Assembly: GCF_040958695.1 (NCBI RefSeq)
Contig: NZ_CP162599.1
Span: forward strand, 1,708,001 to 1,772,000
From: Ornithinibacillus sp. 4-3
GTDB taxonomy: Bacteria > Bacillota > Bacilli > Bacillales > Amphibacillaceae
Direction of reading: 5' to 3'
DNA length: 64,000 nucleotides
Position 1 is the stretch's first letter. Every line of letters begins with the position of its first letter. The translations under genes were made by a program, and so were the position numbers. The notes under the pieces are model-generated. The model had not been told where the DNA came from, did not search any database, and saw nothing but the letters and a program-made list of their open reading frames with translations. Shown piece after piece: positions 1 through 64,000 of this stretch.

Positions 1-495
1 ATGAATTGTTTCCACTACTATGGCATCTTTATATACTCGAATTACTGCAAGTTGTTCTTTGGAGCGAATCATCATCTTCGCAATCCCGATTTTTCCAGTA
101 TCGGTTAAAGCCTCTCGCAATAGCGCATATGCTTTTGAACCCCCTTCGTTTGGGGATAAATAGTAGCTTTTCTCAAAATAAATAGGATCAATTTCTTGCA
201 GTTGTACAAAATCAATGATTTCTACAGCTTTATCTTCCTGTTCCTTTTTGAGAGCTTCCAGTTCCTCATCATCTAAGATGATAAATTTATTTGCAGCATA
301 TTCATACGCCTTAACAATATCCTCATTTTTAACTTCTTCCTCACAGTTAGGGCAAGTTTTTTCATATTTAATAGGTGTCTTACATTTCTTATGCAGCTGT
401 CGCAATTTAATATCCTTATTCTCAGTTGCAGCGTGCATCTTAACAGGAATATTAACTAGACCAAAACTGATTGTTCCTTTCCACATTGTATGCAT
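1..495 (-). CDS. ku: Non-homologous end-joining protein Ku (C-terminus cut off by window edge)
   Basis: The first 165 residues of bacterial Ku, the homodimer that threads onto DNA ends and recruits LigD in non-homologous end joining. The protein opens MHTMWKGTISFGLV and continues VNIPVKMHAAT, the hallmark start of the Ku core. A CKTPIKYEKTCPNC stretch and an EGGSKAYALL segment typical of the family follow. The frame is open to base 1, so about 100 or more C-terminal residues lie outside. AAAGGAGAT sits just upstream of the ATG. It is divergent from ligD, with 87 bp between the two starts; in B. subtilis the equivalents (ykoV, ykoU) run in one direction. Identification is confident; regulation is not seen directly beyond a possible sigma-G promoter. 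Confidence 0.93.
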   Translation of the reverse strand, partial: MHTMWKGTISFGLVNIPVKMHAATENKDIKLRQLHKKCKTPIKYEKTCPNCEEEVKNEDIVKAYEYAANKFIILDDEELEALKKEQEDKAVEIIDFVQLQEIDPIYFEKSYYLSPNEGGSKAYALLREALTDTGKIGIAKMMIRSKEQLAVIRVYKDAIVVETIH

Positions 496-516
496 TTTCT
501 ATCTCCTTTTTTAACT

Positions 517-546
517 TATTTTGCTATTTAGTTAGTTTTTTATACA
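517..546 (-). promoter_or_regulatory. Possible sigma-G type promoter for ku
   Basis: On the minus strand TGTATA (541-546) is followed after 17 bp by CAAAATA (517-523). This resembles the sigma-G pattern TGAATA-N17-CATACTA. The leader to the ATG would be very short. Forespore control of Ku is known in B. subtilis, which makes this plausible, but the match is loose. Confidence 0.25.
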
Positions 547-582
547 AAAAATGAGACATCCTATTAAGTAGAGGTGATACAT

Positions 583-2367
583 GTGGATTGGATGAAGCCA
601 ATAGAAAGAACAGATATTCCAGAAGGTGACGAATGGATATATGAAGTAAAATATGATGGATTTTTTTGTAGATTAAAATGGTTAGATGATAAGAACATTA
701 TTTTAATAAGCAAAAATAATCAAGATATCTCCAGTAAGTTTCCAGAGATTATTAAAGGCTGCTTGGATAATTATAGTTACTTTAAACACAAAATTCCTCT
801 TGAATTAGATGGAGAACTTGTCATCTTGAATCATCGCTACCAAGCTAATTTTGGTCTTATACAGGCTCGTGGAAGAATGAAAAGCGTTGAGAGAATAGAA
901 AAACGGGCAAAACAAAGACCAGCTACTTTTATGGCATTTGATATTACAGAAAAAAGCGGAAAGAGATTGCATCAACAAAATTTATCGTTTCGTAAAGTAA
1001 TTCTTCATCAACTCCTGCAGTCAATTCCTGATAATCCGATTTTAAAATATGTAGAAACCTTTACATCCATTCAAGAAATCCAGAAGGTTGTTTCTACATC
1101 TAAGAGTGAAGGCATCATTGCAAAGCGAAAAGATAGCGCTTATCAAAAGGGAAAGAACCATCATGACTGGTATAAGATTAAAAATTGGAGAGTGATTCAG
1201 GGGATATTAACAGAGTATAATCCTAGCAATGGATATTTTACTGTTAACGTATTAGATGACGAAAATTTAATAAAGATTGGCATATGCAAGCATGGGTTAT
1301 CAAAAAAATCAGTGGAAACTGTTCAAAATCTCTTTAAAGAGCAAGGTAATTTTTCTAACGGTACTTATCACTTACCCCCAGCAATAACTAGTACAATCAA
1401 TACATTAGATTTACATGGTGGGGAGTTGAGAGAACCTAATTTTAAAAGCATTAATCCAAATATTCCTTATACAGAATGTACACTGGATAAATTACAACTA
1501 GATATGGCTCAAATGCCAATAGATGTGTCCAATACCGATAAATACTTATGGTCAGATGTTTATACTAAAAAAGATCTTCTAGTCTATATCCGGGAAATAT
1601 CACCCTGGATGTTGCCATTCTTAAAACAACGTGCTTTAACAATTATCCGTTACCCAGATGGGATTAATAAAGAATCATTTTTTCAGAAAAATCTTCCTGA
1701 TTATGCACCAGACTATTTATTATCTAATGATGCTGATTTTATCGTATGTAATCAGCTAGAAAGCTTAGTTTGGTTGGCAAATCATGGTTCTATAGAGTAT
1801 CATGTACCGTTTCAACAGTTAGGGCAGACTACACCATTAGAAATTGCATTTGACCTTGACCCGCCCGATAGAGAACATTTTACACTGGCAGTAAAAGCAG
1901 CGCGATTGATAAAACAGATATTAGACGACCTAAAACTTGTATCTTATGTAAAAACGTCGGGAAACAAAGGTCTGCAAGTGCATATTCCTATTCGTAGTGG
2001 GAGTATGACATATGAAGAGACAGGCGTTTTTACGGAGGCAGTTGCAAAAACTTTGGAACAGGCATACCCGAACGATTTCACTACGGAACGTCTGAAAAAG
2101 AATCGTAAAGAAAGATTATACATTGATTATCTACAGCATGGTAAAGATAAAACATTAATTGCTCCTTATTCACCTAGGGCGACAAAAGAGGGAACAGTTT
2201 CCACTCCTCTATATTGGCATGAAATTCATCAAGGTTTAGATCCAACAGCGTTTACAATCACTAATGTAGCAGATCGAGTAAGAGAGATAGGATGTCCATT
2301 TACTGATTACTTTGAGACTGGAATTAAGCAACAGATGCGTAAAGTAATAAAAATGGTTAGGAACTAA
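583..2367 (+). CDS. ligD: ATP-dependent DNA ligase LigD (ligase plus polymerase domains)
   Basis: End-joining ligase that works with Ku. The N-terminal half is an ATP-dependent ligase domain with the adenylated lysine in EVKYDG (about residue 23), ELDGELV (motif III) and EGIIAKR. The C-terminal half (about residue 310 on) is the primase-like polymerase domain, with the metal-binding AFDLDPP and SGNKGLQVHIP motifs. The ligase-then-polymerase order without a 3'-phosphoesterase domain matches Bacillus LigD, and the length (about 594 aa) is near the B. subtilis protein. I prefer the GTG at 583 because the ribosome site GAGGTGA (571-577) overlaps the earlier in-frame GTG at 574; ATG 592 is a further option. 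A hairpin with a T-run follows directly. Confidence 0.95.
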   Translation: MDWMKPIERTDIPEGDEWIYEVKYDGFFCRLKWLDDKNIILISKNNQDISSKFPEIIKGCLDNYSYFKHKIPLELDGELVILNHRYQANFGLIQARGRMKSVERIEKRAKQRPATFMAFDITEKSGKRLHQQNLSFRKVILHQLLQSIPDNPILKYVETFTSIQEIQKVVSTSKSEGIIAKRKDSAYQKGKNHHDWYKIKNWRVIQGILTEYNPSNGYFTVNVLDDENLIKIGICKHGLSKKSVETVQNLFKEQGNFSNGTYHLPPAITSTINTLDLHGGELREPNFKSINPNIPYTECTLDKLQLDMAQMPIDVSNTDKYLWSDVYTKKDLLVYIREISPWMLPFLKQRALTIIRYPDGINKESFFQKNLPDYAPDYLLSNDADFIVCNQLESLVWLANHGSIEYHVPFQQLGQTTPLEIAFDLDPPDREHFTLAVKAARLIKQILDDLKLVSYVKTSGNKGLQVHIPIRSGSMTYEETGVFTEAVAKTLEQAYPNDFTTERLKKNRKERLYIDYLQHGKDKTLIAPYSPRATKEGTVSTPLYWHEIHQGLDPTAFTITNVADRVREIGCPFTDYFETGIKQQMRKVIKMVRN

Positions 2368-2391
2368 AAAGAGAGCAATTGCTCTTTTTTT
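2366..2391 (+). terminator. Rho-independent terminator after ligD
   Basis: The perfect palindrome GAGCAATTGCTC (2373-2384) is preceded by A-rich sequence and followed by TTTTTT, starting within the ligD stop codon region. Confidence 0.75.
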
Positions 2392-2495
2392 AGTATTGCA
2401 ATTGATTTATAAACATCCTTATTTTCGATACAATTACCACGAATTTCTGTATATATCTCGGTCCTCCATATAAGTGCTACTAAATGTAATTTGCT

Positions 2496-2533
2496 GTTCA
2501 TCTTCTGTTCACATTCGATAGATAAGCTATAGA
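2496..2533 (+). promoter_or_regulatory. HssR-type direct-repeat box and promoter of hrtB
   Basis: GTTCATCTT (2496-2504), a CT spacer, and GTTCACATT (2507-2515) form a 9-2-9 direct repeat that matches the known HssR operator pattern (GTTCATATT repeated). A -10 element TATAGA (2528-2533) lies 12 bp after the second repeat, so the repeat occupies the -35 region, as expected for an OmpR-type activator. The same layout recurs at 6552. Confidence 0.75.
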
Positions 2534-2561
2534 TGTTAACAGAGATTGGAGGAAATTAGAG

Positions 2562-3596
2562 ATGAATATTGCATGGAAAGAAATAAAGAAAAATAAAGTA
2601 AGATTTTTGATTCTAGGTTCAATCGTTTTTCTTGTTAGTTTATTAACATTTATCATATCTGGTTTGGCAAATGGATTATCGCAGGACAATGCTGCTCTCA
2701 TTAAAGATTTACCAAAAGGGCAATTTTACATGAATGAGGATGCAGATGAAACTTATAACCTATCAAAAATAAATAATGATTTACAAGAAGAGATATTAAA
2801 TGAACAAAAAGATGCTGTGGCATTTTCTATTCAAATGGGTTTTCTAAATGACAAGGATGATAAACAACAAAGTGTTGCGTTTGTTACTTCTACCGATTCA
2901 GGGTTATTTGAAAATGTTAAACCAGGAGAAGTTATATTAGATAGTTCATTGAAGGATAAAGGTATAAAAATTGGGGATACATTAACGAATAATCAATTTA
3001 GTGGCGAGTTTATCGTAAAGGGATTTGTTGATCAAAAGAAATATAGTCATACCCCTGTCGCTTATATAAACATGGAAAATTATCAAGAAATTTATCGAGT
3101 TATGGAAATGCAATTACTTTTTATACCAAGGGGAGATGCTTCACAAAAATTAACTGGATTACAATCATTTTCAAATAAAGATTTTCTTAATACGATCCCA
3201 AGTTACAATGCAGAACAAATGTCTTTAAATATGATTGTTTGGTTTTTAGTTGTAATTAGTGGAATGCTGTTTGCTATCTTTTTCTATATGATGAACGTTC
3301 AAAAAATTGGTTTATACGGTATTTTAAAAGCAATTGGTGTAAAAACAAGTAGATTATTTAAAATGATGTGGACACAAATGCTTTTTATTACAATCATTGC
3401 ACTGATTATGTCGATTACACTAAGCCAAATTTTCAATATGGTTGCACCTGAAGGAATGCCCTTTCATTTAACCTTTGCAACAACAGTACAATTATCTATC
3501 GTCTTTCTAATTATTGGCTTTATTGGAGCTACACTCTCAGGTTTACAAATCAAAAAAATTGAACCATTACAAGCAATACAACAAGGAGAGGTTTAA
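2562..3596 (+). CDS. hrtB: Heme efflux ABC transporter permease HrtB
   Basis: FtsX/MacB-type permease of about 344 residues that, with HrtA, exports toxic heme from the membrane. One N-terminal membrane helix (about 14-38) is followed by SGLANGL, a large extracytoplasmic domain (about 40-220) containing KYSHTPVAYINM, then three C-terminal helices with GILKAIGVK and APEGMPFHL. These segments match staphylococcal HrtB from memory (SGLANGL, KYSHTPV, DGMPF). The GGAGG ribosome site lies 9 bp before the ATG. It is followed after 1 bp by hrtA and then a sensor pair of the HssRS type, the same gene set as in Staphylococcus and Bacillus heme-stress loci. A BceB-type bacitracin permease would be about twice as long. 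Confidence 0.88.
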   Translation: MNIAWKEIKKNKVRFLILGSIVFLVSLLTFIISGLANGLSQDNAALIKDLPKGQFYMNEDADETYNLSKINNDLQEEILNEQKDAVAFSIQMGFLNDKDDKQQSVAFVTSTDSGLFENVKPGEVILDSSLKDKGIKIGDTLTNNQFSGEFIVKGFVDQKKYSHTPVAYINMENYQEIYRVMEMQLLFIPRGDASQKLTGLQSFSNKDFLNTIPSYNAEQMSLNMIVWFLVVISGMLFAIFFYMMNVQKIGLYGILKAIGVKTSRLFKMMWTQMLFITIIALIMSITLSQIFNMVAPEGMPFHLTFATTVQLSIVFLIIGFIGATLSGLQIKKIEPLQAIQQGEV

Positions 3597-3597
3597 T

Positions 3598-4284
3598 ATG
3601 ACAATTATCACACTTGATGAAGTAAGAAAAACATTTACTAATGGTGAAATAGAAGAAGAAATATTAAAAGGAATAAATCTTTCCCTTAGGGAAGGGGAGG
3701 TAACCGCATTAGTAGGTGCATCAGGCTCTGGTAAAAGTACGCTCCTTACAATAGCGGCAGGCCTACAACCTGCTTCAAATGGGAAAGTTATATTTGATGG
3801 TAACAATATGACTGCTATGAATGCTGAACAGGTACGTAAAATAAGATCAAGTAAATTTGGCTTTATCTTTCAATTTGCTCATCTTGTTCCTTTTCTCACA
3901 GTTAAAGAACAATTAGTGCTCATGCTAGATGTTTCTGAAACAAAATTAAAGAAAAATGAACAAAAAAGGGAAGTTGATAGAATCCTAAAATTAGTTGAAA
4001 TGGACCATCGTGAAAATGCTTATCCATCTTCCTTGTCGGGTGGAGAGAGGCAACGAGTTGCAGTCGCTCGTGCAATCATTCATAAACCTAAAATAATTTT
4101 CGCGGATGAACCAACTGCAAGTCTAGATTCGAAAAAATCTAAAGATGTTATAGCATTGATTCGAGAGTTAACTAAAAACTTGAATATTACTACATTAATG
4201 GTTACTCATGATGAAGAAATGCTCTCATATGCTGACCAAGTTATTAAAATGAGTGATGGAATCGTTTTACAAAGTAGAGATTAA
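3598..4284 (+). CDS. hrtA: Heme efflux ABC transporter ATPase HrtA
   Basis: ATPase subunit (228 aa) of the HrtAB heme exporter. Walker A is GASGSGKST (40-48), the signature is LSGGERQRVAVARA, Walker B is IIFADEPTASLD and the switch histidine is in VTHDEEM. It belongs to the MacB/LolD-like class of ATPases. The ATG at 3598 is chosen because it follows the hrtB stop by one base and has AAGGAGAGG upstream inside hrtB; longer upstream starts would read through hrtB in another frame. Confidence 0.9.
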   Translation: MTIITLDEVRKTFTNGEIEEEILKGINLSLREGEVTALVGASGSGKSTLLTIAAGLQPASNGKVIFDGNNMTAMNAEQVRKIRSSKFGFIFQFAHLVPFLTVKEQLVLMLDVSETKLKKNEQKREVDRILKLVEMDHRENAYPSSLSGGERQRVAVARAIIHKPKIIFADEPTASLDSKKSKDVIALIRELTKNLNITTLMVTHDEEMLSYADQVIKMSDGIVLQSRD

Positions 4285-4311
4285 AGTTCTACATAATATA
4301 GGGGAAAGCTT

Positions 4312-4348
4312 AATTAACAGCCTAAACGTTTTTAAGTGGCTGTTAATT
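4312..4348. terminator. Hairpin between hrtA and hssR
   Basis: AATTAACAGCC (4312-4322) pairs perfectly with GGCTGTTAATT (4338-4348) across a 15-nt loop. The downstream T-run is poor, so this may be a leaky terminator or an mRNA-processing stem that separates transporter output from the regulator genes. Confidence 0.5.
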
Positions 4349-4428
4349 TGCTATTATTTATTAGATATACTTTTAATCGAATAGATGAACAAAAAACTAA
4401 TATTTTGATTAAAATAGGAGAATACAAA

Positions 4429-5109
4429 ATGACAACTATTCTAATTGTAGATGATGATATTAATATTTTAAAGCTAGTAAGTATTCACTTATCCGAATCT
4501 GGGTATAAAATATTTCAAGCAAAAGATGGTATTGAAGCATTGGGAGTTCTTAATAGAGAATCATGTGATTTAGCAGTAGTGGATGTGATGATGCCTTATA
4601 TGGATGGTTATGCATTAACAAAGGAAATTCGAAAGAAATATGATATTCCAGTAATTCTTTTAACAGCTAAAAGTCATATTGAGGATAAAGAAGAAGGATT
4701 TAGATCAGGGACAGATGATTACCTGGTCAAGCCATTTGAACCAAAAGAATTAAACTTTAGAATAGAAGCTTTATTGCGACGATGTGATAAACAATTAGAT
4801 GAATCTATTATTCGCTTAGGTAGTACAACTATAAATAAAAGAAATTATGAGGTTCAGATTAGGGATAGAACGATTCTTTTACCTTTAAAAGAATTTGAAC
4901 TATTGTATTTTTTGGCTTTAAATTCAATGCAAGTATTTTCTCGCGATCAACTAATAGAGCATATTTGGGGTTTGGATTACGAAGGGGATGAACGAACAGT
5001 AGATGTTCATGTGAAAAGATTAAGGGAACGATTTTCTAAATTGACGAATGATTTTCAAATTAAGACAGTACGTGGAATTGGATATTCACTGGAGGCAAAT
5101 CGCAGATGA
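4429..5109 (+). CDS. hssR: Heme response regulator HssR (OmpR family)
   Basis: OmpR/PhoB-type response regulator, 226 aa. The receiver has the acidic cluster VDDD (7-10), phospho-acceptor Asp52 in VDVMMP and Lys101 in DDYLVKPF. The winged helix starts near residue 125, with RTVDVHVKRLRERF as recognition region and IKTVRGIGYSLE at the end. The start is the ATG at 4429 with AGGAG upstream. The stop overlaps the hssS ATG (ATGA), so the two are translationally coupled. Its likely targets are the two 9-2-9 direct repeats at 2496 and 6552. The assignment to HssR rather than another OmpR regulator rests on the HrtAB neighbours and these boxes. Confidence 0.85.
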   Translation: MTTILIVDDDINILKLVSIHLSESGYKIFQAKDGIEALGVLNRESCDLAVVDVMMPYMDGYALTKEIRKKYDIPVILLTAKSHIEDKEEGFRSGTDDYLVKPFEPKELNFRIEALLRRCDKQLDESIIRLGSTTINKRNYEVQIRDRTILLPLKEFELLYFLALNSMQVFSRDQLIEHIWGLDYEGDERTVDVHVKRLRERFSKLTNDFQIKTVRGIGYSLEANRR

Positions 5110-6485
5110 GATCACTTTATGTGAAATTTGTTGTGATAACCATTGGCATTATGATTATTAGTGGAATTTTTGCTTTTTTAATTTCCAATGCGTATTATCA
5201 GCAAAAGTTAAAACCTTATAATGATCATAAAAACACAAAGATTGCATTAGATATTGCTGAATTTACCGACAATCATCCGGAGATAAATCTTAATGAGTAC
5301 TTGGAAAATATCTCTTCTATTGGCTACCAAATTTTCTTGGTTGATAATTCTGGAAAGGAATCCTATTTTGGTGCACCTTTTAGGGAATATAATCTAGCTA
5401 ATTCTACTAAAGAACAAGTATTAAACGGAGAAATTTTTCATGGTATTCTAGATTTTCCACAGGAAACATTTGTTACAGGTTTTTTTGCAAATGAATTAAA
5501 GAATACGATTGGTGTACCGTTAACACATAATGAGGAAAAGTATGCTCTTTTTCTAAGACCAGATATTAAGCTTCTTTTTAATGAGATGCATATTTTATTT
5601 GGCTGGTTACTAGCATTAACGATTATTTTAAGTATCATTATGGTTATTTTTAGTACTAAATATTTAATTAATCCAATCTTAAAACTTACAACAGCTACCA
5701 AATCACTTGCTAATGGCAATTTTAATGTTCATCTTGATATTAGTCGCCATGATGAGCTAGGAGAGCTTTCACATAGTTTTTCACAAATGGTTAAAAAACT
5801 GGAGCAAATGGATGATATGAGGAAAGAGTTCACCTCGAATATTTCCCATGATATACAGTCACCTTTATCTAATATAAAAGGGTATACAAATCTATTGGAA
5901 AATGACTCAATAAGTCAAGAAGAAAGAAGCACTTATATTTCTATCATCAACGGAGAAATTCAAAGGCTCTCTACATTAACGAAACAATTACTACTACTTG
6001 CTTCACTAGATAGTGATGAGGATATTTTGAAAAAAGAGTCATTTAATGTTGGAAAACAAATGAAGGAACTAATACGCAACTATCAGTGGCAAATGGCTGA
6101 AAAAGATATTACGCTTGAGTTTACATTACCAGATGTAGAAATCAATGGAGATAAGTCTTTACTTCATACGGTTTGGGATAACTTGTTAACCAATGCCATC
6201 AAATACAACAAAGTGAATGGAAATATTGAAATATCAATTGAAGAGAAAGAAAAATCCGTATTGATAACCTTTGAAGATACAGGAATAGGATTAAGTGATA
6301 ACGTGAAAGAAAGAATCTTTGATCGTTTTTATCGAGTAGATACCTCACGGACACATTCAGTTGAGGGGACTGGATTAGGATTATCAATTGTTGCTGCCAT
6401 TGTTAAACTGCATGGTGGATTAATTCATGTGGATAGTATAGAAAATAAAGGAACTACCTTTGCTATTGAACTACCTGTAAATTAG
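5106..6485 (+). CDS. hssS: Heme-sensing histidine kinase HssS
   Basis: Membrane sensor kinase, 459 aa, partner of HssR. Helix 1 is about 6-29, an extracytoplasmic sensor domain of about 130 residues follows, helix 2 is about 161-183, then HAMP (about 185-238). The dimerisation domain carries His248 in NISHDIQSPLSNIKGY, and the ATPase domain has NAIKYN (N box), FEDTGIGL and GTGLGLSIV. The H-D-x-x-S-P context (DIQSP where many kinases have DLKTP) is a common variant. The gene overlaps hssR by 4 bp. Function as heme sensor is inferred from locus content. Confidence 0.85.
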   Translation: MRSLYVKFVVITIGIMIISGIFAFLISNAYYQQKLKPYNDHKNTKIALDIAEFTDNHPEINLNEYLENISSIGYQIFLVDNSGKESYFGAPFREYNLANSTKEQVLNGEIFHGILDFPQETFVTGFFANELKNTIGVPLTHNEEKYALFLRPDIKLLFNEMHILFGWLLALTIILSIIMVIFSTKYLINPILKLTTATKSLANGNFNVHLDISRHDELGELSHSFSQMVKKLEQMDDMRKEFTSNISHDIQSPLSNIKGYTNLLENDSISQEERSTYISIINGEIQRLSTLTKQLLLLASLDSDEDILKKESFNVGKQMKELIRNYQWQMAEKDITLEFTLPDVEINGDKSLLHTVWDNLLTNAIKYNKVNGNIEISIEEKEKSVLITFEDTGIGLSDNVKERIFDRFYRVDTSRTHSVEGTGLGLSIVAAIVKLHGGLIHVDSIENKGTTFAIELPVN

Positions 6486-6551
6486 TATTATTTATATATA
6501 AAATCAGGCAAATTGCTCTATTTGTTTTCAACTTAATTTTTATAAACGTCT

Positions 6552-6589
6552 GTTCACACTCCGTTCATATTCAGGAAGTACATTATAGA
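6552..6589 (+). promoter_or_regulatory. Second HssR-type box and promoter, upstream of the 129-aa membrane protein
   Basis: GTTCACACT (6552-6560), a CC spacer, and GTTCATATT (6563-6571) are followed after 12 bp by the -10 TATAGA (6584-6589). Repeat length, spacer and distance to the -10 are identical to the hrtB promoter. This supports co-regulation by HssR. Confidence 0.72.
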
Positions 6590-6635
6590 TGATTAATTTA
6601 TAAAAATATGATGAACAAATAGGAGAGAAGTCAGT

Positions 6636-7025
6636 ATGAATAAAAATAGTAAAAACTTATTACGATTTGCAGGGATTTTTGGGTTGATTGGAGCAATATT
6701 AGGCGCACATATGGCTGGTTCAGGTTCATATGCATTTAGAGCGGTTCATGCACATATTCTTGTTGTCGGTTGGTTAACTCTTTTTGGATGGGCAGTTTTC
6801 TATAAGATTTTTCAAACAACAGAAACCGTTTTGACAAAGCTGCATGTTTGGAGTGCGATAATAGGATCTATCGGCTTAACAGTAGGAATGTGGTTATATA
6901 TGGTTAAACCATTTAATCTACCTGAAGGTGTCACTTTATTCATTTATATCGGTGGGGGAGTAGCATTACTTCTGAGTTTTCTACTGTTTTTCCTGTTAAC
7001 ATTATTTATTAAGGAAAAAAAATAG
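6636..7025 (+). CDS. Small four-helix membrane protein with HxH motif, probable HssR regulon member
   Basis: Protein of 129 aa with four predicted membrane helices (about 11-27, 37-60, 72-90, 101-125). Histidines fall at 25, 38, 40 and 70, and the stretch AVHAHILVVGWLTLFGW resembles the HxH...GW segments of subunit-I-like heme proteins (cbb3 oxidase/NorB relatives) only in a loose way. GGAGAG stands 8 bp before the ATG. Its own promoter carries an HssR-type box. I infer a role in handling heme at the membrane or in respiration under heme stress; no biochemical function is known to me. Confidence 0.7.
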   Translation: MNKNSKNLLRFAGIFGLIGAILGAHMAGSGSYAFRAVHAHILVVGWLTLFGWAVFYKIFQTTETVLTKLHVWSAIIGSIGLTVGMWLYMVKPFNLPEGVTLFIYIGGGVALLLSFLLFFLLTLFIKEKK

Positions 7026-7353
7026 TTATCTTTGAATTACACTGGTAATTGGGCCAGATGATTAAGAACATGGCAATTTTATTGTATTAAGTCGCTCAAC
7101 TCTAAATACAAAATAGAATGTTTATAAACAGAAAAGTCCGGACTAGGATTCATAATTCTTTAATTAGAATTTGAATGACTGCGAACTTTTCTTCATTTAA
7201 ATACCTTTATTGAATCAATGAAACCCTAAAATTTATTCGTCTCGATTTTCTTTCCCAATATTGCATAGGAAATCGTAATCGTATATCGTTTTATTTAGTT
7301 ATTTGGTTCATCAACTTAAACTATTAAACTAATTACAGGAGGTATTTAATTGA
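7026..7353. other. Gene-free stretch between heme locus and ArsR-type regulator
   Basis: AT-rich sequence with stop codons in all frames. A short palindrome AGTCCGGACT lies near 7136 and an AGGAGGT ribosome site at 7337-7343 serves the next gene. I see no convincing terminator or small gene. Confidence 0.5.
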
Positions 7354-7689
7354 ATGAATAAACTTGACCAGCTAAATACTATCAAGGAAGACTTTATTAA
7401 TTGTCAAAAAGTCCTACTGGCAATTGGAGATGAAACACGTCAATCAATTTTATTAGTTTTAATGGGAACAGATTGTCAAACAGGATTGCGTGTAGGTGAA
7501 ATTACTGAACAAACACATCTTTCGCGACCTGCAGTGTCACATCATCTTCGGATTTTACGAGATGCTGGTGTTATTTCCATGCGTAAAGAAGGTACAAAAA
7601 ACTTTTATTATATTGACGTACGTACAAAGTTAAGTTTATTAAAAACACTTGTGCTAGATATTGATAAATACATGCAGAATTTTTACTAA
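7354..7689 (+). CDS. ArsR/SmtB-family winged-helix regulator
   Basis: Protein of 111 aa. The winged helix is clear: LAIGDETRQSILLVL, then SRPAVSHHLRILRDAGV as recognition helix and RKEGTKNFYYI as the wing. It has only two scattered cysteines and lacks the ELCVCDL-type metal site, so it is more likely to sense an organic or redox signal than a metal. It lies 42 bp upstream of an NADP-dependent oxidoreductase and probably controls it. The ATG at 7354 follows AGGAGGT. Confidence 0.82.
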   Translation: MNKLDQLNTIKEDFINCQKVLLAIGDETRQSILLVLMGTDCQTGLRVGEITEQTHLSRPAVSHHLRILRDAGVISMRKEGTKNFYYIDVRTKLSLLKTLVLDIDKYMQNFY

Positions 7690-7731
7690 ACGTGTTGAAA
7701 TACAAATAGACATGAGCTGGAGGTATGGACA

Positions 7732-8730
7732 ATGAAAGCAATGATTATTGATAGATATGGAAAAGTTCCAATGCGCCTAGTAGAAATACCCACACCTGAA
7801 ATAGATGAACATGAGGTACTTGCAGAAATTCATGCAGCTAGTATTAATCCTATTGATTTCAAAATACGTGATGGGAAAGTGAAATTACTACTTAGATATA
7901 AAATGCCTCTTATCCTTGGTAATGACTTTTCTGGTGTCATAGTAAAGATCGGCTCAAAAGTGACACGTTTTAAAGTTGGTGATGAAATATATGCACGTCC
8001 ACGTAAGAGTAATATCGGTACTTTTGCGGAATATATCTCCATTCATGAAGATGATATCGCCTTAAAGCCTAAAAACTTGAGCTTTGAGGAAGCAGCATCC
8101 ATCCCATTGGTTGGATTAACTTCTTATCAAGCCTTACATGATATAGTGCAATTACAAAAGAGACAAAAGATTTTGATTCAAGCAGGAGCTGGTGGAGTTG
8201 GTACTTTTGCAATCCAACTGGCGAAATTAATGGGTGCGACTGTTGCTACAACTGCCAGTAAAGCCGGTTCGGATTTAGTAAAATCTCTTGGTGCAGATAA
8301 AATCATTAATTACAAAACAGAGAAATTTGAAGATATCCTGGAAAATTATGATGCGGTATTCGATACACTTGGAGGCAGTACACTCGAAAAATCATTTAGA
8401 ATTATAAAAAACGAAGGAAAAATTGTTTCCGTTTCAGGATTGCCAAACGCTCGATTTGCTAAAGAATATGGTTCCGGATTTTTTAAAACCTTATTGTTTT
8501 CAGTAGCAAGTAGTAAACTTACGAAACTTGAAAAAAAGCATAATGTTCAATATACGTTTTTATTTATGAAGCCGAGTGGCGAACAATTGCGTATTATCGG
8601 AAACTATATAGAGACTGGTAAAATTAAACCTGTTATTGATAAAATTTATTCTTTTGAAGATGCTCAAAAGGCGATGGAATATGCAGAGTCAGGAAGAGCT
8701 AAAGGAAAAATAATTCTAAAAATGAGATAG
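7732..8730 (+). CDS. Zinc-free NADP-dependent alcohol dehydrogenase/quinone oxidoreductase
   Basis: Medium-chain dehydrogenase/reductase superfamily, 332 aa. The GroES-like N-terminal domain contains ASINPIDFKIRDG and LGNDFSGVI. The Rossmann domain has the cofactor motif QAGAGGVGTFAIQLAK (about 147-162) and NYK in the NADP-ribose region. The catalytic zinc ligands of alcohol dehydrogenases are missing, which places it with quinone oxidoreductases and reductive-type enzymes. CTGGAGGT precedes the ATG. It probably shares a transcript with the ArsR-type regulator. The substrate is unknown. Confidence 0.85.
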   Translation: MKAMIIDRYGKVPMRLVEIPTPEIDEHEVLAEIHAASINPIDFKIRDGKVKLLLRYKMPLILGNDFSGVIVKIGSKVTRFKVGDEIYARPRKSNIGTFAEYISIHEDDIALKPKNLSFEEAASIPLVGLTSYQALHDIVQLQKRQKILIQAGAGGVGTFAIQLAKLMGATVATTASKAGSDLVKSLGADKIINYKTEKFEDILENYDAVFDTLGGSTLEKSFRIIKNEGKIVSVSGLPNARFAKEYGSGFFKTLLFSVASSKLTKLEKKHNVQYTFLFMKPSGEQLRIIGNYIETGKIKPVIDKIYSFEDAQKAMEYAESGRAKGKIILKMR

Positions 8731-8903
8731 TTACTAAATATAGAAAACTGTTCATGCTTGTCTAATCAATGTCATTGGGATTTACTTCTCTGGAACTTAG
8801 TTACACCATATAGAGTGAAAAAATAGCTTTGCTTACTATCCAACAGACAATATCTTCCTAGAATGATAAAATTAATTTAATTTATTTTTAAGGAGAATTA
8901 TAC

Positions 8904-9893
8904 TTGAAAGCGAAATGTGTTAAGTTTTACGAATTTGGCGAACCTACAAACGTTTTAAAAGTGGAAAATAAAAACATTCATCCTCTATTAAGAGGAGAAG
9001 TTCTTGCCCGCATGAAGGTTCGCCCAATTAATCCTTCTGACTTAATTCCAATTAGAGGAGCATATTCTCATAGAATCTCTTTGCCAATCATTCCAGGCTA
9101 TGAAGGAGTTGGAGTTATTGAGGATGTGGGGGAAGGTGTTTCTAGGCAATTAATAGGAAGGCGTGTTTTACCATTAAGGGGCGAAGGAACTTGGCAGGAA
9201 TTTGTTAGAGCTTCTGCTGATTTAGCAATTACAATTCCTAATTCTATTAATGATTATGAGGCATCCCAATTGTATATAAATCCGATAACTGCATGGGTCG
9301 TTTGTACAGAAATCCTAAAGCTAAAACCTGGTGATACTTTACTTGTCAATGCAGGCGGATCATCTATCAGTCGAATCTTCGCTCAACTATCTAGGATTAT
9401 TGGTTTTCGAATGATAGGAGTAACAAGAAATAATCATTATACAAGTGAGCTACTTCAGTTAGGCGCTTTTGCTGTTATTAATACATCTCAAGAACCGCTA
9501 TATGATTCCGTTATGGAATTAACGAATAGATTTCGTGCGACTTCCGCAATTGATTCAATCGGAGGTCCAGAGGGAGCAGAATTAGCATGTTGTGTTCGAC
9601 CTAAGGGTGACTTTTTAACTATTGGTCTATTATCAGGAATTCCTGTAGATTGGAAGGCAATATCACAAAAGACAGAAGTAAATTTTAAATTATTCCATTT
9701 ACGACATTGGAACCAACAAATATCTATACATACTTGGCATGAAACCTTTGAAAGGCTTATAACTTTCATTACTGAGAAAAAATTAGCATTGATGAGGAAT
9801 GGATCTCAATACAACTTGTTAGATGTAAATGAAGCTGTCCATATGTCTGATTCTCCTAGACAAAATACAGGGAAGATCTTTTTGACAAGTTGA
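8904..9893 (+). CDS. Medium-chain dehydrogenase/reductase (enoyl reductase-like)
   Basis: Protein of 329 aa starting at TTG 8904 after AAGGAGA. The GroES-like fold is seen in MKVRPINPSDLIPIRGAY and PGYEGVGVI, and the cofactor-binding Rossmann segment in NAGGSSISRIFAQLSR, which has AGGSS where typical members have AGGGGVG. No zinc-ligand set is visible. It resembles the mitochondrial-type 2-enoyl thioester reductase (MECR/ETR) branch by overall pattern. It is a second member of the same superfamily next to the 7732 gene, although the proteins are clearly diverged, so recent tandem duplication is unlikely. Confidence 0.78.
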   Translation: MKAKCVKFYEFGEPTNVLKVENKNIHPLLRGEVLARMKVRPINPSDLIPIRGAYSHRISLPIIPGYEGVGVIEDVGEGVSRQLIGRRVLPLRGEGTWQEFVRASADLAITIPNSINDYEASQLYINPITAWVVCTEILKLKPGDTLLVNAGGSSISRIFAQLSRIIGFRMIGVTRNNHYTSELLQLGAFAVINTSQEPLYDSVMELTNRFRATSAIDSIGGPEGAELACCVRPKGDFLTIGLLSGIPVDWKAISQKTEVNFKLFHLRHWNQQISIHTWHETFERLITFITEKKLALMRNGSQYNLLDVNEAVHMSDSPRQNTGKIFLTS

Positions 9894-10104
9894 AGAAATG
9901 ATTAATTAACCACTTAAACTTGAAGAAGACATAGTGTTGAGTACGAGTAGGTTGTTAAATTTTATACAACCAAGCGTAAAAGTCGAATTAAATATGCTCA
10001 GGTATTAAATATTCACAAAGGAAAAATAGGTTAAATGATCACTCATACTTTGTCTATTACATATAAATAAGAGATTGCAACTTTAAAGAAGGAGAATGTT
10101 TATT

Positions 10105-10314
10105 ATGTATAGACAAAGGTTAACGGCGCAACAAGCGCAAGAAATTGCTCTTCAGCGAATCCCTGGGCAAATTCTTCATGTTGATATGGATTTGGAGCAT
10201 GGGGTTTTTGTCTATGAAGTCTTTATTTTAACAGCAGAAAATAGAATTTATGAAGTAGAGGTAAACGCAAATACAGGGAACATAATAAAAATTGAAGAAG
10301 AAGATTTTGATTAA
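10105..10314 (+). CDS. Small single-PepSY-domain protein
   Basis: A 69-aa protein made of one PepSY domain: RLTAQQAQEIALQRIPGQI, then a strand pair ending YEVEVNANTGNIIKIEEED, the usual PepSY finish. No signal peptide is visible, so it may act in the cytoplasm, unlike most PepSY proteins. I choose ATG 10105 because GAAGGAGAA (10088-10096) overlaps the earlier ATG at 10096. Role unknown; PepSY domains are thought to bind or inhibit peptidases. Confidence 0.75.
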   Translation: MYRQRLTAQQAQEIALQRIPGQILHVDMDLEHGVFVYEVFILTAENRIYEVEVNANTGNIIKIEEEDFD

Positions 10315-10344
10315 ACTCGTTTGTAAATGTACAGGAGATTATTC

Positions 10345-10401
10345 ATGTATCCAAGGGAAGTTGATTTTATTTTCTTAGCTAATTACTTAGAAAAATCTTG
10401 A
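10345..10401 (+). other. Possible 18-codon ORF or gene remnant
   Basis: ACAGGAGATTATTC leads into ATG and 18 codons (MYPREVDFIFLANYLEKS) before a stop. The good ribosome site hints at expression, but the length and lack of similarity make a remnant equally likely. Confidence 0.2.
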
Positions 10402-10495
10402 CATAACCCCAATGGTCCCTATAGCCCCCAAATACCAAATTGATTCAAAAAAGTGTGTTATACACGAGCTGCATATTGATTCTAACTAAAATAAT

Positions 10496-10530
10496 AGTAG
10501 CACAAAACCAGAGGCCGATTTTGTGCTACT
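10496..10530 (-). terminator. Terminator after DUF1259 gene
   Basis: AGTAGCACAAAA (10496-10507) pairs with TTTTGTGCTACT (10519-10530), a 12-bp perfect stem. On the minus strand it is followed by ATTATTTTAG, a modest T-rich tail. Confidence 0.6.
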
Positions 10531-10553
10531 AATGTTATTAGGATGTCTAATTT

Positions 10554-11036
10554 TTAGAAAAGCCTTGCTTCTTTTGCGGCTGAAATACTTGCTTCTGCAA
10601 ACTCAAATGGATTCATGTCGATATCCTCCCAATGCAAATACATCAATCGTGGTTCTTCAAACAGCCAATGGTTATGAAATGCTGTTACGATAATCCCCCT
10701 TTTTTGTAATGCATGGATCATTGGATTAACCTCTCTTTGAAGAACTACAGTCTCACCTAAATTAAGGCCATTATTTTCAAAGGATAACATAAATGGAAGA
10801 GCCAGTGGTGAACGAGTACGACGCCCTAGAATAGTCACTTGAATATCTCGCAGGCGCATCACTACACAAACAGGAGTTGATTGAATAACCTCCCCACCGA
10901 TAATATTTGCAAGTTTTTGACAAGTGGATGCATTCTCTCCTCCCGTATTACAGTGACAACCATCTTTGTCAAATTTTTTATGATAATTTTCTTCATCTCC
11001 AAAGAAGTCTTCAAAATTATATTTTCTTCGACTCAC
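10554..11036 (-). CDS. DUF1259 (LppY/LpqO-like) protein
   Basis: About 160 aa. The central and C-terminal part matches the DUF1259 pattern: DIQVTILGRRTRSPLALP, LGETVVLQREVNPMIHALQK, VTAFHNHWLFEEPRLMYLHW. His-rich HNHW and YLHWE segments could bind metal, but function is unknown. I prefer the GTG at 11036 because AAGGAG abuts the upstream ATG at 11045 and is well spaced for the GTG. Expressed alone, opposite to its left neighbour. Confidence 0.8.
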   Translation of the reverse strand: MSRRKYNFEDFFGDEENYHKKFDKDGCHCNTGGENASTCQKLANIIGGEVIQSTPVCVVMRLRDIQVTILGRRTRSPLALPFMLSFENNGLNLGETVVLQREVNPMIHALQKRGIIVTAFHNHWLFEEPRLMYLHWEDIDMNPFEFAEASISAAKEARLF

Positions 11037-11395
11037 TAAAACCATCTCCTTTTCACACTAAATAATATATTCAGCGATGTTATGTATGAATAAACATATC
11101 ATGTAGGATAAGTGCGTTTTTATTTATATTGTTTTTTTTATACCTATTCTTCTATCTTATTGACTCAAGCATTATAACCAATGATTTCTTAATAAAGTAG
11201 ATCAATAAATAAGCATATGTAATGCCACTTTATAAGTTTAATTACTGATGCGGATTTTGAGAAATCAGGAAGAACTTCATAGACTCATATGTGGAAAATT
11301 TAAAACAGATCACATAAAAAGGGAGACGACCCTGTTAATACAAGAATCATCTCCTATATGTGACATGAAGGCAATTTAATATTTTGATTAATACC
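11037..11395. other. Intergenic stretch between DUF1259 and epimerase genes
   Basis: About 360 bp, very AT-rich. It holds the promoter region of the DUF1259 gene near its left end and, near its right end, the minus-strand terminator of the epimerase gene. No further gene is seen. Confidence 0.5.
11316..11354 (-). terminator. Terminator of the epimerase gene
   Basis: Read on the minus strand, GGAGATGA pairs with TCGTCTCC (one G-U pair) and is followed by CTTTTT. Confidence 0.65.
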
Positions 11396-12382
11396 TCAAA
11401 CAGTGCTATTTCTCACTATTTCTAGCACACGAACTTCCTTCTCTTTTTCCAGTCCAGCTTGCCATTCGCCATGTCTTTCATGTAAGCTCCATTCAAGCGT
11501 ATCCATTATTGTTTCTTTCATTGGACGAAAACTTAATCCTGCCTCGATGGCTTTGTCACTGTTCGCACACATCATACCATTCATATTTAAGGAATCGGGA
11601 AGCCAAAAGGGTAGTTCTATCCAAGGCTCAATTTGATTTTCCTCTAAAACAGATTCCTCCACCCAGCAAAGCTCTGTCTTTTCTGGTGAAACTAGCTTTT
11701 TGCAAGTTAAAATAAAGTCTCTAAATCCAAGAGTCTCTTTTGGGCCAACTGTATTAAATGTACCTTTCACTCCTTGCTGAATAGCTTCAATAATCCATGA
11801 TGCTAAATCACGCACATCAATAAACTGAACTCTTTTACGGTCACTCACATTGGGAACGAGAATCCTTCCTCCTTGATTCATTCTCCAAGGCCAATAAGTA
11901 AAGCGGTCTGTTGAATCATCTGGCCCAACAATAAGCCCTGGTCGAATAATAAGTGATTTATCATAAAAATCCTTGTTTATAATAACCTCACAAGTAGCTT
12001 TATTGCTCCCGTAATCGCCCTGATATAGTTCATGGAGGACATTTGATTCGAACACCGGTCCTTTATCCAGATTCTTATAAGCACTTATGCTTGAGATGAA
12101 AACATAGCTATTACAACGATCTATTAATTGTTGTACAGAACGCTCTACATCATCTGGATTTCTACCTGATACATCTATGACCACATCCCAATTATCTGTG
12201 AGCTTTTCAATATCATTTATACTGCGATCACCAACGATATGTGTGACACCTTTTACTCCTTTTAGAAATTCTGGATTTGTTTTACCTCGATTGAATAATG
12301 TAATATCCATTCCTTTATTCAAAGCTTGTTTAGCAATATGTTTTCCTAAAAATAATGTCCCACCTAACAATAGTACTTTCAT
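11396..12382 (-). CDS. NAD-dependent epimerase/dehydratase family protein (extended SDR)
   Basis: About 328 aa. The N-terminal MKVLLLGGTLFLGKHIAK holds the GxxGxxG NAD(P)-binding motif. VFISSISAY supplies the SDR serine, while the usual YxxxK tyrosine region reads GDYGSNKATCEV with Y-x-x-x-K kept. Overall pattern fits the CSP41/reductase-like atypical SDRs. The second ATG is taken as start because GGGGAGGA touches the first ATG (12391) and sits well for 12382. Single-gene unit. Substrate unknown. Confidence 0.82.
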   Translation of the reverse strand: MKVLLLGGTLFLGKHIAKQALNKGMDITLFNRGKTNPEFLKGVKGVTHIVGDRSINDIEKLTDNWDVVIDVSGRNPDDVERSVQQLIDRCNSYVFISSISAYKNLDKGPVFESNVLHELYQGDYGSNKATCEVIINKDFYDKSLIIRPGLIVGPDDSTDRFTYWPWRMNQGGRILVPNVSDRKRVQFIDVRDLASWIIEAIQQGVKGTFNTVGPKETLGFRDFILTCKKLVSPEKTELCWVEESVLEENQIEPWIELPFWLPDSLNMNGMMCANSDKAIEAGLSFRPMKETIMDTLEWSLHERHGEWQAGLEKEKEVRVLEIVRNSTV

Positions 12383-12729
12383 TAATCTCATTCCTCCCCT
12401 AAGATACAGTCAATAATTACTGACATTCTTGATCAGATGCTACCTTTTCATAGGAACAATCCGCATACTAAAACTAAGCAACCATTTTTTTACACTCCTT
12501 TTTAATCGCTCCTTTCATTTTTTATAACGGAAAATAGAGCAAAAGGATACGATTTTGAGATAAAGAAATTGAAAATGGAAAAAGTTCTATGTTATTAATT
12601 ATATTATCAAAATTATTAGTAATATGTTTAACATGTACAAGTAATTATGTAGGGGATTGAGAACATATAAAGCTGTGCAGTCAGATATGATATATTTAGA
12701 CTAACTCCAAATCGAAAGGTTGTATAAAG
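12383..12729. other. Intergenic stretch before the split SRPBCC gene
   Basis: About 350 bp of AT-rich sequence between two divergent genes. It must hold promoters in both directions, but I cannot pick a convincing pair of -35/-10 boxes. No gene seen. Confidence 0.45.
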
Positions 12730-12893
12730 ATGGCTCATCCTAAAAGTTCCATTCTTATTCAAAAAAATGTAGAAGTTATTTGGAATGCTATTACAAATGA
12801 CGAAAGTTTTTCAGAGTGGTATGCACCTGGTTCGAAGTGGTCGATTCCGAAACTTGAAGTTGGAAGTAAAGCAAATTTTACCCTTATGCCAAA
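12730..12893 (+). pseudogene. SRPBCC/AHSA1 protein, 5' part (split by IS21 element)
   Basis: The first 54 codons of an activator-of-Hsp90-ATPase-like (START fold) protein: AHPKSSILIQ, VIWNAITNDESFSEWYAP, then FTLMPN. The frame then enters the insertion element and stops after one more residue (V). The remaining 78 codons resume, in frame, at 15298 behind the element. Removing the element and one copy of CCAAA restores an intact 131-codon gene. No ligand is known for this member. Confidence 0.88.
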
Positions 12894-13030
12894 TGTTTAG
12901 TGCAAAATAAAAGTTAAGAGTATTGCAACAAAAATGTTAGAAGATTGTACAAAGAAAAAGGCTTGCCAGTCCCTTCGAAATACCCTACCGTTATTGGTGT
13001 CGAATCAATCAATGGTGGGAGGACGAAAGG

Positions 13031-14506
13031 ATGCTAGCAATGCCTGAAATTAATCATATCAAAAAGTTAAGGAATATTAAATCACTGTCAATCAACGAAA
13101 TTTCTAAACGGACTGGTTTTAGTTGGGTAACGGTAAAAAAATACGCTGATGAAGATCAAATACCCCAAGAAAAAAATATAGTAAGGAAAGGCATGATGTA
13201 CGAAGATAAATGGGGAGAAATTGTAATCGATTGGTTAAGTGAAGATTATTCGCTAAAAAAGAAACTTAGACGGAACAACAAGAACATTTTTGAAGGATTA
13301 AAAAAGATGGGTTTTACTGGTTCTTATCGAACCATTTGCAATTTTATCAAGGAAGAATGGAAAGAAAAAATACTAGAAGATTCGGAAGGATTGAGAGAAG
13401 AATATGAAAGGTTAACTCATCCACCAGCTGAAGCACAAGTGGATTTTGGCGTTACAGAAGCCATCGCAGATGGCAAAACAAAAGATATCCATGTTTTGGT
13501 GATGAGTTTTCCTTACAGTAATGCAGGTTATGTCGTACCACTACCAGCCGAAAATCAAGAATGTTTTTTAGAAGGTCTGAAAGTACTTTTTAACCAAGCT
13601 GGATTTGTACCTAGGAAGCTCCGTTTAGATAATCTTTCAGCTGCAGTTGTAAAAGCAAGAGGACGTGGTCGAGAAACAGTCTTTAATGAAACATTTTTAC
13701 ATTTCGCAAATCATTACGGTTTTGAAGCACAAGCTTGCAACGCTAGGAAGGGAAATGAAAAGGGTCATGTAGAAAACAAGGTAGGATATATTCGCTATAA
13801 TTTTTTCACACCGTCCCCTATCATGAAAGACTTCGCTCACTTACGTGATCGTTTATTTGAAAAGTGTAAAGAGGATCAACAACGGTCTCATTATATAAAA
13901 GGCTGTTTAATTACAGATTTATTTAAAGCAGAAAAGAAATATGGACTGGCATTGCCCGAATCTGAATATCCAGTTTTTAAACAAGCGATGACTTCTGCGA
14001 ATAAATACGGAGAAGTGCGAATTGACGAAACGTTAGTCCATGTACCTAAAAGTTATCATTACGGTAAGTTACAACTCATTTTATATTGGAATACATACAA
14101 AGTTGTTTCCCTGAACGGCGAGCTACTTTCCAAAGGGCCTAGACCATACATGAATCAAGAAAGAGAAATCCCATGGCAAGCTATTCTAAAAAATTGGAGA
14201 AAAAAACCACGTTCAGTTGTATATTCAAGATATTTTTCATACTTACCAGGCCGCATTTCTTATTACTTGAACATAGATTCGATGAAACTAAGAAAAGAAC
14301 GTATAGATTGGTTATTAAACTTGATTATTCATCATGATATGAGAGAAATAGATTTAAGGTTTTATGAATTATTACCCGAAGAGTCACTTTATAATAATCA
14401 TTCTAGAGACTCAATAAAACATCCCTATGATGTAGATTGGAATATATATGATTCGTTAAGACCTACCGGTCAAACAGATGTGAATGAAGGTGCTCAGCAT
14501 GACTGA
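13031..14506 (+). CDS. istA: IS21-family transposase IstA
   Basis: Transposase of 491 aa. An N-terminal helix-turn-helix (SINEISKRTGFSWVTVKKYA, about 20-39) precedes the DDE integrase core: Asp138 in QVDFG, Asp200 in LRLDN and Glu248 in KGHVENK. A C-terminal beta-barrel-like region follows. IstA makes the strand transfer; IstB assists. Start 13031 has AAAGG immediately before it, and ATG 13040 is a possible alternative with better spacing. It overlaps istB by 8 bp. Confidence 0.95.
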   Translation: MLAMPEINHIKKLRNIKSLSINEISKRTGFSWVTVKKYADEDQIPQEKNIVRKGMMYEDKWGEIVIDWLSEDYSLKKKLRRNNKNIFEGLKKMGFTGSYRTICNFIKEEWKEKILEDSEGLREEYERLTHPPAEAQVDFGVTEAIADGKTKDIHVLVMSFPYSNAGYVVPLPAENQECFLEGLKVLFNQAGFVPRKLRLDNLSAAVVKARGRGRETVFNETFLHFANHYGFEAQACNARKGNEKGHVENKVGYIRYNFFTPSPIMKDFAHLRDRLFEKCKEDQQRSHYIKGCLITDLFKAEKKYGLALPESEYPVFKQAMTSANKYGEVRIDETLVHVPKSYHYGKLQLILYWNTYKVVSLNGELLSKGPRPYMNQEREIPWQAILKNWRKKPRSVVYSRYFSYLPGRISYYLNIDSMKLRKERIDWLLNLIIHHDMREIDLRFYELLPEESLYNNHSRDSIKHPYDVDWNIYDSLRPTGQTDVNEGAQHD

Positions 14507-15221
14507 TAGGGTTAAAGAAAAATGTAAAGTTTTACGTTTAGCTTATATTGCCGATATATACGAGAAAATTAGCTTTGAGAATCCAGAGCAATATTTAGTA
14601 GATGTATTAACCCAAGAAATAGAGCTTAGAGAAATAGCAAAAGCAGAACGTTTAATAAAAAAGGCAAAATTTATGAATAAGAAAGAACTAACGGATTATC
14701 AATGGGATGATCAAATCCATTTTCCGCAAAATTTTAATAGAGACACTCTTGAATCCCTTAGTTTTATTAAAAGGGAAGAGAATATAATTCTAACAGGAGC
14801 ACCAGGAACTGGAAAATCCCATTTAGCAACAGCATTGGGAAGAAAAGCTTGTAGAAATGGATATGAAGTTCGTTTTTACAGAGTAGCAGATTTAATTGAG
14901 ATATTGGAGAAGTCGTGGACCGAAGGTCGATTTCAGACCTTCCGCAATCGCTTTCAAAAGGTTGATATGATTATTCTAGATGAGATGGGATACGTGCCAT
15001 TTAGTAAAGATGGAGCTGAATTATTATTTCAATTAATTTCCGATTGGTATGAACGAAAAAGTCTCATCATCACATCAAATTTAGAATTTAGTCAGTGGAA
15101 TAAAATATTTGTGGATGCACGTTTAACTGCGGCTTTAGTAGATCGAGTAATCCACCACGCACATATTTTGAGCTTTACTGGTGGTAGTTACCGTGTAAAA
15201 TACGCTTTATCAAATCGTTAA
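14499..15221 (+). CDS. istB: IS21-family helper ATPase IstB
   Basis: AAA+ ATPase of 240 aa related to DnaC. Walker A is LTGAPGTGKSH, Walker B is MIILDEMGY, sensor I is IITSNLEF, and the arginine-finger region is near VDRVIHHAH. IstB oligomerises on target DNA and activates IstA. The ATG at 14499 lies inside the end of istA, giving translational coupling. Confidence 0.95.
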   Translation: MTDRVKEKCKVLRLAYIADIYEKISFENPEQYLVDVLTQEIELREIAKAERLIKKAKFMNKKELTDYQWDDQIHFPQNFNRDTLESLSFIKREENIILTGAPGTGKSHLATALGRKACRNGYEVRFYRVADLIEILEKSWTEGRFQTFRNRFQKVDMIILDEMGYVPFSKDGAELLFQLISDWYERKSLIITSNLEFSQWNKIFVDARLTAALVDRVIHHAHILSFTGGSYRVKYALSNR

Positions 15222-15297
15222 TCAAATTAAAAATAAGGGATGGCAAAGTTCTAAACTTTCCACTGCATTTTTCTAAACTTTTTGCTTGCAAAATACA

Positions 15298-15534
15298 CCA
15301 AATGCATACAATAACCTTAAATTAGGTGAAAGTATTCTCATGGACTTTACCATAAAAGAGATTAAGAAGAATAGAATCTTTTCACTTTATTCCAATGAAA
15401 AGGATATCCTCCTTAAGTTTGAATTAATTCCAGAACCTGACGGAATTCAAGTTAGCTTAAATATGGAAGGTTTTGAACAATCACTAGAGAACTTGAAAGC
15501 TTTTCTTGAAGGCAAGGACTTACCTTACGTTTAA
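15298..15534 (+). pseudogene. SRPBCC/AHSA1 protein, 3' part (split by IS21 element)
   Basis: In-frame continuation of the gene that begins at 12730: PNAYNN, then FTIKEIKKNRIFSLYS, and the amphipathic C-terminal helix FEQSLENLKAFLEG that closes START-like folds. An in-frame ATG at 15286 inside the element end could express this fragment, but it lacks half the fold and a proper ribosome site. Confidence 0.85.
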
Positions 15535-15626
15535 TTTGATAGCTTGTGTAGTTGCTTAGAAATGTTTTTTCTGTTTTCTTTTTGGGAATAGTTTTCTAGT
15601 TGTTTAAAGTAGGAGTGGAATAAATA

Positions 15627-16547
15627 ATGCGAGCATATGCACAGTTTATTTTACTAAGTTTCTTCATTTTAGTCAGTACGACTGCATGTAATGATTCAGA
15701 TACTGAAGAGACAAGTAATGCACAGGAAAACAAAGAAAATGAACAACAAGAAGTAGATCTAGAAGATGCATTTTCGCCTAACGAAGATAAAAACCGAGAA
15801 GAAGCCAAGGATACCAGTGAAGAGAATAAGGAAAACGAAGGAGTGTCCGAACCCGGCATTTATGATCCTGAGGAAGTGAGTGGACGAGAAAATCCAGATG
15901 CTGATGGAAATGTTGTATATCCTGAAGCTTTAGAAAATCTAGAGCTACCTTATATATATGAGAACACTTTAGTATATAGTGGTACAGTTAATCCGGATCA
16001 GGGAATTCGCTTTGAACTTCTACAGCCCGATAGTGCTAATAAGGAAACTGTTGATCCAGATGTGTCAGAAGAAGGGTACTTTACGATTGCGCTTAACGGA
16101 ACAGAACTCGAAGCTGGGGATGAGTTAATCATCTATATTATTGGAGACATGCCTCATGAACAGCAACTTGTTCTCCCAATTCAACCAGCAGAGGAAGGCA
16201 TGGAATTGGTAGAGAAAATATCGGAGAAAACAGCTGTCGAGGAAATTAAACAAGTCACTGATTTGCCGGAATTCTACGAGAATACAACAACGTATTATGG
16301 TAAAACCTCACCCGAAGCTATTGTGAATGTTTCAGAGATAGACCCATTTACAGGAGATACAATGGAATTAGAAGCTGATGAGAACGGTGATTTTAGTGGC
16401 GATTTTTCTAACTTTCCATATCAAGCAAAAGGTGAATCTGGACTGCAAGAAGGACAGATGTTGTTGTTTACGATGACAGATGTCGATGGACATGTAGCTT
16501 TATTTCTAAGTGAAATTCAACCGCCTTCTGATGATCCCCAATTATAA
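15627..16547 (+). CDS. Acidic lipoprotein with two repeated beta-type modules
   Basis: A 306-aa secreted lipoprotein. The signal peptide ends in the lipobox STTAC (Cys21). A Glu/Asn/Lys-rich linker (about 25-85) follows, then two related modules of about 95 residues: the first opens LPYIYENTLVYSGTVNPD (about 109), the second LPEFYENTTTYYGKTSPE (about 210). Each looks like a carboxypeptidase-regulatory or Big-type beta sandwich carrying a D-x-x-G-x-F turn (EEGYF, ENGDF). AGGAGTGG is upstream. Anchored outside the membrane; function unknown. Confidence 0.75.
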   Translation: MRAYAQFILLSFFILVSTTACNDSDTEETSNAQENKENEQQEVDLEDAFSPNEDKNREEAKDTSEENKENEGVSEPGIYDPEEVSGRENPDADGNVVYPEALENLELPYIYENTLVYSGTVNPDQGIRFELLQPDSANKETVDPDVSEEGYFTIALNGTELEAGDELIIYIIGDMPHEQQLVLPIQPAEEGMELVEKISEKTAVEEIKQVTDLPEFYENTTTYYGKTSPEAIVNVSEIDPFTGDTMELEADENGDFSGDFSNFPYQAKGESGLQEGQMLLFTMTDVDGHVALFLSEIQPPSDDPQL

Positions 16548-16640
16548 TGGGCAAGTATCTAAAAATGATGGACGAATGATTTTCAATGCAAGAATGTTTG
16601 GAGATATAGTACCAAAAAAGAATGAAAATTTATAAGGGAG

Positions 16641-16679
16641 AATCCATTTCGAACAAACTCTGTTCAAAATGGATTTTTT
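16641..16679 (+). terminator. Rho-independent terminator after the 306-aa lipoprotein gene
   Basis: AATCCATTTcGAAC (16641-16654) pairs with GTTCaAAATGGATT (16662-16675), then TTTTC. Confidence 0.8.
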
Positions 16680-16792
16680 CATTATGCTTTTAAAACTGCA
16701 TGCTTTTCCTGTTGGCTGATGGAACTTGTTGAGTTATTGATGCGAAGTGTTTGGAACTTATATAATTTTTTCCACTGATTTTAAAATAAATC

Positions 16793-16847
16793 TTGAAGAA
16801 AATACATAAACAAATTAACATATAAGTAATTACTTATATGTTAATTT
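16793..16847 (+). promoter_or_regulatory. ars promoter with 36-bp perfect palindromic operator
   Basis: AAATTAACATATAAGTAA (16812-16829) is followed directly by its exact reverse complement (16830-16847). A -35-like TTGAAG (16793-16798) and, 17 bp on, a -10-like TAACAT (16816-16821) place the palindrome over the -10 and start site, right for ArsR repression. ArsR-family sites are typically dyads of this kind (core ATATAAG). Confidence 0.72.
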
Positions 16848-16868
16848 GAAAAGGAGGGAAAATCCAAA

Positions 16869-17204
16869 ATGACTATTGAGATGGAAGAAGCAGCTATAAT
16901 ACTAAAATTATTAGGTGATAAAACTAGGTTGACGATGATGAAAATACTTGATGAAGGGGCATGTTGTGTATGTGAATTTGTTGAGATATTTCAAATGACA
17001 CAACCTGCCATTAGCCAGCATTTAAGAAAATTAAAGGATATGGGATTGGTTAAAGAGGAGAAAAAAGGCCAGTGGGTTTTTTATTCCATTAATAAGAATA
17101 GTAGCTTTTATTCATTTGTGAACCAGATCCTTATTGAGCTACCTTGTCAAAAAGATAAATTAAAAGCTTTAGAAAAACAGGGCAAAAGGATTTTGTGTTG
17201 TTAA
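16869..17204 (+). CDS. arsR: Arsenical resistance operon repressor ArsR
   Basis: ArsR/SmtB repressor, 111 aa. LKLLGDKTRLTMMKIL and AISQHLRKLKDMGLV form the winged helix. Cysteines at 32, 33 and 35 (EGACCVCEF) lie in the helix that carries the As(III)/Sb(III) site in classical ArsR (ELCVCDL). The C-terminus ends RILCC with two more cysteines that may also bind metal. It is first in arsR-arsB-arsC, 18 bp before arsB, behind a palindromic operator. GGAGGG precedes the ATG. Confidence 0.92.
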   Translation: MTIEMEEAAIILKLLGDKTRLTMMKILDEGACCVCEFVEIFQMTQPAISQHLRKLKDMGLVKEEKKGQWVFYSINKNSSFYSFVNQILIELPCQKDKLKALEKQGKRILCC

Positions 17205-17222
17205 AATTGGAGGTTTTACATT

Positions 17223-18521
17223 TTGTCAGGAACACTTATTTTGGCTTTAATGATTTTTATTTCAACACTTATTCTCGTGATATGGCAACCTAAAGGGTTG
17301 AATATAGGTTGGTCAGCTTGTGGAGGCGCTGTGATTGCTTTATTAGTTGGTGTTGTGAATTTTAGTGATGTTGTTGAAGTAATTGATATTACATGGAATG
17401 CAACATTAACTTTTGTTGCCATTATTCTTATCTCATTAATTTTAGATGAAATCGGATTCTTTGAATGGGCAGCATTACACATGGCTCGTGTGGCAAAAGG
17501 GCATGGAATAAAAATGTTTATATATATATGTCTTCTAGGGGCTATTGTTGCAGCCTTATTTGCGAATGATGGTGCAGCATTAATACTTACACCAATTGTT
17601 CTTGCAATGGTTCGAAATTTGAACTTTAAAGAACAAATGATATTTCCTTTTATAATGGCGAGTGGCTTTATAGCTGATACAACATCTCTGCCATTTGTTA
17701 TAAGTAACTTAGTTAACATTGTTTCAGCAGATTTCTTTGGGATTGGGTTTGCAGCATATGCCGCAAAAATGATGATTCCCAATTTATTTTCACTTTTGGC
17801 AACCATCATCGTATTATTAATTTATTTTAAAAAGAATATCCCACATCATTATGATTTATCGAAATTAAAATCGCCAAGTACAGCAATTAAGGATTTAAAA
17901 ATATTTCGATTATCATGGTATGTACTTAGTTTATTAGTTATTGGATATTTTACTAGTGAATATCTCAACATACCAGTTTCGATTGTTGCAGGAGTAATCG
18001 CGATTTTCTTTATTGTTATAGCAAGGAAAAGTACTGTGCTTAATACGAAGAAACTAATTAAAAATGCACCATGGAATATTGTATTCTTCTCTATTGGAAT
18101 GTATGTGGTTGTATATGGATTGGGGAACGCTGGACTAACAGTTGCACTTGCGAATATCATTCAAATTGTAGCAGATCAAGGTTTGTTTGAAGCAACGATA
18201 GGAATGGGATTTATTGCTGCTTTCTTGTCATCCATTATGAATAATCTGCCTACTGTTATGATTGATGCTTTAGCAATTGCTGAAACCAATACTTCTGGTG
18301 TATTGAGAGAAGCATTGATTTATGCGAATGTTGTTGGGTCAGACTTAGGTCCAAAAATTACGCCAATAGGTTCATTAGCTACATTAGTATGGCTTTATGT
18401 ATTATCTCAAAAAGGAATTAAGATTTCATGGGGAACTTATTTTAAAACAGGAATTATATTGACTGTTCCAATATTATTTTTTACATTAATTGGATTGTAC
18501 ATAACTTTATTAATTCTGTAA
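17223..18521 (+). CDS. arsB: Arsenite efflux membrane protein ArsB
   Basis: ArsB-type arsenite/antimonite transporter, 432 aa, about 11-12 membrane helices (ion transporter superfamily). Typical segments are [16 protein letters not shown], the [20 protein letters not shown] loop and [12 protein letters not shown], which build the two substrate half-sites. It starts at TTG 17223 with GGAGG upstream. It works as a proton-coupled arsenite exporter, and no ArsA ATPase is seen nearby. Confidence 0.94.
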
Positions 18522-18568
18522 CAACAAAGTACTGTCCATATTATAAAAATATGAAAAGGGAAATTTAT

Positions 18569-18973
18569 ATGACTAAAAAAATAATTTATTTTTTATGTAC
18601 TGGAAATTCATGTAGAAGCCAAATGGCAGAAGGCTGGGCGAAAAAATACTTAGATCCATATGAATGGGAAGTTAAAAGTGCTGGAATTGAAGCACATGGA
18701 CTAAATCCAAATGCAATAAAAGCAATGAAGGAAGTAGGAATTGATATTTCTGGTCAAACATCTGACCTGATTGACTGGAAAATGTTGAATAATGCTGATT
18801 TTATTATCACACTTTGTAATCATGCAGACGAGAGTTGTCCAGTTACACCACCTCATATTAAGCGAGAACATTGGGCGTTTGATGATCCAGCAGGAAAAGA
18901 GTGGTCAGAATTTAAGCGTGTTTGCATCGCAATAGGTGAAAAAATTAAGCATTTTAGTAAATTTGAAGGTTGA
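18569..18973 (+). CDS. arsC: Thioredoxin-coupled arsenate reductase ArsC
   Basis: Low-molecular-weight phosphatase-type arsenate reductase, 134 aa. The P-loop CTGNSCRS carries Cys10 and Cys15; the relay cysteines are Cys83 and Cys90 ([14 protein letters not shown]), completing the Cys10/82/89-type triad of the B. subtilis/S. aureus class. FDDPAGK is also characteristic. It reduces arsenate to the arsenite that ArsB exports. The ATG at 18569 with AAAAGGGAAA upstream is preferred over the ATG at 18551. Confidence 0.95.
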
Positions 18974-19102
18974 AAGCTGTTTTCATTTTTCGATTTAAAA
19001 ATTATCTCAATCATTGTAACAAGAAATTTAGCTATATAAGGTTTGATTTTTAAATAAAAAGTGAAATATATAATAAAAAATTTGAAAGGAGATGAATTTT
19101 AA

Positions 19103-19618
19103 TTGAAAAAGATATTATTTGGAATGCTAATCATTGTAGTATTAGGTTTAACAGCTTGTGGCAAAGAAGAGCAATTGGATGTTACAAATATGTCATTGTC
19201 AGTAGAAGAGGCGCTTGAGACATTTCATAGTACTTATTCAAACGTTAAATTATCTGCTATTGAAGTAACAGAAGAGAGGTCCAAGCTTGTTTATGAGATA
19301 GATGGTTTTGATGATACTAAAGAATATACCGTCCAAGTTAGTGAAGAAAATGAAGTGGATCATAAAAAAGAAGAGGCTCGTGAAAATGATGAGCAATATC
19401 AAGAATTAGTTTTAACTGATTATATAACGGCAGAGGATGCACTATCTAGAGCAGCACAAGTATCTGAAACAAAGGATTTGATTCCTACGAGCTGGAGCTT
19501 AGATACAGAAAATGGCACTGTAGTCTATAGTATAAATTTTGAAGATGCGAAAAAAGAAGTAGAAGTTACCCTGGATGCTCAAACAGGTGAAGAATTATTT
19601 GTAGAATTAGATGATTAA
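19103..19618 (+). CDS. Lipoprotein with two PepSY domains
   Basis: A 171-aa lipoprotein starting at TTG 19103 after AAAGGAGAT. The signal peptide ends in LTAC (Cys19). PepSY module 1 runs from SVEEALETFHSTYSNVKL to the acidic linker, and module 2 from TAEDALSRAAQVSETKDL to AQTGEELFVELDD. Two-PepSY lipoproteins are common in Bacillaceae and sit on the outer face of the membrane; role unresolved. Expressed alone, after the ars genes. Confidence 0.82.
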   Translation: MKKILFGMLIIVVLGLTACGKEEQLDVTNMSLSVEEALETFHSTYSNVKLSAIEVTEERSKLVYEIDGFDDTKEYTVQVSEENEVDHKKEEARENDEQYQELVLTDYITAEDALSRAAQVSETKDLIPTSWSLDTENGTVVYSINFEDAKKEVEVTLDAQTGEELFVELDD

Positions 19619-19962
19619 AAAAGTATTTCTAAGTTAAAAATGTTTATAGATACTTTTGCAAATGGTGCAACTAAAAACTAAAATTCAGGGTGAAGTCCAG
19701 TAGGGTTTCGCCTCGTTTTTATTTTAAGAAGAATTATAATTCACTTCGGATACTTGAACATTTATCTAAATTTTAACTAAAAATTTCAAAGTGATAGGTA
19801 TGTACTGCTTTCAAAATACCAAATAATAACATAAAATCTAAATGTGACTGTCTATACTGCTATTGCGTATATTTTCCATTGTGGAATTAAAATAAGCTAA
19901 ACTTTAAACCAGAAAAGAATAATCTTATCAACTTCAGAGATGGAGCAGAAGGAGGTCTAGAA
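19619..19962. other. Intergenic stretch before pirin pseudogene
   Basis: About 345 bp with a probable terminator at 19689-19720. The remainder is AT-rich and without a coding signal until AGGAGGTC before 19963. Confidence 0.5.
19689..19720 (+). terminator. Terminator after PepSY lipoprotein
   Basis: GGTGAA (19689-19694) pairs with TTCGCC (19707-19712, one G-U pair), then a GTTTTTATTTT tail. Confidence 0.55.
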
Positions 19963-20833
19963 ATGTCTAATCATTTAATGTTTCATAGAGAAATAAAAGA
20001 TTATTGGTACCCAAAGTATAATAAAAATGGTTATCCGCATGTTCAGCAAGGATTTATCCTTCACCCTAAGAAGAAAGAAGAATTTGATCCTTTTATTTTA
20101 ATGGCGGAGGATTGGTATAAGCGAGGAACCTTTCCTGACCACCCCCATCGTGGATTTCAAACGGTAACATATGTGATAGATGGAAGACTTGAACATATTG
20201 ATAATGCAGGTGGATATGGGGTTTTGGACGCTGGGGATTCAGTACATGAATGCAGGCTGGGCAGCTCGATATGCAGAGGATGCGTTTGATGATGATCTTA
20301 TTCATACTTTGCAGCTTTGGTTAAATCTTCCGAAACGATTAAAGCATACAGAAACAAGCTATCAAAATATTTATATTGAAGATGCACCAGTAGTTTCTTT
20401 TGCCGGAGGGCAGATCAGAGTATATTCAGGTGAGATTGCGGGAGTAAAAGGGCCGATGCAAAGCTTAGTTCCAATTACAATGGCTGAGATCACCCTTCAA
20501 GAAGGAGCTACATATAAACATCTTTTACCAGAAAATCATAATGCATTTCTGTACATGTTAGCTGGTGAAATGGAGTTTGGAGAAAACAATACGAAGGTAA
20601 GTAAGACTGGCGCAGCTACCATTACATATAACGAAAAAGGTAATGAGTCTAATTCAAAAAGTGAATTAAAGATAAAAGCAACATCTCGAGCTAAAGTATT
20701 AATTTATTCTGGAGTTCCGATTCGTGAAGAGTTTATTGCTTATGGACCATTTGTTATGAATACAATGGATGAAATCAAACAAGCCTATCAAGACTTCCAA
20801 GACGGAAAATTCGGGGCGCCTGCTGTAAAATAA
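19963..20833 (+). pseudogene. Pirin family protein, frameshifted
   Basis: Two overlapping frames together give a full-length bicupin pirin. Frame 1 encodes FPDHPHRGFQTVTYVI and LEHIDNAGGYGVLDAGD, the metal-binding cupin core. At about 20236-20242 the sense moves to another frame that continues IQYMNAGWAARYAED and runs to the stop at 20833. Comparing with the expected GD-IQYMNAG, the data fit loss of two bases (GATATTCAG to GATTCAG). Pirins of this type are non-heme iron or quercetinase-like proteins. AGGAGG precedes the start. A sequencing error is possible; otherwise the gene is inactive. Confidence 0.85.
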
Positions 20834-20866
20834 AAATACATCTAATTTTTAGGAGGAAATAAAATA

Positions 20867-21415
20867 ATGAACATTGTCACCATCGTAGGAAGCATTAGAA
20901 AAGAATCTTATAATATGAAATTGGCTAAAACATTGCAAGAAAGATACAAAGATAAATTAAATATTAACATTATCGATATTGCTTCCTTACCATTTTTTAA
21001 TCAAGATGAAGAGGAAAACCCACCGCAGATTGTAAGGGAATTTAAAGAAACAATTGCCAATGCAGATGGTGTTATTATCGTTACACCAGAATATAATTGG
21101 TCCGTACCCGGCATCTTAAAGAATGCTTTAGATTGGACTTCTAGAGTGGATAAAGTATTGATTGGTAAGCCAGTAATGGCACTAGGTGCAAGCATGGGAA
21201 TGCTCGGAACTGTGCGTGCACAAATGCATTTACGTGAAATTTTAAGCTCTCCAGGTATTCAGGCTAAAGTACTACCACCAGGTGGAAATGAAGTACTTAT
21301 TGGTTTCGCTAATCAAAAATTTGATGAAGAAACCAATCAATTAGCAGAAGAAGGAACACTTAATTTCTTGGATAGTATCATAGATAAATTCACTAATTTT
21401 GTGAAGGAAGCATAA
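20867..21415 (+). CDS. NADPH-dependent FMN reductase family protein
   Basis: Flavodoxin-like reductase of 182 aa. The FMN phosphate loop is GSIRKESYN (8-16), and TPEYNWSVPGILKNALDW is the family signature. LGASMGMLGTVRAQMHLRE matches the azoreductase/chromate-reductase group. AGGAGG precedes the ATG. It lies 33 bp after the pirin pseudogene and was probably co-transcribed with it; quinone or azo reduction is likely but unproven. Confidence 0.9.
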   Translation: MNIVTIVGSIRKESYNMKLAKTLQERYKDKLNINIIDIASLPFFNQDEEENPPQIVREFKETIANADGVIIVTPEYNWSVPGILKNALDWTSRVDKVLIGKPVMALGASMGMLGTVRAQMHLREILSSPGIQAKVLPPGGNEVLIGFANQKFDEETNQLAEEGTLNFLDSIIDKFTNFVKEA

Positions 21416-21442
21416 ATTTTACTAACTATATAACATAATCAG

Positions 21443-21474
21443 GACTGGAGCCAATAGGTTTTCAGTCTTTTTTT
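21443..21474 (+). terminator. Rho-independent terminator after FMN reductase
   Basis: GACTGGAG (21443-21450) pairs with TTTTCAGTC (21459-21467, with G-U pairs), then TTTTTTT. Confidence 0.75.
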
Positions 21475-21520
21475 GTTTTCTATTTCACTCCGGCACTCGT
21501 TCAATCAAAACAGCTTGATA

Positions 21521-23424
21521 GGGGCTGTCCAAAAAGTCAGTGAAAACTGATTTTCTATGACGGCCCTTTTTTTCTTTATTCTTCCTAAAAAACATATAAA
21601 AAAATCGCCTTTTCTTGTAAAATGGAGTTACCACACAACATTTCAGAAAGGGCGATTTTTTATGAAATCTCATACAAATTGTACCACACAAACGACACTT
21701 CCTCTAGAGGTAATCGAGGAAAAAGTTACAGCTTCTAACCCAGCAACTCCCTTATTTAAACCTTACGATAACCGACAAAGCACGGTGATTTTTGATATCC
21801 AAGATTATATCCCTACACATCATGTAGCACGAGTGGTAGATGAAATGGTGGAGCGTATCCCAAAGGAACAGCTCTATCGTTATTATAGCGGTGGAGGTAG
21901 ACCAGCCTTTCATCCCAAAATGATGCTGAAAGTTATTTTATATGCTTACAGCCAAAAAACATATTCCTGTAGAGACATCGAAAAAATGACCAAAGAAAAT
22001 CTACCAACTATGTGGCTTGCAGGTATGCAAACCCCTGATTTTCGCACCATCAATGCGTTTCGTGGGAAGCGAATGAAAGCCATGATGGATCAGCTATTTG
22101 AAACGATGATTCTGCAACTGATAGAAGATCAATGGATTACGATGGAAAACTACTTCTTGGATGGCACAAAGATAGAAGCCAATGCCAATAAGTATTCTTT
22201 CGTATGGAAAAAATCAACCGTGCGATGGGAGGCGCAGTTAAAGCAACGCATCCAGGAAACGTTGGCACATATCGATACGATTGCCGCACAGGAAGAGCTA
22301 GAGATAAGCCATTCTAAAGAAGAAGCGACTGCGGAAGACTTAGAAGCGATTGCCAATCAACTAGCAGAAAAAGTAGATGCCCTTTCTGAAGCTATCGAAA
22401 ATACGGAAGAAAGTCAGCTTCGAAAACAGCTCCGCTCTCGTCGTAGCACCTTAAAAAAACCAATGAAACAAATACGTGAGAACTTTCTTCCACGTATGGA
22501 AAAGTATCAGACCTATCAAACCATCTTAGGAGATCGAAACAGCTTTTCCAAGACAGATCCGGATGCCACGTTTATGCGGATGAAAGAAGATCATATGAGA
22601 AATGGACAGTTGAAGCCAGGCTATAATGTACAAATGGCCACAGAAAATCAATTGATTGTCGATTACTCCGTGCATCAACGACCAAATGATACTCGGTGTT
22701 TTATTCCACACTTGGAGAAGTTGGCAGCTTCTAACCTTCCGATGCCTCAACGGATCATTGCCGATGCAGGTTATGGAAGTGAAGCAAATTATTTATATGC
22801 GATTGGTGAAGAGAAATCCCCTCGTTTTGAATTTTTAATACCCTATGGCACCTATCTCAAAGAACAAAAAAGAGCGTACAAAAAAGACATTAAAAACTTT
22901 AAAAATTGGACCTATCGTGCCCATGAGGATGATTATATCTGCCCAAATAACCGAAGAGTCGTGTTCAAAAAATATCTCAATCGGAAGAATAGGTCTGGTT
23001 ATGTGCAGAGTTATAAAATTTATGAATGTGAAAGTTGTTTGGATTGTCCATTGAAGCCCCAGTGTACGAAGGCAAAGGGGAACAGACAAATTTTTTGGAA
23101 TACAATCTTTGAAGAAATGAAAGCTAAGGCAAAAGCAGCCCTTGAAAGTGAAGAGGAAGCAGCAATCTACGCCCAACGAAAAGTGGAAGTAGAAAGTGTT
23201 TTCGGTCACATCAAGGGCAATCGGTCGTTCCGTAGATTTTCTTTACGGGGTATCGATAAAGTCCACACAGAATTCGGGATCGTGGCAATAGCCCACAATA
23301 TCCTGAAAATAGCTGAGCTTCGCAGGCTACTTTTCAGGAATTTTTTACAAATGAAAAACAAGAAGAGAAAAATGATTTATTTTTCTTCCTCTTGTTTTAT
23401 TTTGGGGGCTTATTGGACAGCCTC
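21521..23424 (+). mobile_element. IS1182-family insertion sequence
   Basis: About 1.9 kb with inverted ends GGGGCTGTCCAA (21521-21532) and, read inward from the right, GAGGCTGTCCAA (23413-23424). It contains one transposase gene. I see no clean target duplication, though TTGATAGG on the left and TTGAGATAGG on the right look alike. It lies between the FMN reductase gene and a gltS fragment. Confidence 0.82.
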
Positions 23425-23434
23425 TTTGAGATAG
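21662..23434 (+). CDS. IS1182-family transposase
   Basis: DDE transposase of about 590 aa. It opens MKSHTNCTTQTTLPLEVI, with the N-terminal domain HHVARVVDEMVERIP and RPAFHPKMMLKVILYAYSQK (family-typical). Catalytic acidic residues are likely in YFLDGTKIEANAN, IIADAGYGSE and the VEVESVFGHIKGNRSFRRF region. A CESCLDCPLKPQC zinc-like cysteine cluster is present. AAAGGG precedes ATG 21662. An A/T-rich hairpin lies within the last codons (about 23357-23400). The reading frame runs through the right inverted repeat and stops 10 bp beyond it. Confidence 0.92.
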   Translation: MKSHTNCTTQTTLPLEVIEEKVTASNPATPLFKPYDNRQSTVIFDIQDYIPTHHVARVVDEMVERIPKEQLYRYYSGGGRPAFHPKMMLKVILYAYSQKTYSCRDIEKMTKENLPTMWLAGMQTPDFRTINAFRGKRMKAMMDQLFETMILQLIEDQWITMENYFLDGTKIEANANKYSFVWKKSTVRWEAQLKQRIQETLAHIDTIAAQEELEISHSKEEATAEDLEAIANQLAEKVDALSEAIENTEESQLRKQLRSRRSTLKKPMKQIRENFLPRMEKYQTYQTILGDRNSFSKTDPDATFMRMKEDHMRNGQLKPGYNVQMATENQLIVDYSVHQRPNDTRCFIPHLEKLAASNLPMPQRIIADAGYGSEANYLYAIGEEKSPRFEFLIPYGTYLKEQKRAYKKDIKNFKNWTYRAHEDDYICPNNRRVVFKKYLNRKNRSGYVQSYKIYECESCLDCPLKPQCTKAKGNRQIFWNTIFEEMKAKAKAALESEEEAAIYAQRKVEVESVFGHIKGNRSFRRFSLRGIDKVHTEFGIVAIAHNILKIAELRRLLFRNFLQMKNKKRKMIYFSSSCFILGAYWTASLR

Positions 23435-23554
23435 GAAGAGTAAAGATGAATCTTTATCTCGTAGCAAAATTTGCTATTAATGGAGAATTATACTCACTTT
23501 ATTTATTGGAGGAATGTAGGGGATTAGATATAGGTAGACCACTTCTTTCTGATA

Positions 23555-23752
23555 TTGCCGAACATTTTAAAAGAAAAGATATCAATTTCATGTTTAGGTG
23601 CAATGCCTAATGCGATTGCTAATATGCAAGCTTTTACGAGTAAATATCCTCCTTCACCTACTGCGTTTTTCGTCATACCGGCAATAGGATTACTTGCTAT
23701 TGATTTCGGAAACAGTATCTTGATAACAGCTTTCATGAATTTAGTCTCTTAG
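23555..23752 (+). pseudogene. Sodium/glutamate symporter GltS, C-terminal fragment
   Basis: Only the tail of a GltS-type carrier remains: SCLGAMPNAIANMQAFTSKY, then PSPTAFFVIPAIGLLAIDFG and a last helix ending NLVS. The motif P-x-A-x-A-N-M followed by the PSPxAF loop is diagnostic for the family's C-terminal repeat. The rest of the gene is not present on either side of the IS1182 element, so this is a deletion remnant. The left boundary is uncertain. Confidence 0.7.
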
Positions 23753-23931
23753 TTATTTCAAGTAGGAAAGTTTAAAAGATTAATATTATATTCAACAATT
23801 AAAACACTAAACAATGAAATTGATAAATATATATCTTTTGAAACCGCTAACTATTTCTGATTAAGCTTTTTCAAATTTAATGTTATAATCGTACAAAAGA
23901 CGGGTGGGACTATTTAAAGGGGAAGGAAGAT

Positions 23932-24600
23932 GTGGTTTCTGACATGAATATTAATCATAACACAAAATCGGTACAAGCCTTTGAAATAATGCGAGATTTG
24001 ATATTAAATGGGACATGGGAACCAGGTTTCAGTATAAAAATACGTGAGACGGCTAAATTACTTGGAATAAGCGAAATGCCTGTAAGAGAAGCGGTTAGAA
24101 CATTGGTTGAAAATGGACTTGCTGTACATCGTCCTCATCGAGGAGCAGTAGTATCAAAGCTATCTGTTAAAGAAATCCAAGATTTTTATAGAGTACGAAT
24201 TTTATTAGAAGGTGAAGCAGCCAAATTAGGCGCTGAACAAATAAATGATAAACAATTAAAAGTAATGAAGCAGCACTGGACCTCCTTGAAGAAAGTAGTA
24301 GATGCGGGAAATGTGATAGAAGCATTAAACATTGATGCTGATTTTCTAACTGCATTATATGAAAGTAGTGGAAATCGTGAATTAGTTAATATAATCCAGT
24401 CCCTTTGGAATAGAGTTCAACCATATAGAATTCTATGGGCATCTAAATCTAAAGAAAAGTCTAGCTTAGTGATTTGGAAATACAAGCCAATGATTTTAGA
24501 AGCAGCTGAAAGAAAAGATGGGGAATTGGCAAAACGACTTACTATAGATTCCTTACTGGAAGCAGAGAAAGAATTAGAAAAATTATTGATGCATGATTGA
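23932..24600 (+). CDS. GntR-family transcriptional regulator (FadR/FCD type)
   Basis: Regulator of 222 aa. The N-terminal winged helix is seen in SIKIRETAKLLGISEMPVRE and VENGLAVHRPHRGAVVSKL. The C-terminal all-helical FCD ligand domain has the metal-type signature FYRVRILLEGEAAKL and DADFLTALYESSGN, although the usual FHxxL histidine is replaced (DADFLTALY). GTG 23932 is taken as start, with AAGGGGAAGG upstream; ATG 23944 is possible. A TATAAT lies at 23884. The target gene is not evident; the gltS fragment next door may once have been it. Confidence 0.85.
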   Translation: MVSDMNINHNTKSVQAFEIMRDLILNGTWEPGFSIKIRETAKLLGISEMPVREAVRTLVENGLAVHRPHRGAVVSKLSVKEIQDFYRVRILLEGEAAKLGAEQINDKQLKVMKQHWTSLKKVVDAGNVIEALNIDADFLTALYESSGNRELVNIIQSLWNRVQPYRILWASKSKEKSSLVIWKYKPMILEAAERKDGELAKRLTIDSLLEAEKELEKLLMHD

Positions 24601-24641
24601 TATATTTGAGGCTGGAACATAAAAACCGTGAAAGCTCATGT

Positions 24642-24690
24642 GCACCCCTGAAGTTAGACCAAAAATCTAACCCTTGGGGGTGTTTTTGTA
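24642..24690 (+). terminator. Hairpin terminator (copy A of a recurring hairpin)
   Basis: CACCCCtGAAGTTAGA pairs with TCTAACcCTTGGGGGTG, then TTTTTG. The C-rich arm followed by TTAGA recurs at 30243 and 56701. It probably ends the GntR transcript. Confidence 0.65.
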
Positions 24691-24798
24691 TGATAGCTAT
24701 TATCAAATCATTTGCAGCTTCATACAGAAATTTAAAATAAACAAGTAATGAACTAAAACAAAACCTATAAAAGTACAAGCAGTCATAAAAAAGTGATT

Positions 24799-25956
24799 CT
24801 ACTTTTCTAAAAAATTTTCCTCATTTTCTGTTTCTTGTACTTCAGAGCCTTCAGATTCCTTTTTCAATTGCTTTTTTCTAATAAAATACACAACTACTAG
24901 CAAAAGAGGTATAAACAATCCCACCGAAAATGAAAGGAGTAAGCCAATTGTCTCGTTCCAAGTTTTTTGGTAGACGACATTAGGATAGAGTACAAGAGAA
25001 AGGACCACTACAACTCCACCTAAAGGCATTGTTAATGGACGATAATTTTTCAAATTAAATATTTGTGTAATCCCTAGAACAGAAGCATAAAAATAGGCGG
25101 TTGTCTTAAAATATAGCGCGATAATCCATAATATACTCATTAATGACTCAATGCGTTGAATAAAATCTCCAACATTTATTCTTTTAGCCAATTCATAGCC
25201 TGGAAAAATCTCTTCTGCTGTACCGTAAGCACCTAATACCAAGATACACAAAAGTGTAAGGATAATAATCATGATTCCGCCTATTAAATTTCCAATAAAA
25301 AAGAACTTTTTTCCTTTTTTAATATCGTTAATAAAAGCAGGAAAAATCATTAATAAAACGATTGCATTGATAGAAGTTACTTCAATAACTGACAAAGATG
25401 ATTTAAAAATCTTTTTGGGATTACTCTCAAAAATCGGTTGTATATTTTCTAACTTTATTTCAGGTATAATAAAGACTATTAAAATGAAAAAAAGTACTAT
25501 AAATACAAGGATAAATACTTCAGCAGAACGAGCGATGGTTTCTATTCCAAGATAGACCCCCATCACAATGATTATTGTCATAAGGATATTCAGGGCTGCC
25601 ATTGGAGTGTCTGGCATAAAATGTATGTTAAGAAATGTCCCAGAATAAAATAAAAGAGTTGCAGCATAGATAAAAGACATGATCACAAACACTAGTGAAG
25701 TTAATTTACCTACCCATTTCCCTAAAATTTTTTCGTTAATCTGGACAAATGTAAGCTGAGGGAACCACTGTCCTATGATACAATATAGCCATATTATTAA
25801 TAATCCGATAAGCGTCCCTAATATTGCAACAATCCAAGCATCTTGTTTCACTTCACCAGCTAAAATTGATGGAATGATTAAGATACTTGTACCTATGGAA
25901 AATAAGATGACGAGTAGTAGAAATTGATATGCATTTATTTTTTCATTTGGAATCAT
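24799..25956 (-). CDS. Spore germination protein, GerB family permease
   Basis: GerAB/GerBB/GerKB-type integral membrane protein, 385 aa, about 10 helices of the amino acid-polyamine transporter fold. It opens EKINAYQFLLLVILFSIGTS, the family-typical start, and has the GIETIARSAEVF and FPAFINDIKKGKKF loops. It forms the germinant-binding subunit of a spore inner-membrane receptor together with the GerA and GerC proteins encoded just upstream. The C-terminus is acidic (about residues 365-385). The order here is A, C, B, and the 226-bp gap before gerB contains a hairpin, so gerB may have separate output. The germinant is unknown. Confidence 0.92.
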   Translation of the reverse strand: MIPNEKINAYQFLLLVILFSIGTSILIIPSILAGEVKQDAWIVAILGTLIGLLIIWLYCIIGQWFPQLTFVQINEKILGKWVGKLTSLVFVIMSFIYAATLLFYSGTFLNIHFMPDTPMAALNILMTIIIVMGVYLGIETIARSAEVFILVFIVLFFILIVFIIPEIKLENIQPIFESNPKKIFKSSLSVIEVTSINAIVLLMIFPAFINDIKKGKKFFFIGNLIGGIMIIILTLLCILVLGAYGTAEEIFPGYELAKRINVGDFIQRIESLMSILWIIALYFKTTAYFYASVLGITQIFNLKNYRPLTMPLGGVVVVLSLVLYPNVVYQKTWNETIGLLLSFSVGLFIPLLLVVVYFIRKKQLKKESEGSEVQETENEENFLEK

Positions 25957-26095
25957 TTCATATCAGGAACTCCCTTCTATTAGAATATTTTACATATAGC
26001 AAGCCAAGCATCATATAATGGATTGAAACAAATTGTATTGGATATGAGATCGTTATTCCCAATTCATACCCCGTTCAAAGCAGAGGAAAAATAAT

Positions 26096-26133
26096 AACTC
26101 CTTTTTATATTTTTCTTCAAGAAAGGGGGAGTT
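26096..26133 (-). terminator. Hairpin between gerC and gerB
   Basis: On the minus strand AACTCC and GGAGTT arms (26128-26133 and 26096-26101) enclose C/T-rich and A-rich stretches that can extend the pairing, and ATTATTTTTCC follows. A partial terminator within the ger operon is possible. Confidence 0.4.
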
Positions 26134-26182
26134 TAACTAGAAAAATAGCAGTTGCAACTAATTAACTCCCAATTATTATGAT

Positions 26183-27373
26183 TTAGTCATTTATTTTTTC
26201 TAAAAAAGAGTTATTTATGGAACCTGTATGAAGAATTTTAAAGTCTACATTAATATTTACTGTTAAGTCAGGGAATTTTTCATCCCAATTTTTTTGTATC
26301 TTATGCCACTCTTTCGGATTAGATCGATGAATAGCTTGACCAAACCCGCAAATGTCTGTCTCATATTTCTTTTGTGATGCTTCAATAGTTTTCTCGATAG
26401 TTTCTTCCAGTTCTTTTTCAAAAATTTCTTCAAGCTCATTAATTGTTTCTAATTTCTCAAGATCAATTTCACATTCTACTGATCCTACGTTTCCTTCAAC
26501 TTTCACATTGATGTCTACTTCAGGTTCTCCATTTTTTATTGCACCTTTCACATTAGACTTAGAGCGGATGATATCTATAGTCGCTTTTCCGTCACTAGGG
26601 CAATCAATAGGTCTTACAGATGTTGTTACCTTGTTTTTGATGTAACTAAAGCCTATCGTTTCTTGCTCCGTTAACCAGCCGATTAATTTATCTCTTTTAA
26701 ATACGGCTAGATCATCATATTGAATTGTAGCTGCAGGCTTAATTGATTCTACATTTTGTTTGTTCGATCCTTTTTGAGGATTTCCTATTAACTGAATTCC
26801 TGTTACTACAGCTTCCTTACCTTCACTAATAAGGTCTGTTATTAGCTCATCTAAATTGATACTTCTCGTACCAGCCCAAACTTTTTCTGACATTTCAAGG
26901 CTATCAAACATTTTATTAGCTGGTATATTTTCTAAAGTTGTTGTGATATTTAGTATTTCTGAAGCAGCAACATCTTTAGCAATAACAACATAGAAATCTG
27001 GTCGAAGGTCTGGATCCCTTGACAGAAATTCCAAGGATTCGGCTATTCCTTCTTGAGCTAATTCTTCACTAATTACAAGGATTTGAAGGTGCCCAGGATA
27101 TATTTTTCGGGGTGATTCCTTTGTCATTTTCCTAAACGCTTCAAAAATTGTTTCTCCTTTTTCTTGATAGAGTGTGACTGCTGAACTACCAGTACCTCTA
27201 TTCATAGTTAATTCAGAAGGTACAACTACTTGAGCAGATACTAGAAATTCATCTTCCACTTTATCAATTCCTAACGCTAATGTAATGGAGATTTCATTTA
27301 GTTCCTGCCGATCCCAACATCCTGTAAGAAAGAACAGAGTTAGGATTAGAATACAGAACATGTATTTATTCAT
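26183..27373 (-). CDS. Spore germination lipoprotein, GerC family
   Basis: Ger(x)C protein of 396 aa. The signal peptide ends in FLTGC (Cys19), followed by WDRQELNEISITLALGIDK, the invariant GerC opening. KESPRKIYPGHLQILVIS and ESLEFLSRDPDLRPDFYVVIA are further family hallmarks. It is anchored on the outer face of the spore inner membrane and is needed for receptor assembly. It follows gerA by 21 bp. Confidence 0.94.
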   Translation of the reverse strand: MNKYMFCILILTLFFLTGCWDRQELNEISITLALGIDKVEDEFLVSAQVVVPSELTMNRGTGSSAVTLYQEKGETIFEAFRKMTKESPRKIYPGHLQILVISEELAQEGIAESLEFLSRDPDLRPDFYVVIAKDVAASEILNITTTLENIPANKMFDSLEMSEKVWAGTRSINLDELITDLISEGKEAVVTGIQLIGNPQKGSNKQNVESIKPAATIQYDDLAVFKRDKLIGWLTEQETIGFSYIKNKVTTSVRPIDCPSDGKATIDIIRSKSNVKGAIKNGEPEVDINVKVEGNVGSVECEIDLEKLETINELEEIFEKELEETIEKTIEASQKKYETDICGFGQAIHRSNPKEWHKIQKNWDEKFPDLTVNINVDFKILHTGSINNSFLEKIND

Positions 27374-27394
27374 CGCTAAATTCCTTCTTGTCTC

Positions 27395-28993
27395 TTATTT
27401 TCTGGGTGGCTCAGGTTTTGCAAAAGCTGAACCTTGCTGCCTAACCCTATTTTTTTGACTAAGTAATCCAGGTCGAGTAATTCTTTTCCATAAATGCGCA
27501 ACAATAAACGTATCCTTTTGATCCGATACATTAAAAGGTGCTATCGGAGACATATATGGTACGCCAAAAGAACGTAAACTGCATAAGTGAAGAATTAGGG
27601 AAATTAAACCAATCGTAATTCCAAATAAACCAAATGAAGCAGCTAAGCCCATAAACCCAAAGCGAAGTATCCTTACAGTAATTGCCATTTCATAAGAAGG
27701 TGAAGCAAAATTTGCTATGGCAGTGATTGAAATAACAATTACCATCATCGCTGAAACAATTCCCGCTTCAACTGCAGCTGTACCAATAACAAATGCTCCT
27801 ACAATCGAAATGGCTGATCCTATGGCGCGTGGCATTCTTATACTTGCTTCTCGCAAAATTTCAAAAACAACTGCCATGATAATTGCTTCAACAAATGCAG
27901 GAAATGGGACACCTTCTCGTTGGCCCGCCAAACTAATAAGGAGGGCAGGCGGTAACATGGATTGATGAAATGTTGTGATTGCAATAAATAATGCTGGTGT
28001 CAGCATAGCAGTTCCAAATGTTAAAAACCGGAGAAGTCGAGTTAAGCTCCCGATAAAATTCTTCTCATAGTAATCTTCAGGAGATTGAAAAAACTGAATA
28101 AATAATGCTGGTACGAGTAATACAAATGGTGTTCCATCTACCAAAATAGCAATGCGTCCCTCTAGCAGCTCTGCAGCAACTACATCTGGACGCTCTGTGT
28201 TAAAAACAGTGTTAAAAAGAGAGTAAGGTGAATCCTGAATTAATTCCTCTATGTATCCACTTTCGAGAATTCCATCAATATCAATTCGATCTAAACGTAA
28301 ACGGACTTCGTTCAATATTTTTTCATTTACGATGTCATTGATATAGACTATAGCAATGTCAGTTTTTGTACGTGTCCCAATGTTTTCAGTTTCCATCCAA
28401 AGATTAGGATCCTTAATTTTACGACGAATTAAGGCTGTATTGACACGCAAGTTTTCTGTAAATGCTTCACGTGGCCCTCTAATTAGTGTTTGGGTCTCGG
28501 GTTCAGTTACCCCTCGCTCAACCCAATGTTTATTGGAGATACTTAACCCTTGAGCATAACCATCGATTAAAACGATAGTATCCCCCGACAAAAGACTGTT
28601 GAATAAATGATTGAAATTATCTATTTCTTTAATATCTCCTACTGTTAATGCTGCATCTTTTAAAATGTTGATGAGATTTTGTTCAGAAGAAATTTTTCTC
28701 AGTAAATCAAGTTCTTTAATATCTATCATGAGAGTTTCTAAAATAAAACTTTGTAATGAGGCTGTATCGGTTAATCCATCTGTGTATATAATTGCAGCTT
28801 GAATGGTGCCTTTTTTCCCAATTGGGATTTCACGAATAACAATATCTGAACTTTTTCCAAGTGTATCGTTTACGATTTGTATATTTTGTTGGAGACTAGT
28901 TTTTAAAATATCTTTTTGTTTGGATTCCCTCACTTGACTCGACGAAGAGCTATGAGGATTCATTGTTTTTCCCTTTTTCTTTAAAAACCACAT
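27395..28993 (-). CDS. Spore germination protein, GerA family
   Basis: GerAA/GerKA-type receptor subunit, 532 aa. A Ser-rich and charged N-terminus leads to a soluble domain of about 240 residues that includes DTIVLIDGYAQGLSIS and RGPREAFTENLRVNTALIRR, then five or six membrane helices with EGRIAILVDGTPFVLLVPAL and REASIRMPRAIGSAISIVGA, all strongly conserved in the family. AAGGAAGAG precedes the ATG. First gene of the ger operon, with a possible sigma-G promoter upstream. Confidence 0.94.
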   Translation of the reverse strand: MWFLKKKGKTMNPHSSSSSQVRESKQKDILKTSLQQNIQIVNDTLGKSSDIVIREIPIGKKGTIQAAIIYTDGLTDTASLQSFILETLMIDIKELDLLRKISSEQNLINILKDAALTVGDIKEIDNFNHLFNSLLSGDTIVLIDGYAQGLSISNKHWVERGVTEPETQTLIRGPREAFTENLRVNTALIRRKIKDPNLWMETENIGTRTKTDIAIVYINDIVNEKILNEVRLRLDRIDIDGILESGYIEELIQDSPYSLFNTVFNTERPDVVAAELLEGRIAILVDGTPFVLLVPALFIQFFQSPEDYYEKNFIGSLTRLLRFLTFGTAMLTPALFIAITTFHQSMLPPALLISLAGQREGVPFPAFVEAIIMAVVFEILREASIRMPRAIGSAISIVGAFVIGTAAVEAGIVSAMMVIVISITAIANFASPSYEMAITVRILRFGFMGLAASFGLFGITIGLISLILHLCSLRSFGVPYMSPIAPFNVSDQKDTFIVAHLWKRITRPGLLSQKNRVRQQGSAFAKPEPPRK

Positions 28994-29449
28994 AGTTTCT
29001 CTTCCTTTTTATAGTATCTAAAAGTTATTATTATCTATTAGGATCATTTCATTAATAAGGATTAAGCCTTATTGGTTAATCATGGATATTAATAGTTAAT
29101 ATTAACTTCTTCAATTTTTTTTATACTTAATAAATTGTTGACATTGTAAATACAATATTTGTTTAGATGAATAGAAAGAAAAACATAATTATCTCACTGG
29201 ACTTGCTAATGCATTCACAGAAGTGTAAGCTATAAATTTTTCTAAATACCTTGCAGAAGGAAGACTAGAAATTAAATATATGTTGGCCAGTTAAAAGTAA
29301 GGTTATTTGAAAAATACATACTCTGGGTTATTCTAAAAGTAACTTTGGCATCTTTTCTATACTATTTTTCAGAGGTTTGTAAGATGAAAATGTCGAAAGC
29401 CCATGTATTGTAAGACGAGAATTCTAAAACAAAATTGGAGGTATTCAAA
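28994..29449. other. Intergenic stretch between ger operon and GNAT gene
   Basis: About 455 bp, AT-rich, with many stops. It holds the ger promoter region on the left and the GNAT leader with TTGGAGGT on the right. No gene seen between them. Confidence 0.5.
29012..29041 (-). promoter_or_regulatory. Possible sigma-G promoter of the ger operon
   Basis: On the minus strand CTAATA (29036-29041), 17 bp, and GATACTA (29012-29018) match the sigma-G pattern TGAATA-N17-CATACTA at 10 of 13 positions. ger operons are known sigma-G targets. The -10 lies 18 bp before the gerA ATG. Confidence 0.45.
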
Positions 29450-29899
29450 TTGATAAGAGCATTAAAAAAGGATGAGAAATTGCCATTGGATCTTTTATTA
29501 TTAGCAGACCCATCAGAAAAACTTGTCAGGGAATATATTTCAAGAGGTAAGTGCTTTATTATGGAACGGGATGGAATAATTATAGGGGTATATGTACTTC
29601 TTCCAACTCGTCCAGAAACAGTAGAAATTGTAAATGTAGCAGTAAAAGAAGATTATCACAATCAAGGTTATGGAAAACAACTTGTCCTTCATGCGATTGA
29701 AATGGCAAAAGATGAGGGGTATAAGACGATTGAAATAGGCACTGGAAATTCCGGAGTCATTCAATTGGCGTTATATCAAAAATGCGGTTTTAGAATGACT
29801 TCTATTGATCGCGATTTCTTTATTAGGCATTATGATAAACCTATTTTTGAAAACGGTATCCAAGTCATCGATATGGTTCGGCTTTCACAGGATTTATAA
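29450..29899 (+). CDS. GNAT-family N-acetyltransferase
   Basis: Acetyltransferase of 149 aa with acetyl-CoA motif A in VAVKEDYHNQGYGKQLVLHA (Q-x-x-G-x-G/K form), and motif B in IGTGNSGVIQLALYQKCGFR. The TTG at 29450 is preferred because TTGGAGGT (29434-29441) is its ribosome site and overlaps the earlier in-frame TTG. The substrate is not predictable. Confidence 0.88.
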   Translation: MIRALKKDEKLPLDLLLLADPSEKLVREYISRGKCFIMERDGIIIGVYVLLPTRPETVEIVNVAVKEDYHNQGYGKQLVLHAIEMAKDEGYKTIEIGTGNSGVIQLALYQKCGFRMTSIDRDFFIRHYDKPIFENGIQVIDMVRLSQDL

Positions 29900-30792
29900 A
29901 GTTGCTGTCTTGGAGCAGTTTTTAATTGAATTTTATTTGTTATGATTATAGGTAAGTTTATAAAAATAGATCGTTTGCGGTAATAAATCCTAAACAATAT
30001 GAAGAGGGGGAGATATGAAAAAAAGCTGTTTTTAATTCATTCACCTTGCCTGGTGGAAGCGAATTAATGATTAAAGAAATTTTAAATATATGGGCGGTTT
30101 TATACTGAATACTGCGATAGCTGAATGGGTTATTTTGAAAAAGGATGAGGCCTTTTTAAAAGTAAAAAATGATTTATCTTGCAGTTTTAGTGGATAAATG
30201 AAAGCTCAGATTTATAAAAAAGAAATTAAAATGTTGATGTGTACCCCTGCAACTAGATTAAATAAATTTAATTGCGGGGGTGTTTTTATGGTTAAATAGG
30301 TGAGGTATTTAAGTAAAAGGTGGTTCACCACCCATGCATTAAATGGCCACACGATGTGATAAAATTTAAAATTAATCAGTTTTGCTGAAGTAATTATAAT
30401 TTGGAGGTACATATTAGGTTTGGAAAAATGGAATCAAGTAGTTATGTCTTTATTCATTTAATAATAAAATGTACATAAATTCTTAGAAAGAGGAGTATCG
30501 ACTATGTTAATATATAATTTGCAGATAAAAATCTGAAGTTTGTTATGATAAAAGTTTCTACGGAACAGAAACAATTAAATTGATTTAAAAAGGAAATTAT
30601 AAGGTTTTCCATTATAATTTGGGTGAGAAACTTGATGATTGATTAATATGGAAAAAAACTTAATAATAGGTGTGGCTAAAAGTGAATATTTAGTTACAGG
30701 AAATTTAATGAAAACCCTAATACTGTTCAATTATTTAACAATTATTTAGAAACTTAAAATCTAATGGAATAGACAATAAAGGGAGGAAAAAC
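29900..30792. other. Long degenerate region (about 890 bp) without an intact gene
   Basis: Looks like decayed coding DNA. Near 30018 a ribosome site and ATG lead to a stop after 5 codons; around 30045-30200 two frames give plausible protein-like stretches (FTLPGGSELMIKEILNIW, then after a shift NTAIAEWVILKKDEAFLK). Further short pieces occur at 30500-30700. There is also a hairpin at 30243 and a short palindrome GGTGGTTCACCACC near 30319. No family is recognised. Confidence 0.4.
30243..30287 (+). terminator. Hairpin terminator (copy C of a recurring hairpin)
   Basis: ACCCCtGCAA (30243-30252) pairs with TTGCgGGGGT (30272-30281), with further AT pairs inside, then GTTTTTA. Related in sequence to the hairpins at 24642 and 56701. 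Confidence 0.55.
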
Positions 30793-31344
30793 ATGACTAA
30801 AGAAAATGTAAAAAGGGAAATTTATTCTTGGATTAAAACTTTAGTGTTCGCATTAATAATAGTTTTTTTAGTTCGTAATTTCTTATTTTCACCAACAGTT
30901 GTTTCAGGAGAATCAATGTCACCAACATTTGAAAAAGATGATAAAGTTTTAATAAATAAGCTATCAGATATTGACCGATTTGATATTGTAGTGTTTGATG
31001 CACCAGATGAGGATTCTTTTTATATTAAAAGGGTTATTGGTTTACCTGGAGATACCATTGAGGTAAAAGATGATATTTTGTATATAAATGGTGAAGCAAT
31101 GGAAGAACCCTATTTAGAAGAAAGTAAAAAGAGTAATAATTTAAATTTTAATTTTACAGCAGATTTTACGCTACAGGAGCTGACTGGTGAGGTAAGTGTA
31201 CCTGAAGACTCCATTTTTGTTTTAGGAGATAATCGGATAAATAGTAAAGATAGTCGATTTTTTGGATTTATAGCTAATGAAGCAATTATTGGAGAAGTAA
31301 AATTTCGATATTTTCCATTCAGTGACATGGGTGTGCCAAAATAA
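30793..31344 (+). CDS. Type I signal peptidase
   Basis: Serine-lysine signal peptidase of 183 aa with one N-terminal membrane helix (about 13-32). The nucleophile Ser41 is in SGESMSPTF, the general base Lys79 in YIKRVIGLPGD, and box E is LGDNRINSKDSRFFGF (GDNR-x-x-SxDSR). It cleaves signal peptides of exported proteins on the outer face. The form with a single membrane span is of the SipS/SipT type. GGGAGG precedes the ATG. No obvious operon partner. Confidence 0.95.
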   Translation: MTKENVKREIYSWIKTLVFALIIVFLVRNFLFSPTVVSGESMSPTFEKDDKVLINKLSDIDRFDIVVFDAPDEDSFYIKRVIGLPGDTIEVKDDILYINGEAMEEPYLEESKKSNNLNFNFTADFTLQELTGEVSVPEDSIFVLGDNRINSKDSRFFGFIANEAIIGEVKFRYFPFSDMGVPK

Positions 31345-31357
31345 TAGGATTTTTATA

Positions 31358-31407
31358 AAATAATTTAAAACAGGAACCTACATTCAGGCTCCTGTTTTAA
31401 ATTATTT
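31358..31407. terminator. Bidirectional terminator between signal peptidase and SDR fragment
   Basis: An 18-bp perfect stem: AAATAATTTAAAACAGGA (31358-31375) and its complement (31390-31407). It has A/T tails on both sides, suited to stop both converging transcripts. Confidence 0.8.
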
Positions 31408-31588
31408 ACATAACAGAGTAAGTACCATCGATTGGAAGAATGGTTCCTGTTACAAAGGATGCGGCAGGGGAAGATAGGAAAGCATCAACTTTTCCTATTT
31501 CTTCAGGTTTTCCTAATCGTTTCATCGGTGTACGTTTGATAATATCATTTATTGGATAGTAGATATGAAAAGAACCTAGCTTGAGCAT
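31406..31588 (-). pseudogene. Short-chain dehydrogenase, C-terminal fragment
   Basis: The reading frame keeps only the end of a classical SDR: RTPMKRLGKPEEIGKVDAFL, then SSPAASFVTGTILPIDGTYS. The KRLGxPEEI and FVTGxxxxxDG motifs are unmistakable, but the cofactor-binding and catalytic parts are missing; the sequence ahead of residue 18 is not SDR-like. It sits directly downstream of the catalase gene on the same strand, so a deletion probably fused it there. Confidence 0.75.
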
Positions 31589-31615
31589 TTTCGTAAGCTA
31601 GGTTTCCCATATCAT

Positions 31616-33028
31616 TTATTCTCGTAAGCCAGCTGATACACGTTCACCGAGCTCACGAGAAGCAAGAGAAAGGTATTCAATTGTCTTGACCTGATATTCC
31701 CTTCGTACTCCTGTCAGTCCAGTAACTAGATTTGAGACAAGTTGAGATTTTCCAGATTGTGATAACAATTGATAAAAAGCACCTGCCTGTGAAAAATCAT
31801 CTTGCTTTTCGATATCCGAACGTACAAGCTTTCCTTCTATAAATCTTCCTTCTCCACTAGTCTGCAAATCACTAGGCCGCCAATTCCTTTGATCATTCAC
31901 TGGCACATCCCGGAATCGTGGACCGATACGATAACGTTGAGAATCCCAATATACATTCGCCCGCCCTTGTAATATCCTATCATCAGACAATTCTGCGCCT
32001 TCTAATAAATTCGATGGGGAGAATGCAATTTTCTCCACCTCCTCCATATAATTTTCAGGATTACGATTGAGGACCATTTTTCCAATAGGGTGGAAAGGAT
32101 ACATCTTCGAATCCCATATTTTTGTATCATCAAGAGGATCGAATGGTAGCTGCTCAACATCTTTTGGGTCCATAATTTGTACATATAGACCGTATTCTAC
32201 CGAGCGTCCGTTTGCGATTGTTTGAAAAAGATCTTCCCCAGCGTAATCAGGGTTGACTGCTGCAATCTTCTCTGCTTCCTCACTTGTAATGTATTGCACA
32301 CCATCAAATGGAATCCAATGATATTTAATATAATGGCGTTTTCCTTCTGAATTTCTCCATACATAGGTACTGACACTATGTCCTGGAATTCGTCGAAAGC
32401 TTTTGACCGTGCCGTGATCGGAAAAGAGGCGGACAATAAAATGAGTGGATTCTGGAGTACTTGCGACAAATCGCCACAGCGAGTTCGGATCCATTAAGTT
32501 ATTCCGTGGTGATGGCGATAGAGCTGCAATGCTTTCTGGAAAACGCATCGGATCACGCAATAAAAAGACGGGGATATGGTTACAAATTAGATCAAAAATC
32601 CCATCGTCTGTATAGAATTTCGTTGAAAATCCACGTATATTTCGTGATGTATCTGGTGTACCTTTATTGCTTGCCCCAAGTGAAAAGCGAACTGCGACAG
32701 GAACGGTTTGACCGGGCTGCTGAAGGAAGGGTAATTTTGTGTATTGACTCATACTGTTCATCGTTTCAAAATATCCGAAGGCACCATAGCCTTTCACATG
32801 TAAAGGACGTTCGATGATTTTCCCGTGAATAAACGTTTCTAGTTTTTCATGTAAAATATTATCTTGCTCTAGTATTGGACCATTCTTACCAACCGTTTGA
32901 GCATATCTTGGAGCAGCGTTATTAGAATACCCATGTTGACGAAAGGAATAATTGTTTCCTGTTGTTGCCTCAGTATTTTGAGCAGGAATATGTCTCTCTG
33001 TTTGAGGATTTTGATTATTATCGCTCAT
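31616..33028 (-). CDS. Heme catalase (clade 3-like, possibly spore-associated)
   Basis: Catalase of 470 aa that dismutates hydrogen peroxide. The distal His77 lies in RPLHVKGYGAFGYFE, Asn150 in DLICNHIPVFLLRD and the proximal heme ligand Tyr360 in GRANVYWDSQRYRIGP. RFSLGASNKGTPDTSRNIRG is the family's substrate-channel region. The motifs are altered relative to the common forms (VVHAKG, LVGNNTPVF, RLFSYxDT). The N-terminus is Asn/Gln-rich. The TAAGGAGG ribosome site is strong. Upstream lies a pair of boxes resembling a forespore promoter, which would suit a KatX-like role, but this is inference. Confidence 0.9.
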   Translation of the reverse strand: MSDNNQNPQTERHIPAQNTEATTGNNYSFRQHGYSNNAAPRYAQTVGKNGPILEQDNILHEKLETFIHGKIIERPLHVKGYGAFGYFETMNSMSQYTKLPFLQQPGQTVPVAVRFSLGASNKGTPDTSRNIRGFSTKFYTDDGIFDLICNHIPVFLLRDPMRFPESIAALSPSPRNNLMDPNSLWRFVASTPESTHFIVRLFSDHGTVKSFRRIPGHSVSTYVWRNSEGKRHYIKYHWIPFDGVQYITSEEAEKIAAVNPDYAGEDLFQTIANGRSVEYGLYVQIMDPKDVEQLPFDPLDDTKIWDSKMYPFHPIGKMVLNRNPENYMEEVEKIAFSPSNLLEGAELSDDRILQGRANVYWDSQRYRIGPRFRDVPVNDQRNWRPSDLQTSGEGRFIEGKLVRSDIEKQDDFSQAGAFYQLLSQSGKSQLVSNLVTGLTGVRREYQVKTIEYLSLASRELGERVSAGLRE

Positions 33029-33064
33029 TATTTCCTCCTTATGGAAAAATGTTCTACATTATAT

Positions 33065-33094
33065 TGATATGAATGATGCTTGTTTCAATATGCA
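33065..33094 (-). promoter_or_regulatory. Possible forespore-type promoter of the catalase gene
   Basis: On the minus strand TGCATA (33089-33094), 17 bp, and CATATCA (33065-33071) resemble sigma-G/sigma-F boxes. A sigma-A reading (TTGAAA with TATAAT at 19 bp) overlaps it. Confidence 0.3.
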
Positions 33095-33246
33095 GTATTA
33101 GCAAAGAATAATCGAAAGGAATGAAAATAAATTGATGAGAAATGAGTTATAAAAATAGATTTTTTCCTGAAATGGAATTACAGCTGAATGAGGATATCCA
33201 AGTTCAATAAAAACCTAATTATTTTAAATGCTCTTTTTCTAAAAAA

Positions 33247-33303
33247 TTGACCTGTTAGATAAATAAATATACAATATCATTAACCTAATAGGTAAATGAT
33301 ATT
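33247..33303 (+). promoter_or_regulatory. Promoter with TetR-type operator
   Basis: TTGACC (33247-33252), 17 bp, TACAAT (33270-33275). An imperfect 31-bp palindrome spans 33273-33303: AATATCATTaACCT, an AAT centre, then AGGTaAATGATATT with a single mismatch between arms. It covers the end of the -10 and the start site, so autorepression by the TetR protein encoded 10 bp downstream is likely. Confidence 0.7.
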
Positions 33304-33312
33304 AAAGGTGAT

Positions 33313-33939
33313 ATGATGCTACCAAAAATGAAAAGCTTAGACCCGAAAAGAAAAGATGCTATTTTAAATGCAGCGTTAAAAGAATTTGCTGCGAAAGGAT
33401 TTGATGATGCCTCAACAAATGTAATTGCAAAAGAGGCGGGGATTTCAAAAGGATTAATGTTCCACTATGTAAATAGCAAAAAAGATCTTTTTCTATTTCT
33501 TTATGATTACTGTACGAAGATGATTGATGAAGAATATCTTAATTTAATGAAATTTGATGAACAGGATATTTTTGAAAAACTTCGACAATCTTATTTGCTC
33601 CAGCTGGAATTGATACAAAAATATCCTTGGATTTTTGAATTTATTAATCTTTCTTCTGTTACAAAAGCTGATGAAGTGAATAGAGAGCTGGAAAAAAAGA
33701 CGAATGAAAAACTTTCTTTATGTCAGGAGACAATGTTAGATGTCGTAGATGAATCTAAATTCAAAGATGGGTTAGACATAGAAAAGTCGAAGCAGCTTAT
33801 TTTATGGTCCAATATTGGTTTTACCAACCAAGTACTAGAGGATATTAGGAATATGAAAACTTCTGAATTAGATTATGACCATATTATTGCAGAACTAGAT
33901 GGATACCTCGATGAGCTCAAAAAAGTTTTTTATAAATGA
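33313..33939 (+). CDS. TetR/AcrR-family regulator
   Basis: Regulator of 208 aa. The N-terminal helix-turn-helix is DAILNAALKEFAAKGFDDAS and IAKEAGISKGLMFHYVNSKK (about 15-61). The remaining helices form a ligand domain, with no named family seen. AAAGGTGAT precedes the ATG. Preceded by a strong palindromic operator and followed by a methyltransferase gene 120 bp on, possibly its target. Confidence 0.88.
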   Translation: MMLPKMKSLDPKRKDAILNAALKEFAAKGFDDASTNVIAKEAGISKGLMFHYVNSKKDLFLFLYDYCTKMIDEEYLNLMKFDEQDIFEKLRQSYLLQLELIQKYPWIFEFINLSSVTKADEVNRELEKKTNEKLSLCQETMLDVVDESKFKDGLDIEKSKQLILWSNIGFTNQVLEDIRNMKTSELDYDHIIAELDGYLDELKKVFYK

Positions 33940-33963
33940 ATAGTTGGAGGTATTGGTTGGGCA

Positions 33964-34032
33964 ATGAAGCTTAATTTTTTCAACAGTAAGCAGCTATTTG
34001 AAAGCTTTTCTTCTGGGGATAAATTTTATTAA
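33964..34032 (+). other. Possible 22-codon ORF between TetR and methyltransferase genes
   Basis: GGAGGT (33948) lies 10 bp before an ATG with 22 codons (MKLNFFNSKQLFESFSSGDK and two more residues). It could be a small protein, a leader, or the start of a deleted gene; nothing is recognised. Confidence 0.25.
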
Positions 34033-34059
34033 ATAAAGGCTGGAGAATCGAGGGATGCT

Positions 34060-34683
34060 ATGAATCGTCAATCATTGATTAAAAAGTTTGATAAGCAGGC
34101 AGAAAAATATAATAAACGACGTAAAAATGATCCATTATATAGATTTCGTCAAAGTATTTTTCAAGAAGCAGAGGGAAGTGTTCTGGAAGTAGCTATTGGC
34201 TCAGGTCTTAATTTTCCTTTTTATCATCAAGATATTGAATTGACAGGAGTAGATTTTAGTCAAGAAATGTTAAAAAAAGCAGATCATGCAGCAAAAAATT
34301 ATCCATTCCAAACAACACTAATGCAAAATGATGTTGAAACTATTGAGTTTAATGATAATAGCTTTGACACGATCATATCTTCTACTAGTTTCTGCGCCTA
34401 TCAAAAACCTGTCGATGTCTTAAATAAATTTCAAAAATGGTGTAAACCAGAAGGAAAAATACTATTGCTGGAGCATGGCATTAGTACAAATAAACTTTTG
34501 GCAGGATTACAAAGAATTTTTGATCCATTGGCACTACGGATGGTAGGGTGTCATCAAAATAGAGATATTTCTACTATAGTAGAAAAGTCTGATGTAAAGC
34601 TTATTAAAGAAAAGCGTTACATGGCAGGTTCTTTGTATTTGATATGGGCGAAACCATCAGAAAGAATAAATTTTAATGGTTAA
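34060..34683 (+). CDS. Class I SAM-dependent methyltransferase
   Basis: Methyltransferase of 207 aa. Motif I is VLEVAIGSGLNF (41-52), the acidic loop is LTGVDFSQEML, motif II is NSFDTIISSTSF, and post-motif III is KILLLEHG. This is the UbiE/phospholipid-N-methyltransferase-like branch, closest by pattern to small enzymes of the PmtA/COQ5 type. It may belong with the TetR gene upstream. The substrate is not predictable; drug or lipid methylation are possibilities. Confidence 0.85.
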   Translation: MNRQSLIKKFDKQAEKYNKRRKNDPLYRFRQSIFQEAEGSVLEVAIGSGLNFPFYHQDIELTGVDFSQEMLKKADHAAKNYPFQTTLMQNDVETIEFNDNSFDTIISSTSFCAYQKPVDVLNKFQKWCKPEGKILLLEHGISTNKLLAGLQRIFDPLALRMVGCHQNRDISTIVEKSDVKLIKEKRYMAGSLYLIWAKPSERINFNG

Positions 34684-34806
34684 CAATAAATCAAAATAGA
34701 ATTTAGATTATCTTTCGATATTATGAAGCTTTTTTATTCATCAACCAGCTAGGTATAAAACAATGGTGTATAATATAAGCAAAAATTTATATATGAGGTC
34801 ATAAAC

Positions 34807-35652
34807 ATGTACAATGAAACAGCCCAAAATATTAGAATAAATTTAAAAGCCGATTGTTCGAGTTGCTTTGGACTTTGTTGCACTGCGCTTAACATTGTAG
34901 CATCAAGTGATTTTGCAATAGATAAACCTGCTGGGACACCTTGTTCTAATCTACAAAAGGATTTCCGATGTAAGATTCATACAGATTTAAGAAATAAAGG
35001 ATTTAAGGGATGTACAGTGTTTGATTGTTTAGGCGCTGGCCAAAAGGTCTCTCAAGGTACTTTTAAGGGGAAAAGTTGGCAAGAGCATCCTGAAATTGCT
35101 GATAAGATGTTTCATGTATTTCCCATTATGGAACAATTATATGAAATGATAGCATTTACTGCTGAAGCATTATCTTATAATCTCTCCCATTCGTTGCAGA
35201 ATCGGTTGAATAAACAACTAGAAAATTTACAAGACTTAACAGATATGGATGCTGATGGATTATTGGCTTTAGATATTATACATTGCCGGCTACCTGTAAA
35301 TGAATTACTTTTAGAAACAAGTGAATATATCCGAAATGAATTAAGTTCAAAGGTTTTTATGATTAAGAAAAGAAAACAATATAGAGGTATTGATTGGGTT
35401 GGAAAGAATTTAAAAGGTAAGGATTTAAGAACAGCCGATTTAAGAGGAGCTTATTTAATTGCTGCAGATTTGCGGAATTCGGATTTAAGAGGTGTTGATT
35501 TTATTGGAGCTGATTTGCGTGATGCTAATTTAAATGGTGCAGATCTTTCTACAAGTATGTTTTTAACTCAAATGCAAATTAATTCAGCTAAAGGTAATGA
35601 TAAAACGAAATTACCGCTACATATTCAACGGCCATTTCATTGGACTAGCTAA
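34807..35652 (+). CDS. Pentapeptide-repeat protein with N-terminal cysteine cluster
   Basis: A 281-aa protein. The N-terminus has eight cysteines: Cys17, 20, 24, 25 (CSSCFGLCC), then 46, 55, 69 and 74, a pattern like YkgJ-type metal-cluster proteins. A helical middle part (about 90-185) follows. Residues about 202-250 are tandem pentapeptides (LKGKDLRTADLRGAYLIAA and on: A/N-D-L-R-x), enough for about 2-3 coils of a right-handed beta helix. No signal peptide. Proteins of this build are common but uncharacterised in Bacilli. Expressed alone. Confidence 0.82.
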   Translation: MYNETAQNIRINLKADCSSCFGLCCTALNIVASSDFAIDKPAGTPCSNLQKDFRCKIHTDLRNKGFKGCTVFDCLGAGQKVSQGTFKGKSWQEHPEIADKMFHVFPIMEQLYEMIAFTAEALSYNLSHSLQNRLNKQLENLQDLTDMDADGLLALDIIHCRLPVNELLLETSEYIRNELSSKVFMIKKRKQYRGIDWVGKNLKGKDLRTADLRGAYLIAADLRNSDLRGVDFIGADLRDANLNGADLSTSMFLTQMQINSAKGNDKTKLPLHIQRPFHWTS

Positions 35653-35739
35653 TCTTAGTGAAAATATATTTAGACAGCTCTGTTTTTATATTTATGTATA
35701 TTAAATAAGTCCTAAATAAAATTTGAAAGAAGGATGATT

Positions 35740-36285
35740 ATGTTTTATATAGCACTTCTTCGAGGGATTAATGTAGGTGGAAATAATAAGATTAATATGG
35801 GATTACTTAAACAAACATTTGAAAAAGTTGGAATGAGTGATGTGCAAACTTACATTAATACAGGAAATATTATTTTTTCAAACAAAGATCTATCCAAAAC
35901 TGAACTCTCACGTGTTTTGGAGGAAGCGATTTATGATGATTTTAAATTACAAATTAGGGTAGTCGTTCTTAGTGATGAGGATCTTGAGCAAATCATTAAG
36001 GCAATTCCTGATACATGGAAAAATGACAAAGAAATGAAAAGTGATGTTATGTTTTTATGGGATGAAATTAATAATGAGTCTGTACTTGAAAGTCTAGTCA
36101 TCAAACCAGATATTGATACGGTGAAATATGTTCCAGGAGCAATTCTATGGTCTGTCGATAAGAAAAATGTAACGAAAAGCGGTATGTCAAGAATTATTGG
36201 TTCAAAATTATACAAACAAATTACAGTAAGAAATGTTAACACCACTCGTAAGATATATGAACTTATAAGGGCTCAGAACAGTTAG
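35740..36285 (+). CDS. DUF1697 family protein
   Basis: A protein of 181 aa. FYIALLRGINVGGNNKINM and FEKVGMSDVQTYINTGNIIF are the family's signature blocks, and the C-terminal SRIIGSKLYKQITVRNVNT is also typical. Function unknown. ATG 35740 is favoured over ATG 35734 since AGAAGGA lies 6 bp upstream of it. It runs 44 bp ahead of the MerR gene and could share its transcript. Confidence 0.9.
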   Translation: MFYIALLRGINVGGNNKINMGLLKQTFEKVGMSDVQTYINTGNIIFSNKDLSKTELSRVLEEAIYDDFKLQIRVVVLSDEDLEQIIKAIPDTWKNDKEMKSDVMFLWDEINNESVLESLVIKPDIDTVKYVPGAILWSVDKKNVTKSGMSRIIGSKLYKQITVRNVNTTRKIYELIRAQNS

Positions 36286-36329
36286 GCGAAATCACCTTAT
36301 ATATTAACCATAGATGCAAGGAGGGTATT

Positions 36330-37124
36330 ATGTATACCATTGGACAAGTAGCTAATTTTTTAGGTGTGTCCAGAGATACTTTGAAATTTTATGAAGAAAA
36401 GAATTTAGTAAAGCCCAAACAGGATATGAAAAATGGTTATAGAAAATATAGCCATTATGACATATACGATATAGCAACAGTAAATTTCTATAGGGAAATA
36501 GATATTGAAATTAAAAAAATTCAAGAATTAAGAAAAAGCAAGAGTGTAGAAGGAATAAAAACATTACTAGAAGAAAAAGAGCGAGATGTTTTAAGGGAAA
36601 TAGAATATCAAAAACTCCTTTTAAAGAAACTTCAACTTGTAAAAGAAGATTGTAAGAAGGTTCCTCAATTCTTAGGAAAATACTTAGTAAAAGGAATGAA
36701 GCCTTTAGTAGTAAAAGGGGAAATAGAGCATTTTACGATGTATGATCAATATGATGTTTTGAAACAGAATACAGACAGTTTAAAAAGAGCAGTTATCCTA
36801 ACATCTTTAAGAAGAGCAATACGTTTTGATGACAAAGGAATGACAGAAGATAAATTTATCATTGTAAGGGAAATAGAAGACTTCGATCAGGAAATAGCTG
36901 GTGAAATTTTAGCTTATCCAAAATGCATATATACGGTTATTGAAAATGGAAGATGGTCAACTGGTGGAGAAAATATTGATCATCATGTGGAAGCAAGTTT
37001 AAGAAAAGCAGCAGCAGAGAAGGGTTACGAACTTTTAGGGTTAGTTTATATAAACATATTACTTACTACTTATGAAGAAGGACTTGAACGTGTGTTTTTA
37101 GAAATCTATGCACCGATAAAATAA
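36330..37124 (+). CDS. MerR-family regulator with effector-binding domain
   Basis: Regulator of 264 aa. MYTIGQVANFLGVSRDTLKF and YEEKNLVKP form the MerR winged helix, then a long coiled coil (about 75-118, RKSKSVEGIKTLLEEKERDV and on). The C-terminal 140 residues look like a GyrI/AraC effector domain (GENIDHHVEASLRKAAAEKG, LLTTYEEGLERVFLEIY), as in multidrug sensors of the BmrR/BltR kind. It has no cysteine pair for metals. Its probable target is the 19-bp-spaced promoter just downstream, which leads to the CPBP protease gene. Confidence 0.87.
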   Translation: MYTIGQVANFLGVSRDTLKFYEEKNLVKPKQDMKNGYRKYSHYDIYDIATVNFYREIDIEIKKIQELRKSKSVEGIKTLLEEKERDVLREIEYQKLLLKKLQLVKEDCKKVPQFLGKYLVKGMKPLVVKGEIEHFTMYDQYDVLKQNTDSLKRAVILTSLRRAIRFDDKGMTEDKFIIVREIEDFDQEIAGEILAYPKCIYTVIENGRWSTGGENIDHHVEASLRKAAAEKGYELLGLVYINILLTTYEEGLERVFLEIYAPIK

Positions 37125-37132
37125 TACAAGTA

Positions 37133-37163
37133 TTGACCCATGAGTAACTCCCGGGTTTAAGCT
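37133..37163 (+). promoter_or_regulatory. MerR-type promoter (19-bp spacer with dyad) for the CPBP gene
   Basis: TTGACC (37133-37138) and TAAGCT (37158-37163) are separated by 19 bp, the over-long spacer that MerR activators correct. Inside lies the dyad ACCCatGAGTaACTCccGGGT (37136-37156). This is the classic arrangement for a MerR-activated promoter. Confidence 0.78.
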
Positions 37164-37229
37164 GTAAGTATTAGTAAATAGGAGCTTGATGATATTTACT
37201 AAAAACTTAGTTTAAAGTGGGGAGTATGT

Positions 37230-38030
37230 ATGGATAGTAAAAAGAAGTTAAAGAGACCAATAACAAGTTTTATTTTATTAAGTAATATCATCTTTTTGCC
37301 GCTATTTTGTCTAATAGGGTCTGCACATATGTTAGGTTTGTCGGCATGGATCATTGATGTTTTGTTTTGTATATCAGCTTGGTCCTCAACTTTTGCTTTT
37401 GCCATACTATTTCGCAAAATTTATCCCGGAGTGCGTTTTATTGAATTTGTAAAAGACAAATTTAAGGACAAATTAAAAGCATCAGTTATTTTTACTGCTA
37501 GTATAATACAACTTTTTATATTTTTACTGATTTTGTTTATAGTGACTAGTGGAACTGAAGTAACTTCTACTTTCACTGTTTCTTCATGGGGTATGCTGAT
37601 TTATTTCTTTTTTAAAAACCTTTTTGCAGGTCCATTAGGAGAAGAATTAGGCTGGAGGGGCTTTGCTCAAATTGAACTTCAGAAGAAGCATTCGCCATTA
37701 ATGGCCTCTCTCATCATCGGATTTTGGTGGGGGATGTGGCATTTGCCTATCTGGTTTACTACCGGGCTTGGAGGCATTGATTTAATCAAGTACATATTAC
37801 TCTTTATGGTAGCAATCATAGCGACTAAAATTGTCATGACAGCCTTTTATAATTTAAATCAGAATTTAATTATCCCAATCATCATTCACCAATTTTTTAA
37901 TTTTTTTGCCGGCCTAATCAATGGAAATATCATAGATATAATCATGTATAATGCAATTTTTTATTCAGTATCTGCAGTTGTAATTATAATGGTAAATCCC
38001 AAGAAAGCATTATACGGAAAAAAGTTTTGA
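37230..38030 (+). CDS. CPBP-family intramembrane metalloprotease
   Basis: A 266-aa membrane protein with about seven or eight helices. The conserved motifs are GEELGWRGFAQIEL (EExxxR type), FWWGMWHLPIWF (FxxxH) and IIHQFFNFFAG (HxxxN/F), the set that defines CAAX-protease/bacteriocin-processing (CPBP, Abi) enzymes. It is preceded by a MerR-type promoter and followed by a terminator, so it appears to be a single target of the adjacent MerR protein. Possible roles: peptide processing, self-immunity, or stress defence. Confidence 0.87.
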   Translation: MDSKKKLKRPITSFILLSNIIFLPLFCLIGSAHMLGLSAWIIDVLFCISAWSSTFAFAILFRKIYPGVRFIEFVKDKFKDKLKASVIFTASIIQLFIFLLILFIVTSGTEVTSTFTVSSWGMLIYFFFKNLFAGPLGEELGWRGFAQIELQKKHSPLMASLIIGFWWGMWHLPIWFTTGLGGIDLIKYILLFMVAIIATKIVMTAFYNLNQNLIIPIIIHQFFNFFAGLINGNIIDIIMYNAIFYSVSAVVIIMVNPKKALYGKKF

Positions 38031-38084
38031 CATGAAATTGTTGAAGAATTTCATCTTATTTATAATTCAAAAACACATACTTAA

Positions 38085-38125
38085 AATGGGAAGGTATAGA
38101 TTATTTATCTATTTCCTTCTCATTT
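38085..38125 (+). terminator. Terminator after CPBP gene
   Basis: AATGGGAAGGTATAGAT pairs with ATCTATTTCCTTCTCATT with two irregularities, followed by TTTATTTG. Confidence 0.65.
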
Positions 38126-38221
38126 TTATTTGATGTAAACAGCAATATTATCCTGAAAAAAACTTCATTAAAGGCTCATCGAACACGCAATTTTATGTTG
38201 TTCATATATTTTATTTTCATC

Positions 38222-38272
38222 TTTACAAAGTGAGAAAAGAATGTATAATTAATGATACATATCATGTGATAT
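38222..38272 (+). promoter_or_regulatory. Promoter and possible operator of the serine hydrolase gene
   Basis: TTTACA (38222-38227), 16 bp, TATAAT (38244-38249). A dyad ATATCAtgTGATAT follows at 38259-38272, right at the start site, where a repressor such as the TetR protein encoded at 40392 could bind. Confidence 0.5.
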
Positions 38273-38338
38273 ATATTAAACTTGTAAGGCGATTCTAAGT
38301 TCCATACCTAAAGAATGACGAATGAGGGGAGAAAGATA

Positions 38339-40294
38339 ATGAAGTTATTAAAAGTGGGTTTTATCTGTTTGATTGCAATGACACTGCTACTTTCTAGTTT
38401 TAATACATTAAATGTGTTCGCTTCTACTGAGAATTTAGACAGTAGTGATGTAGAAGCATTTTTGGATGGAATTATGCAGGAGAAGATGGAAGAGTTTCAT
38501 ATCGCAAATGCTACTGTTTCTGTTGTTGCTGATGGAGAAGTAGTTTTGGCAAAAGGATATGGTTATGCAGATTTAGATAACCAAGAGCCTGTTGATGCTG
38601 AGCATACACTTTTTCGTATAGGCTCCACTTCAAAGCTATTTACATGGACAGCAGTTATGCAATTGGTGGAACAGGGAAAATTGGATTTAGATACAGATGT
38701 GAATGATTATCTTGATTTTGAAATTCCTGATGAACTGGAATATAAAACACAAGGCTCATCTGAATTTAATGCGATTACGCTCAAGCATTTGATGAGTCAT
38801 ACCCCTGGATTTGAAGATTATTCTTCAGAGATTTTTAAGCTATCTGAAGATCAAATGGTACCACTTGATGAATATTTACGTGAAAAGTTGCCAGCACGTA
38901 TTTTCCCAGCAGGAGAGGTGATTGCATACTCTAATTATGGTACTGCCTTAGCTGGTTATATTGTCGAACAAGTTTCTGGGATGCCTTTTGCTGAGTATAT
39001 TGAAACACATATATATGCCCCGCTAGGAATGGAGCACAGTACGTTTAGGCAGCCTATATCGGAAAATCTAGATGCGAATATAACGAAGGCCTATCGCTAT
39101 GTTGATGGAGATTTTCTAGAGGGAGAGTTTGAATTTATTCCACCTGAACCCGCTGGAAGTATGAGTAGTTCTGCTCATGATATGGCTCAATTTATGTTAG
39201 CTTTTTTACAAGAGGGAGAATATGACGGAGAGAAAATTCTAGAAAAAGATACTGTCAAAAAAATGTTCGGTCAGCTATACAGCCCGCATCAGAATCTACA
39301 AGGAATGGCGCATGGTTTTATAGAAGGTATATTCAATGAAAAACGCACTGCTTATCATCCAGGTAACACAATGCTTTTTAACACAGGATTCTATTTGTTG
39401 CCTGAAGAACAGATTGGAATTTTTATTTCCCATAGTGGTGGAAGCTATCTTGCAAATAATGAAGTGTTTCAAGCATTTATGGACCACTATTTTCCTGTGG
39501 GTGATGTAGAGACATTCCTTCCTACTGATGGAATGCTTGAACGGTCGAAAAAGTTTAAAGGTGAATATCAACAGAACAGAAAATCTTTAACCACTGAAGA
39601 TAAATTTCTAAGTCTTTTAACGGGAGTGATTTCTGTTGATGTAGATGATGATGGTTATTTAATGGTCACTCACTTAGGGGAAACCGATCGTTTTATGGAA
39701 GTTGAACCAGGCCTGTATCATAACCTAGAAGAAGGCAGATCCCAAGATCCTGCCGGTGCATTTCAAAATATAATATTTGGAACAGATCCTTTTGGAAAAA
39801 TCATGCTGATGACAGATGGACCAATGAGTTATTCTAAAGCTGATTGGTATAAGTCTGGTGGATTTAATTTTATATTAATTATCTTATCGATCCTGTTTAT
39901 TATTGGAAGTTTATTCTACTGGGGTATAAAGTCGATTATTCAAAGGTTTCGTGGGAAAAAAATTGAACAGACATCATTAGCTTTGACAGCTAAAGGCATG
40001 GCGATCATATATGGACTTCTGACAATCGTTTTTTTAATAGACTTTATGAGCACAGGCAATCTACACCCTATCTATCAATTACCACCAACGGCTTATGGTG
40101 AGACTTCTCCATGGAGTGCATTTACTGTATTCATACCTTATCTCATGATTATTATTAGCTTAGCTATCGCCATTTTTACAGTGCTTGCCTGGTGGAAAAA
40201 GTTTTGGCAGAAACCAGGAAGAATCCATTATTCCTTATTTGCTGGAGCAACAATGGCTTTGCTGTGGATCTTTGTTTATTGGAATGTTATATAG
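38339..40294 (+). CDS. Membrane-anchored beta-lactamase-family serine hydrolase (PBP4*-like)
   Basis: A 651-aa exported protein. The signal peptide (1-28) is cleaved near FAST. The serine-hydrolase domain has Ser96-x-x-Lys99 (GSTSKLF), Tyr197-Ser-Asn199 (AYSNYGTALAGYIVEQ) and HPGNTMLFNTGF in place of the KTG box. It belongs to the class C beta-lactamase/esterase family. The C-terminal part has a small beta domain and then four membrane helices (about 510-645), which anchor it to the membrane. GAGGGGAGAAAG precedes ATG 38339. It may cut D-amino-acid peptides or small esters. A TetR gene follows. Confidence 0.87.
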   Translation: MKLLKVGFICLIAMTLLLSSFNTLNVFASTENLDSSDVEAFLDGIMQEKMEEFHIANATVSVVADGEVVLAKGYGYADLDNQEPVDAEHTLFRIGSTSKLFTWTAVMQLVEQGKLDLDTDVNDYLDFEIPDELEYKTQGSSEFNAITLKHLMSHTPGFEDYSSEIFKLSEDQMVPLDEYLREKLPARIFPAGEVIAYSNYGTALAGYIVEQVSGMPFAEYIETHIYAPLGMEHSTFRQPISENLDANITKAYRYVDGDFLEGEFEFIPPEPAGSMSSSAHDMAQFMLAFLQEGEYDGEKILEKDTVKKMFGQLYSPHQNLQGMAHGFIEGIFNEKRTAYHPGNTMLFNTGFYLLPEEQIGIFISHSGGSYLANNEVFQAFMDHYFPVGDVETFLPTDGMLERSKKFKGEYQQNRKSLTTEDKFLSLLTGVISVDVDDDGYLMVTHLGETDRFMEVEPGLYHNLEEGRSQDPAGAFQNIIFGTDPFGKIMLMTDGPMSYSKADWYKSGGFNFILIILSILFIIGSLFYWGIKSIIQRFRGKKIEQTSLALTAKGMAIIYGLLTIVFLIDFMSTGNLHPIYQLPPTAYGETSPWSAFTVFIPYLMIIISLAIAIFTVLAWWKKFWQKPGRIHYSLFAGATMALLWIFVYWNVI

Positions 40295-40391
40295 TAAAAA
40301 ATTGGTTTACTTTACAGAGAGCAGTCTCCATGTGTAAAATTTGATATATAACAAATATTTTACAATTATTTTTAAGAAGAGAGATGTAGTT

Positions 40392-40970
40392 ATGGCTCCA
40401 AAGAATAAATTTTCCATGGAACAAATTATCAACGCTGCCTTTGAAATTGCTAAAAAAGAAGGAATAGATGGTATTACGATTAGGAAAGTAGCAGATCTTT
40501 TAGGTAGCTCGATTGCACCTATTTATGTGAATTTTAGTGATGTGAAGGAACTAAAACAAGCAGTGATTAAAAAGGTCGTTCAACTTAGTCAACAACTGGT
40601 ATACGAACAAAATTCGGGTAGCCCATTCCAAGATATAGGGCTTGCTAGTATTCAATTTGCTAAGGAGTATCCTGTGCTATCAAAAGATTTTATCATGAAG
40701 CCAAATGAATATGTTGGAGACTATGATGAAGGAATGGGTAATGAACTTGTAGAACATATGAAAAAAGATCCTGACTTAGTAGGGTTTACGGATCAGGAAC
40801 TTATGATGATCTTATTTAAAATGAGAGCTTTCCAAACTGGACTCACTATTATGATTTCTAATAAGACAGTCCCAGAGGAGTTTGATTTGGATGAAATGCA
40901 GGCAATTATGAACGATGTCGCTCTAGATGTGATTATGGCAACTCGAATGCGAAAACAAAAGGACCAATAA
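40392..40970 (+). CDS. TetR-family regulator
   Basis: Regulator of 192 aa: MEQIINAAFEIAKKEGIDGI and IRKVADLLGSSIAPIYVNFS are the DNA-binding helices. The C-terminal domain is helical with Met-rich patches (ELMMILFKMRAFQTG). ATG 40392 is chosen, with GAGAGATG upstream. It lies 97 bp after the serine hydrolase gene and 24 bp before a DUF3784 gene; control of this cluster is plausible. Confidence 0.85.
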   Translation: MAPKNKFSMEQIINAAFEIAKKEGIDGITIRKVADLLGSSIAPIYVNFSDVKELKQAVIKKVVQLSQQLVYEQNSGSPFQDIGLASIQFAKEYPVLSKDFIMKPNEYVGDYDEGMGNELVEHMKKDPDLVGFTDQELMMILFKMRAFQTGLTIMISNKTVPEEFDLDEMQAIMNDVALDVIMATRMRKQKDQ

Positions 40971-40994
40971 GAAAAAGTAGAGGATAGAAATACA

Positions 40995-41303
40995 ATGATT
41001 ATCATGTTAATCATGATTGGAGTATTTATCTTAATAGGAATTGTTCTAATCAATGGTAAAGGTTCATTTTTAATTGCTGGTTATAATACAATGTCACCAG
41101 AAGAAAAGGAAAAATATGACACTGTTTCTCTCTGTAAGTGTATGGGGAAAATGATGTTTGCTTTGTCATTTAGTATGTTATTTTGGGTGTTTAGTGAAAT
41201 ATATGAAATTGATTGGCTATTCGTTTTTGGCTTTGTTTTATTTATTGGCATCGTTGTATTTATGCTGATATACATGAATACTGGAAACAGATTTAAAAAA
41301 TAG
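40995..41303 (+). CDS. DUF3784 small membrane protein
   Basis: A 102-aa protein with three membrane helices (about 2-18, 50-70, 75-95). The sequence LIAGYNTMSPEEKEKYD after helix 1 is diagnostic for DUF3784. Function unknown. Close behind the TetR gene, so probably co-transcribed. Confidence 0.88.
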   Translation: MIIMLIMIGVFILIGIVLINGKGSFLIAGYNTMSPEEKEKYDTVSLCKCMGKMMFALSFSMLFWVFSEIYEIDWLFVFGFVLFIGIVVFMLIYMNTGNRFKK

Positions 41304-41383
41304 ATAGGAAGTCCTGTTCATATAAAGTGAATAGGATTTCCTATCTATTTTATTTACCGAAATTTGAGAATGGGGGTCAAGAT

Positions 41384-41620
41384 GTGAAGAAAGGGGAAAT
41401 TCGTACTTTAGCTATTTTCGTATTTAAAAACGATAGCTTAATACTTGTAGCTAAAAGCTTTGATAAGGTGAATGAAGATTATTATGGCCGGCCAATCGGT
41501 GAAGGAATCGAATATAGGGAGACTTTCAAATTACTTTGGAAGTCCATTGATGACTTTAAAAATAATAAATTAAGATTAGTCCCAGAAAAATTATTTGATT
41601 TGCTTCGAGATCCAAATTAA
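41384..41620 (+). pseudogene. Nudix hydrolase with internal deletion
   Basis: The frame of 78 codons starts at GTG 41384. Residues 1-39 match the start of a Nudix hydrolase (VKKGEIRTLAIFVF, then the PIGEGIEYRET strand-turn). The rest (FKLLWKSIDDFKNNKLRLVP, EKLFDLL) is the usual C-terminal end (W-x-x-x-D-F...P). The catalytic Nudix box (GX5EX7REUXEEXGU) and neighbouring strands, about 70 residues, are missing in frame. It therefore cannot hydrolyse nucleotides. Confidence 0.7.
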
Positions 41621-41701
41621 GTGAATGATTCATGTGCAATTAGATTGAGTGTGATAGATAGTAAATGGAAAATGTTAATAACAAAATTTGAAGAGTAATA
41701 T

Positions 41702-41743
41702 AAGCCAAGTTCAAGACTTAAAATCTTGAACTTGGCTTTTTCA
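41702..41743. terminator. Strong terminator
   Basis: AAGCCAAGTTCAAGA (41702-41716) pairs perfectly with TCTTGAACTTGGCTT (41724-41738), followed by TTTC. Confidence 0.85.
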
Positions 41744-41883
41744 TGTTAGTAATCTATATACGATATTTAAGAAAAATTTAATAAGTGTTTTAGAAATAGC
41801 TAATACCTGACATCTATTATTTGATTATCGGAAAAAGAAAGTGAGCTAGCAAGAAATATATTTTGGAAGGGAAGAAATTTCGT

Positions 41884-42270
41884 ATGATAAACAAACAGAA
41901 TGCTATACTCAGTTTAGTTTTAGGGGCTTTAGCACTTATTAGACCTTTAATGAAGATAACTGGATTAATCGATATATTTGGAAGTGAAGCCGTCGGAAGT
42001 ATTGTAATGACAGTACTTATTTCCGTAGTTTGGATTATTATTGTCTTAGCGATAAAGGTACAAAATCCAATTCAAGTATTGGTTTTTGCTGGGATTAGCT
42101 ATGCAGCCTTTTCTATTATCTTAAGTGGAATCTTATCGCCAATTTTAACTGGTGAATTACAAGGACCATTAACAAACCCGATTGCATTAGTTAGTGTTTT
42201 TATCACCAATATTATTTGGGGATTAATACTAGGTATTATTGCTTCAGTAATATCTCACCTAGAAAAATAA
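41884..42270 (+). CDS. Four-helix membrane protein of unknown function
   Basis: A 128-aa hydrophobic protein: four membrane helices at about 6-24, 36-56, 62-84 and 98-122, with a glycine-rich last helix (IIWGLILGIIASVIS). ATG 41884 with GGAAGGGAAG upstream is preferred over the TTG at 41863. The family is not recognised. Expressed alone between a terminator and the pur promoter region. Confidence 0.65.
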   Translation: MINKQNAILSLVLGALALIRPLMKITGLIDIFGSEAVGSIVMTVLISVVWIIIVLAIKVQNPIQVLVFAGISYAAFSIILSGILSPILTGELQGPLTNPIALVSVFITNIIWGLILGIIASVISHLEK

Positions 42271-42544
42271 AGTTTTATTAGACCTGCATATCCAGCTACA
42301 CTACTATAAAAGCTGTATTTCATCTTTAAGCATTATTAAAAGTGGAATGTAGCTTTTTAATATCTACCCGTTTTAAAGATCTTCCTCAATCATCACCTTT
42401 TGAAGCTTTTGTCTATACGATTATTTCTTGTTTCAACCTTCTTTTATTAATATCCAGTTATTATAGCAATCTCCGTTGTTCCATTTCACAAGACATTGTT
42501 ATTCCCTGTTTGAACCTCATCTACCTTGTATACTCCTCAACATT

Positions 42545-42588
42545 AATGTCGAACATTTAAATCATGAATAAATTAAATGTTCGTGTTT
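42545..42588 (+). promoter_or_regulatory. Paired inverted PurBoxes (PurR operator)
   Basis: AATGTCGAACATTTA (42545-42559) and, inverted, AAATGTTCGTGTTT (42575-42588). Both contain the CGAAC core of the B. subtilis PurBox, face each other and have about the usual 16-17 bp spacing. PurR with low PRPP would bind here and repress purA. Confidence 0.8.
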
Positions 42589-42624
42589 AGATTAAATAAA
42601 ATTGTTTTTAACATTATTTATTAC

Positions 42625-42654
42625 TTGACTTACAATATAAACCGAACGTATACT
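42625..42654 (+). promoter_or_regulatory. purA promoter with a third PurBox
   Basis: TTGACT (42625-42630), 18 bp, TATACT (42649-42654). Between them is ATAAACCGAACGTATA (42637-42652), another match to the PurBox core CCGAAC. This places PurR over the polymerase site. Confidence 0.72.
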
Positions 42655-42704
42655 TTTAAAGGTAAATAGGCAAAGTAATTTAAAATGAAGAGAAAGGCGT
42701 GGAT

Positions 42705-43991
42705 ATGTTCATGGGTGTAACAGCTATTGTAGGTGCAAATTGGGGAGATGAAGGAAAAGGAAAATTAACTGATGTCTTAGCTACTGATGCAAATTATGTT
42801 GTTCGATATCAAGGTGGTAGTAATGCTGGGCATACAATCATTAACGAGTTTGGAAAATTTGCCCTCCATATGCTTCCATCAGGTGTATTTTATCCGAATG
42901 TTGTAAATGTAATTGCTCCTGGTGTTGCTTTGAATATGGACGATTTTTTCCGTGAACGAGAGGAGCTAATAAAGAGAGGAGTTCCTGAACCTACTTTACG
43001 TATTTCGGATCGAGCACAAATTGTTCTTCCTTATCATAAGCTTTTTGATGAATTAGAAGAGCAACGATTAGCTGACAAGAAATTTGGGTCAACCAAATCA
43101 GGAATAGCACCTTTTTATGGCGATAAGTATTTAAAGCTTGGTATCCAAGTTGGTGATCTATACAATCCTGACGAACTTAAAAGCCGACTTGAAGCGGCAC
43201 TGGTTTCTAAAAATATTTTGCTTCAACATTTATACGGTCAGCCAATTTTAAAAGTAGATGATTTGTTAGAAGATTTACTCAAGCAAGCAGAAGCGTTAAA
43301 TCCCTTCGTTTGTAATACAACAGAGCTACTAAACCAAGCATTAGATCGTAACGAAACGATTTTATTGGAAGGTCAATTAGGAGCGCTTCGTGATCCAGAT
43401 CATGGTATTTATCCGTACTCCACATCTTCTTCCACTCTTGCTGGCTTTGCCTCAGTTGGAGCGGGGATACCACCGTATGCGATTAAAAATACGCTAGCTG
43501 TAGTAAAGGCTTATTCAACTTGCGTAGGAACAGGTCCATTTACAACAGAAATTACAAATGATGCGGCAGATGAATTGAGAAAGCTTGGGGGAGATGCAGG
43601 AGAGTATGGTGCAACTACAGGACGCCCTCGTAGAGTCGGTTGGTTTGATGCTGTAGCAACAAGATATGGATGTCTTATTCAAGGGGCAACAGAGGTTGCT
43701 TTGACCAATCTCGATGTTCTTGGTTATTTGGATGAAATCCCGATTTGCACGGAATATGAATTAGATGGTGAAAGAACGGCAGAATTTCCAGCAACTTCAA
43801 AACTAATGCAAGCAGTTCCTATATTCAAAAAACAAAAGGGGTGGAAAACGGATATATCAGAAGTTCGAGAATTTGATGAATTGCCGATAGAAGCTCAGGA
43901 ATATGTGCTTGCTGTTGAGAAGTTAATCAATACGCCTATTCGTTGGGTATCTGTAGGACCTAAACGTGAGCAGTTGATCGAAAGAAAATAA
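42705..43991 (+). CDS. purA: Adenylosuccinate synthetase (divergent subfamily)
   Basis: Makes adenylosuccinate from IMP, aspartate and GTP, 428 aa. GANWGDEGKGK (10-20) holds the catalytic Asp15, and SNAGHTI the His43. GATTGRPRRVGWFD is the C-terminal IMP/GTP loop. The middle is unlike B. subtilis PurA: EGQLGALRDPDHGIYPYSTS replaces EGAQGxxLDIDxGTYPFVTS, so the usual Gln of the EGAQG motif is displaced by one. This seems to be a separate, clostridial-like branch. It may be a second PurA in this genome, since purA usually lies elsewhere in Bacilli. ATG 42705 fits the ribosome site AGAGAAAGG best. Confidence 0.92.
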   Translation: MFMGVTAIVGANWGDEGKGKLTDVLATDANYVVRYQGGSNAGHTIINEFGKFALHMLPSGVFYPNVVNVIAPGVALNMDDFFREREELIKRGVPEPTLRISDRAQIVLPYHKLFDELEEQRLADKKFGSTKSGIAPFYGDKYLKLGIQVGDLYNPDELKSRLEAALVSKNILLQHLYGQPILKVDDLLEDLLKQAEALNPFVCNTTELLNQALDRNETILLEGQLGALRDPDHGIYPYSTSSSTLAGFASVGAGIPPYAIKNTLAVVKAYSTCVGTGPFTTEITNDAADELRKLGGDAGEYGATTGRPRRVGWFDAVATRYGCLIQGATEVALTNLDVLGYLDEIPICTEYELDGERTAEFPATSKLMQAVPIFKKQKGWKTDISEVREFDELPIEAQEYVLAVEKLINTPIRWVSVGPKREQLIERK

Positions 43992-44198
43992 GTACTGAAT
44001 AACAAGAGTGAAATCGTCGTCTTAGGTGTAAAGGAAATATGCTTGTTTTGGAAGCAATATGTAAATTAATTTAACCATTGGATGGCTGATGAGGTTATAA
44101 CTTGCTCATTTGAGTGATTCAAGAAGAAGGCGAAACAACCAAAGTATAACATCAATAACTTACTTGATAACAACATGAGAATCTAGGGGGATAAAATA

Positions 44199-45437
44199 AT
44201 GACAAACAATTATATTCAACAATTATTTGCTGAACGTATCAGTAAAAAGAAATCTAGTTTAGACGAAGATGGATATAAATTTGGCAAAATTAAGCGAGTG
44301 AAAAAAGAAGCTATGTTGGCTAATCCTGATATGGAACTTATCGATTTAGGTATTGGCGAGCCAGATAAGATGGCAGACAATTCAATTGTTGAAATACTGA
44401 AGCAAGAGGCACAGAAACCAGAAAATCGTTTCTATGCAGATAATGGAATTGACGAATTGAAACAGGCTGCTGCTTCCTATATGGAGAATGTTTTTGGGGT
44501 CAGTGACCTTAATCCAGATACGGAAATCAACCATATCATTGGCTCTAAATCAGCCTTAGCTATGCTGCCAGCTGCTTTCATCAATCCTGGAGATATTACA
44601 CTTATGCCATCACCTTGCTACCCAGTATTAGGTACCCATACAAAATATTATGGAGGTGAAGTGATTTCCTTTCCATTATTAGAGGAAAATGAATTTCTTC
44701 CTAACTTGAATCTGCTAGATGAAGAAATTTTGAAATCAGCAAAACTACTTTATTTGAATTATCCTAATAATCCTACTGGGGCAGTAGCGAATAAAGATTT
44801 CTTTGAGCAGGTGGTCCAATTTGCCAAACAATATGAGCTTATAGTTGTTCATGATGCTGCCTATGCTGTACTTGTATTTGATGATACGAAGCCACTAAGT
44901 TTTCTATCGATTCCTGGTGCAAAAGAAGTCGGGGTAGAGCTACATTCATTATCGAAGTCATTTAATATGACAGGATGGCGTATTGGCTTTATCGCAGGAA
45001 ATGCGGAAATCGTTAAAGCTTTTGCAGAGATTAAGGATAATAGTGATTCTGGGCAATTTATCCCGATACAAAAAGCAGCAGCCTATGCATTAAATCATCC
45101 TGAAATTACAAAAGAAACAGCATTGAAATATTCTCGCAGACATGAAAAATTGACAACCGTACTGAATTCATATGGATTCAATGTTACGAAACCAAAAGGC
45201 TCTTTTTTCTTATATACCAAAATACCTCAAAGGACTGCTGACGGAACGAAATTTGATACAGCAGAACAGTTCAGCCAGTACCTATTAAGAGAACATCTTA
45301 TTTCCACTGTTCCCTGGGATGATGTAGGACCGTTTGTCAGACTTTCAGTTACATTCCAAGCTAGTGACATACAAGAAGAAGACCGGATCATCGAGGAAAT
45401 CAAGAGACGTGTTTCCAGAGATCAGTTCATATTTTAA
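44199..45437 (+). CDS. LL-diaminopimelate aminotransferase-like class I aminotransferase
   Basis: PLP-dependent aminotransferase of 412 aa. The opening AERISKKKSSLDEDGYKFGK and MELIDLGIGEPDKMAD match DapL-type enzymes. YLNYPNNPTGA and the internal aldimine lysine in SLSKSFNMTGWRIGF complete the fold-type I set, with RLSV near the C-terminus as substrate carboxylate arginine. AGGGGGATA precedes the ATG. It sits between purA and purB, an unusual position. DapL would make LL-diaminopimelate for lysine and cell wall; other amino donors cannot be excluded. Confidence 0.82.
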   Translation: MTNNYIQQLFAERISKKKSSLDEDGYKFGKIKRVKKEAMLANPDMELIDLGIGEPDKMADNSIVEILKQEAQKPENRFYADNGIDELKQAAASYMENVFGVSDLNPDTEINHIIGSKSALAMLPAAFINPGDITLMPSPCYPVLGTHTKYYGGEVISFPLLEENEFLPNLNLLDEEILKSAKLLYLNYPNNPTGAVANKDFFEQVVQFAKQYELIVVHDAAYAVLVFDDTKPLSFLSIPGAKEVGVELHSLSKSFNMTGWRIGFIAGNAEIVKAFAEIKDNSDSGQFIPIQKAAAYALNHPEITKETALKYSRRHEKLTTVLNSYGFNVTKPKGSFFLYTKIPQRTADGTKFDTAEQFSQYLLREHLISTVPWDDVGPFVRLSVTFQASDIQEEDRIIEEIKRRVSRDQFIF

Positions 45438-45576
45438 GAGAGCTTTAAAATCCAAAAGAAAGTGGATTTTATATGGTTAATTGCCGATCGACTGGCAGAA
45501 TATTTATTTGGCCCTTCATCAGTACAAGTATTTATGTTGAAAATAATTGGATAAATTCAAGGAGGCAACAGAATAA

Positions 45577-46872
45577 ATGATCGAGCGTTATACAAGAGAA
45601 GAAATGGGCAATATTTGGACGGAAGAAAATAAATTTAAAGCTTGGCTGGAAGTAGAAATACTTGCCTGTGAAGCATGGAGTGAATTAGGCTTCATTCCTA
45701 AAGAAGATGTAAAAAGAATACGAAAAGATGCATCCTTTGATATCCAACGAATATATGAAATTGAAAAAGAAACACGACATGATGTTGTAGCATTTACACG
45801 CGCAGTATCAGAAACATTAGGAGAAGAAAGAAAGTGGATGCACTATGGTCTAACTTCAACAGATGTTGTTGACACAGCACTTTCCTATCTTTTAAAACAA
45901 GCAAATGAGATTTTAAGAAAAGATTTACAACGTTTTATCACTATTTTAGAAGTGAAAGCGAAAGAGCATAAACATACGGTTATGATGGGACGTACACATG
46001 GAGTACATGCGGAGCCAACAACATTCGGTTTAAAAATGGCTTTATGGTATGAAGAAATGAAGCGTAACCTAGAACGTTTTGAATTTGCTGCAAAAAATGT
46101 GGAATTTGGTAAGATCTCTGGAGCAGTTGGAACGTATGCTAATATTGATCCATTTGTAGAGGAATATGTTTGCTCTAAGTTAGGTACATCACCAGCACCA
46201 GTATCAACTCAAACATTACAGCGGGACCGTCATGCAGCTTACCTATCTACATTAGCATTGATTGCAACATCCATAGAAAAATTTGCAACAGAAATTCGTG
46301 GATTACAAAAAACAGAAACAAGAGAGGTAGAAGAACGTTTTGCAAAAGGACAAAAAGGATCTTCAGCTATGCCACATAAACGTAATCCAATTGGTTCGGA
46401 AAACATGACAGGGATGGCTCGTGTTATTCGTGGTTATATGGTGACAGCTTATGAAAATGTTTCCTTATGGCATGAGCGTGATATTTCACATTCTTCCGCT
46501 GAGCGTATCATTCTACCAGACGCAACCATTGCACTAGATTACATGCTACACCGTTTTGGTAATATTGTGGAGAACTTAACGGTATTTCCTGAAAATATGA
46601 AGCGTAATATGAATCGTACATACGGTGTTATATTCTCCCAACGTGTATTGCTATCCTTAATTGATAAAGGAATGGCACGTGAGGAAGCCTACGATATCGT
46701 TCAGCCAAAAGCAATGGAAGCTTGGGAAACAGCTACGCCTTTTAAAGCATTAATAGAACAGGAAGCACGTATTACAAGCAAATTAACACAAGAAGAAATT
46801 GATGATTGCTTTGACTATACCTATCATTTGAAGAATGTCGATCAAATCTTTACAAAAATTGGACTGGCCTAG
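45577..46872 (+). CDS. purB: Adenylosuccinate lyase
   Basis: Fumarase-superfamily lyase of 431 aa that splits SAICAR and adenylosuccinate. [29 protein letters not shown] (catalytic His) and the flexible signature loop [12 protein letters not shown] with the catalytic serine are all present. AAGGAGGC precedes the ATG. It starts a tight run purB-C-S-Q-L-F and follows purA and the aminotransferase; in B. subtilis it follows purE-K, which are absent here. No PurBox was found directly in front of it. Confidence 0.96.
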
Positions 46873-46885
46873 GAGGAATTCTAGC

Positions 46886-47599
46886 ATGGAGCTTGAGCTT
46901 TTATATGAAGGAAAAGCAAAGAAAGTCTATCAATCGAGTATGAATGAAAATCATCTGATTCTCTCGTATAAAAATGATGCAACAGCTTTTAATGGGGAGA
47001 AAAAAGCTCAATTTACTGGAAAAGGAAGACTTAATAATGAGATCTCATCCATTCTTTTCAAAGCATTAGAAGAAAGAGGAATCGAGTCACATTTTATTAA
47101 GCAATTGGATTCCATTACCCAGATGGTTCAAAAAACAGATATTATTCCGTTAGAAGTGGTTATTCGAAATATTGCTACTGGCAGTATTACAAAACGTTTG
47201 GCAATTCCTGAAAAATCTCCTTTTGAACCAGCGCTCGTTGAACTATTTTATAAGAATGATGAATTAGGTGATCCATTGATTAACGATGAGGAAGCCATTT
47301 ATTTAACAAACCTTACAGTAGAGAATTTGAATGAGATCAAGGAAAAAGCAAGAAGTATTAATCAAGTGCTAACAGAGATTTTCGCTACTATAGGTGTTCG
47401 ATTGATTGATTTTAAATTGGAATTTGGTAGAAATCAAGATGGGGAAATTATACTTTCCGATGAGATATCACCAGATACATGTAGGTTATGGGACATGAAT
47501 ACAAATGAAAAGCTCGACAAAGATGTTTTTCGTCAAGGCACAGGGGATTTAATCACTGTATATGAAGAAATATTAAATCGTTTGGAGGAACAGTTATGA
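46886..47599 (+). CDS. purC: SAICAR synthetase (PurC)
   Basis: Phosphoribosylaminoimidazole-succinocarboxamide synthase, 237 aa. LLYEGKAKKVYQ, PLEVVIRNIATGSITKRL and LIDFKLEFGRN, SDEISPDTCRLWD are family blocks (ATP and CAIR binding). ATG 46886 follows AGGAGG, 13 bp after the purB stop. Overlaps purS by 4 bp. Confidence 0.97.
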   Translation: MELELLYEGKAKKVYQSSMNENHLILSYKNDATAFNGEKKAQFTGKGRLNNEISSILFKALEERGIESHFIKQLDSITQMVQKTDIIPLEVVIRNIATGSITKRLAIPEKSPFEPALVELFYKNDELGDPLINDEEAIYLTNLTVENLNEIKEKARSINQVLTEIFATIGVRLIDFKLEFGRNQDGEIILSDEISPDTCRLWDMNTNEKLDKDVFRQGTGDLITVYEEILNRLEEQL

Positions 47600-47838
47600 G
47601 AAAAGTTCAGGTTTATATTACATTAAAACATGGTGTATTAGATCCGCAGGGAAAAGCGATAAAAACCTCTCTTGATTCTTTAGGGTATCCAGATATAGAA
47701 GATGTTCGAGTTGGAAAATATGTAGAACTGCAAGTAAAGGAAGGGCCAGAGTTAGAATCAAAAGTAATACAAATGTGTGAACAGTTATTGGCTAACCCTG
47801 TAATTGAAGATTATCGTATTGAACTAGAGGAGGCTTAA
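47596..47838 (+). CDS. purS: FGAM synthase subunit PurS
   Basis: An 80-aa subunit that bridges PurQ and PurL in Gram-positive FGAM synthase. [19 protein letters not shown] and [10 protein letters not shown] are typical. Starts within the end of purC (ATGA overlap). Confidence 0.97.
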
Positions 47839-47843
47839 TAGTC

Positions 47844-48530
47844 ATGAAAGTGGCAGTTATTGTTTTTCCAGGTTCCAATTGTGATATGGATATGTATCAT
47901 GCAGCTAAGGAGATTGTTGGGGCTGAAGCGATCCTTGTTTGGTACACAGATACACATTTATTAGAAGATGTAGATGGGATTCTTATACCAGGTGGTTTCT
48001 CTTATGGCGATTATCTACGCTGCGGTGCTATGGCAGCTAACTCAGATATAATGAGCAAAATCAAGGAACACGCAGAAAAAGGAAAACCAGTATTAGGTGT
48101 TTGTAATGGCTTTCAAATATTAACAGAAGCTGGACTTCTACCAGGTGCATTAATGCGCAATAAGAACCTTTCTTTTATGTGTCATTATGAAGAATTAGTT
48201 GTTGAAGATAATGAGTCAGCTTTTACTACTTTATATGAAGAGAAAGAAATAGTCCGTTTCCCAATTGCTCATGGAGAAGGCAACTATTTCTGTGATGAGG
48301 AAACATTAAAGGAGTTAAGAGCCAACAATCAAATTGCCTTTACATATAAAAACAATCCGAATGGCTCTGTTGCAGATATTGCTGGTATTCGTAATAAAGC
48401 TGGTAATGTGCTTGGTATGATGCCGCATCCAGAACGGGCTGTGGAAGTATTATTAGGAAGTGAAGACGGCTTAAGGCTATTTCAATCTATGATTGCGAAT
48501 TGGAGGAGCGGCAATGCAGTTAACGCATAA
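47844..48530 (+). CDS. purQ: FGAM synthase glutaminase subunit PurQ
   Basis: Class I glutamine amidotransferase, 228 aa. The nucleophile is Cys87 in [11 protein letters not shown], and the His/Glu pair lies in [25 protein letters not shown] is also conserved. It supplies ammonia to PurL. It lies 5 bp after purS and overlaps purL by 17 bp. Confidence 0.97.
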
Positions 48531-50742
48531 TATTGATCCAAAGACAATTGAACAAGAGCAAATGTACCGTGAAATGGGTTTAAGTGATAAGGAGTTTGAG
48601 AAAATCAAAGTAATTCTTGGCCGTCGTCCCAATTTTACAGAAACGGGTATCTTTTCTGTTATGTGGTCAGAGCATTGTAGCTATAAAACATCAAAACCAC
48701 TGCTAAGAAAGTTTCCGACAGAAGGTCCGCATGTTCTGCAAGGTCCAGGAGAAGGCGCTGGGGTAATTGATATTGGCGATGAGCAGGCAGTTGTTTTTAA
48801 AGTAGAAAGTCATAATCATCCATCTGCTATAGAACCATATCAAGGTGCAGCAACAGGTGTTGGTGGAATTATCCGTGATGTATTCTCTATGGGCGCTCGT
48901 CCCATTGCGTTAATGAACTCGCTACGTTTTGGACTGTTAACAACAAATCGTAGTAAGTATCTCTTTTCAGAAGTTGTTGCGGGTATTGCTGGTTATGGGA
49001 ACTGTGTCGGTGTTCCAACAGTGGGGGGAGAGATACAATTTGATGAAAGCTATGAAGATAATCCACTTGTAAATGCAATGTGTGTTGGACTGATTAATCA
49101 TCAGGATATACAAAAAGGAATTGCCGCGGGTATTGGTAATACTATTTTATACGCTGGAGCTCCAACATGCAGGGACGGTATTCATGGTGCTACCTTTGCC
49201 TCAGATGACTTAACAGAGGATTCTAATAAAGATCGTCCAGCTGTACAGGTTGGTGATCCTTTTCTAGGTAAATTATTAGTTGAAGCATGCTTAGAAGTAA
49301 TTCATTCTGATGCACTTGTAGGGATACAAGATATGGGTGCTGCAGGCTTAACCTCATCTGCAAGCGAAATGGCAAGTAAAGCTGGGAATGGAATAGAAAT
49401 GAATTTGGATCTCATCCCGCAACGTGAGCAAAATATGACTGCTTATGAGATGATGCTTTCTGAATCTCAAGAGCGTATGCTGCTTTGTGTAAAATCAGGT
49501 CATGAGCAAGAAATTATAGCTATTTTTGAAAAATATGGACTGCAATCTGTTCCTGTTGGAAAAGTGATCGAAGAAAAAGTTTTTCGTATTACACATCATG
49601 ATGAGATTGTAGCGAATATTCCTGTTGATTCTTTAGCAGATGATGCGCCAGTATATCATCTTCCATCAAAGGAAGCCGCATTTTATAAAGCATTTCAGCA
49701 AATGGATGTTAAAACACCAATTGTAGAGAATTATGGAGAAACTTTAAAACAATTATTACAACGCCCAACCATTGCAAGTAAAGAATGGGTCTATGATCAA
49801 TATGATTCAATGGTACAAACTAATACAGTTGTTAGTCCGGGATCCGATGCAGCAGTAATTCGTATTAAAGGTACGGATAAAGCATTGGCAATTACAACCG
49901 ACTGTAACTCTCGCTATATTTACTTAGATCCAGAGAAAGGTGGAAAAATTGCTGTTGCAGAAGCTGCTCGTAATATTATTTGCTCAGGAGCAAAGCCATT
50001 GGGATTAACAGACGGGCTAAACTTTGGAAATCCAACAAATCCAGAAATCTTTTGGCAAATGGAAAAAACGGTAGACGGGATGAGCGCTGCATGTAAAGCG
50101 CTACAAACACCTGTTATCAGTGGGAATGTTTCTTTATATAATCAATCCAAAGGTAAATCTATATATCCAACACCAATTGTTGGCATGGTTGGATTACATG
50201 AATCCACTGCACATATTACATCAAGCTTTTTCCAAGAATCTGGTGATTTCATTTATCTTATTGGTGAAACGTATAACGAGTTTGGTGGCAGTGAACTACA
50301 ATTTATCCATGATGGAAAATATGCAGGAAAAGCGCCACACATAGATTTAGATGTCGAAGTAAAGCGTCAGGAAAAGCTACTTTCTTTAATCCAGCAAGGT
50401 AAGATTCAATCAGCACATGATCTTACAGAAGGTGGTTTAGGAGTTGCTTTAGCAGAATCCCTATTCTCAGCTCCATCACTTGGTGCAGAAATAACTCTTT
50501 CAGGTGATACAACGATTATGCTATTTAGTGAAACACAATCACGCTTTCTTGTTACTGTAAAACCTGAGAACCAAGCCACATTTGAAGCTGTATTTGCGGA
50601 TGCTGCAAAACTCGGTCAAGTCACAGCAGATGCTCAGTTAACAATAACAGCAAATAATGAAATTATTCTCCAGGAAGATGTTGCTACGTTAAAGGCACTT
50701 TGGAAAGGGGCTATTCCATGCTTGCTGAAATCAAAAGTATAA
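48514..50742 (+). CDS. purL: FGAM synthase large subunit PurL
   Basis: Small-type PurL, 742 aa, the ATP-dependent synthetase subunit. [37 protein letters not shown] and the GGxxRD block ([16 protein letters not shown]) form the active site, repeated in the second half ([25 protein letters not shown]). ATG 48514 follows GGAGGAGC-like sequence inside the end of purQ. Confidence 0.97.
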
Positions 50743-52103
50743 ACGAAGAATGCGGTGTATTCGGTATTTGGGGTCATGATAAAGCAGCAGAATTAACCTA
50801 TTATGGATTACATTCCATGCAGCATCGTGGGCAAGAAGGTGCTGGAATTGTTGTCAGTAAAGAAGGCAGATTAAAAGGATTTAAACAGCTTGGACTGGTT
50901 AATGATGTCTTTAAACACATTAATTTTGATGATTTTAATGGCAGGATCGGCTTAGGACATGTTCGTTACGCAACACAAGGTGGGAACGAACTTGCGAATG
51001 TGCAACCACTTGTTTTCCAATCTCTTACTGGTGGGATGGCATTAGCACATAATGGAAACTTAATAAATGCAACAAAATTACGTGAAACGCTTGAAAAAAA
51101 GGGGAGTATTTTTCAAACAACCTCTGATACAGAAGTATTGGCTCATTTGATTAAGCGAGATGGTGTAGTGAATGAAGCAACTATTACTAATGCACTTAAT
51201 CATGTAAAAGGGGCGTATGCCTATTTGGTATTAGAAGATGACACCTTATATGCTGCTTTAGATCCTGATGGCATTAGACCACTTTCTATAGGCAAATTAG
51301 AAGATGCATATGTCATTGCTTCAGAAACCTGTGCATTTGATCAAATTGGAGCAACATTTGAACGAGATGTATTGCCTGGAGAGTTAATCAAAATTAATCA
51401 GAATGGGCTTACATCCTCTCGATTTGCATCACCTAAAAAAAGAAATCTATGTGCAATGGAATATGTCTATTTTTCTCGACCAGATAGTAATTTGAACAAT
51501 GTTAATGTTCATGCTTCACGTAAACAAATGGGAAAAGAATTGGCCAAGGAAGCATACATTGATGTGGATTTAGTAATTGGTGTGCCAGATTCTAGTATTT
51601 CAGCAGCTATTGGATATGCAGAAGAAAGTAAACTTCCTTATGAGATGGGAATTATCAAAAATCGTTACGTTGGAAGAACATTTATTCAGCCTTCACAGGA
51701 ACTAAGAGAGCTTGGCGTGAAAATGAAGCTTGCACCTGTCCGGAGTATAGTAGAAGGAAAGCGTATCGTGATGATTGATGATTCCATTGTTCGAGGAACG
51801 ACGAGCAAAAGAATTGTAAAAATGTTGAAGGATGCGGGAGCAAGGGAAGTCCATGTACGTATTGCCTCACCAGCTATTACAAATCCATGCTATTACGGAA
51901 TCGATATGCCTACAAAGGAAGAATTACTTAGAGCAAATTATAGTGTTGAGGAAATTAGCGAAATTATTGGGGCAGATAGTCTTGCTTATCTTTCTCAACA
52001 GGGTTTAGAAAAAGCAATCATCAAAGAAGAAACGACTGATCAAGGAGTATGTATGGCCTGTATGACAGGTAATTATCCTTTGGCTGTAACAGATGACATA
52101 TAA
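50718..52103 (+). CDS. purF: Amidophosphoribosyltransferase PurF
   Basis: First committed enzyme of purine synthesis, 461 aa. An 11-residue propeptide ([11 protein letters not shown]) precedes the nucleophile Cys12 (CGVFGI), as in B. subtilis PurF. HNGNLINA belongs to the glutaminase domain. [15 protein letters not shown] is the PRPP loop. Cysteines in RNLCAME and VCMACMTG fit the [4Fe-4S] cluster ligands of this class. It is last in the cluster here, followed by a terminator; purM, N, H and D do not follow. Confidence 0.97.
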
Positions 52104-52118
52104 AATTATTTGATAAGT

Positions 52119-52162
52119 ACCCTAAATTTTAGTTTTATATCTATTATTTAGGGTCCTTTTTA
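52119..52162 (+). terminator. Terminator of the pur cluster
   Basis: ACCCTAAAT (52119-52127) pairs with ATTTAGGGT (52146-52154), then CCTTTTTATTT. Confidence 0.82.
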
Positions 52163-52226
52163 TTTAATGAAAAATTTCCACCTAATTACACAGATAGGCA
52201 GTATCCATTAAACATGAAAACTATGC

Positions 52227-52232
52227 TATAAT
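52227..52232 (+). promoter_or_regulatory. Extended -10 promoter of the nucleotidyltransferase leader
   Basis: TGCTATAAT (52224-52232) is an extended -10 element. I do not see a good -35, which extended -10 promoters can lack. Transcription would start near 52239, about 27 nt before the leader ATG. Confidence 0.5.
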
Positions 52233-52265
52233 CATAACCATTAAGAAATGAAAGGAGCATAAACT

Positions 52266-52310
52266 ATGTGTTGCTCTTGTTACTCAGTAGTTGATCATAT
52301 CCTTATCTAA
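52266..52310 (+). CDS. 14-residue leader peptide of the nucleotidyltransferase gene
   Basis: AAAGGAG (52251-52257) precedes an ATG and the codons for MCCSCYSVVDHILI, then TAA. The last four codons and the stop lie inside the left arm of the hairpin at 52300-52333. A ribosome stalled in these codons would open the hairpin and free the ribosome site of the next gene. This is the arrangement of erm and cat attenuators. Antibiotic responsiveness is inferred, not seen. Confidence 0.65.
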   Translation: MCCSCYSVVDHILI

Positions 52311-52333
52311 ACAGAAAATATTTTAGATAAGGA
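52300..52333 (+). promoter_or_regulatory. Attenuator hairpin that sequesters the ribosome site
   Basis: TCCTTATCTAAA (52300-52311) and TTTAGATAAGGA (52322-52333) form a 12-bp perfect stem with a 10-nt loop. The right arm contains the ribosome site AAGGAG (52329-52334) of the gene starting at 52343. No T-run follows, so it acts on translation rather than termination. Confidence 0.75.
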
Positions 52334-52342
52334 GAATAAAAA

Positions 52343-53143
52343 ATGTTAATTCAAAATCAAATGATTCAAACAATAAAAGATAAATGTATTACGGATGAGC
52401 TAGTAGCTGCAAGTATGATGTATGGTTCTTTCACAAAGGGTGAAGGAGATAGATACTCAGATATTGAGTTTTATATTTTTATCAAAAATACTGATATAGA
52501 TGGTTTTAATTCCAAAAAATGGATTTCTGAAATTTATCCAGTAGATTTAATCTTCTACAATGAATTTGGAACAGAAGTAGTAATTTTTTCAAATATGATT
52601 CGTGGAGAATTTCATTTCCTTCCAGCGTCAAAAATAGAAATAATTAAGAGCTTCAAACCTACAGGAATCTTTCCAGATACAGCATCTATGTACATTTATG
52701 ATGAAACAGAAAAATTAAAACCTCTACTTGATGATTTAGGAAGATCTGAACCAGAAAGAATTACTATGGAGAACATTAATTTTGCGTTTAATAATTTTGT
52801 AAATGCATGGATGATGGGGATCAATGTTTTAAATAGAGGAGAAGCTGCTAGAGCTTTAGAATGTTTAACATATGTCCAAAAATATATTTTACAATTAATT
52901 AGAATGAAAGAAAACAGTGTTGAGAGATGGTTAAACAGTACAAAAAATCTTGAAAAGGATATAAGCAAAAAATTTTATCAAGATTATATTTCAATAACCG
53001 CAAAATTGGAGAAAGCTGAGTTGGTAACAGCTTATACCAATGCCTTAAATCTAATGAGAGATTTATATGAAGAGTTTGAAGCTGAATATCCCGTAGATGT
53101 AGATAAACCCTTTATTGATAAGTTGTATCTTATAATAAAATAG
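52343..53143 (+). CDS. Lincosamide nucleotidyltransferase-like protein (Lnu(B)/Lnu(F) type)
   Basis: A 266-aa nucleotidyltransferase. MMYGSFTKGEGDRYSDIEFY (25-44) holds the Gly-Ser and the two acidic metal ligands (Asp40, Glu42) of the polymerase-beta fold. EVVIFSNMIRGEFHFLP and NAWMMGINVLNRGEAARALE also match Lnu(B) closely from memory, and the length is the same. Such enzymes adenylate lincomycin or clindamycin. The actual spectrum here is unproven. An upstream leader peptide and ribosome-site hairpin point to induction by a ribosome-targeting drug. A degenerate partial copy lies at 57546. Confidence 0.82.
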   Translation: MLIQNQMIQTIKDKCITDELVAASMMYGSFTKGEGDRYSDIEFYIFIKNTDIDGFNSKKWISEIYPVDLIFYNEFGTEVVIFSNMIRGEFHFLPASKIEIIKSFKPTGIFPDTASMYIYDETEKLKPLLDDLGRSEPERITMENINFAFNNFVNAWMMGINVLNRGEAARALECLTYVQKYILQLIRMKENSVERWLNSTKNLEKDISKKFYQDYISITAKLEKAELVTAYTNALNLMRDLYEEFEAEYPVDVDKPFIDKLYLIIK

Positions 53144-53152
53144 ATGTGATAT

Positions 53153-53192
53153 GAATTCGTTTTGACTAATTGTTCAAAGCGAATTCTTTTTA
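53153..53192 (+). terminator. Terminator after nucleotidyltransferase
   Basis: GAATTCGttTTGA pairs with TTCAAAGCGAATTC (arms from 53153 and to 53186), followed by TTTTTAAAA. Confidence 0.75.
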
Positions 53193-53388
53193 AAAGAGGG
53201 AATTAAAACCTTAATTATTTTCGAGTCTTGTCCGAAGATCGATGTGATTCTGATAAGTATCGTCATATTTGTCGATAAATTAACAAGATATTCTCTTCAA
53301 TATGATAATTTTTTGATATTTTGTTTGCAAATCCTCCTTCCATATATGATACTAGTCCTAGTATATTTTTAAGGGGGAAATTTTTATC

Positions 53389-53958
53389 ATGAAGAAGGTT
53401 TTATTTTTGCTATTTGCACTAGTATTAGCTGGATTTCTAGTTGCATGTGGCGATGAGTCAGAAGAAAAAGAAATTGAAAATGTTAATTCAGAAGGGGAAA
53501 AACAGGCTGAACAAGATGATGCTGATGCTGAACAAGACGAAGCTGATAAAGACTCTGAAGAAGCAACAGATGAGGGATCTGAGGACACTGAATCAACTAC
53601 ATATGATGAGGTATTGCTAGATGATGAGAATGCAAAAGTTACATTAAAAAGTATTGAGAAAGTAAGCGATGATATTTTTGGTGATGAGTACCAAGTAAAA
53701 ATGGAAATAGAAAATAAGCTAGACCAAACTATAGAAGTGCAGTCACGTGAAGCTTCAATTGATGGGTTTATGGTTGATGACATGGTAATCTTTAGTGAGA
53801 CAGTAGCTGGAGGAAAAAAATCTAATGCTGAACTTTCTATTATGGCATTTGATGATGAACTACCTGAAATGAATGAAAATCTAGAATTTACTTTAGTGGT
53901 TTTAGATGATGGTTTTATGGATATAACTTCAGCAAATGTTAATATTGATATTAAATAA
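53389..53958 (+). CDS. Acidic lipoprotein of unknown function
   Basis: A 189-aa lipoprotein with lipobox LVAC (Cys20). A strongly acidic linker (about 23-72, repeats of DADAEQDEADKD type) leads to a C-terminal beta domain (about 75-189) with KVTLKSIEKVSDDIFGDEYQ, like the DUF4352/immunoglobulin-type extracellular domains that follow such linkers. AAGGGGGA precedes the ATG. Not recognised further. Confidence 0.75.
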   Translation: MKKVLFLLFALVLAGFLVACGDESEEKEIENVNSEGEKQAEQDDADAEQDEADKDSEEATDEGSEDTESTTYDEVLLDDENAKVTLKSIEKVSDDIFGDEYQVKMEIENKLDQTIEVQSREASIDGFMVDDMVIFSETVAGGKKSNAELSIMAFDDELPEMNENLEFTLVVLDDGFMDITSANVNIDIK

Positions 53959-53991
53959 TCATTGAATAATATTACTTAATTTTGTTGCCAA

Positions 53992-54030
53992 TCCCCCAAA
54001 ACTCAAGTTTTTCACCGAGTTTTGGGGGAT
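53992..54030. terminator. Bidirectional terminator between converging genes
   Basis: TCCCCCAAAACTC (53992-54004) pairs with GAGTTTTGGGGGA (54017-54029); A/T-rich tails on both sides serve the lipoprotein gene and the response-regulator operon. Confidence 0.78.
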
Positions 54031-54046
54031 AATTATTTTCATTTGA

Positions 54047-54733
54047 TCATTTCTTAAATCGATAACCCACACCCCAAATCGTTTCAATTAATTGGGGGTT
54101 AGCTGGATCTTTTTCAATTTTTTCTCTGATTTTTCTAATATGCACAGTTACAGTTGAGTTATCACCTAAAGCATCATAACCCCAAATACGTTCGAAAAGC
54201 TGCTCTTTGCTGAAGACAATATTCCTATTTATTGCCAGAAAGTATAATAAATCAAATTCCTTAGCAGTAAATATTTTCTCCTCGTCATGAACTAATACTT
54301 GTCTAGATTCGCTATGGATGACTAAATCATTAATTTGAATACTGTTTTCTTTCTGTCCTTGATTGGTTAAACGATTATATCTTGCAATATGAGCTTTCAC
54401 TCTAGCTACCAATTCATTTGGATTAAAAGGTTTTACAATATAATCATCAGCACCTCGATCAAACCCACGAATCTTATCTATATCTTCCTTTCTAGCTGTA
54501 ACCATTAATATTGGAATCTCCAAAGTTTTTCGTAATTCTTTGGCTATAGTAAATCCATCTATTCCTGGAAGCATTAAATCTAAAAGGATAAGTTGATAGG
54601 AGTTTGTTTTAGCTAGCTGTAATCCTTCTTCACCAGTCGTCGCAATATCACTTTCAAACCCATTCACTTCCAAATAATCTTTTTCTAATTCAGCAATATT
54701 CATTTCATCTTCAATAATCAAAACTTTTTGCAT
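54047..54733 (-). CDS. OmpR-family response regulator
   Basis: Response regulator of 228 aa. Receiver: IEDE (7-10), Asp52 in LLDLMLPGIDG, Lys101 in DDYIVKPFNP. Output: winged helix with STVTVHIRKIREKI and IETIWGVGYRFKK. Its ATG directly follows the kinase stop codon (TAA-ATG), with AAGGTGAT inside the kinase gene. It is thus the last gene of a four-gene operon, kinase before regulator. Targets unknown. Confidence 0.92.
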   Translation of the reverse strand: MQKVLIIEDEMNIAELEKDYLEVNGFESDIATTGEEGLQLAKTNSYQLILLDLMLPGIDGFTIAKELRKTLEIPILMVTARKEDIDKIRGFDRGADDYIVKPFNPNELVARVKAHIARYNRLTNQGQKENSIQINDLVIHSESRQVLVHDEEKIFTAKEFDLLYFLAINRNIVFSKEQLFERIWGYDALGDNSTVTVHIRKIREKIEKDPANPQLIETIWGVGYRFKK

Positions 54734-55819
54734 TTATATCACCTTTTTTAATTTTAGATAAATACTTGTACCTTCGCCTAGCATGCTCTCTGCCCAAGCA
54801 CTGCCACCATGCTTCTCCATAATTTGTTTAACAATAGATAAGCCAAGTCCACTACCACCAGTAGAGGAGTTTCTGGAAGCATCAGTACGGTAAAAGCTTT
54901 CAAAAATGAAGGGAAGATCCTCTTGTTTGATCCCACTCCCATTATCATTGATTTCTACAATAACTTCATTAGCTTCAGAGAATAACTGTACCTGAATTTT
55001 CTTATTATCCTTATCCATATATTTCATACTGTTTTGAGTAATATTAGTAATGACTCGTTTCAATTTATCTCTATCTGCTTCTACGATATAAGCCTCATTT
55101 TTATTTGCTATAAGTGTTGCACTGCCTTGTTCTTTTTCTAAATGAAATGCTAATTCATCAATAAAATCACTAAAAAAAGCGTATAAATCAACCTTTTCAA
55201 AATGAAATGAAATCTGTTGTAAATCTAGCCGAGAGTATAAAAATAATTCATCAATTAGTGCATCCATATCATTTGCTGTTTTAGAAATGATGTTTAAATA
55301 CTTATCTAACTTCTCTGGAGTATTTGCTACACCATCTTGAATACCTTTGATATAGCCTTTGATAGAGGTTAGTGGTGTTTTTAGATCATGAGAAATGCTA
55401 GCAATAAGCTCTTGTCGATTTTGTTCATATTTTTCTCGAGCTGCTTTAGCATCTTTTAATTTAATTCGCATCGCGTCAAAGGTATTTGTTAGTTCACCTA
55501 ATTCATCCCTCTTCTCAGATTTTAGAGGAGAATCTAAATCACCATTACCAACTTTTTTCGCTGCAATAGATAATTTCTGGAGTGGAGAAATAATACTTTT
55601 AGAGACAACATAGGTTAGAATGCCGTTTGTAACGACTAAAATAAAAGCCATCGCAACAAAACGGAGACCAATAAACCATTTCATTTCAGCACCTTGCGGA
55701 TTTCCTTGAAAAACAACGAATAATAGGTATCCCAAAGCTATTTCTAATAAGAAAAAGGAAATAATCGGGATCAAAATCATTCCTATATTTGATAAAATTA
55801 AGCGCTTTTTAATAGACAA
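54734..55819 (-). CDS. Sensor histidine kinase
   Basis: Kinase of 361 aa with two membrane helices (about 8-36 and 49-75) and almost no extracytoplasmic loop (about 12 residues), so it belongs to the intramembrane-sensing type. HAMP (about 75-128), His144 in SISHDLKTPLTSIKGY, N box NITQNSMKY, GSGIK and GGSGLGLSIVK follow. It is preceded on the same strand by two small membrane proteins, which may be signal partners. Confidence 0.92.
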   Translation of the reverse strand: MSIKKRLILSNIGMILIPIISFFLLEIALGYLLFVVFQGNPQGAEMKWFIGLRFVAMAFILVVTNGILTYVVSKSIISPLQKLSIAAKKVGNGDLDSPLKSEKRDELGELTNTFDAMRIKLKDAKAAREKYEQNRQELIASISHDLKTPLTSIKGYIKGIQDGVANTPEKLDKYLNIISKTANDMDALIDELFLYSRLDLQQISFHFEKVDLYAFFSDFIDELAFHLEKEQGSATLIANKNEAYIVEADRDKLKRVITNITQNSMKYMDKDNKKIQVQLFSEANEVIVEINDNGSGIKQEDLPFIFESFYRTDASRNSSTGGSGLGLSIVKQIMEKHGGSAWAESMLGEGTSIYLKLKKVI

Positions 55820-55884
55820 TGATTGTCACCTCCCATTTCTCCTTTAACTTATGATATTACAATTCGACTAAACCTGTAAAACAG

Positions 55885-56073
55885 TTATCTATTTTTCTGA
55901 TCTATGATAGGAACAATGATCGCACATAAGCCGGAAGTGTAAAAGGGTAAAAACTTAATACCAAGAGCTTTACCAAAAAAAGTCCAGCCAATAACACCAA
56001 TAAAACTAGATAATGCAATTCCAAGGATAAAACCACCAATAATTCCGACCAATATAGCTAACATTAATCTCAT
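55885..56073 (-). CDS. Small two-helix membrane protein
   Basis: A 62-aa protein: helix 1 with small-residue pattern (LVGIIGGFILGIALSSFIGV) and helix 2 (FYTSGLCAIIVPII). It overlaps the 139-aa gene by 4 bp and precedes the kinase gene by 65 bp. It resembles DUF5957-type small proteins of Bacilli, with low certainty. It may interact with the kinase in the membrane. Confidence 0.65.
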   Translation of the reverse strand: MRLMLAILVGIIGGFILGIALSSFIGVIGWTFFGKALGIKFLPFYTSGLCAIIVPIIDQKNR

Positions 56074-56489
56074 TTTAAAACCTCATTTCTTTGTTTGAAA
56101 ATAAATTTCCATGATTGGGTTAGCATGAAAATGGATAGGAGAAATAGTAAAAGACCAATAATAGGATGTAATACTCCAATCCATGGTAGTATTCCTCTTA
56201 TATTTGCAGTGAAGTACATTAGAAAAATACCTGTAAATAAACCGAATATCTGCCAATATGCCCAGCGTGGTAAATTACTAATAAACGCGAAAATTAGTAG
56301 AAGAACAGGTAAAGTAAATCCAAATAAATGTACAAACATCGTATGCTTCATCCAATTTGCAGCATGAAGAAATATCGCCATTCCTGCAAACAAGAATTGA
56401 AGTGTTACTGATAAAGTAAAAATGCTTACTAAAATGAAAAAAGTTATTCTTCCAATAGAAACTCGAAGCTGTGTTGATTGCAATTTCAT
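56070..56489 (-). CDS. Four-helix membrane protein (DUF6220-like)
   Basis: A 139-aa protein with four membrane helices (about 13-40, 48-68, 72-95, 104-127) and His residues near helix ends (FLHAANW, HTMFVHLFGF, GVLHPIIGL). By pattern it resembles the DUF6220 family and distantly heme-binding four-helix proteins. It is the first gene of the operon that ends with the two-component pair. GGAGGAAAT precedes the ATG. Confidence 0.65.
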   Translation of the reverse strand: MKLQSTQLRVSIGRITFFILVSIFTLSVTLQFLFAGMAIFLHAANWMKHTMFVHLFGFTLPVLLLIFAFISNLPRWAYWQIFGLFTGIFLMYFTANIRGILPWIGVLHPIIGLLLFLLSIFMLTQSWKFIFKQRNEVLK

Positions 56490-56807
56490 TTCCTCCTTTG
56501 TTTTGATTGCTAAAGATAACTTACAAAGGAAATATAAATTGCTTCTTATGAAATTCTTAAATAATTATTAAATTTAGGAGGGAGGAGGAATGTAAGGGAA
56601 ATCAAATCGATCTCAACCGAAGCAAATATCTTTAGAGCAATAAGTGAAGAAAGATATGCCAAGGAAACATTCAATGGTGAACTATTTCTCCAGTTGAATG
56701 ATATGCGCCCCAGAAGTTAGATTTATTTGGTCTAACTTCTGGGGCGCATATCAATGCTTTATCCACTTTTATTTTAATAGTGATACATAAAGGTAAGTCA
56801 TTTATGA
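56490..56807. other. Intergenic stretch with recurring hairpin
   Basis: About 318 bp. Ribosome-site-like GGAGGGAGGAGG at 56578 leads nowhere (stop after one codon). It holds hairpin copy B (56701-56751). No gene seen. Confidence 0.5.
56701..56751. repeat. Perfect 21-bp inverted repeat (copy B of a recurring hairpin)
   Basis: Arms 56701-56721 and 56731-56751 are exactly complementary (ATATGCGCCCCAGAAGTTAG plus A). The C-run followed by AGTTAGA is shared with hairpin A (24642) and, less well, C (30243). No T-run follows, so a plain terminator is unlikely. It may be a remnant of IS3-type ends or a small non-autonomous element. Confidence 0.6.
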
Positions 56808-57461
56808 CTATGACGCACTATCCACAGCTATTTGTAATGCATTTATTGGATTGTCGGTACTCTCATCAATTTCATAAACACTATTACCTTGCTGCCAACG
56901 GATAACTGTTTCAGGATGATCTCCAAAGTCATTAATATCAATTACTCCACGCTGATCAGGAGCAGGGAGATAATTTGTTTCTAAATAATCGACTACAGTT
57001 CTGGCAAGCTCTTCTCCATTCTCATAATTTCCGGTTGCATATTCAGGATCAGTTGGTGCATTTACTCGAATCATCCATTTCCCTTCATTCCAAGAAATAT
57101 ATTGGTGACCGGTAGCCCCTTCTGAGAGAGCCTTGATACCATACCCAAGTTCAATGTTTGTTTGTTCCACTACTTCATAGTTGTCAATGGCATCGATGGC
57201 TTCCTGCTCACTGGAGTAATCTTTTTGTTTTATATTATTATTGGAAGTGCCCTCGCTATCTGTATCTTCTTCTCCTTCTCCAGAAGCTGCTCCATCATTA
57301 TTAGATTCACCGGCTTCTGTTTGCTGTTCCTCATCCAATTCATATTCTGGTTGGGAGACATCAATTTCATCTGGTGAAGGATCATTCCCTCCTTGACATG
57401 CACTTAGGATAAGTAAGATTGTTATTCCTGAGATTACAAAACCCAACCTTTTCAGGCTCAT
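56808..57461 (-). CDS. Lipoprotein of unknown function
   Basis: A 217-aa lipoprotein with lipobox ILSAC (Cys22), an acidic Gly/Ser/Asn-rich linker (about 25-80), and a globular domain (about 83-217) containing EAIDAIDNYEVVEQTNIELG, ISWNEGKWMIRVNAP and TVVDYLETNYLPAPDQRGVI. The same build is seen in many Bacillaceae lipoproteins without known role. ATG 57461 with GGAAGGAG upstream is the start; longer reading frames run back over a degenerate gene on the other strand. Confidence 0.75.
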   Translation of the reverse strand: MSLKRLGFVISGITILLILSACQGGNDPSPDEIDVSQPEYELDEEQQTEAGESNNDGAASGEGEEDTDSEGTSNNNIKQKDYSSEQEAIDAIDNYEVVEQTNIELGYGIKALSEGATGHQYISWNEGKWMIRVNAPTDPEYATGNYENGEELARTVVDYLETNYLPAPDQRGVIDINDFGDHPETVIRWQQGNSVYEIDESTDNPINALQIAVDSAS

Positions 57462-57545
57462 GATATACCACTCCTTCCAGTGTATATATTTCCCTTCTTT
57501 TGTAAAACGAATCCTAAGCTTTATAATAGGGAACAAGTAGATATA

Positions 57546-57736
57546 TAGCTCTTTCACAAAGGGGGAAGGGAATTGGATATTGAATTTTATATTTTTATCA
57601 AAAACCCTGATATAGAAAAATTTAATTCTAAAAAGTAGATTTAATTCTTTCATAATGAAGTTGGAATAGACGTTGTAGTTTTTTCAAATATGATTTGTAG
57701 TGAATTTCATTTTCTTCCAGCGTCAAAAATGGAAAG
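57546..57736 (+). pseudogene. Degenerate partial copy of the Lnu-like nucleotidyltransferase gene
   Basis: About 190 bp closely resemble bases 52425-52640 of the intact gene. Examples are CTTTCACAAAGGG, GAATTTTATATTTTTATCAA, TTTTTTCAAATATGATT and CTTCCAGCGTCAAAAATGG. Reading it in shifted frames gives SFTKGEG, NFIFLSK and FIFFQRQK-like pieces interrupted by TAG, TAA and frameshifts. Both ends of the gene are missing. Confidence 0.82.
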
Positions 57737-57849
57737 ATTCTTATACAATTTTAAAGGCATGCCTATTCTGTAGCGTTGTTATATAGGGGTTTAGACGCTA
57801 TACTTAAAGTAAGTATTGAAAACTATACTGAATACTAGGTAGAATTAAT

Positions 57850-57890
57850 GATGGAAAGAGATGAGAGCAAGCATTGATTCCATCTTTTTT
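57850..57890 (+). terminator. Terminator-like hairpin directly upstream of a lipoprotein gene
   Basis: GATGGAA (57850-57856) pairs with TTCCATC (57878-57884), then TTTTTTG. The next gene's ribosome site begins about 10 bp further on. It could end the transcript of the decayed copy or act as a leader attenuator. Confidence 0.6.
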
Positions 57891-57912
57891 GATAATATGG
57901 AGGTGTAGATTT

Positions 57913-58338
57913 ATGAAGAAAATTTCTCTACTCATGTTATTTTGCACATTTCTTACTATAGTAGCCTGTAATAAAGAAGCTCCTAAATCAATTTCCATCC
58001 CACAACCAATATTTGATTCAGAAAATCTTTCCATAACAGTTTTATCCTCCACCCTAGAAAAGTTAGAAATCGAACTGCAAAACAATACTTCAGTTGATCT
58101 AACCACAAGCAATTATTATGTAATTGAACATTATATGGATAGTGAATGGAAAGAAGTACCATTATCGCTAAATGTGGAGGATGTTGAAATTCATCTTCCT
58201 GCTAATGAAGCTCATCCATTTACGATTGAATTATATCCGGAGCAACATGAATACGAATTGGGGAAATATCGTGTAGAGAAAACTGTTTCAACCGCAAATG
58301 GGGTAATACATCCTATAATTGAATTTCATATAGAATAG
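57913..58338 (+). CDS. Lipoprotein with immunoglobulin-like domain
   Basis: A 141-aa lipoprotein, lipobox IVAC (Cys19). Residues 37-141 form an all-beta domain, SITVLSSTLEKLEIELQNNT, YYVIEHYMDSEWKEVPL and YELGKYRVEKTV, the pattern of the Bacillus immunoglobulin-like extracellular domain (Big_14 type). TGGAGGTG precedes ATG 57913. Function unknown. Confidence 0.78.
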   Translation: MKKISLLMLFCTFLTIVACNKEAPKSISIPQPIFDSENLSITVLSSTLEKLEIELQNNTSVDLTTSNYYVIEHYMDSEWKEVPLSLNVEDVEIHLPANEAHPFTIELYPEQHEYELGKYRVEKTVSTANGVIHPIIEFHIE

Positions 58339-58374
58339 TTTCTCAAAACAAGGAAGTATGACTTAAAATAGCAA

Positions 58375-58950
58375 TTAATCCTCAATAATTTCAATAAATC
58401 TTACTTTATCAAAAATTTGTATCTCCCAACCTTCAGCATCTTCAATAAGATCATATGAAATTCCCAAATCATCTACATTGGAAAGAGGAAATTTGAGATA
58501 AATTTCTTCATTATCTACTTAAAAAACACCTGTTTGTTCACCAATGATCCAGTAGTCAGCATCTATTTTCATTGTCTCTTTTAAAAACAAAATATATTTT
58601 TCTCCCTTAGCAAAAGGTTCGACAGAATTAACTAGCACTTCACTAGTTCCATCTTGCTTGATAGTAATTACTGGATTTGCACTTCCTTTGAACACCTGAT
58701 TAATCTGTGCCTGAAAAACGGTATAAGGCATACCAATTTCCTTATCTGTTTCTTTTACTTTATCCATAATGGTAATTTCAGCAATTAGATTTGCCTGTTC
58801 TTTGGCTTCCTCCAACTCAAACGCTAGTACTTCAGCTTCAATTCCAGATTGAATAACATCTTCCTCATAAGTATATTCACTTTTTTCGTCACCCGTGTTG
58901 TATATGCCATACACAAATAAATAGATCAATAAAAATAAAATATACCTCAT
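58375..58950 (-). pseudogene. Secreted protein gene with an in-frame stop
   Basis: The first 143 codons (MRYILFLLIYLFVYGIYN signal or anchor, then LIAEITIMDKVKETDKEIG, KGSANPVITIKQDG and KGEKYILFLKE) end at a TAA at 58519-58521. In the same frame, 47 further codons continue without break: VDNEEIYLKFPLSNVDDLG to KVRFIEIIED and a TAA at 58375. The sense before and after the stop (YWIIGEQTGVF-stop-VDNEEIYL) reads as one domain, so a single AAA-to-TAA change explains it. Function unrecognised; GGAGGG precedes the ATG. Confidence 0.72.
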
Positions 58951-59053
58951 TTTTAAACCCTCCTTTTTGATAAGACGTAAAAAACGGGTCTTATGTTACA
59001 GCTTGATTTTTTACAATGAGTTTGATTGAGTAGTATAGAAGGGAGGGCGTAGA

Positions 59054-59518
59054 ATGAAACAAAATTTTGATTTCAAACGCAATCGAACCTTTATTACGCT
59101 CGGAATATTTTGGACGATTATCTTTGCAGCAATGAGTTTTTACTGGGCGATGGGTGGTATGGTAGGAGTAAGATCTCTTGGAGGAGCCATATATGAAATG
59201 TCGCTTGATCCGGAGCCTTCTTTCATTGTGATTGTATGGCTTACTGGATTTGTAAAATTGCTAGGAGCTATCTGGTTATCATTATTACTTATATCTTGGC
59301 GTAATCCTATTATTATTAAAGTATTTTATTTTGTGACAAAAGCAGCTGGAATTTTCTTGTTTTTATATGGCTTATTAAATTTTATTACCATTTCCATGAG
59401 CGCATTTGGTCTTTTAGAATTTGACTTAGATACACATGCAACATTTTGGCGTTTAGTATTTTGGGAGCCATTTTGGATGATTGGTGGAATATGTTATTTC
59501 TTGGCTGTGAAAAAATAA
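59054..59518 (+). CDS. DUF3995 family membrane protein
   Basis: A 154-aa protein with four membrane helices (about 13-31, 57-81, 88-112, 128-150). YWAMGGMVGVRSLGGAI after helix 1 is typical of DUF3995. Charged cytoplasmic N-terminus. GGAGGG precedes the ATG. Expressed alone; function unknown. Confidence 0.82.
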   Translation: MKQNFDFKRNRTFITLGIFWTIIFAAMSFYWAMGGMVGVRSLGGAIYEMSLDPEPSFIVIVWLTGFVKLLGAIWLSLLLISWRNPIIIKVFYFVTKAAGIFLFLYGLLNFITISMSAFGLLEFDLDTHATFWRLVFWEPFWMIGGICYFLAVKK

Positions 59519-59583
59519 TGTGGCTATTCTATATTGAAAAAATATGAAAACTATGGCAGAGTTAGAGGTAATAATTGAATAAA

Positions 59584-59690
59584 CATGTGGGGGGACCAGT
59601 GTTGCTGGTTGAGATAATATCCGTAAGATACAGACCCTTAGAACCTGATCTGGTTGATACCAGCGTAGGGAACATACAGGAAAAGTATTT
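59584..59690 (+). promoter_or_regulatory. TPP riboswitch (THI box)
   Basis: Contains the conserved thi-box parts: GGGGGGACCAGT...GGTTGAGAT (P2/J), then ACCCTTAGAACCTGATCTGG and GATACCAGCGTAGGGAA. These form the pyrimidine- and pyrophosphate-sensing helices of the TPP aptamer. It is followed by a terminator at 59712, the expression platform, so bound TPP should stop transcription of the downstream luxE-like operon. Confidence 0.97.
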
Positions 59691-59711
59691 TATTTTTACA
59701 TAAAATTGTAT

Positions 59712-59747
59712 GCACCCTAGGCTTCGTATAGCTAGGGTGCTTTTTAT
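59712..59747 (+). terminator. Terminator of the TPP riboswitch
   Basis: GCACCCTAG (59712-59720) pairs with CTAGGGTGC (59732-59740), then TTTTTATTG. It stands between the aptamer and the ribosome site of the first gene. Confidence 0.88.
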
Positions 59748-59774
59748 TGTGTTTATTTTTAGGAGGAATGCATA

Positions 59775-60824
59775 ATGAAACAGGCAATTCAAACATTTAT
59801 CGAGAAACCAGCAGCAAGTGAGCAAAACTTTAATGAACTTGCCATAGATCTTTTCAAGCATTTATATAGGAAGAATAATGCTTATCAACAATATTGTAGG
59901 AGAAAAGGAATCGGAATTCTACAAGTTCAAACGTGGAAGGATATTCCGAGTGTATCGACAGAAGCTTTTAAAAACACATTTCTAAGTACTGTTCCGGAGA
60001 AGGAATGTGCACGTGTATTTATGACAAGTGGAACAACAAGTGGAAAGCAGGGAAAGCATTATCATGCGGATTTAGAAATATATGATCTTTCTGCCTTAAG
60101 AAGCTTTCGAGAATTTGTTAGTGACGAAATCCGTCCAATGGCAATTTTATTTCCTAATGTACAAGAAATGCCTAATTCTTCGCTTGCTCATTATTTAGAA
60201 TTACACCGCAAACATTTCGGTACAGAAGATTCACGACATTTTGTCACAAAAAATGGATTACAACTAGAAGCATTTATGAGGTGGATAAAGGAGCATGCTA
60301 ATATTCCAGTAATTGTACTTGGTGCTAGCTATAGTTTTGTTCATTTATTTGATGCATTAGAGGAGCAAGGAGAATCACTTCCTCTACATGCAGATAGTCT
60401 AATTTTCGATACAGGTGGTTTTAAAAGTTTCTCTCGTACCTTAGAAGAAAATGTGTTTTACAATAAGCTTGCGCAAATATTCCATGTGAATATAGAAAAT
60501 CTTATTAATATGTATGGAATGACAGAATTATCTACACAGTATTATGCGAAAATTACTAAAAATCAACCAAGTATTAAACAGGCGCCACATTGGCTTCGTT
60601 TTAAAGTCGTCGATCCGATTACAGGAGAAGAAGTACCTAAAGGGGAGGTAGGTATATTGGTGCATATTGATTTAGCTAATATTCATTCTGTTCCAGCAGT
60701 CCAAACAAGTGATTTAGCGATCGAAAGGGATACAGGATTTGAATTACTTGGTAGACAAGCAAATGCAGAACCTAAAGGCTGTTCCTTGTCTGCAAAAGAA
60801 TGGTTAGAGGAGAAAGAATCATGA
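59775..60824 (+). CDS. LuxE-like acyl-protein synthetase (TPP-controlled)
   Basis: Acyl-activating enzyme of 349 aa in the LuxE/PaaK family: it adenylates a carboxylate and takes the acyl group on an own cysteine. MTSGTTSGKQG (83-93) is the ATP loop, NMYGMTELSTQYY the adenylation motif, and TGGFK part of the active site. Near the C-terminus PKGCSL carries Cys336, 14 residues from the end, equivalent to the acyl-accepting Cys of LuxE. AGGAGG precedes the ATG. It overlaps the LuxC-like gene (ATGA). No luciferase genes are near. The substrate may be a thiamin-related carboxylate, which is inference. Confidence 0.85.
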   Translation: MKQAIQTFIEKPAASEQNFNELAIDLFKHLYRKNNAYQQYCRRKGIGILQVQTWKDIPSVSTEAFKNTFLSTVPEKECARVFMTSGTTSGKQGKHYHADLEIYDLSALRSFREFVSDEIRPMAILFPNVQEMPNSSLAHYLELHRKHFGTEDSRHFVTKNGLQLEAFMRWIKEHANIPVIVLGASYSFVHLFDALEEQGESLPLHADSLIFDTGGFKSFSRTLEENVFYNKLAQIFHVNIENLINMYGMTELSTQYYAKITKNQPSIKQAPHWLRFKVVDPITGEEVPKGEVGILVHIDLANIHSVPAVQTSDLAIERDTGFELLGRQANAEPKGCSLSAKEWLEEKES

Positions 60825-62257
60825 AAATGATTGAATATGGTGGATATCTACCTCCAGAAGCAAGAACAATGGATATAGCAAATCGTGTGCTTACTTTTCA
60901 ACAAGGAGAAGAAGAATTAGAAATTCATATGCCATATCCTAGCTCTGAACAGTTAACTCAGCTCACGAAAATGATCAAAGCATCACCAATTCAATGTTTG
61001 CATACAACTGATTTGATGAAGGCAATTGATAAGACTGTCCATCTATTATTAGATCGTACACATCCACTTCGGCAAAAAGCTGAAAAGCTGTTACCGATTA
61101 TTACAGGATATAACGCTGAAGTGGTGCGTTTAGGGCTTACACAATCTTTGCAAACCTTTCGTGAGCATGAATTACGTCGCTGGTTAAATGTTAATTTTCA
61201 GCAGCCTCACATATTAGATCAATTTGAACCGACTTCACATGGTGGATTTACAAAAGCAATTTCTCCGCAATTAACAACACATATATGGGCAGGTAATGTA
61301 CCAGGATTACCACTTTGGAGTTTCATTGCAAGCCTTTTAGTAAAAGGTGGAGTAGTTGGGAAAGTTGCTAGTGCAGAACCTTTTTTCATCGGTTTATTCT
61401 GCCAAGTTTTAGCAGAAGTAGAACCACGTCTAGCTAATGCAATGGCAATTGTTTCATGGCAAGGAGGGGATCAAGCACGTGAAAAAGCTTTATTTAGAGC
61501 ATCTGATGTTGTGGTAGGTTATGGAACGAATCAAACTATTATTAACTTACAAGCTCAAATAGTAGCACCTACTCGCTTTATTTCTTTCGGTCATAAATTA
61601 AGCTTTGGCTTATTACTGCGTGAAGCATTAGATCATCAAAAGAGTGAAAAATTTGCAGATCAAGCAGCATTAGATATTGTTCGTTATGATCAACAAGGCT
61701 GTTATTCTCCACAAACCTTTTTTGTAGAACGCAGGGGGCGAACAACACCAAAGGAATGGGCAGAATTATTAGCAAGGAAATTGCAAGTATATGAAGAACG
61801 TTATCCATTGCGTAAGCTCTCTATGGAAGAGGCAAGTGAAAGAATTGCTTGGCGTGATGCGAAAGAATGGCAAGAATCTGCTCAGGTTTTCTCTTCTAAA
61901 GTAAGTGCTTGGATGGTAGCGTATGAAGAAAAACTTAGCTTAGAGCCATCCCCATTATCTCGGACGGTTCATGTAATTGCAGTAGATGATTGGCAAGAAG
62001 TGTTAGATGTACTTCAGGATAAACGTGATATTTTGCAAACAGTTGGTGTTGGTGCATCTGTAGAAAATTTATTTGCTGTAGCAACAGCGTTCAGTAGATA
62101 TGGAATAACAAGAGTAACCAGTATAGGCAGGATGACAAAGCTTCATCCCGGTTGGCATCAGGATGGTTATTCATTACTAAGAGAGCTTGTCCAATTAATT
62201 GATATTGATCCAGCTACAATTAGAGATTTAGAAGCTTTAAATACATATACAGATTAG
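60821..62257 (+). CDS. LuxC-like acyl reductase (TPP-controlled)
   Basis: NADPH-dependent acyl (CoA) reductase of 478 aa, LuxC family of the aldehyde dehydrogenase fold. HIWAGNVPGLPLWSFIASLL is typical; the catalytic cysteine is Cys294 in YDQQGCYSPQTFFVE, as in the LuxC QQxCxxPQ motif. It would reduce the acyl group handed over by the LuxE-like partner to an aldehyde. Start ATG 60821 overlaps the previous stop by 4 bp and has TTAGAGGAG upstream. Both catalytic cysteines being kept argues for a working pair. Confidence 0.87.
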   Translation: MKMIEYGGYLPPEARTMDIANRVLTFQQGEEELEIHMPYPSSEQLTQLTKMIKASPIQCLHTTDLMKAIDKTVHLLLDRTHPLRQKAEKLLPIITGYNAEVVRLGLTQSLQTFREHELRRWLNVNFQQPHILDQFEPTSHGGFTKAISPQLTTHIWAGNVPGLPLWSFIASLLVKGGVVGKVASAEPFFIGLFCQVLAEVEPRLANAMAIVSWQGGDQAREKALFRASDVVVGYGTNQTIINLQAQIVAPTRFISFGHKLSFGLLLREALDHQKSEKFADQAALDIVRYDQQGCYSPQTFFVERRGRTTPKEWAELLARKLQVYEERYPLRKLSMEEASERIAWRDAKEWQESAQVFSSKVSAWMVAYEEKLSLEPSPLSRTVHVIAVDDWQEVLDVLQDKRDILQTVGVGASVENLFAVATAFSRYGITRVTSIGRMTKLHPGWHQDGYSLLRELVQLIDIDPATIRDLEALNTYTD

Positions 62258-62269
62258 GGGGAATACAAA

Positions 62270-63019
62270 ATGATGGAATTAGAATTGCAAGATGTTTCAT
62301 TTCAATATGAACAGAGAGCTTTCTCTTTAGAAAAAATAAATTGGGTATTGCCTCCGGGTGAAATTCATTGCTGGCTTGGAAGAAGTGGAAGTGGTAAAAC
62401 AACACTACTTCAAATAGCAGCCGGATTAAAAATACCAACAGCAGGACAGGTGCTACATCAGCAAAATCTAGTAAATAATCCACTTTCAGATATTGGTTTT
62501 GTATTTCAAGATGCGACATTACTACCGTGGAAAAGAGTAATAGATAATATTTTATTGCCAATTCAGCTGCAACGAAAAATAGAAGCAAAGGATTATGCAT
62601 ATGCAGAAGAGCTACTTCAGATGTTGCGAATTCCTAATTTAGCAAAACGTTATCCATTAACACTTTCAGGTGGTCAAAAAAGTAGAGTAGCAATTGCACG
62701 AGCATTAATTACCAAGCCTACCTTACTTTTTTGTGATGAACCTTTTGCGGCACTGGACTTAATGACAAAGGAAGAATTACAAAATGAATTACTTTATTTA
62801 AATGAGAAGAAAAAACTAGCAATGCTATTTGTTACCCATGATATTGCAGAAGCTGCTTTTTTAGCACATCGGGTTGGTGTTATGGAAAATGGTGCTTTTA
62901 TTTATGATGGCAAGACACCTATATATGAGGAAAATAATACAAATCGACGAAATTCAAAACAATTTCATGATTATTGTCGAGAGATTAGACAGTCGTTAGA
63001 AGGTAGTATCTATGCGTAA
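62270..63019 (+). CDS. ABC transporter ATPase (nitrate/taurine/thiamin-precursor type)
   Basis: ATPase of 249 aa. Walker A GRSGSGKTT (37-45), Q loop FVFQDATLLPWKR with the DATLLPW form typical of SsuB/TauB/ThiZ, signature LSGGQKSRVAIARA, Walker B LLFCDEPFAALD, H loop FVTHDIAEA. It lies 12 bp after the LuxC-like gene and overlaps the permease gene by 8 bp. With riboswitch control it is best viewed as a ThiZ-like subunit. Confidence 0.9.
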   Translation: MMELELQDVSFQYEQRAFSLEKINWVLPPGEIHCWLGRSGSGKTTLLQIAAGLKIPTAGQVLHQQNLVNNPLSDIGFVFQDATLLPWKRVIDNILLPIQLQRKIEAKDYAYAEELLQMLRIPNLAKRYPLTLSGGQKSRVAIARALITKPTLLFCDEPFAALDLMTKEELQNELLYLNEKKKLAMLFVTHDIAEAAFLAHRVGVMENGAFIYDGKTPIYEENNTNRRNSKQFHDYCREIRQSLEGSIYA

Positions 63020-63770
63020 GAATGCAGCAATAACATCTGTTATTCTTGGAATTTTATTAATTATTGTGTGGGAATATCTTGCGCGAGGACTATCAAATCT
63101 TATTTTACCGAATCCAACTGCAGTGTTTTTGAAATTACAAGAAGGTATTGTAAGTGGCGATTTTCTTCCTCATTTATTAACAACATTGACAGAAGTTATG
63201 CTTGGTTTATTTATTGGTATTGTTTTTGGTGTGGGACTTGGGATTCTAATAGGAGAGAATGAATTTTTAAGGAAGGTATCTTTTCCCTATATTGTTATCT
63301 CCCAAGCGATTCCTAAAATAGCATTAGCTCCATTATTTATGCTGTGGTTTGGTTATGGGATGACTTCAAAAATAGTGATTACAGCTTTAATTTGTTTCTT
63401 CCCATTGCTTGAAGCAACAGCAAGTGCTGTCCGCCAAGTTAATCAACAACAGCTTGATTTGTTTCGATTAATCCATGCAAGTCAGATGCAAACACTATGG
63501 CATTTAAAGATTCCAGCAGGGCTTCCAACCATTCTACAAGGATTACGAGTTGCAGTAATTTTAGCATTAGTAGGAGCAATTGTTGGCGAATTTATTGGTG
63601 CAAATCAAGGATTAGGTGCATTAATTATTGCATCACAAAGCATGATGGATACTACTTTAATGTTTGCTATTTTAATTCTGTTATCGATGATTGGCTTTTT
63701 ATTATATGGCCTTGTCAATTTATTAGAAAGTAAATTATTACGTTATAAAAAAGGAGATACAAAACATTGA
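63012..63770 (+). CDS. ABC transporter permease (SsuC/TauC/ThiX type)
   Basis: Permease of 252 aa with about six membrane helices. The EAA-like loop is IPAGLPTILQGLRVAVILAL, followed by GAIVGEFIGANQGLGALI, the block typical of the SsuC/TauC/ThiX group. LPNPTAVFLKL near the start is also usual. It is coupled by overlap to the ATPase before and the binding protein after it. Confidence 0.92.
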   Translation: MRKNAAITSVILGILLIIVWEYLARGLSNLILPNPTAVFLKLQEGIVSGDFLPHLLTTLTEVMLGLFIGIVFGVGLGILIGENEFLRKVSFPYIVISQAIPKIALAPLFMLWFGYGMTSKIVITALICFFPLLEATASAVRQVNQQQLDLFRLIHASQMQTLWHLKIPAGLPTILQGLRVAVILALVGAIVGEFIGANQGLGALIIASQSMMDTTLMFAILILLSMIGFLLYGLVNLLESKLLRYKKGDTKH

Positions 63771-64000
63771 AGAAAATAAAGGTTATCATACTACTTGTTT
63801 TTATAAGTTTACTAGTTGCTTGTGGTAAAGGTAATAGTAAAGATGGACAAATAGAAATCACATTAGCTAATTGGAGTCAGCTGATTGTTGAGCAGACTAA
63901 CTTACTAGTTGAGGAAGAGAAAGGATTTTTTGAAAAGGAAGGAATTGATTTGAAGCTTATTCCAGGTAACGGAGGACAAGATGCATTAAAAACAATGATT
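63767..64000 (+). CDS. ABC transporter substrate-binding lipoprotein, 5' part (cut by window edge)
   Basis: The first 78 codons, from TTG 63767 (overlapping the permease stop; AAAAGGAGAT upstream). Lipobox LLVAC (Cys19), then ITLANWSQLIVEQTNLLVEE and KGFFEKEGIDLKLIPGNGGQ, the NMT1/THI5-like (SsuA/ThiY) opening, where family members bind sulfonates or pyrimidine precursors. The ligand-binding residues lie beyond the edge. Under TPP control a thiamin precursor or related acid is the likely ligand. Confidence 0.88.
   Translation, partial: MKKIKVIILLVFISLLVACGKGNSKDGQIEITLANWSQLIVEQTNLLVEEEKGFFEKEGIDLKLIPGNGGQDALKTMI

Follow-up and report, generated by a model that had tools for sequence, protein, structure and literature searches.

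The TPP-riboswitch-controlled operon of Ornithinibacillus sp. 4-3 described here is rather probably a vitamin B1 salvage system, with a pyrimidine acid and HMP as the likeliest pair of substrate and product. We propose, as a reading with slightly better than even chances, that it represents an undescribed B1 salvage route of Bacillota and Pseudomonadota, whereby LuxE-like and LuxC-like enzymes together with an SDR would convert imported 4-amino-2-methylpyrimidine-5-carboxylate to HMP in two reduction steps. The broader proposition, that the operon imports and reduces a thiamin-related carboxylate, had been put forward in a sequence-only reading of this DNA and is well supported by comparative genomics. 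That reading knew of no such pathway, and our literature searches, which covered CC-licensed PMC papers, likewise recovered no description of one among the papers listed. The riboswitch, the operon structure, the enzyme families with their catalytic residues, their wide conservation and the neighboring thi genes can be read directly from the sequence.

All coordinates (59579-64000) are positions in the analyzed window, a 64,000-nt stretch of NZ_CP162599.1 (1,708,001-1,772,000, forward). At the head of the operon lies a TPP aptamer (59579..59688, + strand), which scores 72.6 bits against Rfam RF00059 (gathering score 54.3; E=2.4e-12) and, with this score and its position upstream of the regulated gene, belongs to the TPP riboswitches. 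It is the sole gathering-level Rfam match within the window and one of six TPP riboswitches in the genome. The 86 nt between the aptamer and the luxE-like gene contain an intrinsic terminator serving as the expression platform (59712..59745, + strand), with a perfect 9-bp stem, a loop of 11 nt and a T run; the stem is found in both the MFE and centroid folds, and a simple terminator scanner, whose loop limit is 8, made no call at these positions. There follow, on the same strand, genes for a LuxE-like acyl-adenylating/acyl-protein synthetase (59775..60824; PF04443, 5.8e-24), a LuxC-like acyl-thioester reductase (60800..62257; PF05893, 1.1e-83, 281.9 bits), the ATPase (62270..63019; PF00005, 1.4e-29) and permease (63012..63770; PF00528, 2.1e-31) of an ABC importer, and an NMT1/THI5-type substrate-binding protein (PF09084, 1.4e-48), the first 78 codons of which are in the window (63767..64000, continuing to L007:6741). 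The LuxC-like protein probably starts at 60821, with an ATGA overlap as in many relatives, rather than at the listed 60800. The aptamer and terminator thus stand as originally read, as does the succession of the five genes, which overlap throughout save for a 12-bp gap between the luxC-like and ATPase genes. The operon extends past the window end, with the stop of the binding protein at genome position C1:1772741 and an SDR gene at 1772748-1773512 (L007:6748-7512; PF13561, 8.6e-52). On locus record L007 the binding protein occupies 5767-6741.

In lux systems LuxE and LuxC together convert a carboxylic acid to an aldehyde, and the C-terminal cysteine of LuxE is the acyl carrier. The LuxE-like protein has the PF04443 domain, the AMP-binding motifs and a C-terminal cysteine (Cys336) that place it in the acyl-protein synthetase superfamily, and its single PDB match at E<=0.01 is the LuxE of 7xc6 (5.6e-32). 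The LuxC-like protein, with PF05893 and its catalytic cysteine, belongs to the LuxC acyl reductase superfamily; its single PDB match at E<=0.001 is the LuxC of the same structure (3.4e-42), with Cys301 aligned in the DQQxC motif. Across 101 rows of operon homologs, a set that omits six named loci duplicating genomes of G-handle loci, Cys336 is kept in all and Cys301 in 100, the remaining row being truncated; the adenylation residues, the cysteines and the catalytic residues of the SDR show little or no variation in these alignments. Some distant relatives of LuxE have frames of 940-1057 aa, which we considered as LuxC-LuxE fusions, a reading that was dropped because the operon LuxC model has no match there. 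As 7xc6 supplies the only solved homologs found by sequence, the operon might encode an ordinary fatty-acid reductase that is incidentally under a TPP riboswitch, with no link to thiamin salvage. This is very unlikely, given that the LuxE-like protein attains 68.1 bits against a curated cut-off of 550 for long-chain-fatty-acid LuxE (NF052244) and the LuxC-like protein 96.4 bits against 750 for long-chain LuxC (NF052251), and that Pfam finds neither LuxD nor luciferase among the genes of the window operon. The linkage to riboswitches and thi genes set out below, the separate clade formed by the operon LuxEs and the constant presence of the SDR also speak against it.

The sequence-only reading had raised the issue of whether luxE-luxC pairs neighbor thi-boxes over many genera or in this genome only. 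A TPP riboswitch heads the operon in 27/27 sampled Bacillota genomes with the operon LuxE clade, being directly ahead of luxE in 21 of them; of the 27 aptamers, 6 fall slightly below the Rfam gathering score. Among the closest named loci, i.e., the best 80 of 427 confirmed candidates, a set biased to close relatives because it was ranked with an alignment built from TPP-linked members, the riboswitch is present at 73 of the 77 testable loci, as judged with a TPP model to which two of these loci (L124, L151) contributed; it lies <=400 bp from the LuxE match in 64 and is separated from it by thiD in 9, with no TPP riboswitch in 4 and a contig edge in 3. These best 80 loci, six of which come from the same genomes as G-handle loci, span Bacillota and Pseudomonadota, including Burkholderiales and Azospirillum, and all six genes (luxE, luxC, ATPase, permease, binding protein and SDR) are present in 70 of the 71 that are sufficiently long. 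Rfam independently recovers the aptamer in Curvibacter, Azospirillum, Limnohabitans and Bordetella genomosp. 5, with scores that reach or exceed its cut-off, and in Ramlibacter with a score narrowly short of it; two Paenalcaligenes operon loci have none at E<=1 with the TPP model, and one of these also has none at E<=0.1 by Rfam. In contrast, 0/18 loci of more distant LuxE proteins show the riboswitch, which, set against the above counts, leads us to reject a chance association, and its occurrence in two phyla disposes of the notion that it is peculiar to this genome. In the LuxE tree (which omits the six duplicate-genome loci and L152, whose LuxE is 95.8% identical to that of L182), a branch supported at 95% SH-aLRT sets the operon LuxEs apart.

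The best PDB matches of the binding protein are 4nmy (1.3e-16) and 3qsl (2.1e-15), followed by ThiY (3ix1; 2.2e-9). By eye it has an apparent signal peptide, with a lipobox cysteine that is invariant in 14 aligned Bacillota rows. A role as a THI5-like HMP-P synthase was set aside, given the lipoprotein-like signal peptide and the placement with its own ATPase and permease. The same genome has a separate TPP-controlled ThiY-like binding protein with a permease (L009), 25% identical to that of the operon, and a third operon under TPP control contains TenA. The importer is itself variable: in 5/27 sampled Bacillota operons it is replaced by an NCS2/xanthine-uracil-type permease, a nucleobase-type transporter that we count for a pyrimidine substrate, and at L194 thiW takes its place. 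The SDR, present in 27/27 sampled Bacillota operon genomes, appears to be the missing aldehyde-to-alcohol step of the operon; with it conserved, the route could continue to an alcohol, in keeping with the aldehyde or alcohol end product envisaged earlier.

The sequence-only reading had left the substrate as a pyrimidine or thiazole acid, and we favor the pyrimidine half from the thi gene complement of the operon genomes. Among the named loci, our ThiM and ThiC searches covered the genomes of 39 of the 80, chosen by us and mostly of isolates. Metabacillus fastidiosus and 24 of the 25 operon genomes from Pseudomonadota have no full-length ThiM, and 9 of the 25 have no ThiC (operon-bearing genomes of unstated assembly completeness); a partial match to the ThiM model in R. 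ginsenosidimutans (G938) lies marginally above the cut-off (27.8 bits against 27, over 91 positions). In Ramlibacter the order is TPP-thiD-luxE-luxC-ABC-SDR-thiE, and 6/7 tested genomes with such TPP-thiD-luxE-...-SDR-thiE operons in Ramlibacter and Schlegelella are without ThiC; ThiD and ThiE were verified by Pfam in one of these operons (L127). It is because of this ThiM absence and of the thiD and thiE genes in or beside the operon of ThiC-less genomes that the pyrimidine is preferred.

Under the competing thiazole proposal, 4-methylthiazole-5-acetate would be imported, reduced to HET and phosphorylated by ThiM. Several Bacillota loci favor it and count against a pyrimidine: thiW and thiM adjoin the operon in L086, thiM in L125, thiM with thiD and thiE in L091, L095, L098 and L141, and thiW occurs in L194. 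ThiM is also present in 27/27 sampled Bacillota operon genomes versus 31/41 operon-free relatives, and in 13/14 further Bacillota. Nevertheless, we regard this proposal as unlikely, since HET would be unusable by the known route in the genomes missing full-length ThiM. ThiG, moreover, is found in 23/27 sampled Bacillota operon genomes (20/41 relatives), and R. paludis and two Limnohabitans, none of which has ThiC or a full-length ThiM, carry thiO-like and thiG genes next to the operon. Nor does any of the 27 Bacillota operon genomes have ThiC without ThiG, as also holds for the 41 relatives. The Bacillota phylogenetic profile does not separate the pyrimidine from the thiazole proposal; ThiC, at 17/27 operon genomes versus 9/41 relatives, is commoner with the operon, which argues against the operon there being a simple ThiC substitute.

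TPP control is compatible with any thiamin vitamer, and the importer differs among sub-clades, with L194, which bears thiW, and the rows of NCS2 type branching apart in the LuxE tree. Hence, the substrate might vary by sub-clade (the ABC, NCS2 and thiW variants) or be the whole molecule, thiamin-acetic acid, reduced to thiamin. We give this quite a low probability: thiamin as the direct product would need neither ThiD nor ThiE, whereas among the genes looked for these are the commonest thi neighbors, with thiD near 24, thiE near 25 and thiM near 2 of 74 distinct loci (the best 80 of 427 minus the six from duplicate genomes).

For the preferred pyrimidine route, we infer as follows which substrate and cofactors are used and in what direction and sequence the reactions run. 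At low TPP the riboswitch would permit transcription, and the ABC importer would take up a thiamin breakdown product in its oxidized, carboxylate form. The LuxE-like enzyme would activate the acid with ATP and load it as a thioester on its own C-terminal cysteine, from which the acyl group might move to the cysteine of the LuxC-like enzyme for reduction to the aldehyde with NADPH, with the SDR yielding the alcohol. Most likely, 4-amino-2-methylpyrimidine-5-carboxylate would give HMP, to be phosphorylated by ThiD and joined to the thiazole by ThiE. Microbes exchange vitamin B1 and its fragments, which are scarce nutrients, and an oxidized acid derived from the pyrimidine half has been recorded among urinary metabolites; if the proposal is true, such oxidized B1 waste could be recycled through a widely conserved riboswitch-controlled acid-to-alcohol route. 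Predictions of B1 auxotrophy would change, as ThiC-less genomes would gain another pyrimidine source, and in ThiC-less Ramlibacter and Limnohabitans the operon would be a main, perhaps the only, TPP-controlled one. It would also assign a non-luminescent vitamin role to a clade of LuxC/LuxE reductases. The title of Neal and Pearson (1964), as cited in PMC7780320, names the pyrimidine acid as a thiamin metabolite.

Among known systems, ThiW-ThiM thiazole salvage shares TPP control and at times neighbors the lux-type operon, but the latter mostly occurs without full-length ThiM in the Pseudomonadota. CytX and PLUTO are nucleobase permeases able to carry HMP and clustered with thi genes, as described in PMC5874261; they are of the NCS1 family, whereas the permease of the variant operons is of the NCS2/xanthine-uracil type and coupled to reductases. 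ThiXYZ/ThiY-TenA formylaminopyrimidine salvage likewise has an ABC importer that is under TPP control and has a binding protein of the NMT1/THI5 type, and it feeds HMP, as predicted here for the operon; it differs in that the operon enzymes are reductases, and the genome keeps its ThiY-like binding protein and TenA in other TPP operons. Finally, the LuxCDE fatty acid reductase (7xc6) shares both enzyme families, the C-terminal GCS cysteine of LuxE, the DQQxC cysteine of LuxC and, by analogy, the expected acid-to-aldehyde chemistry. Unlike it, the operon is TPP-controlled, couples LuxE and LuxC versions far under the curated cut-offs to a solute importer and an SDR, and has by Pfam no LuxD or luciferase among its genes.

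The sequence-only reading described a TPP aptamer and terminator followed by a run of five genes, and this arrangement is borne out: the aptamer (59579-59688) is the sole gathering-level Rfam match within the window, the terminator 3' of it has a perfect 9-bp stem and a T run, and a Shine-Dalgarno sequence lies between the terminator and the tightly packed genes, which code in order for a LuxE-like protein (59775-60824), a LuxC-like protein, an ABC ATPase, a permease, and an NMT1/THI5-type binding protein. The latter is completed beyond the window edge, and a short-chain dehydrogenase (SDR) starts 6 bp after it. On L007, the source-genome stretch running past the window end, a further gene coding for a 156-aa glyoxalase-fold (VOC) protein (L007:7556-8026) follows 43 bp after the SDR; it does not belong to the gene set common to the operons of relatives.

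The coupling of luxE-luxC to a thi-box, from which that reading had argued for a role in thiamin salvage, recurs over many genera. With the window LuxE as query, matches were recovered in 6/159 family (E 1e-10 or better), 20/397 order, and 16/398 phylum genomes (both 1e-20), each count including the source genome. Once G123 (25% identity) and 12 phylum genomes with matches at ≤35% identity are excluded, 27 Bacillota operon genomes remain, and in all of these, whole-genome searches place a TPP riboswitch at the head of the operon, with six of the aptamers scoring 49.5-53.9 bits, slightly below the gathering score of 54.3. It lies directly before luxE in 21 genomes, before thiW-luxE in one, before an NCS2-type permease and luxE in four, and before thiM-thiD-thiE-NCS2-luxE in one. 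An SDR is found behind luxC throughout (27/27), and the importer is of the ABC type in 21 (including G105, whose permease was seen in the same genome as locus L115, and G544, with its binding protein in two frames), an NCS2-type permease instead in five, and neither in one. In G105, tandem aptamers (L035:5694-5794 and 5894-6003) head the same operon, which could give a sharper response, and in G662 an AIR-synthase-like protein fused to the thiamin-phosphate synthase ThiN (L098:10826-12376) is encoded directly after luxE-luxC-SDR.

Scanning named genomes once with the LuxE alignment confirmed 427 loci, of which the best 80 were retained; these belong to Bacillota (Oceanobacillus, Ruoffia, Desulfosporosinus, Metabacillus, Domibacillus, Geobacillus, and others) and to Pseudomonadota (Curvibacter, Ramlibacter, Limnohabitans, Acidovorax, Delftia, Bordetella, Malikia, Paenalcaligenes, Azospirillum, Methylobacterium, and others). 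Scored with a TPP model built in this analysis, 73 of the 77 testable loci among these 80 are TPP-linked (three start at a contig edge), with the aptamer ≤400 bp from the LuxE match in 64 and in the order TPP-thiD-luxE in nine; four have no TPP at E 0.01, two of them showing weak matches (0.04 and 0.08). Rfam alone places TPP at gathering level in two of seven such loci; on short stretches it gave 53.6 (Ramlibacter), 60.2 (Limnohabitans), and 59.4 bits (Bordetella genomosp. 5), and no TPP in one Paenalcaligenes. All six genes are present in 70/71 of the best 80 loci that have 7 kb downstream, the exception, L194, being luxE-luxC-SDR-thiW.

Around the 18 other LuxE loci (G033, G123, and 16 phylum loci at ≤35% identity), neighborhood and TPP searches found no TPP, and the operon LuxC model matched only in G033 and G123. 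Several of the LuxE relatives (≤35% identity) at L099-L114, from the same phylum, lie in open frames that span 940-1057 aa; the clusters in which these relatives occur are recurring ones and have neither a TPP riboswitch nor a match to that LuxC model. In a LuxE tree of 119 rows (100 operon, 19 others), obtained by a quick search with long branches flagged, a branch supported at 95% SH-aLRT separates the operon rows from the others. The window LuxE groups, on long branches, with those of Oceanobacillus oncorhynchi and of two Ruoffia (Aerococcaceae), and LuxE is absent from G001, the one other sampled species of the source genus, which together suggest acquisition by lateral transfer. Two cases probably reflect mis-binning or mislabelling: the LuxE of L152, a bin labelled Chitinophaga pinensis, shares 95.8% identity with its Malikia spinosa counterpart, and the LuxE of L175, from a genome labelled Pantoea sp. 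18069, falls inside the Acidovorax group.

LuxE Ser85, Gly86, Thr88, Tyr247, Gly248, Thr250, Glu251, Asp313, Arg327, and the C-terminal Cys336 are retained in 101/101 aligned rows, with Thr87 replaced by Ser in one; LuxC Cys301 is present in 100/101, the remaining row being truncated, and the SDR has Tyr160, Lys164, and Ser or Thr at position 147 in 94/94. In the lux enzymes, the acyl group is carried on these LuxE and LuxC cysteines. Each has an aligned counterpart in the corresponding solved protein, LuxE or LuxC, of entry 7xc6. With regulation, gene set, and catalytic residues established at the sequence level, we infer the following chemistry: when TPP is low, transcription would read through the terminator and an acid would be imported; LuxE, acylated in an ATP-dependent step, would pass the acyl group to LuxC for NADPH reduction to the aldehyde, which the SDR would convert to an alcohol that could then be taken by ThiD and ThiE.

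As to the acid, the thi gene complements count for the pyrimidine half of thiamin. Among 25 Pseudomonadota and 14 Bacillota operon genomes of unstated completeness, drawn from the best 80 of 427 loci, full-length ThiM (E below 1e-60) occurs in 1/25 (Malikia granosa) versus 13/14, with a partial match in the pseudomonadote R. ginsenosidimutans (27.8 bits, the cut-off being 27); in a genome lacking ThiM, the known route would offer no use for the thiazole HET. ThiC was not found in 9/25 and 5/14, respectively, and all nine ThiC-less Pseudomonadota are also without full-length ThiM. The Ramlibacter and Schlegelella operon has the order TPP-thiD-luxE-luxC-ABC-SDR-thiE (Pfam at locus L127: ThiD 6e-97, ThiE 4e-39), and ThiC is lacking in 6/7 of the tested genomes with such an operon versus 3/18 of the other Pseudomonadota. 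In two Limnohabitans and R. paludis, all without ThiC and full-length ThiM, a thiO-like gene and thiG adjoin the operon; at loci L139 and L188, Pfam identifies the former as a FAD-dependent oxidoreductase and the latter as ThiG (8e-100 and 8e-102). Across 74 distinct loci of the best 80, the thi neighbors are thiD (24), thiE (25), thiM (2), and thiW (1). The pyrimidine acid is itself a thiamin metabolite, going by the title of Neal and Pearson 1964 as cited in PMC7780320. Counting against the pyrimidine are several Bacillota loci where thiW or thiM adjoins the operon, and the comparison of Bacillota with and without the operon, where, in counts on mutually related genomes that take no account of kinship, ThiC (17/27 vs 9/41), ThiG (23/27 vs 20/41), and ThiM (27/27 vs 31/41) are all commoner with it, so that the Bacillota operon appears to add to, rather than replace, other sources. 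On balance, the pyrimidine acid is our best guess at the substrate, with moderate confidence.

The source genome (single contig, 3.69 Mb) has six TPP aptamers, all above cut-off, the other five heading a lone NMT1 gene, a ThiY-like NMT1 binding protein plus permease, YkoF, thiW-thiD-thiM-thiE-tenA, and a ThiT-type transporter. Since neither full-length ThiC nor ThiG was found in it, the organism, judged by that search, synthesizes neither the pyrimidine nor the thiazole and relies on salvage. Identity between the operon binding protein and the ThiY-like protein is just 25%, so that they likely differ in ligand. The lone NMT1/THI5-like gene (L008:2402-3493), with no signal peptide by eye, is followed by transposase-like genes, also recognized by eye.

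TPP regulons, as covered in the consulted part of a riboswitch regulon survey, comprise thiamin biosynthesis and transporter genes, with no mention there of a LuxE/LuxC pair (PMC3766115). The vitamers named in the covered part of another account are HMP, AmMP, FAMP, HET, and cHET, with no pyrimidine carboxylate among them (PMC10881298), and in the part of the literature covered nothing relevant was found that combines TPP riboswitches or thiamin with LuxE/LuxC or acyl-CoA reductases. Set against these systems, the TPP-controlled operon is real, widely conserved, and apparently undescribed so far, and likely represents a variant of thiamin salvage centered on a LuxC/LuxE reductase.
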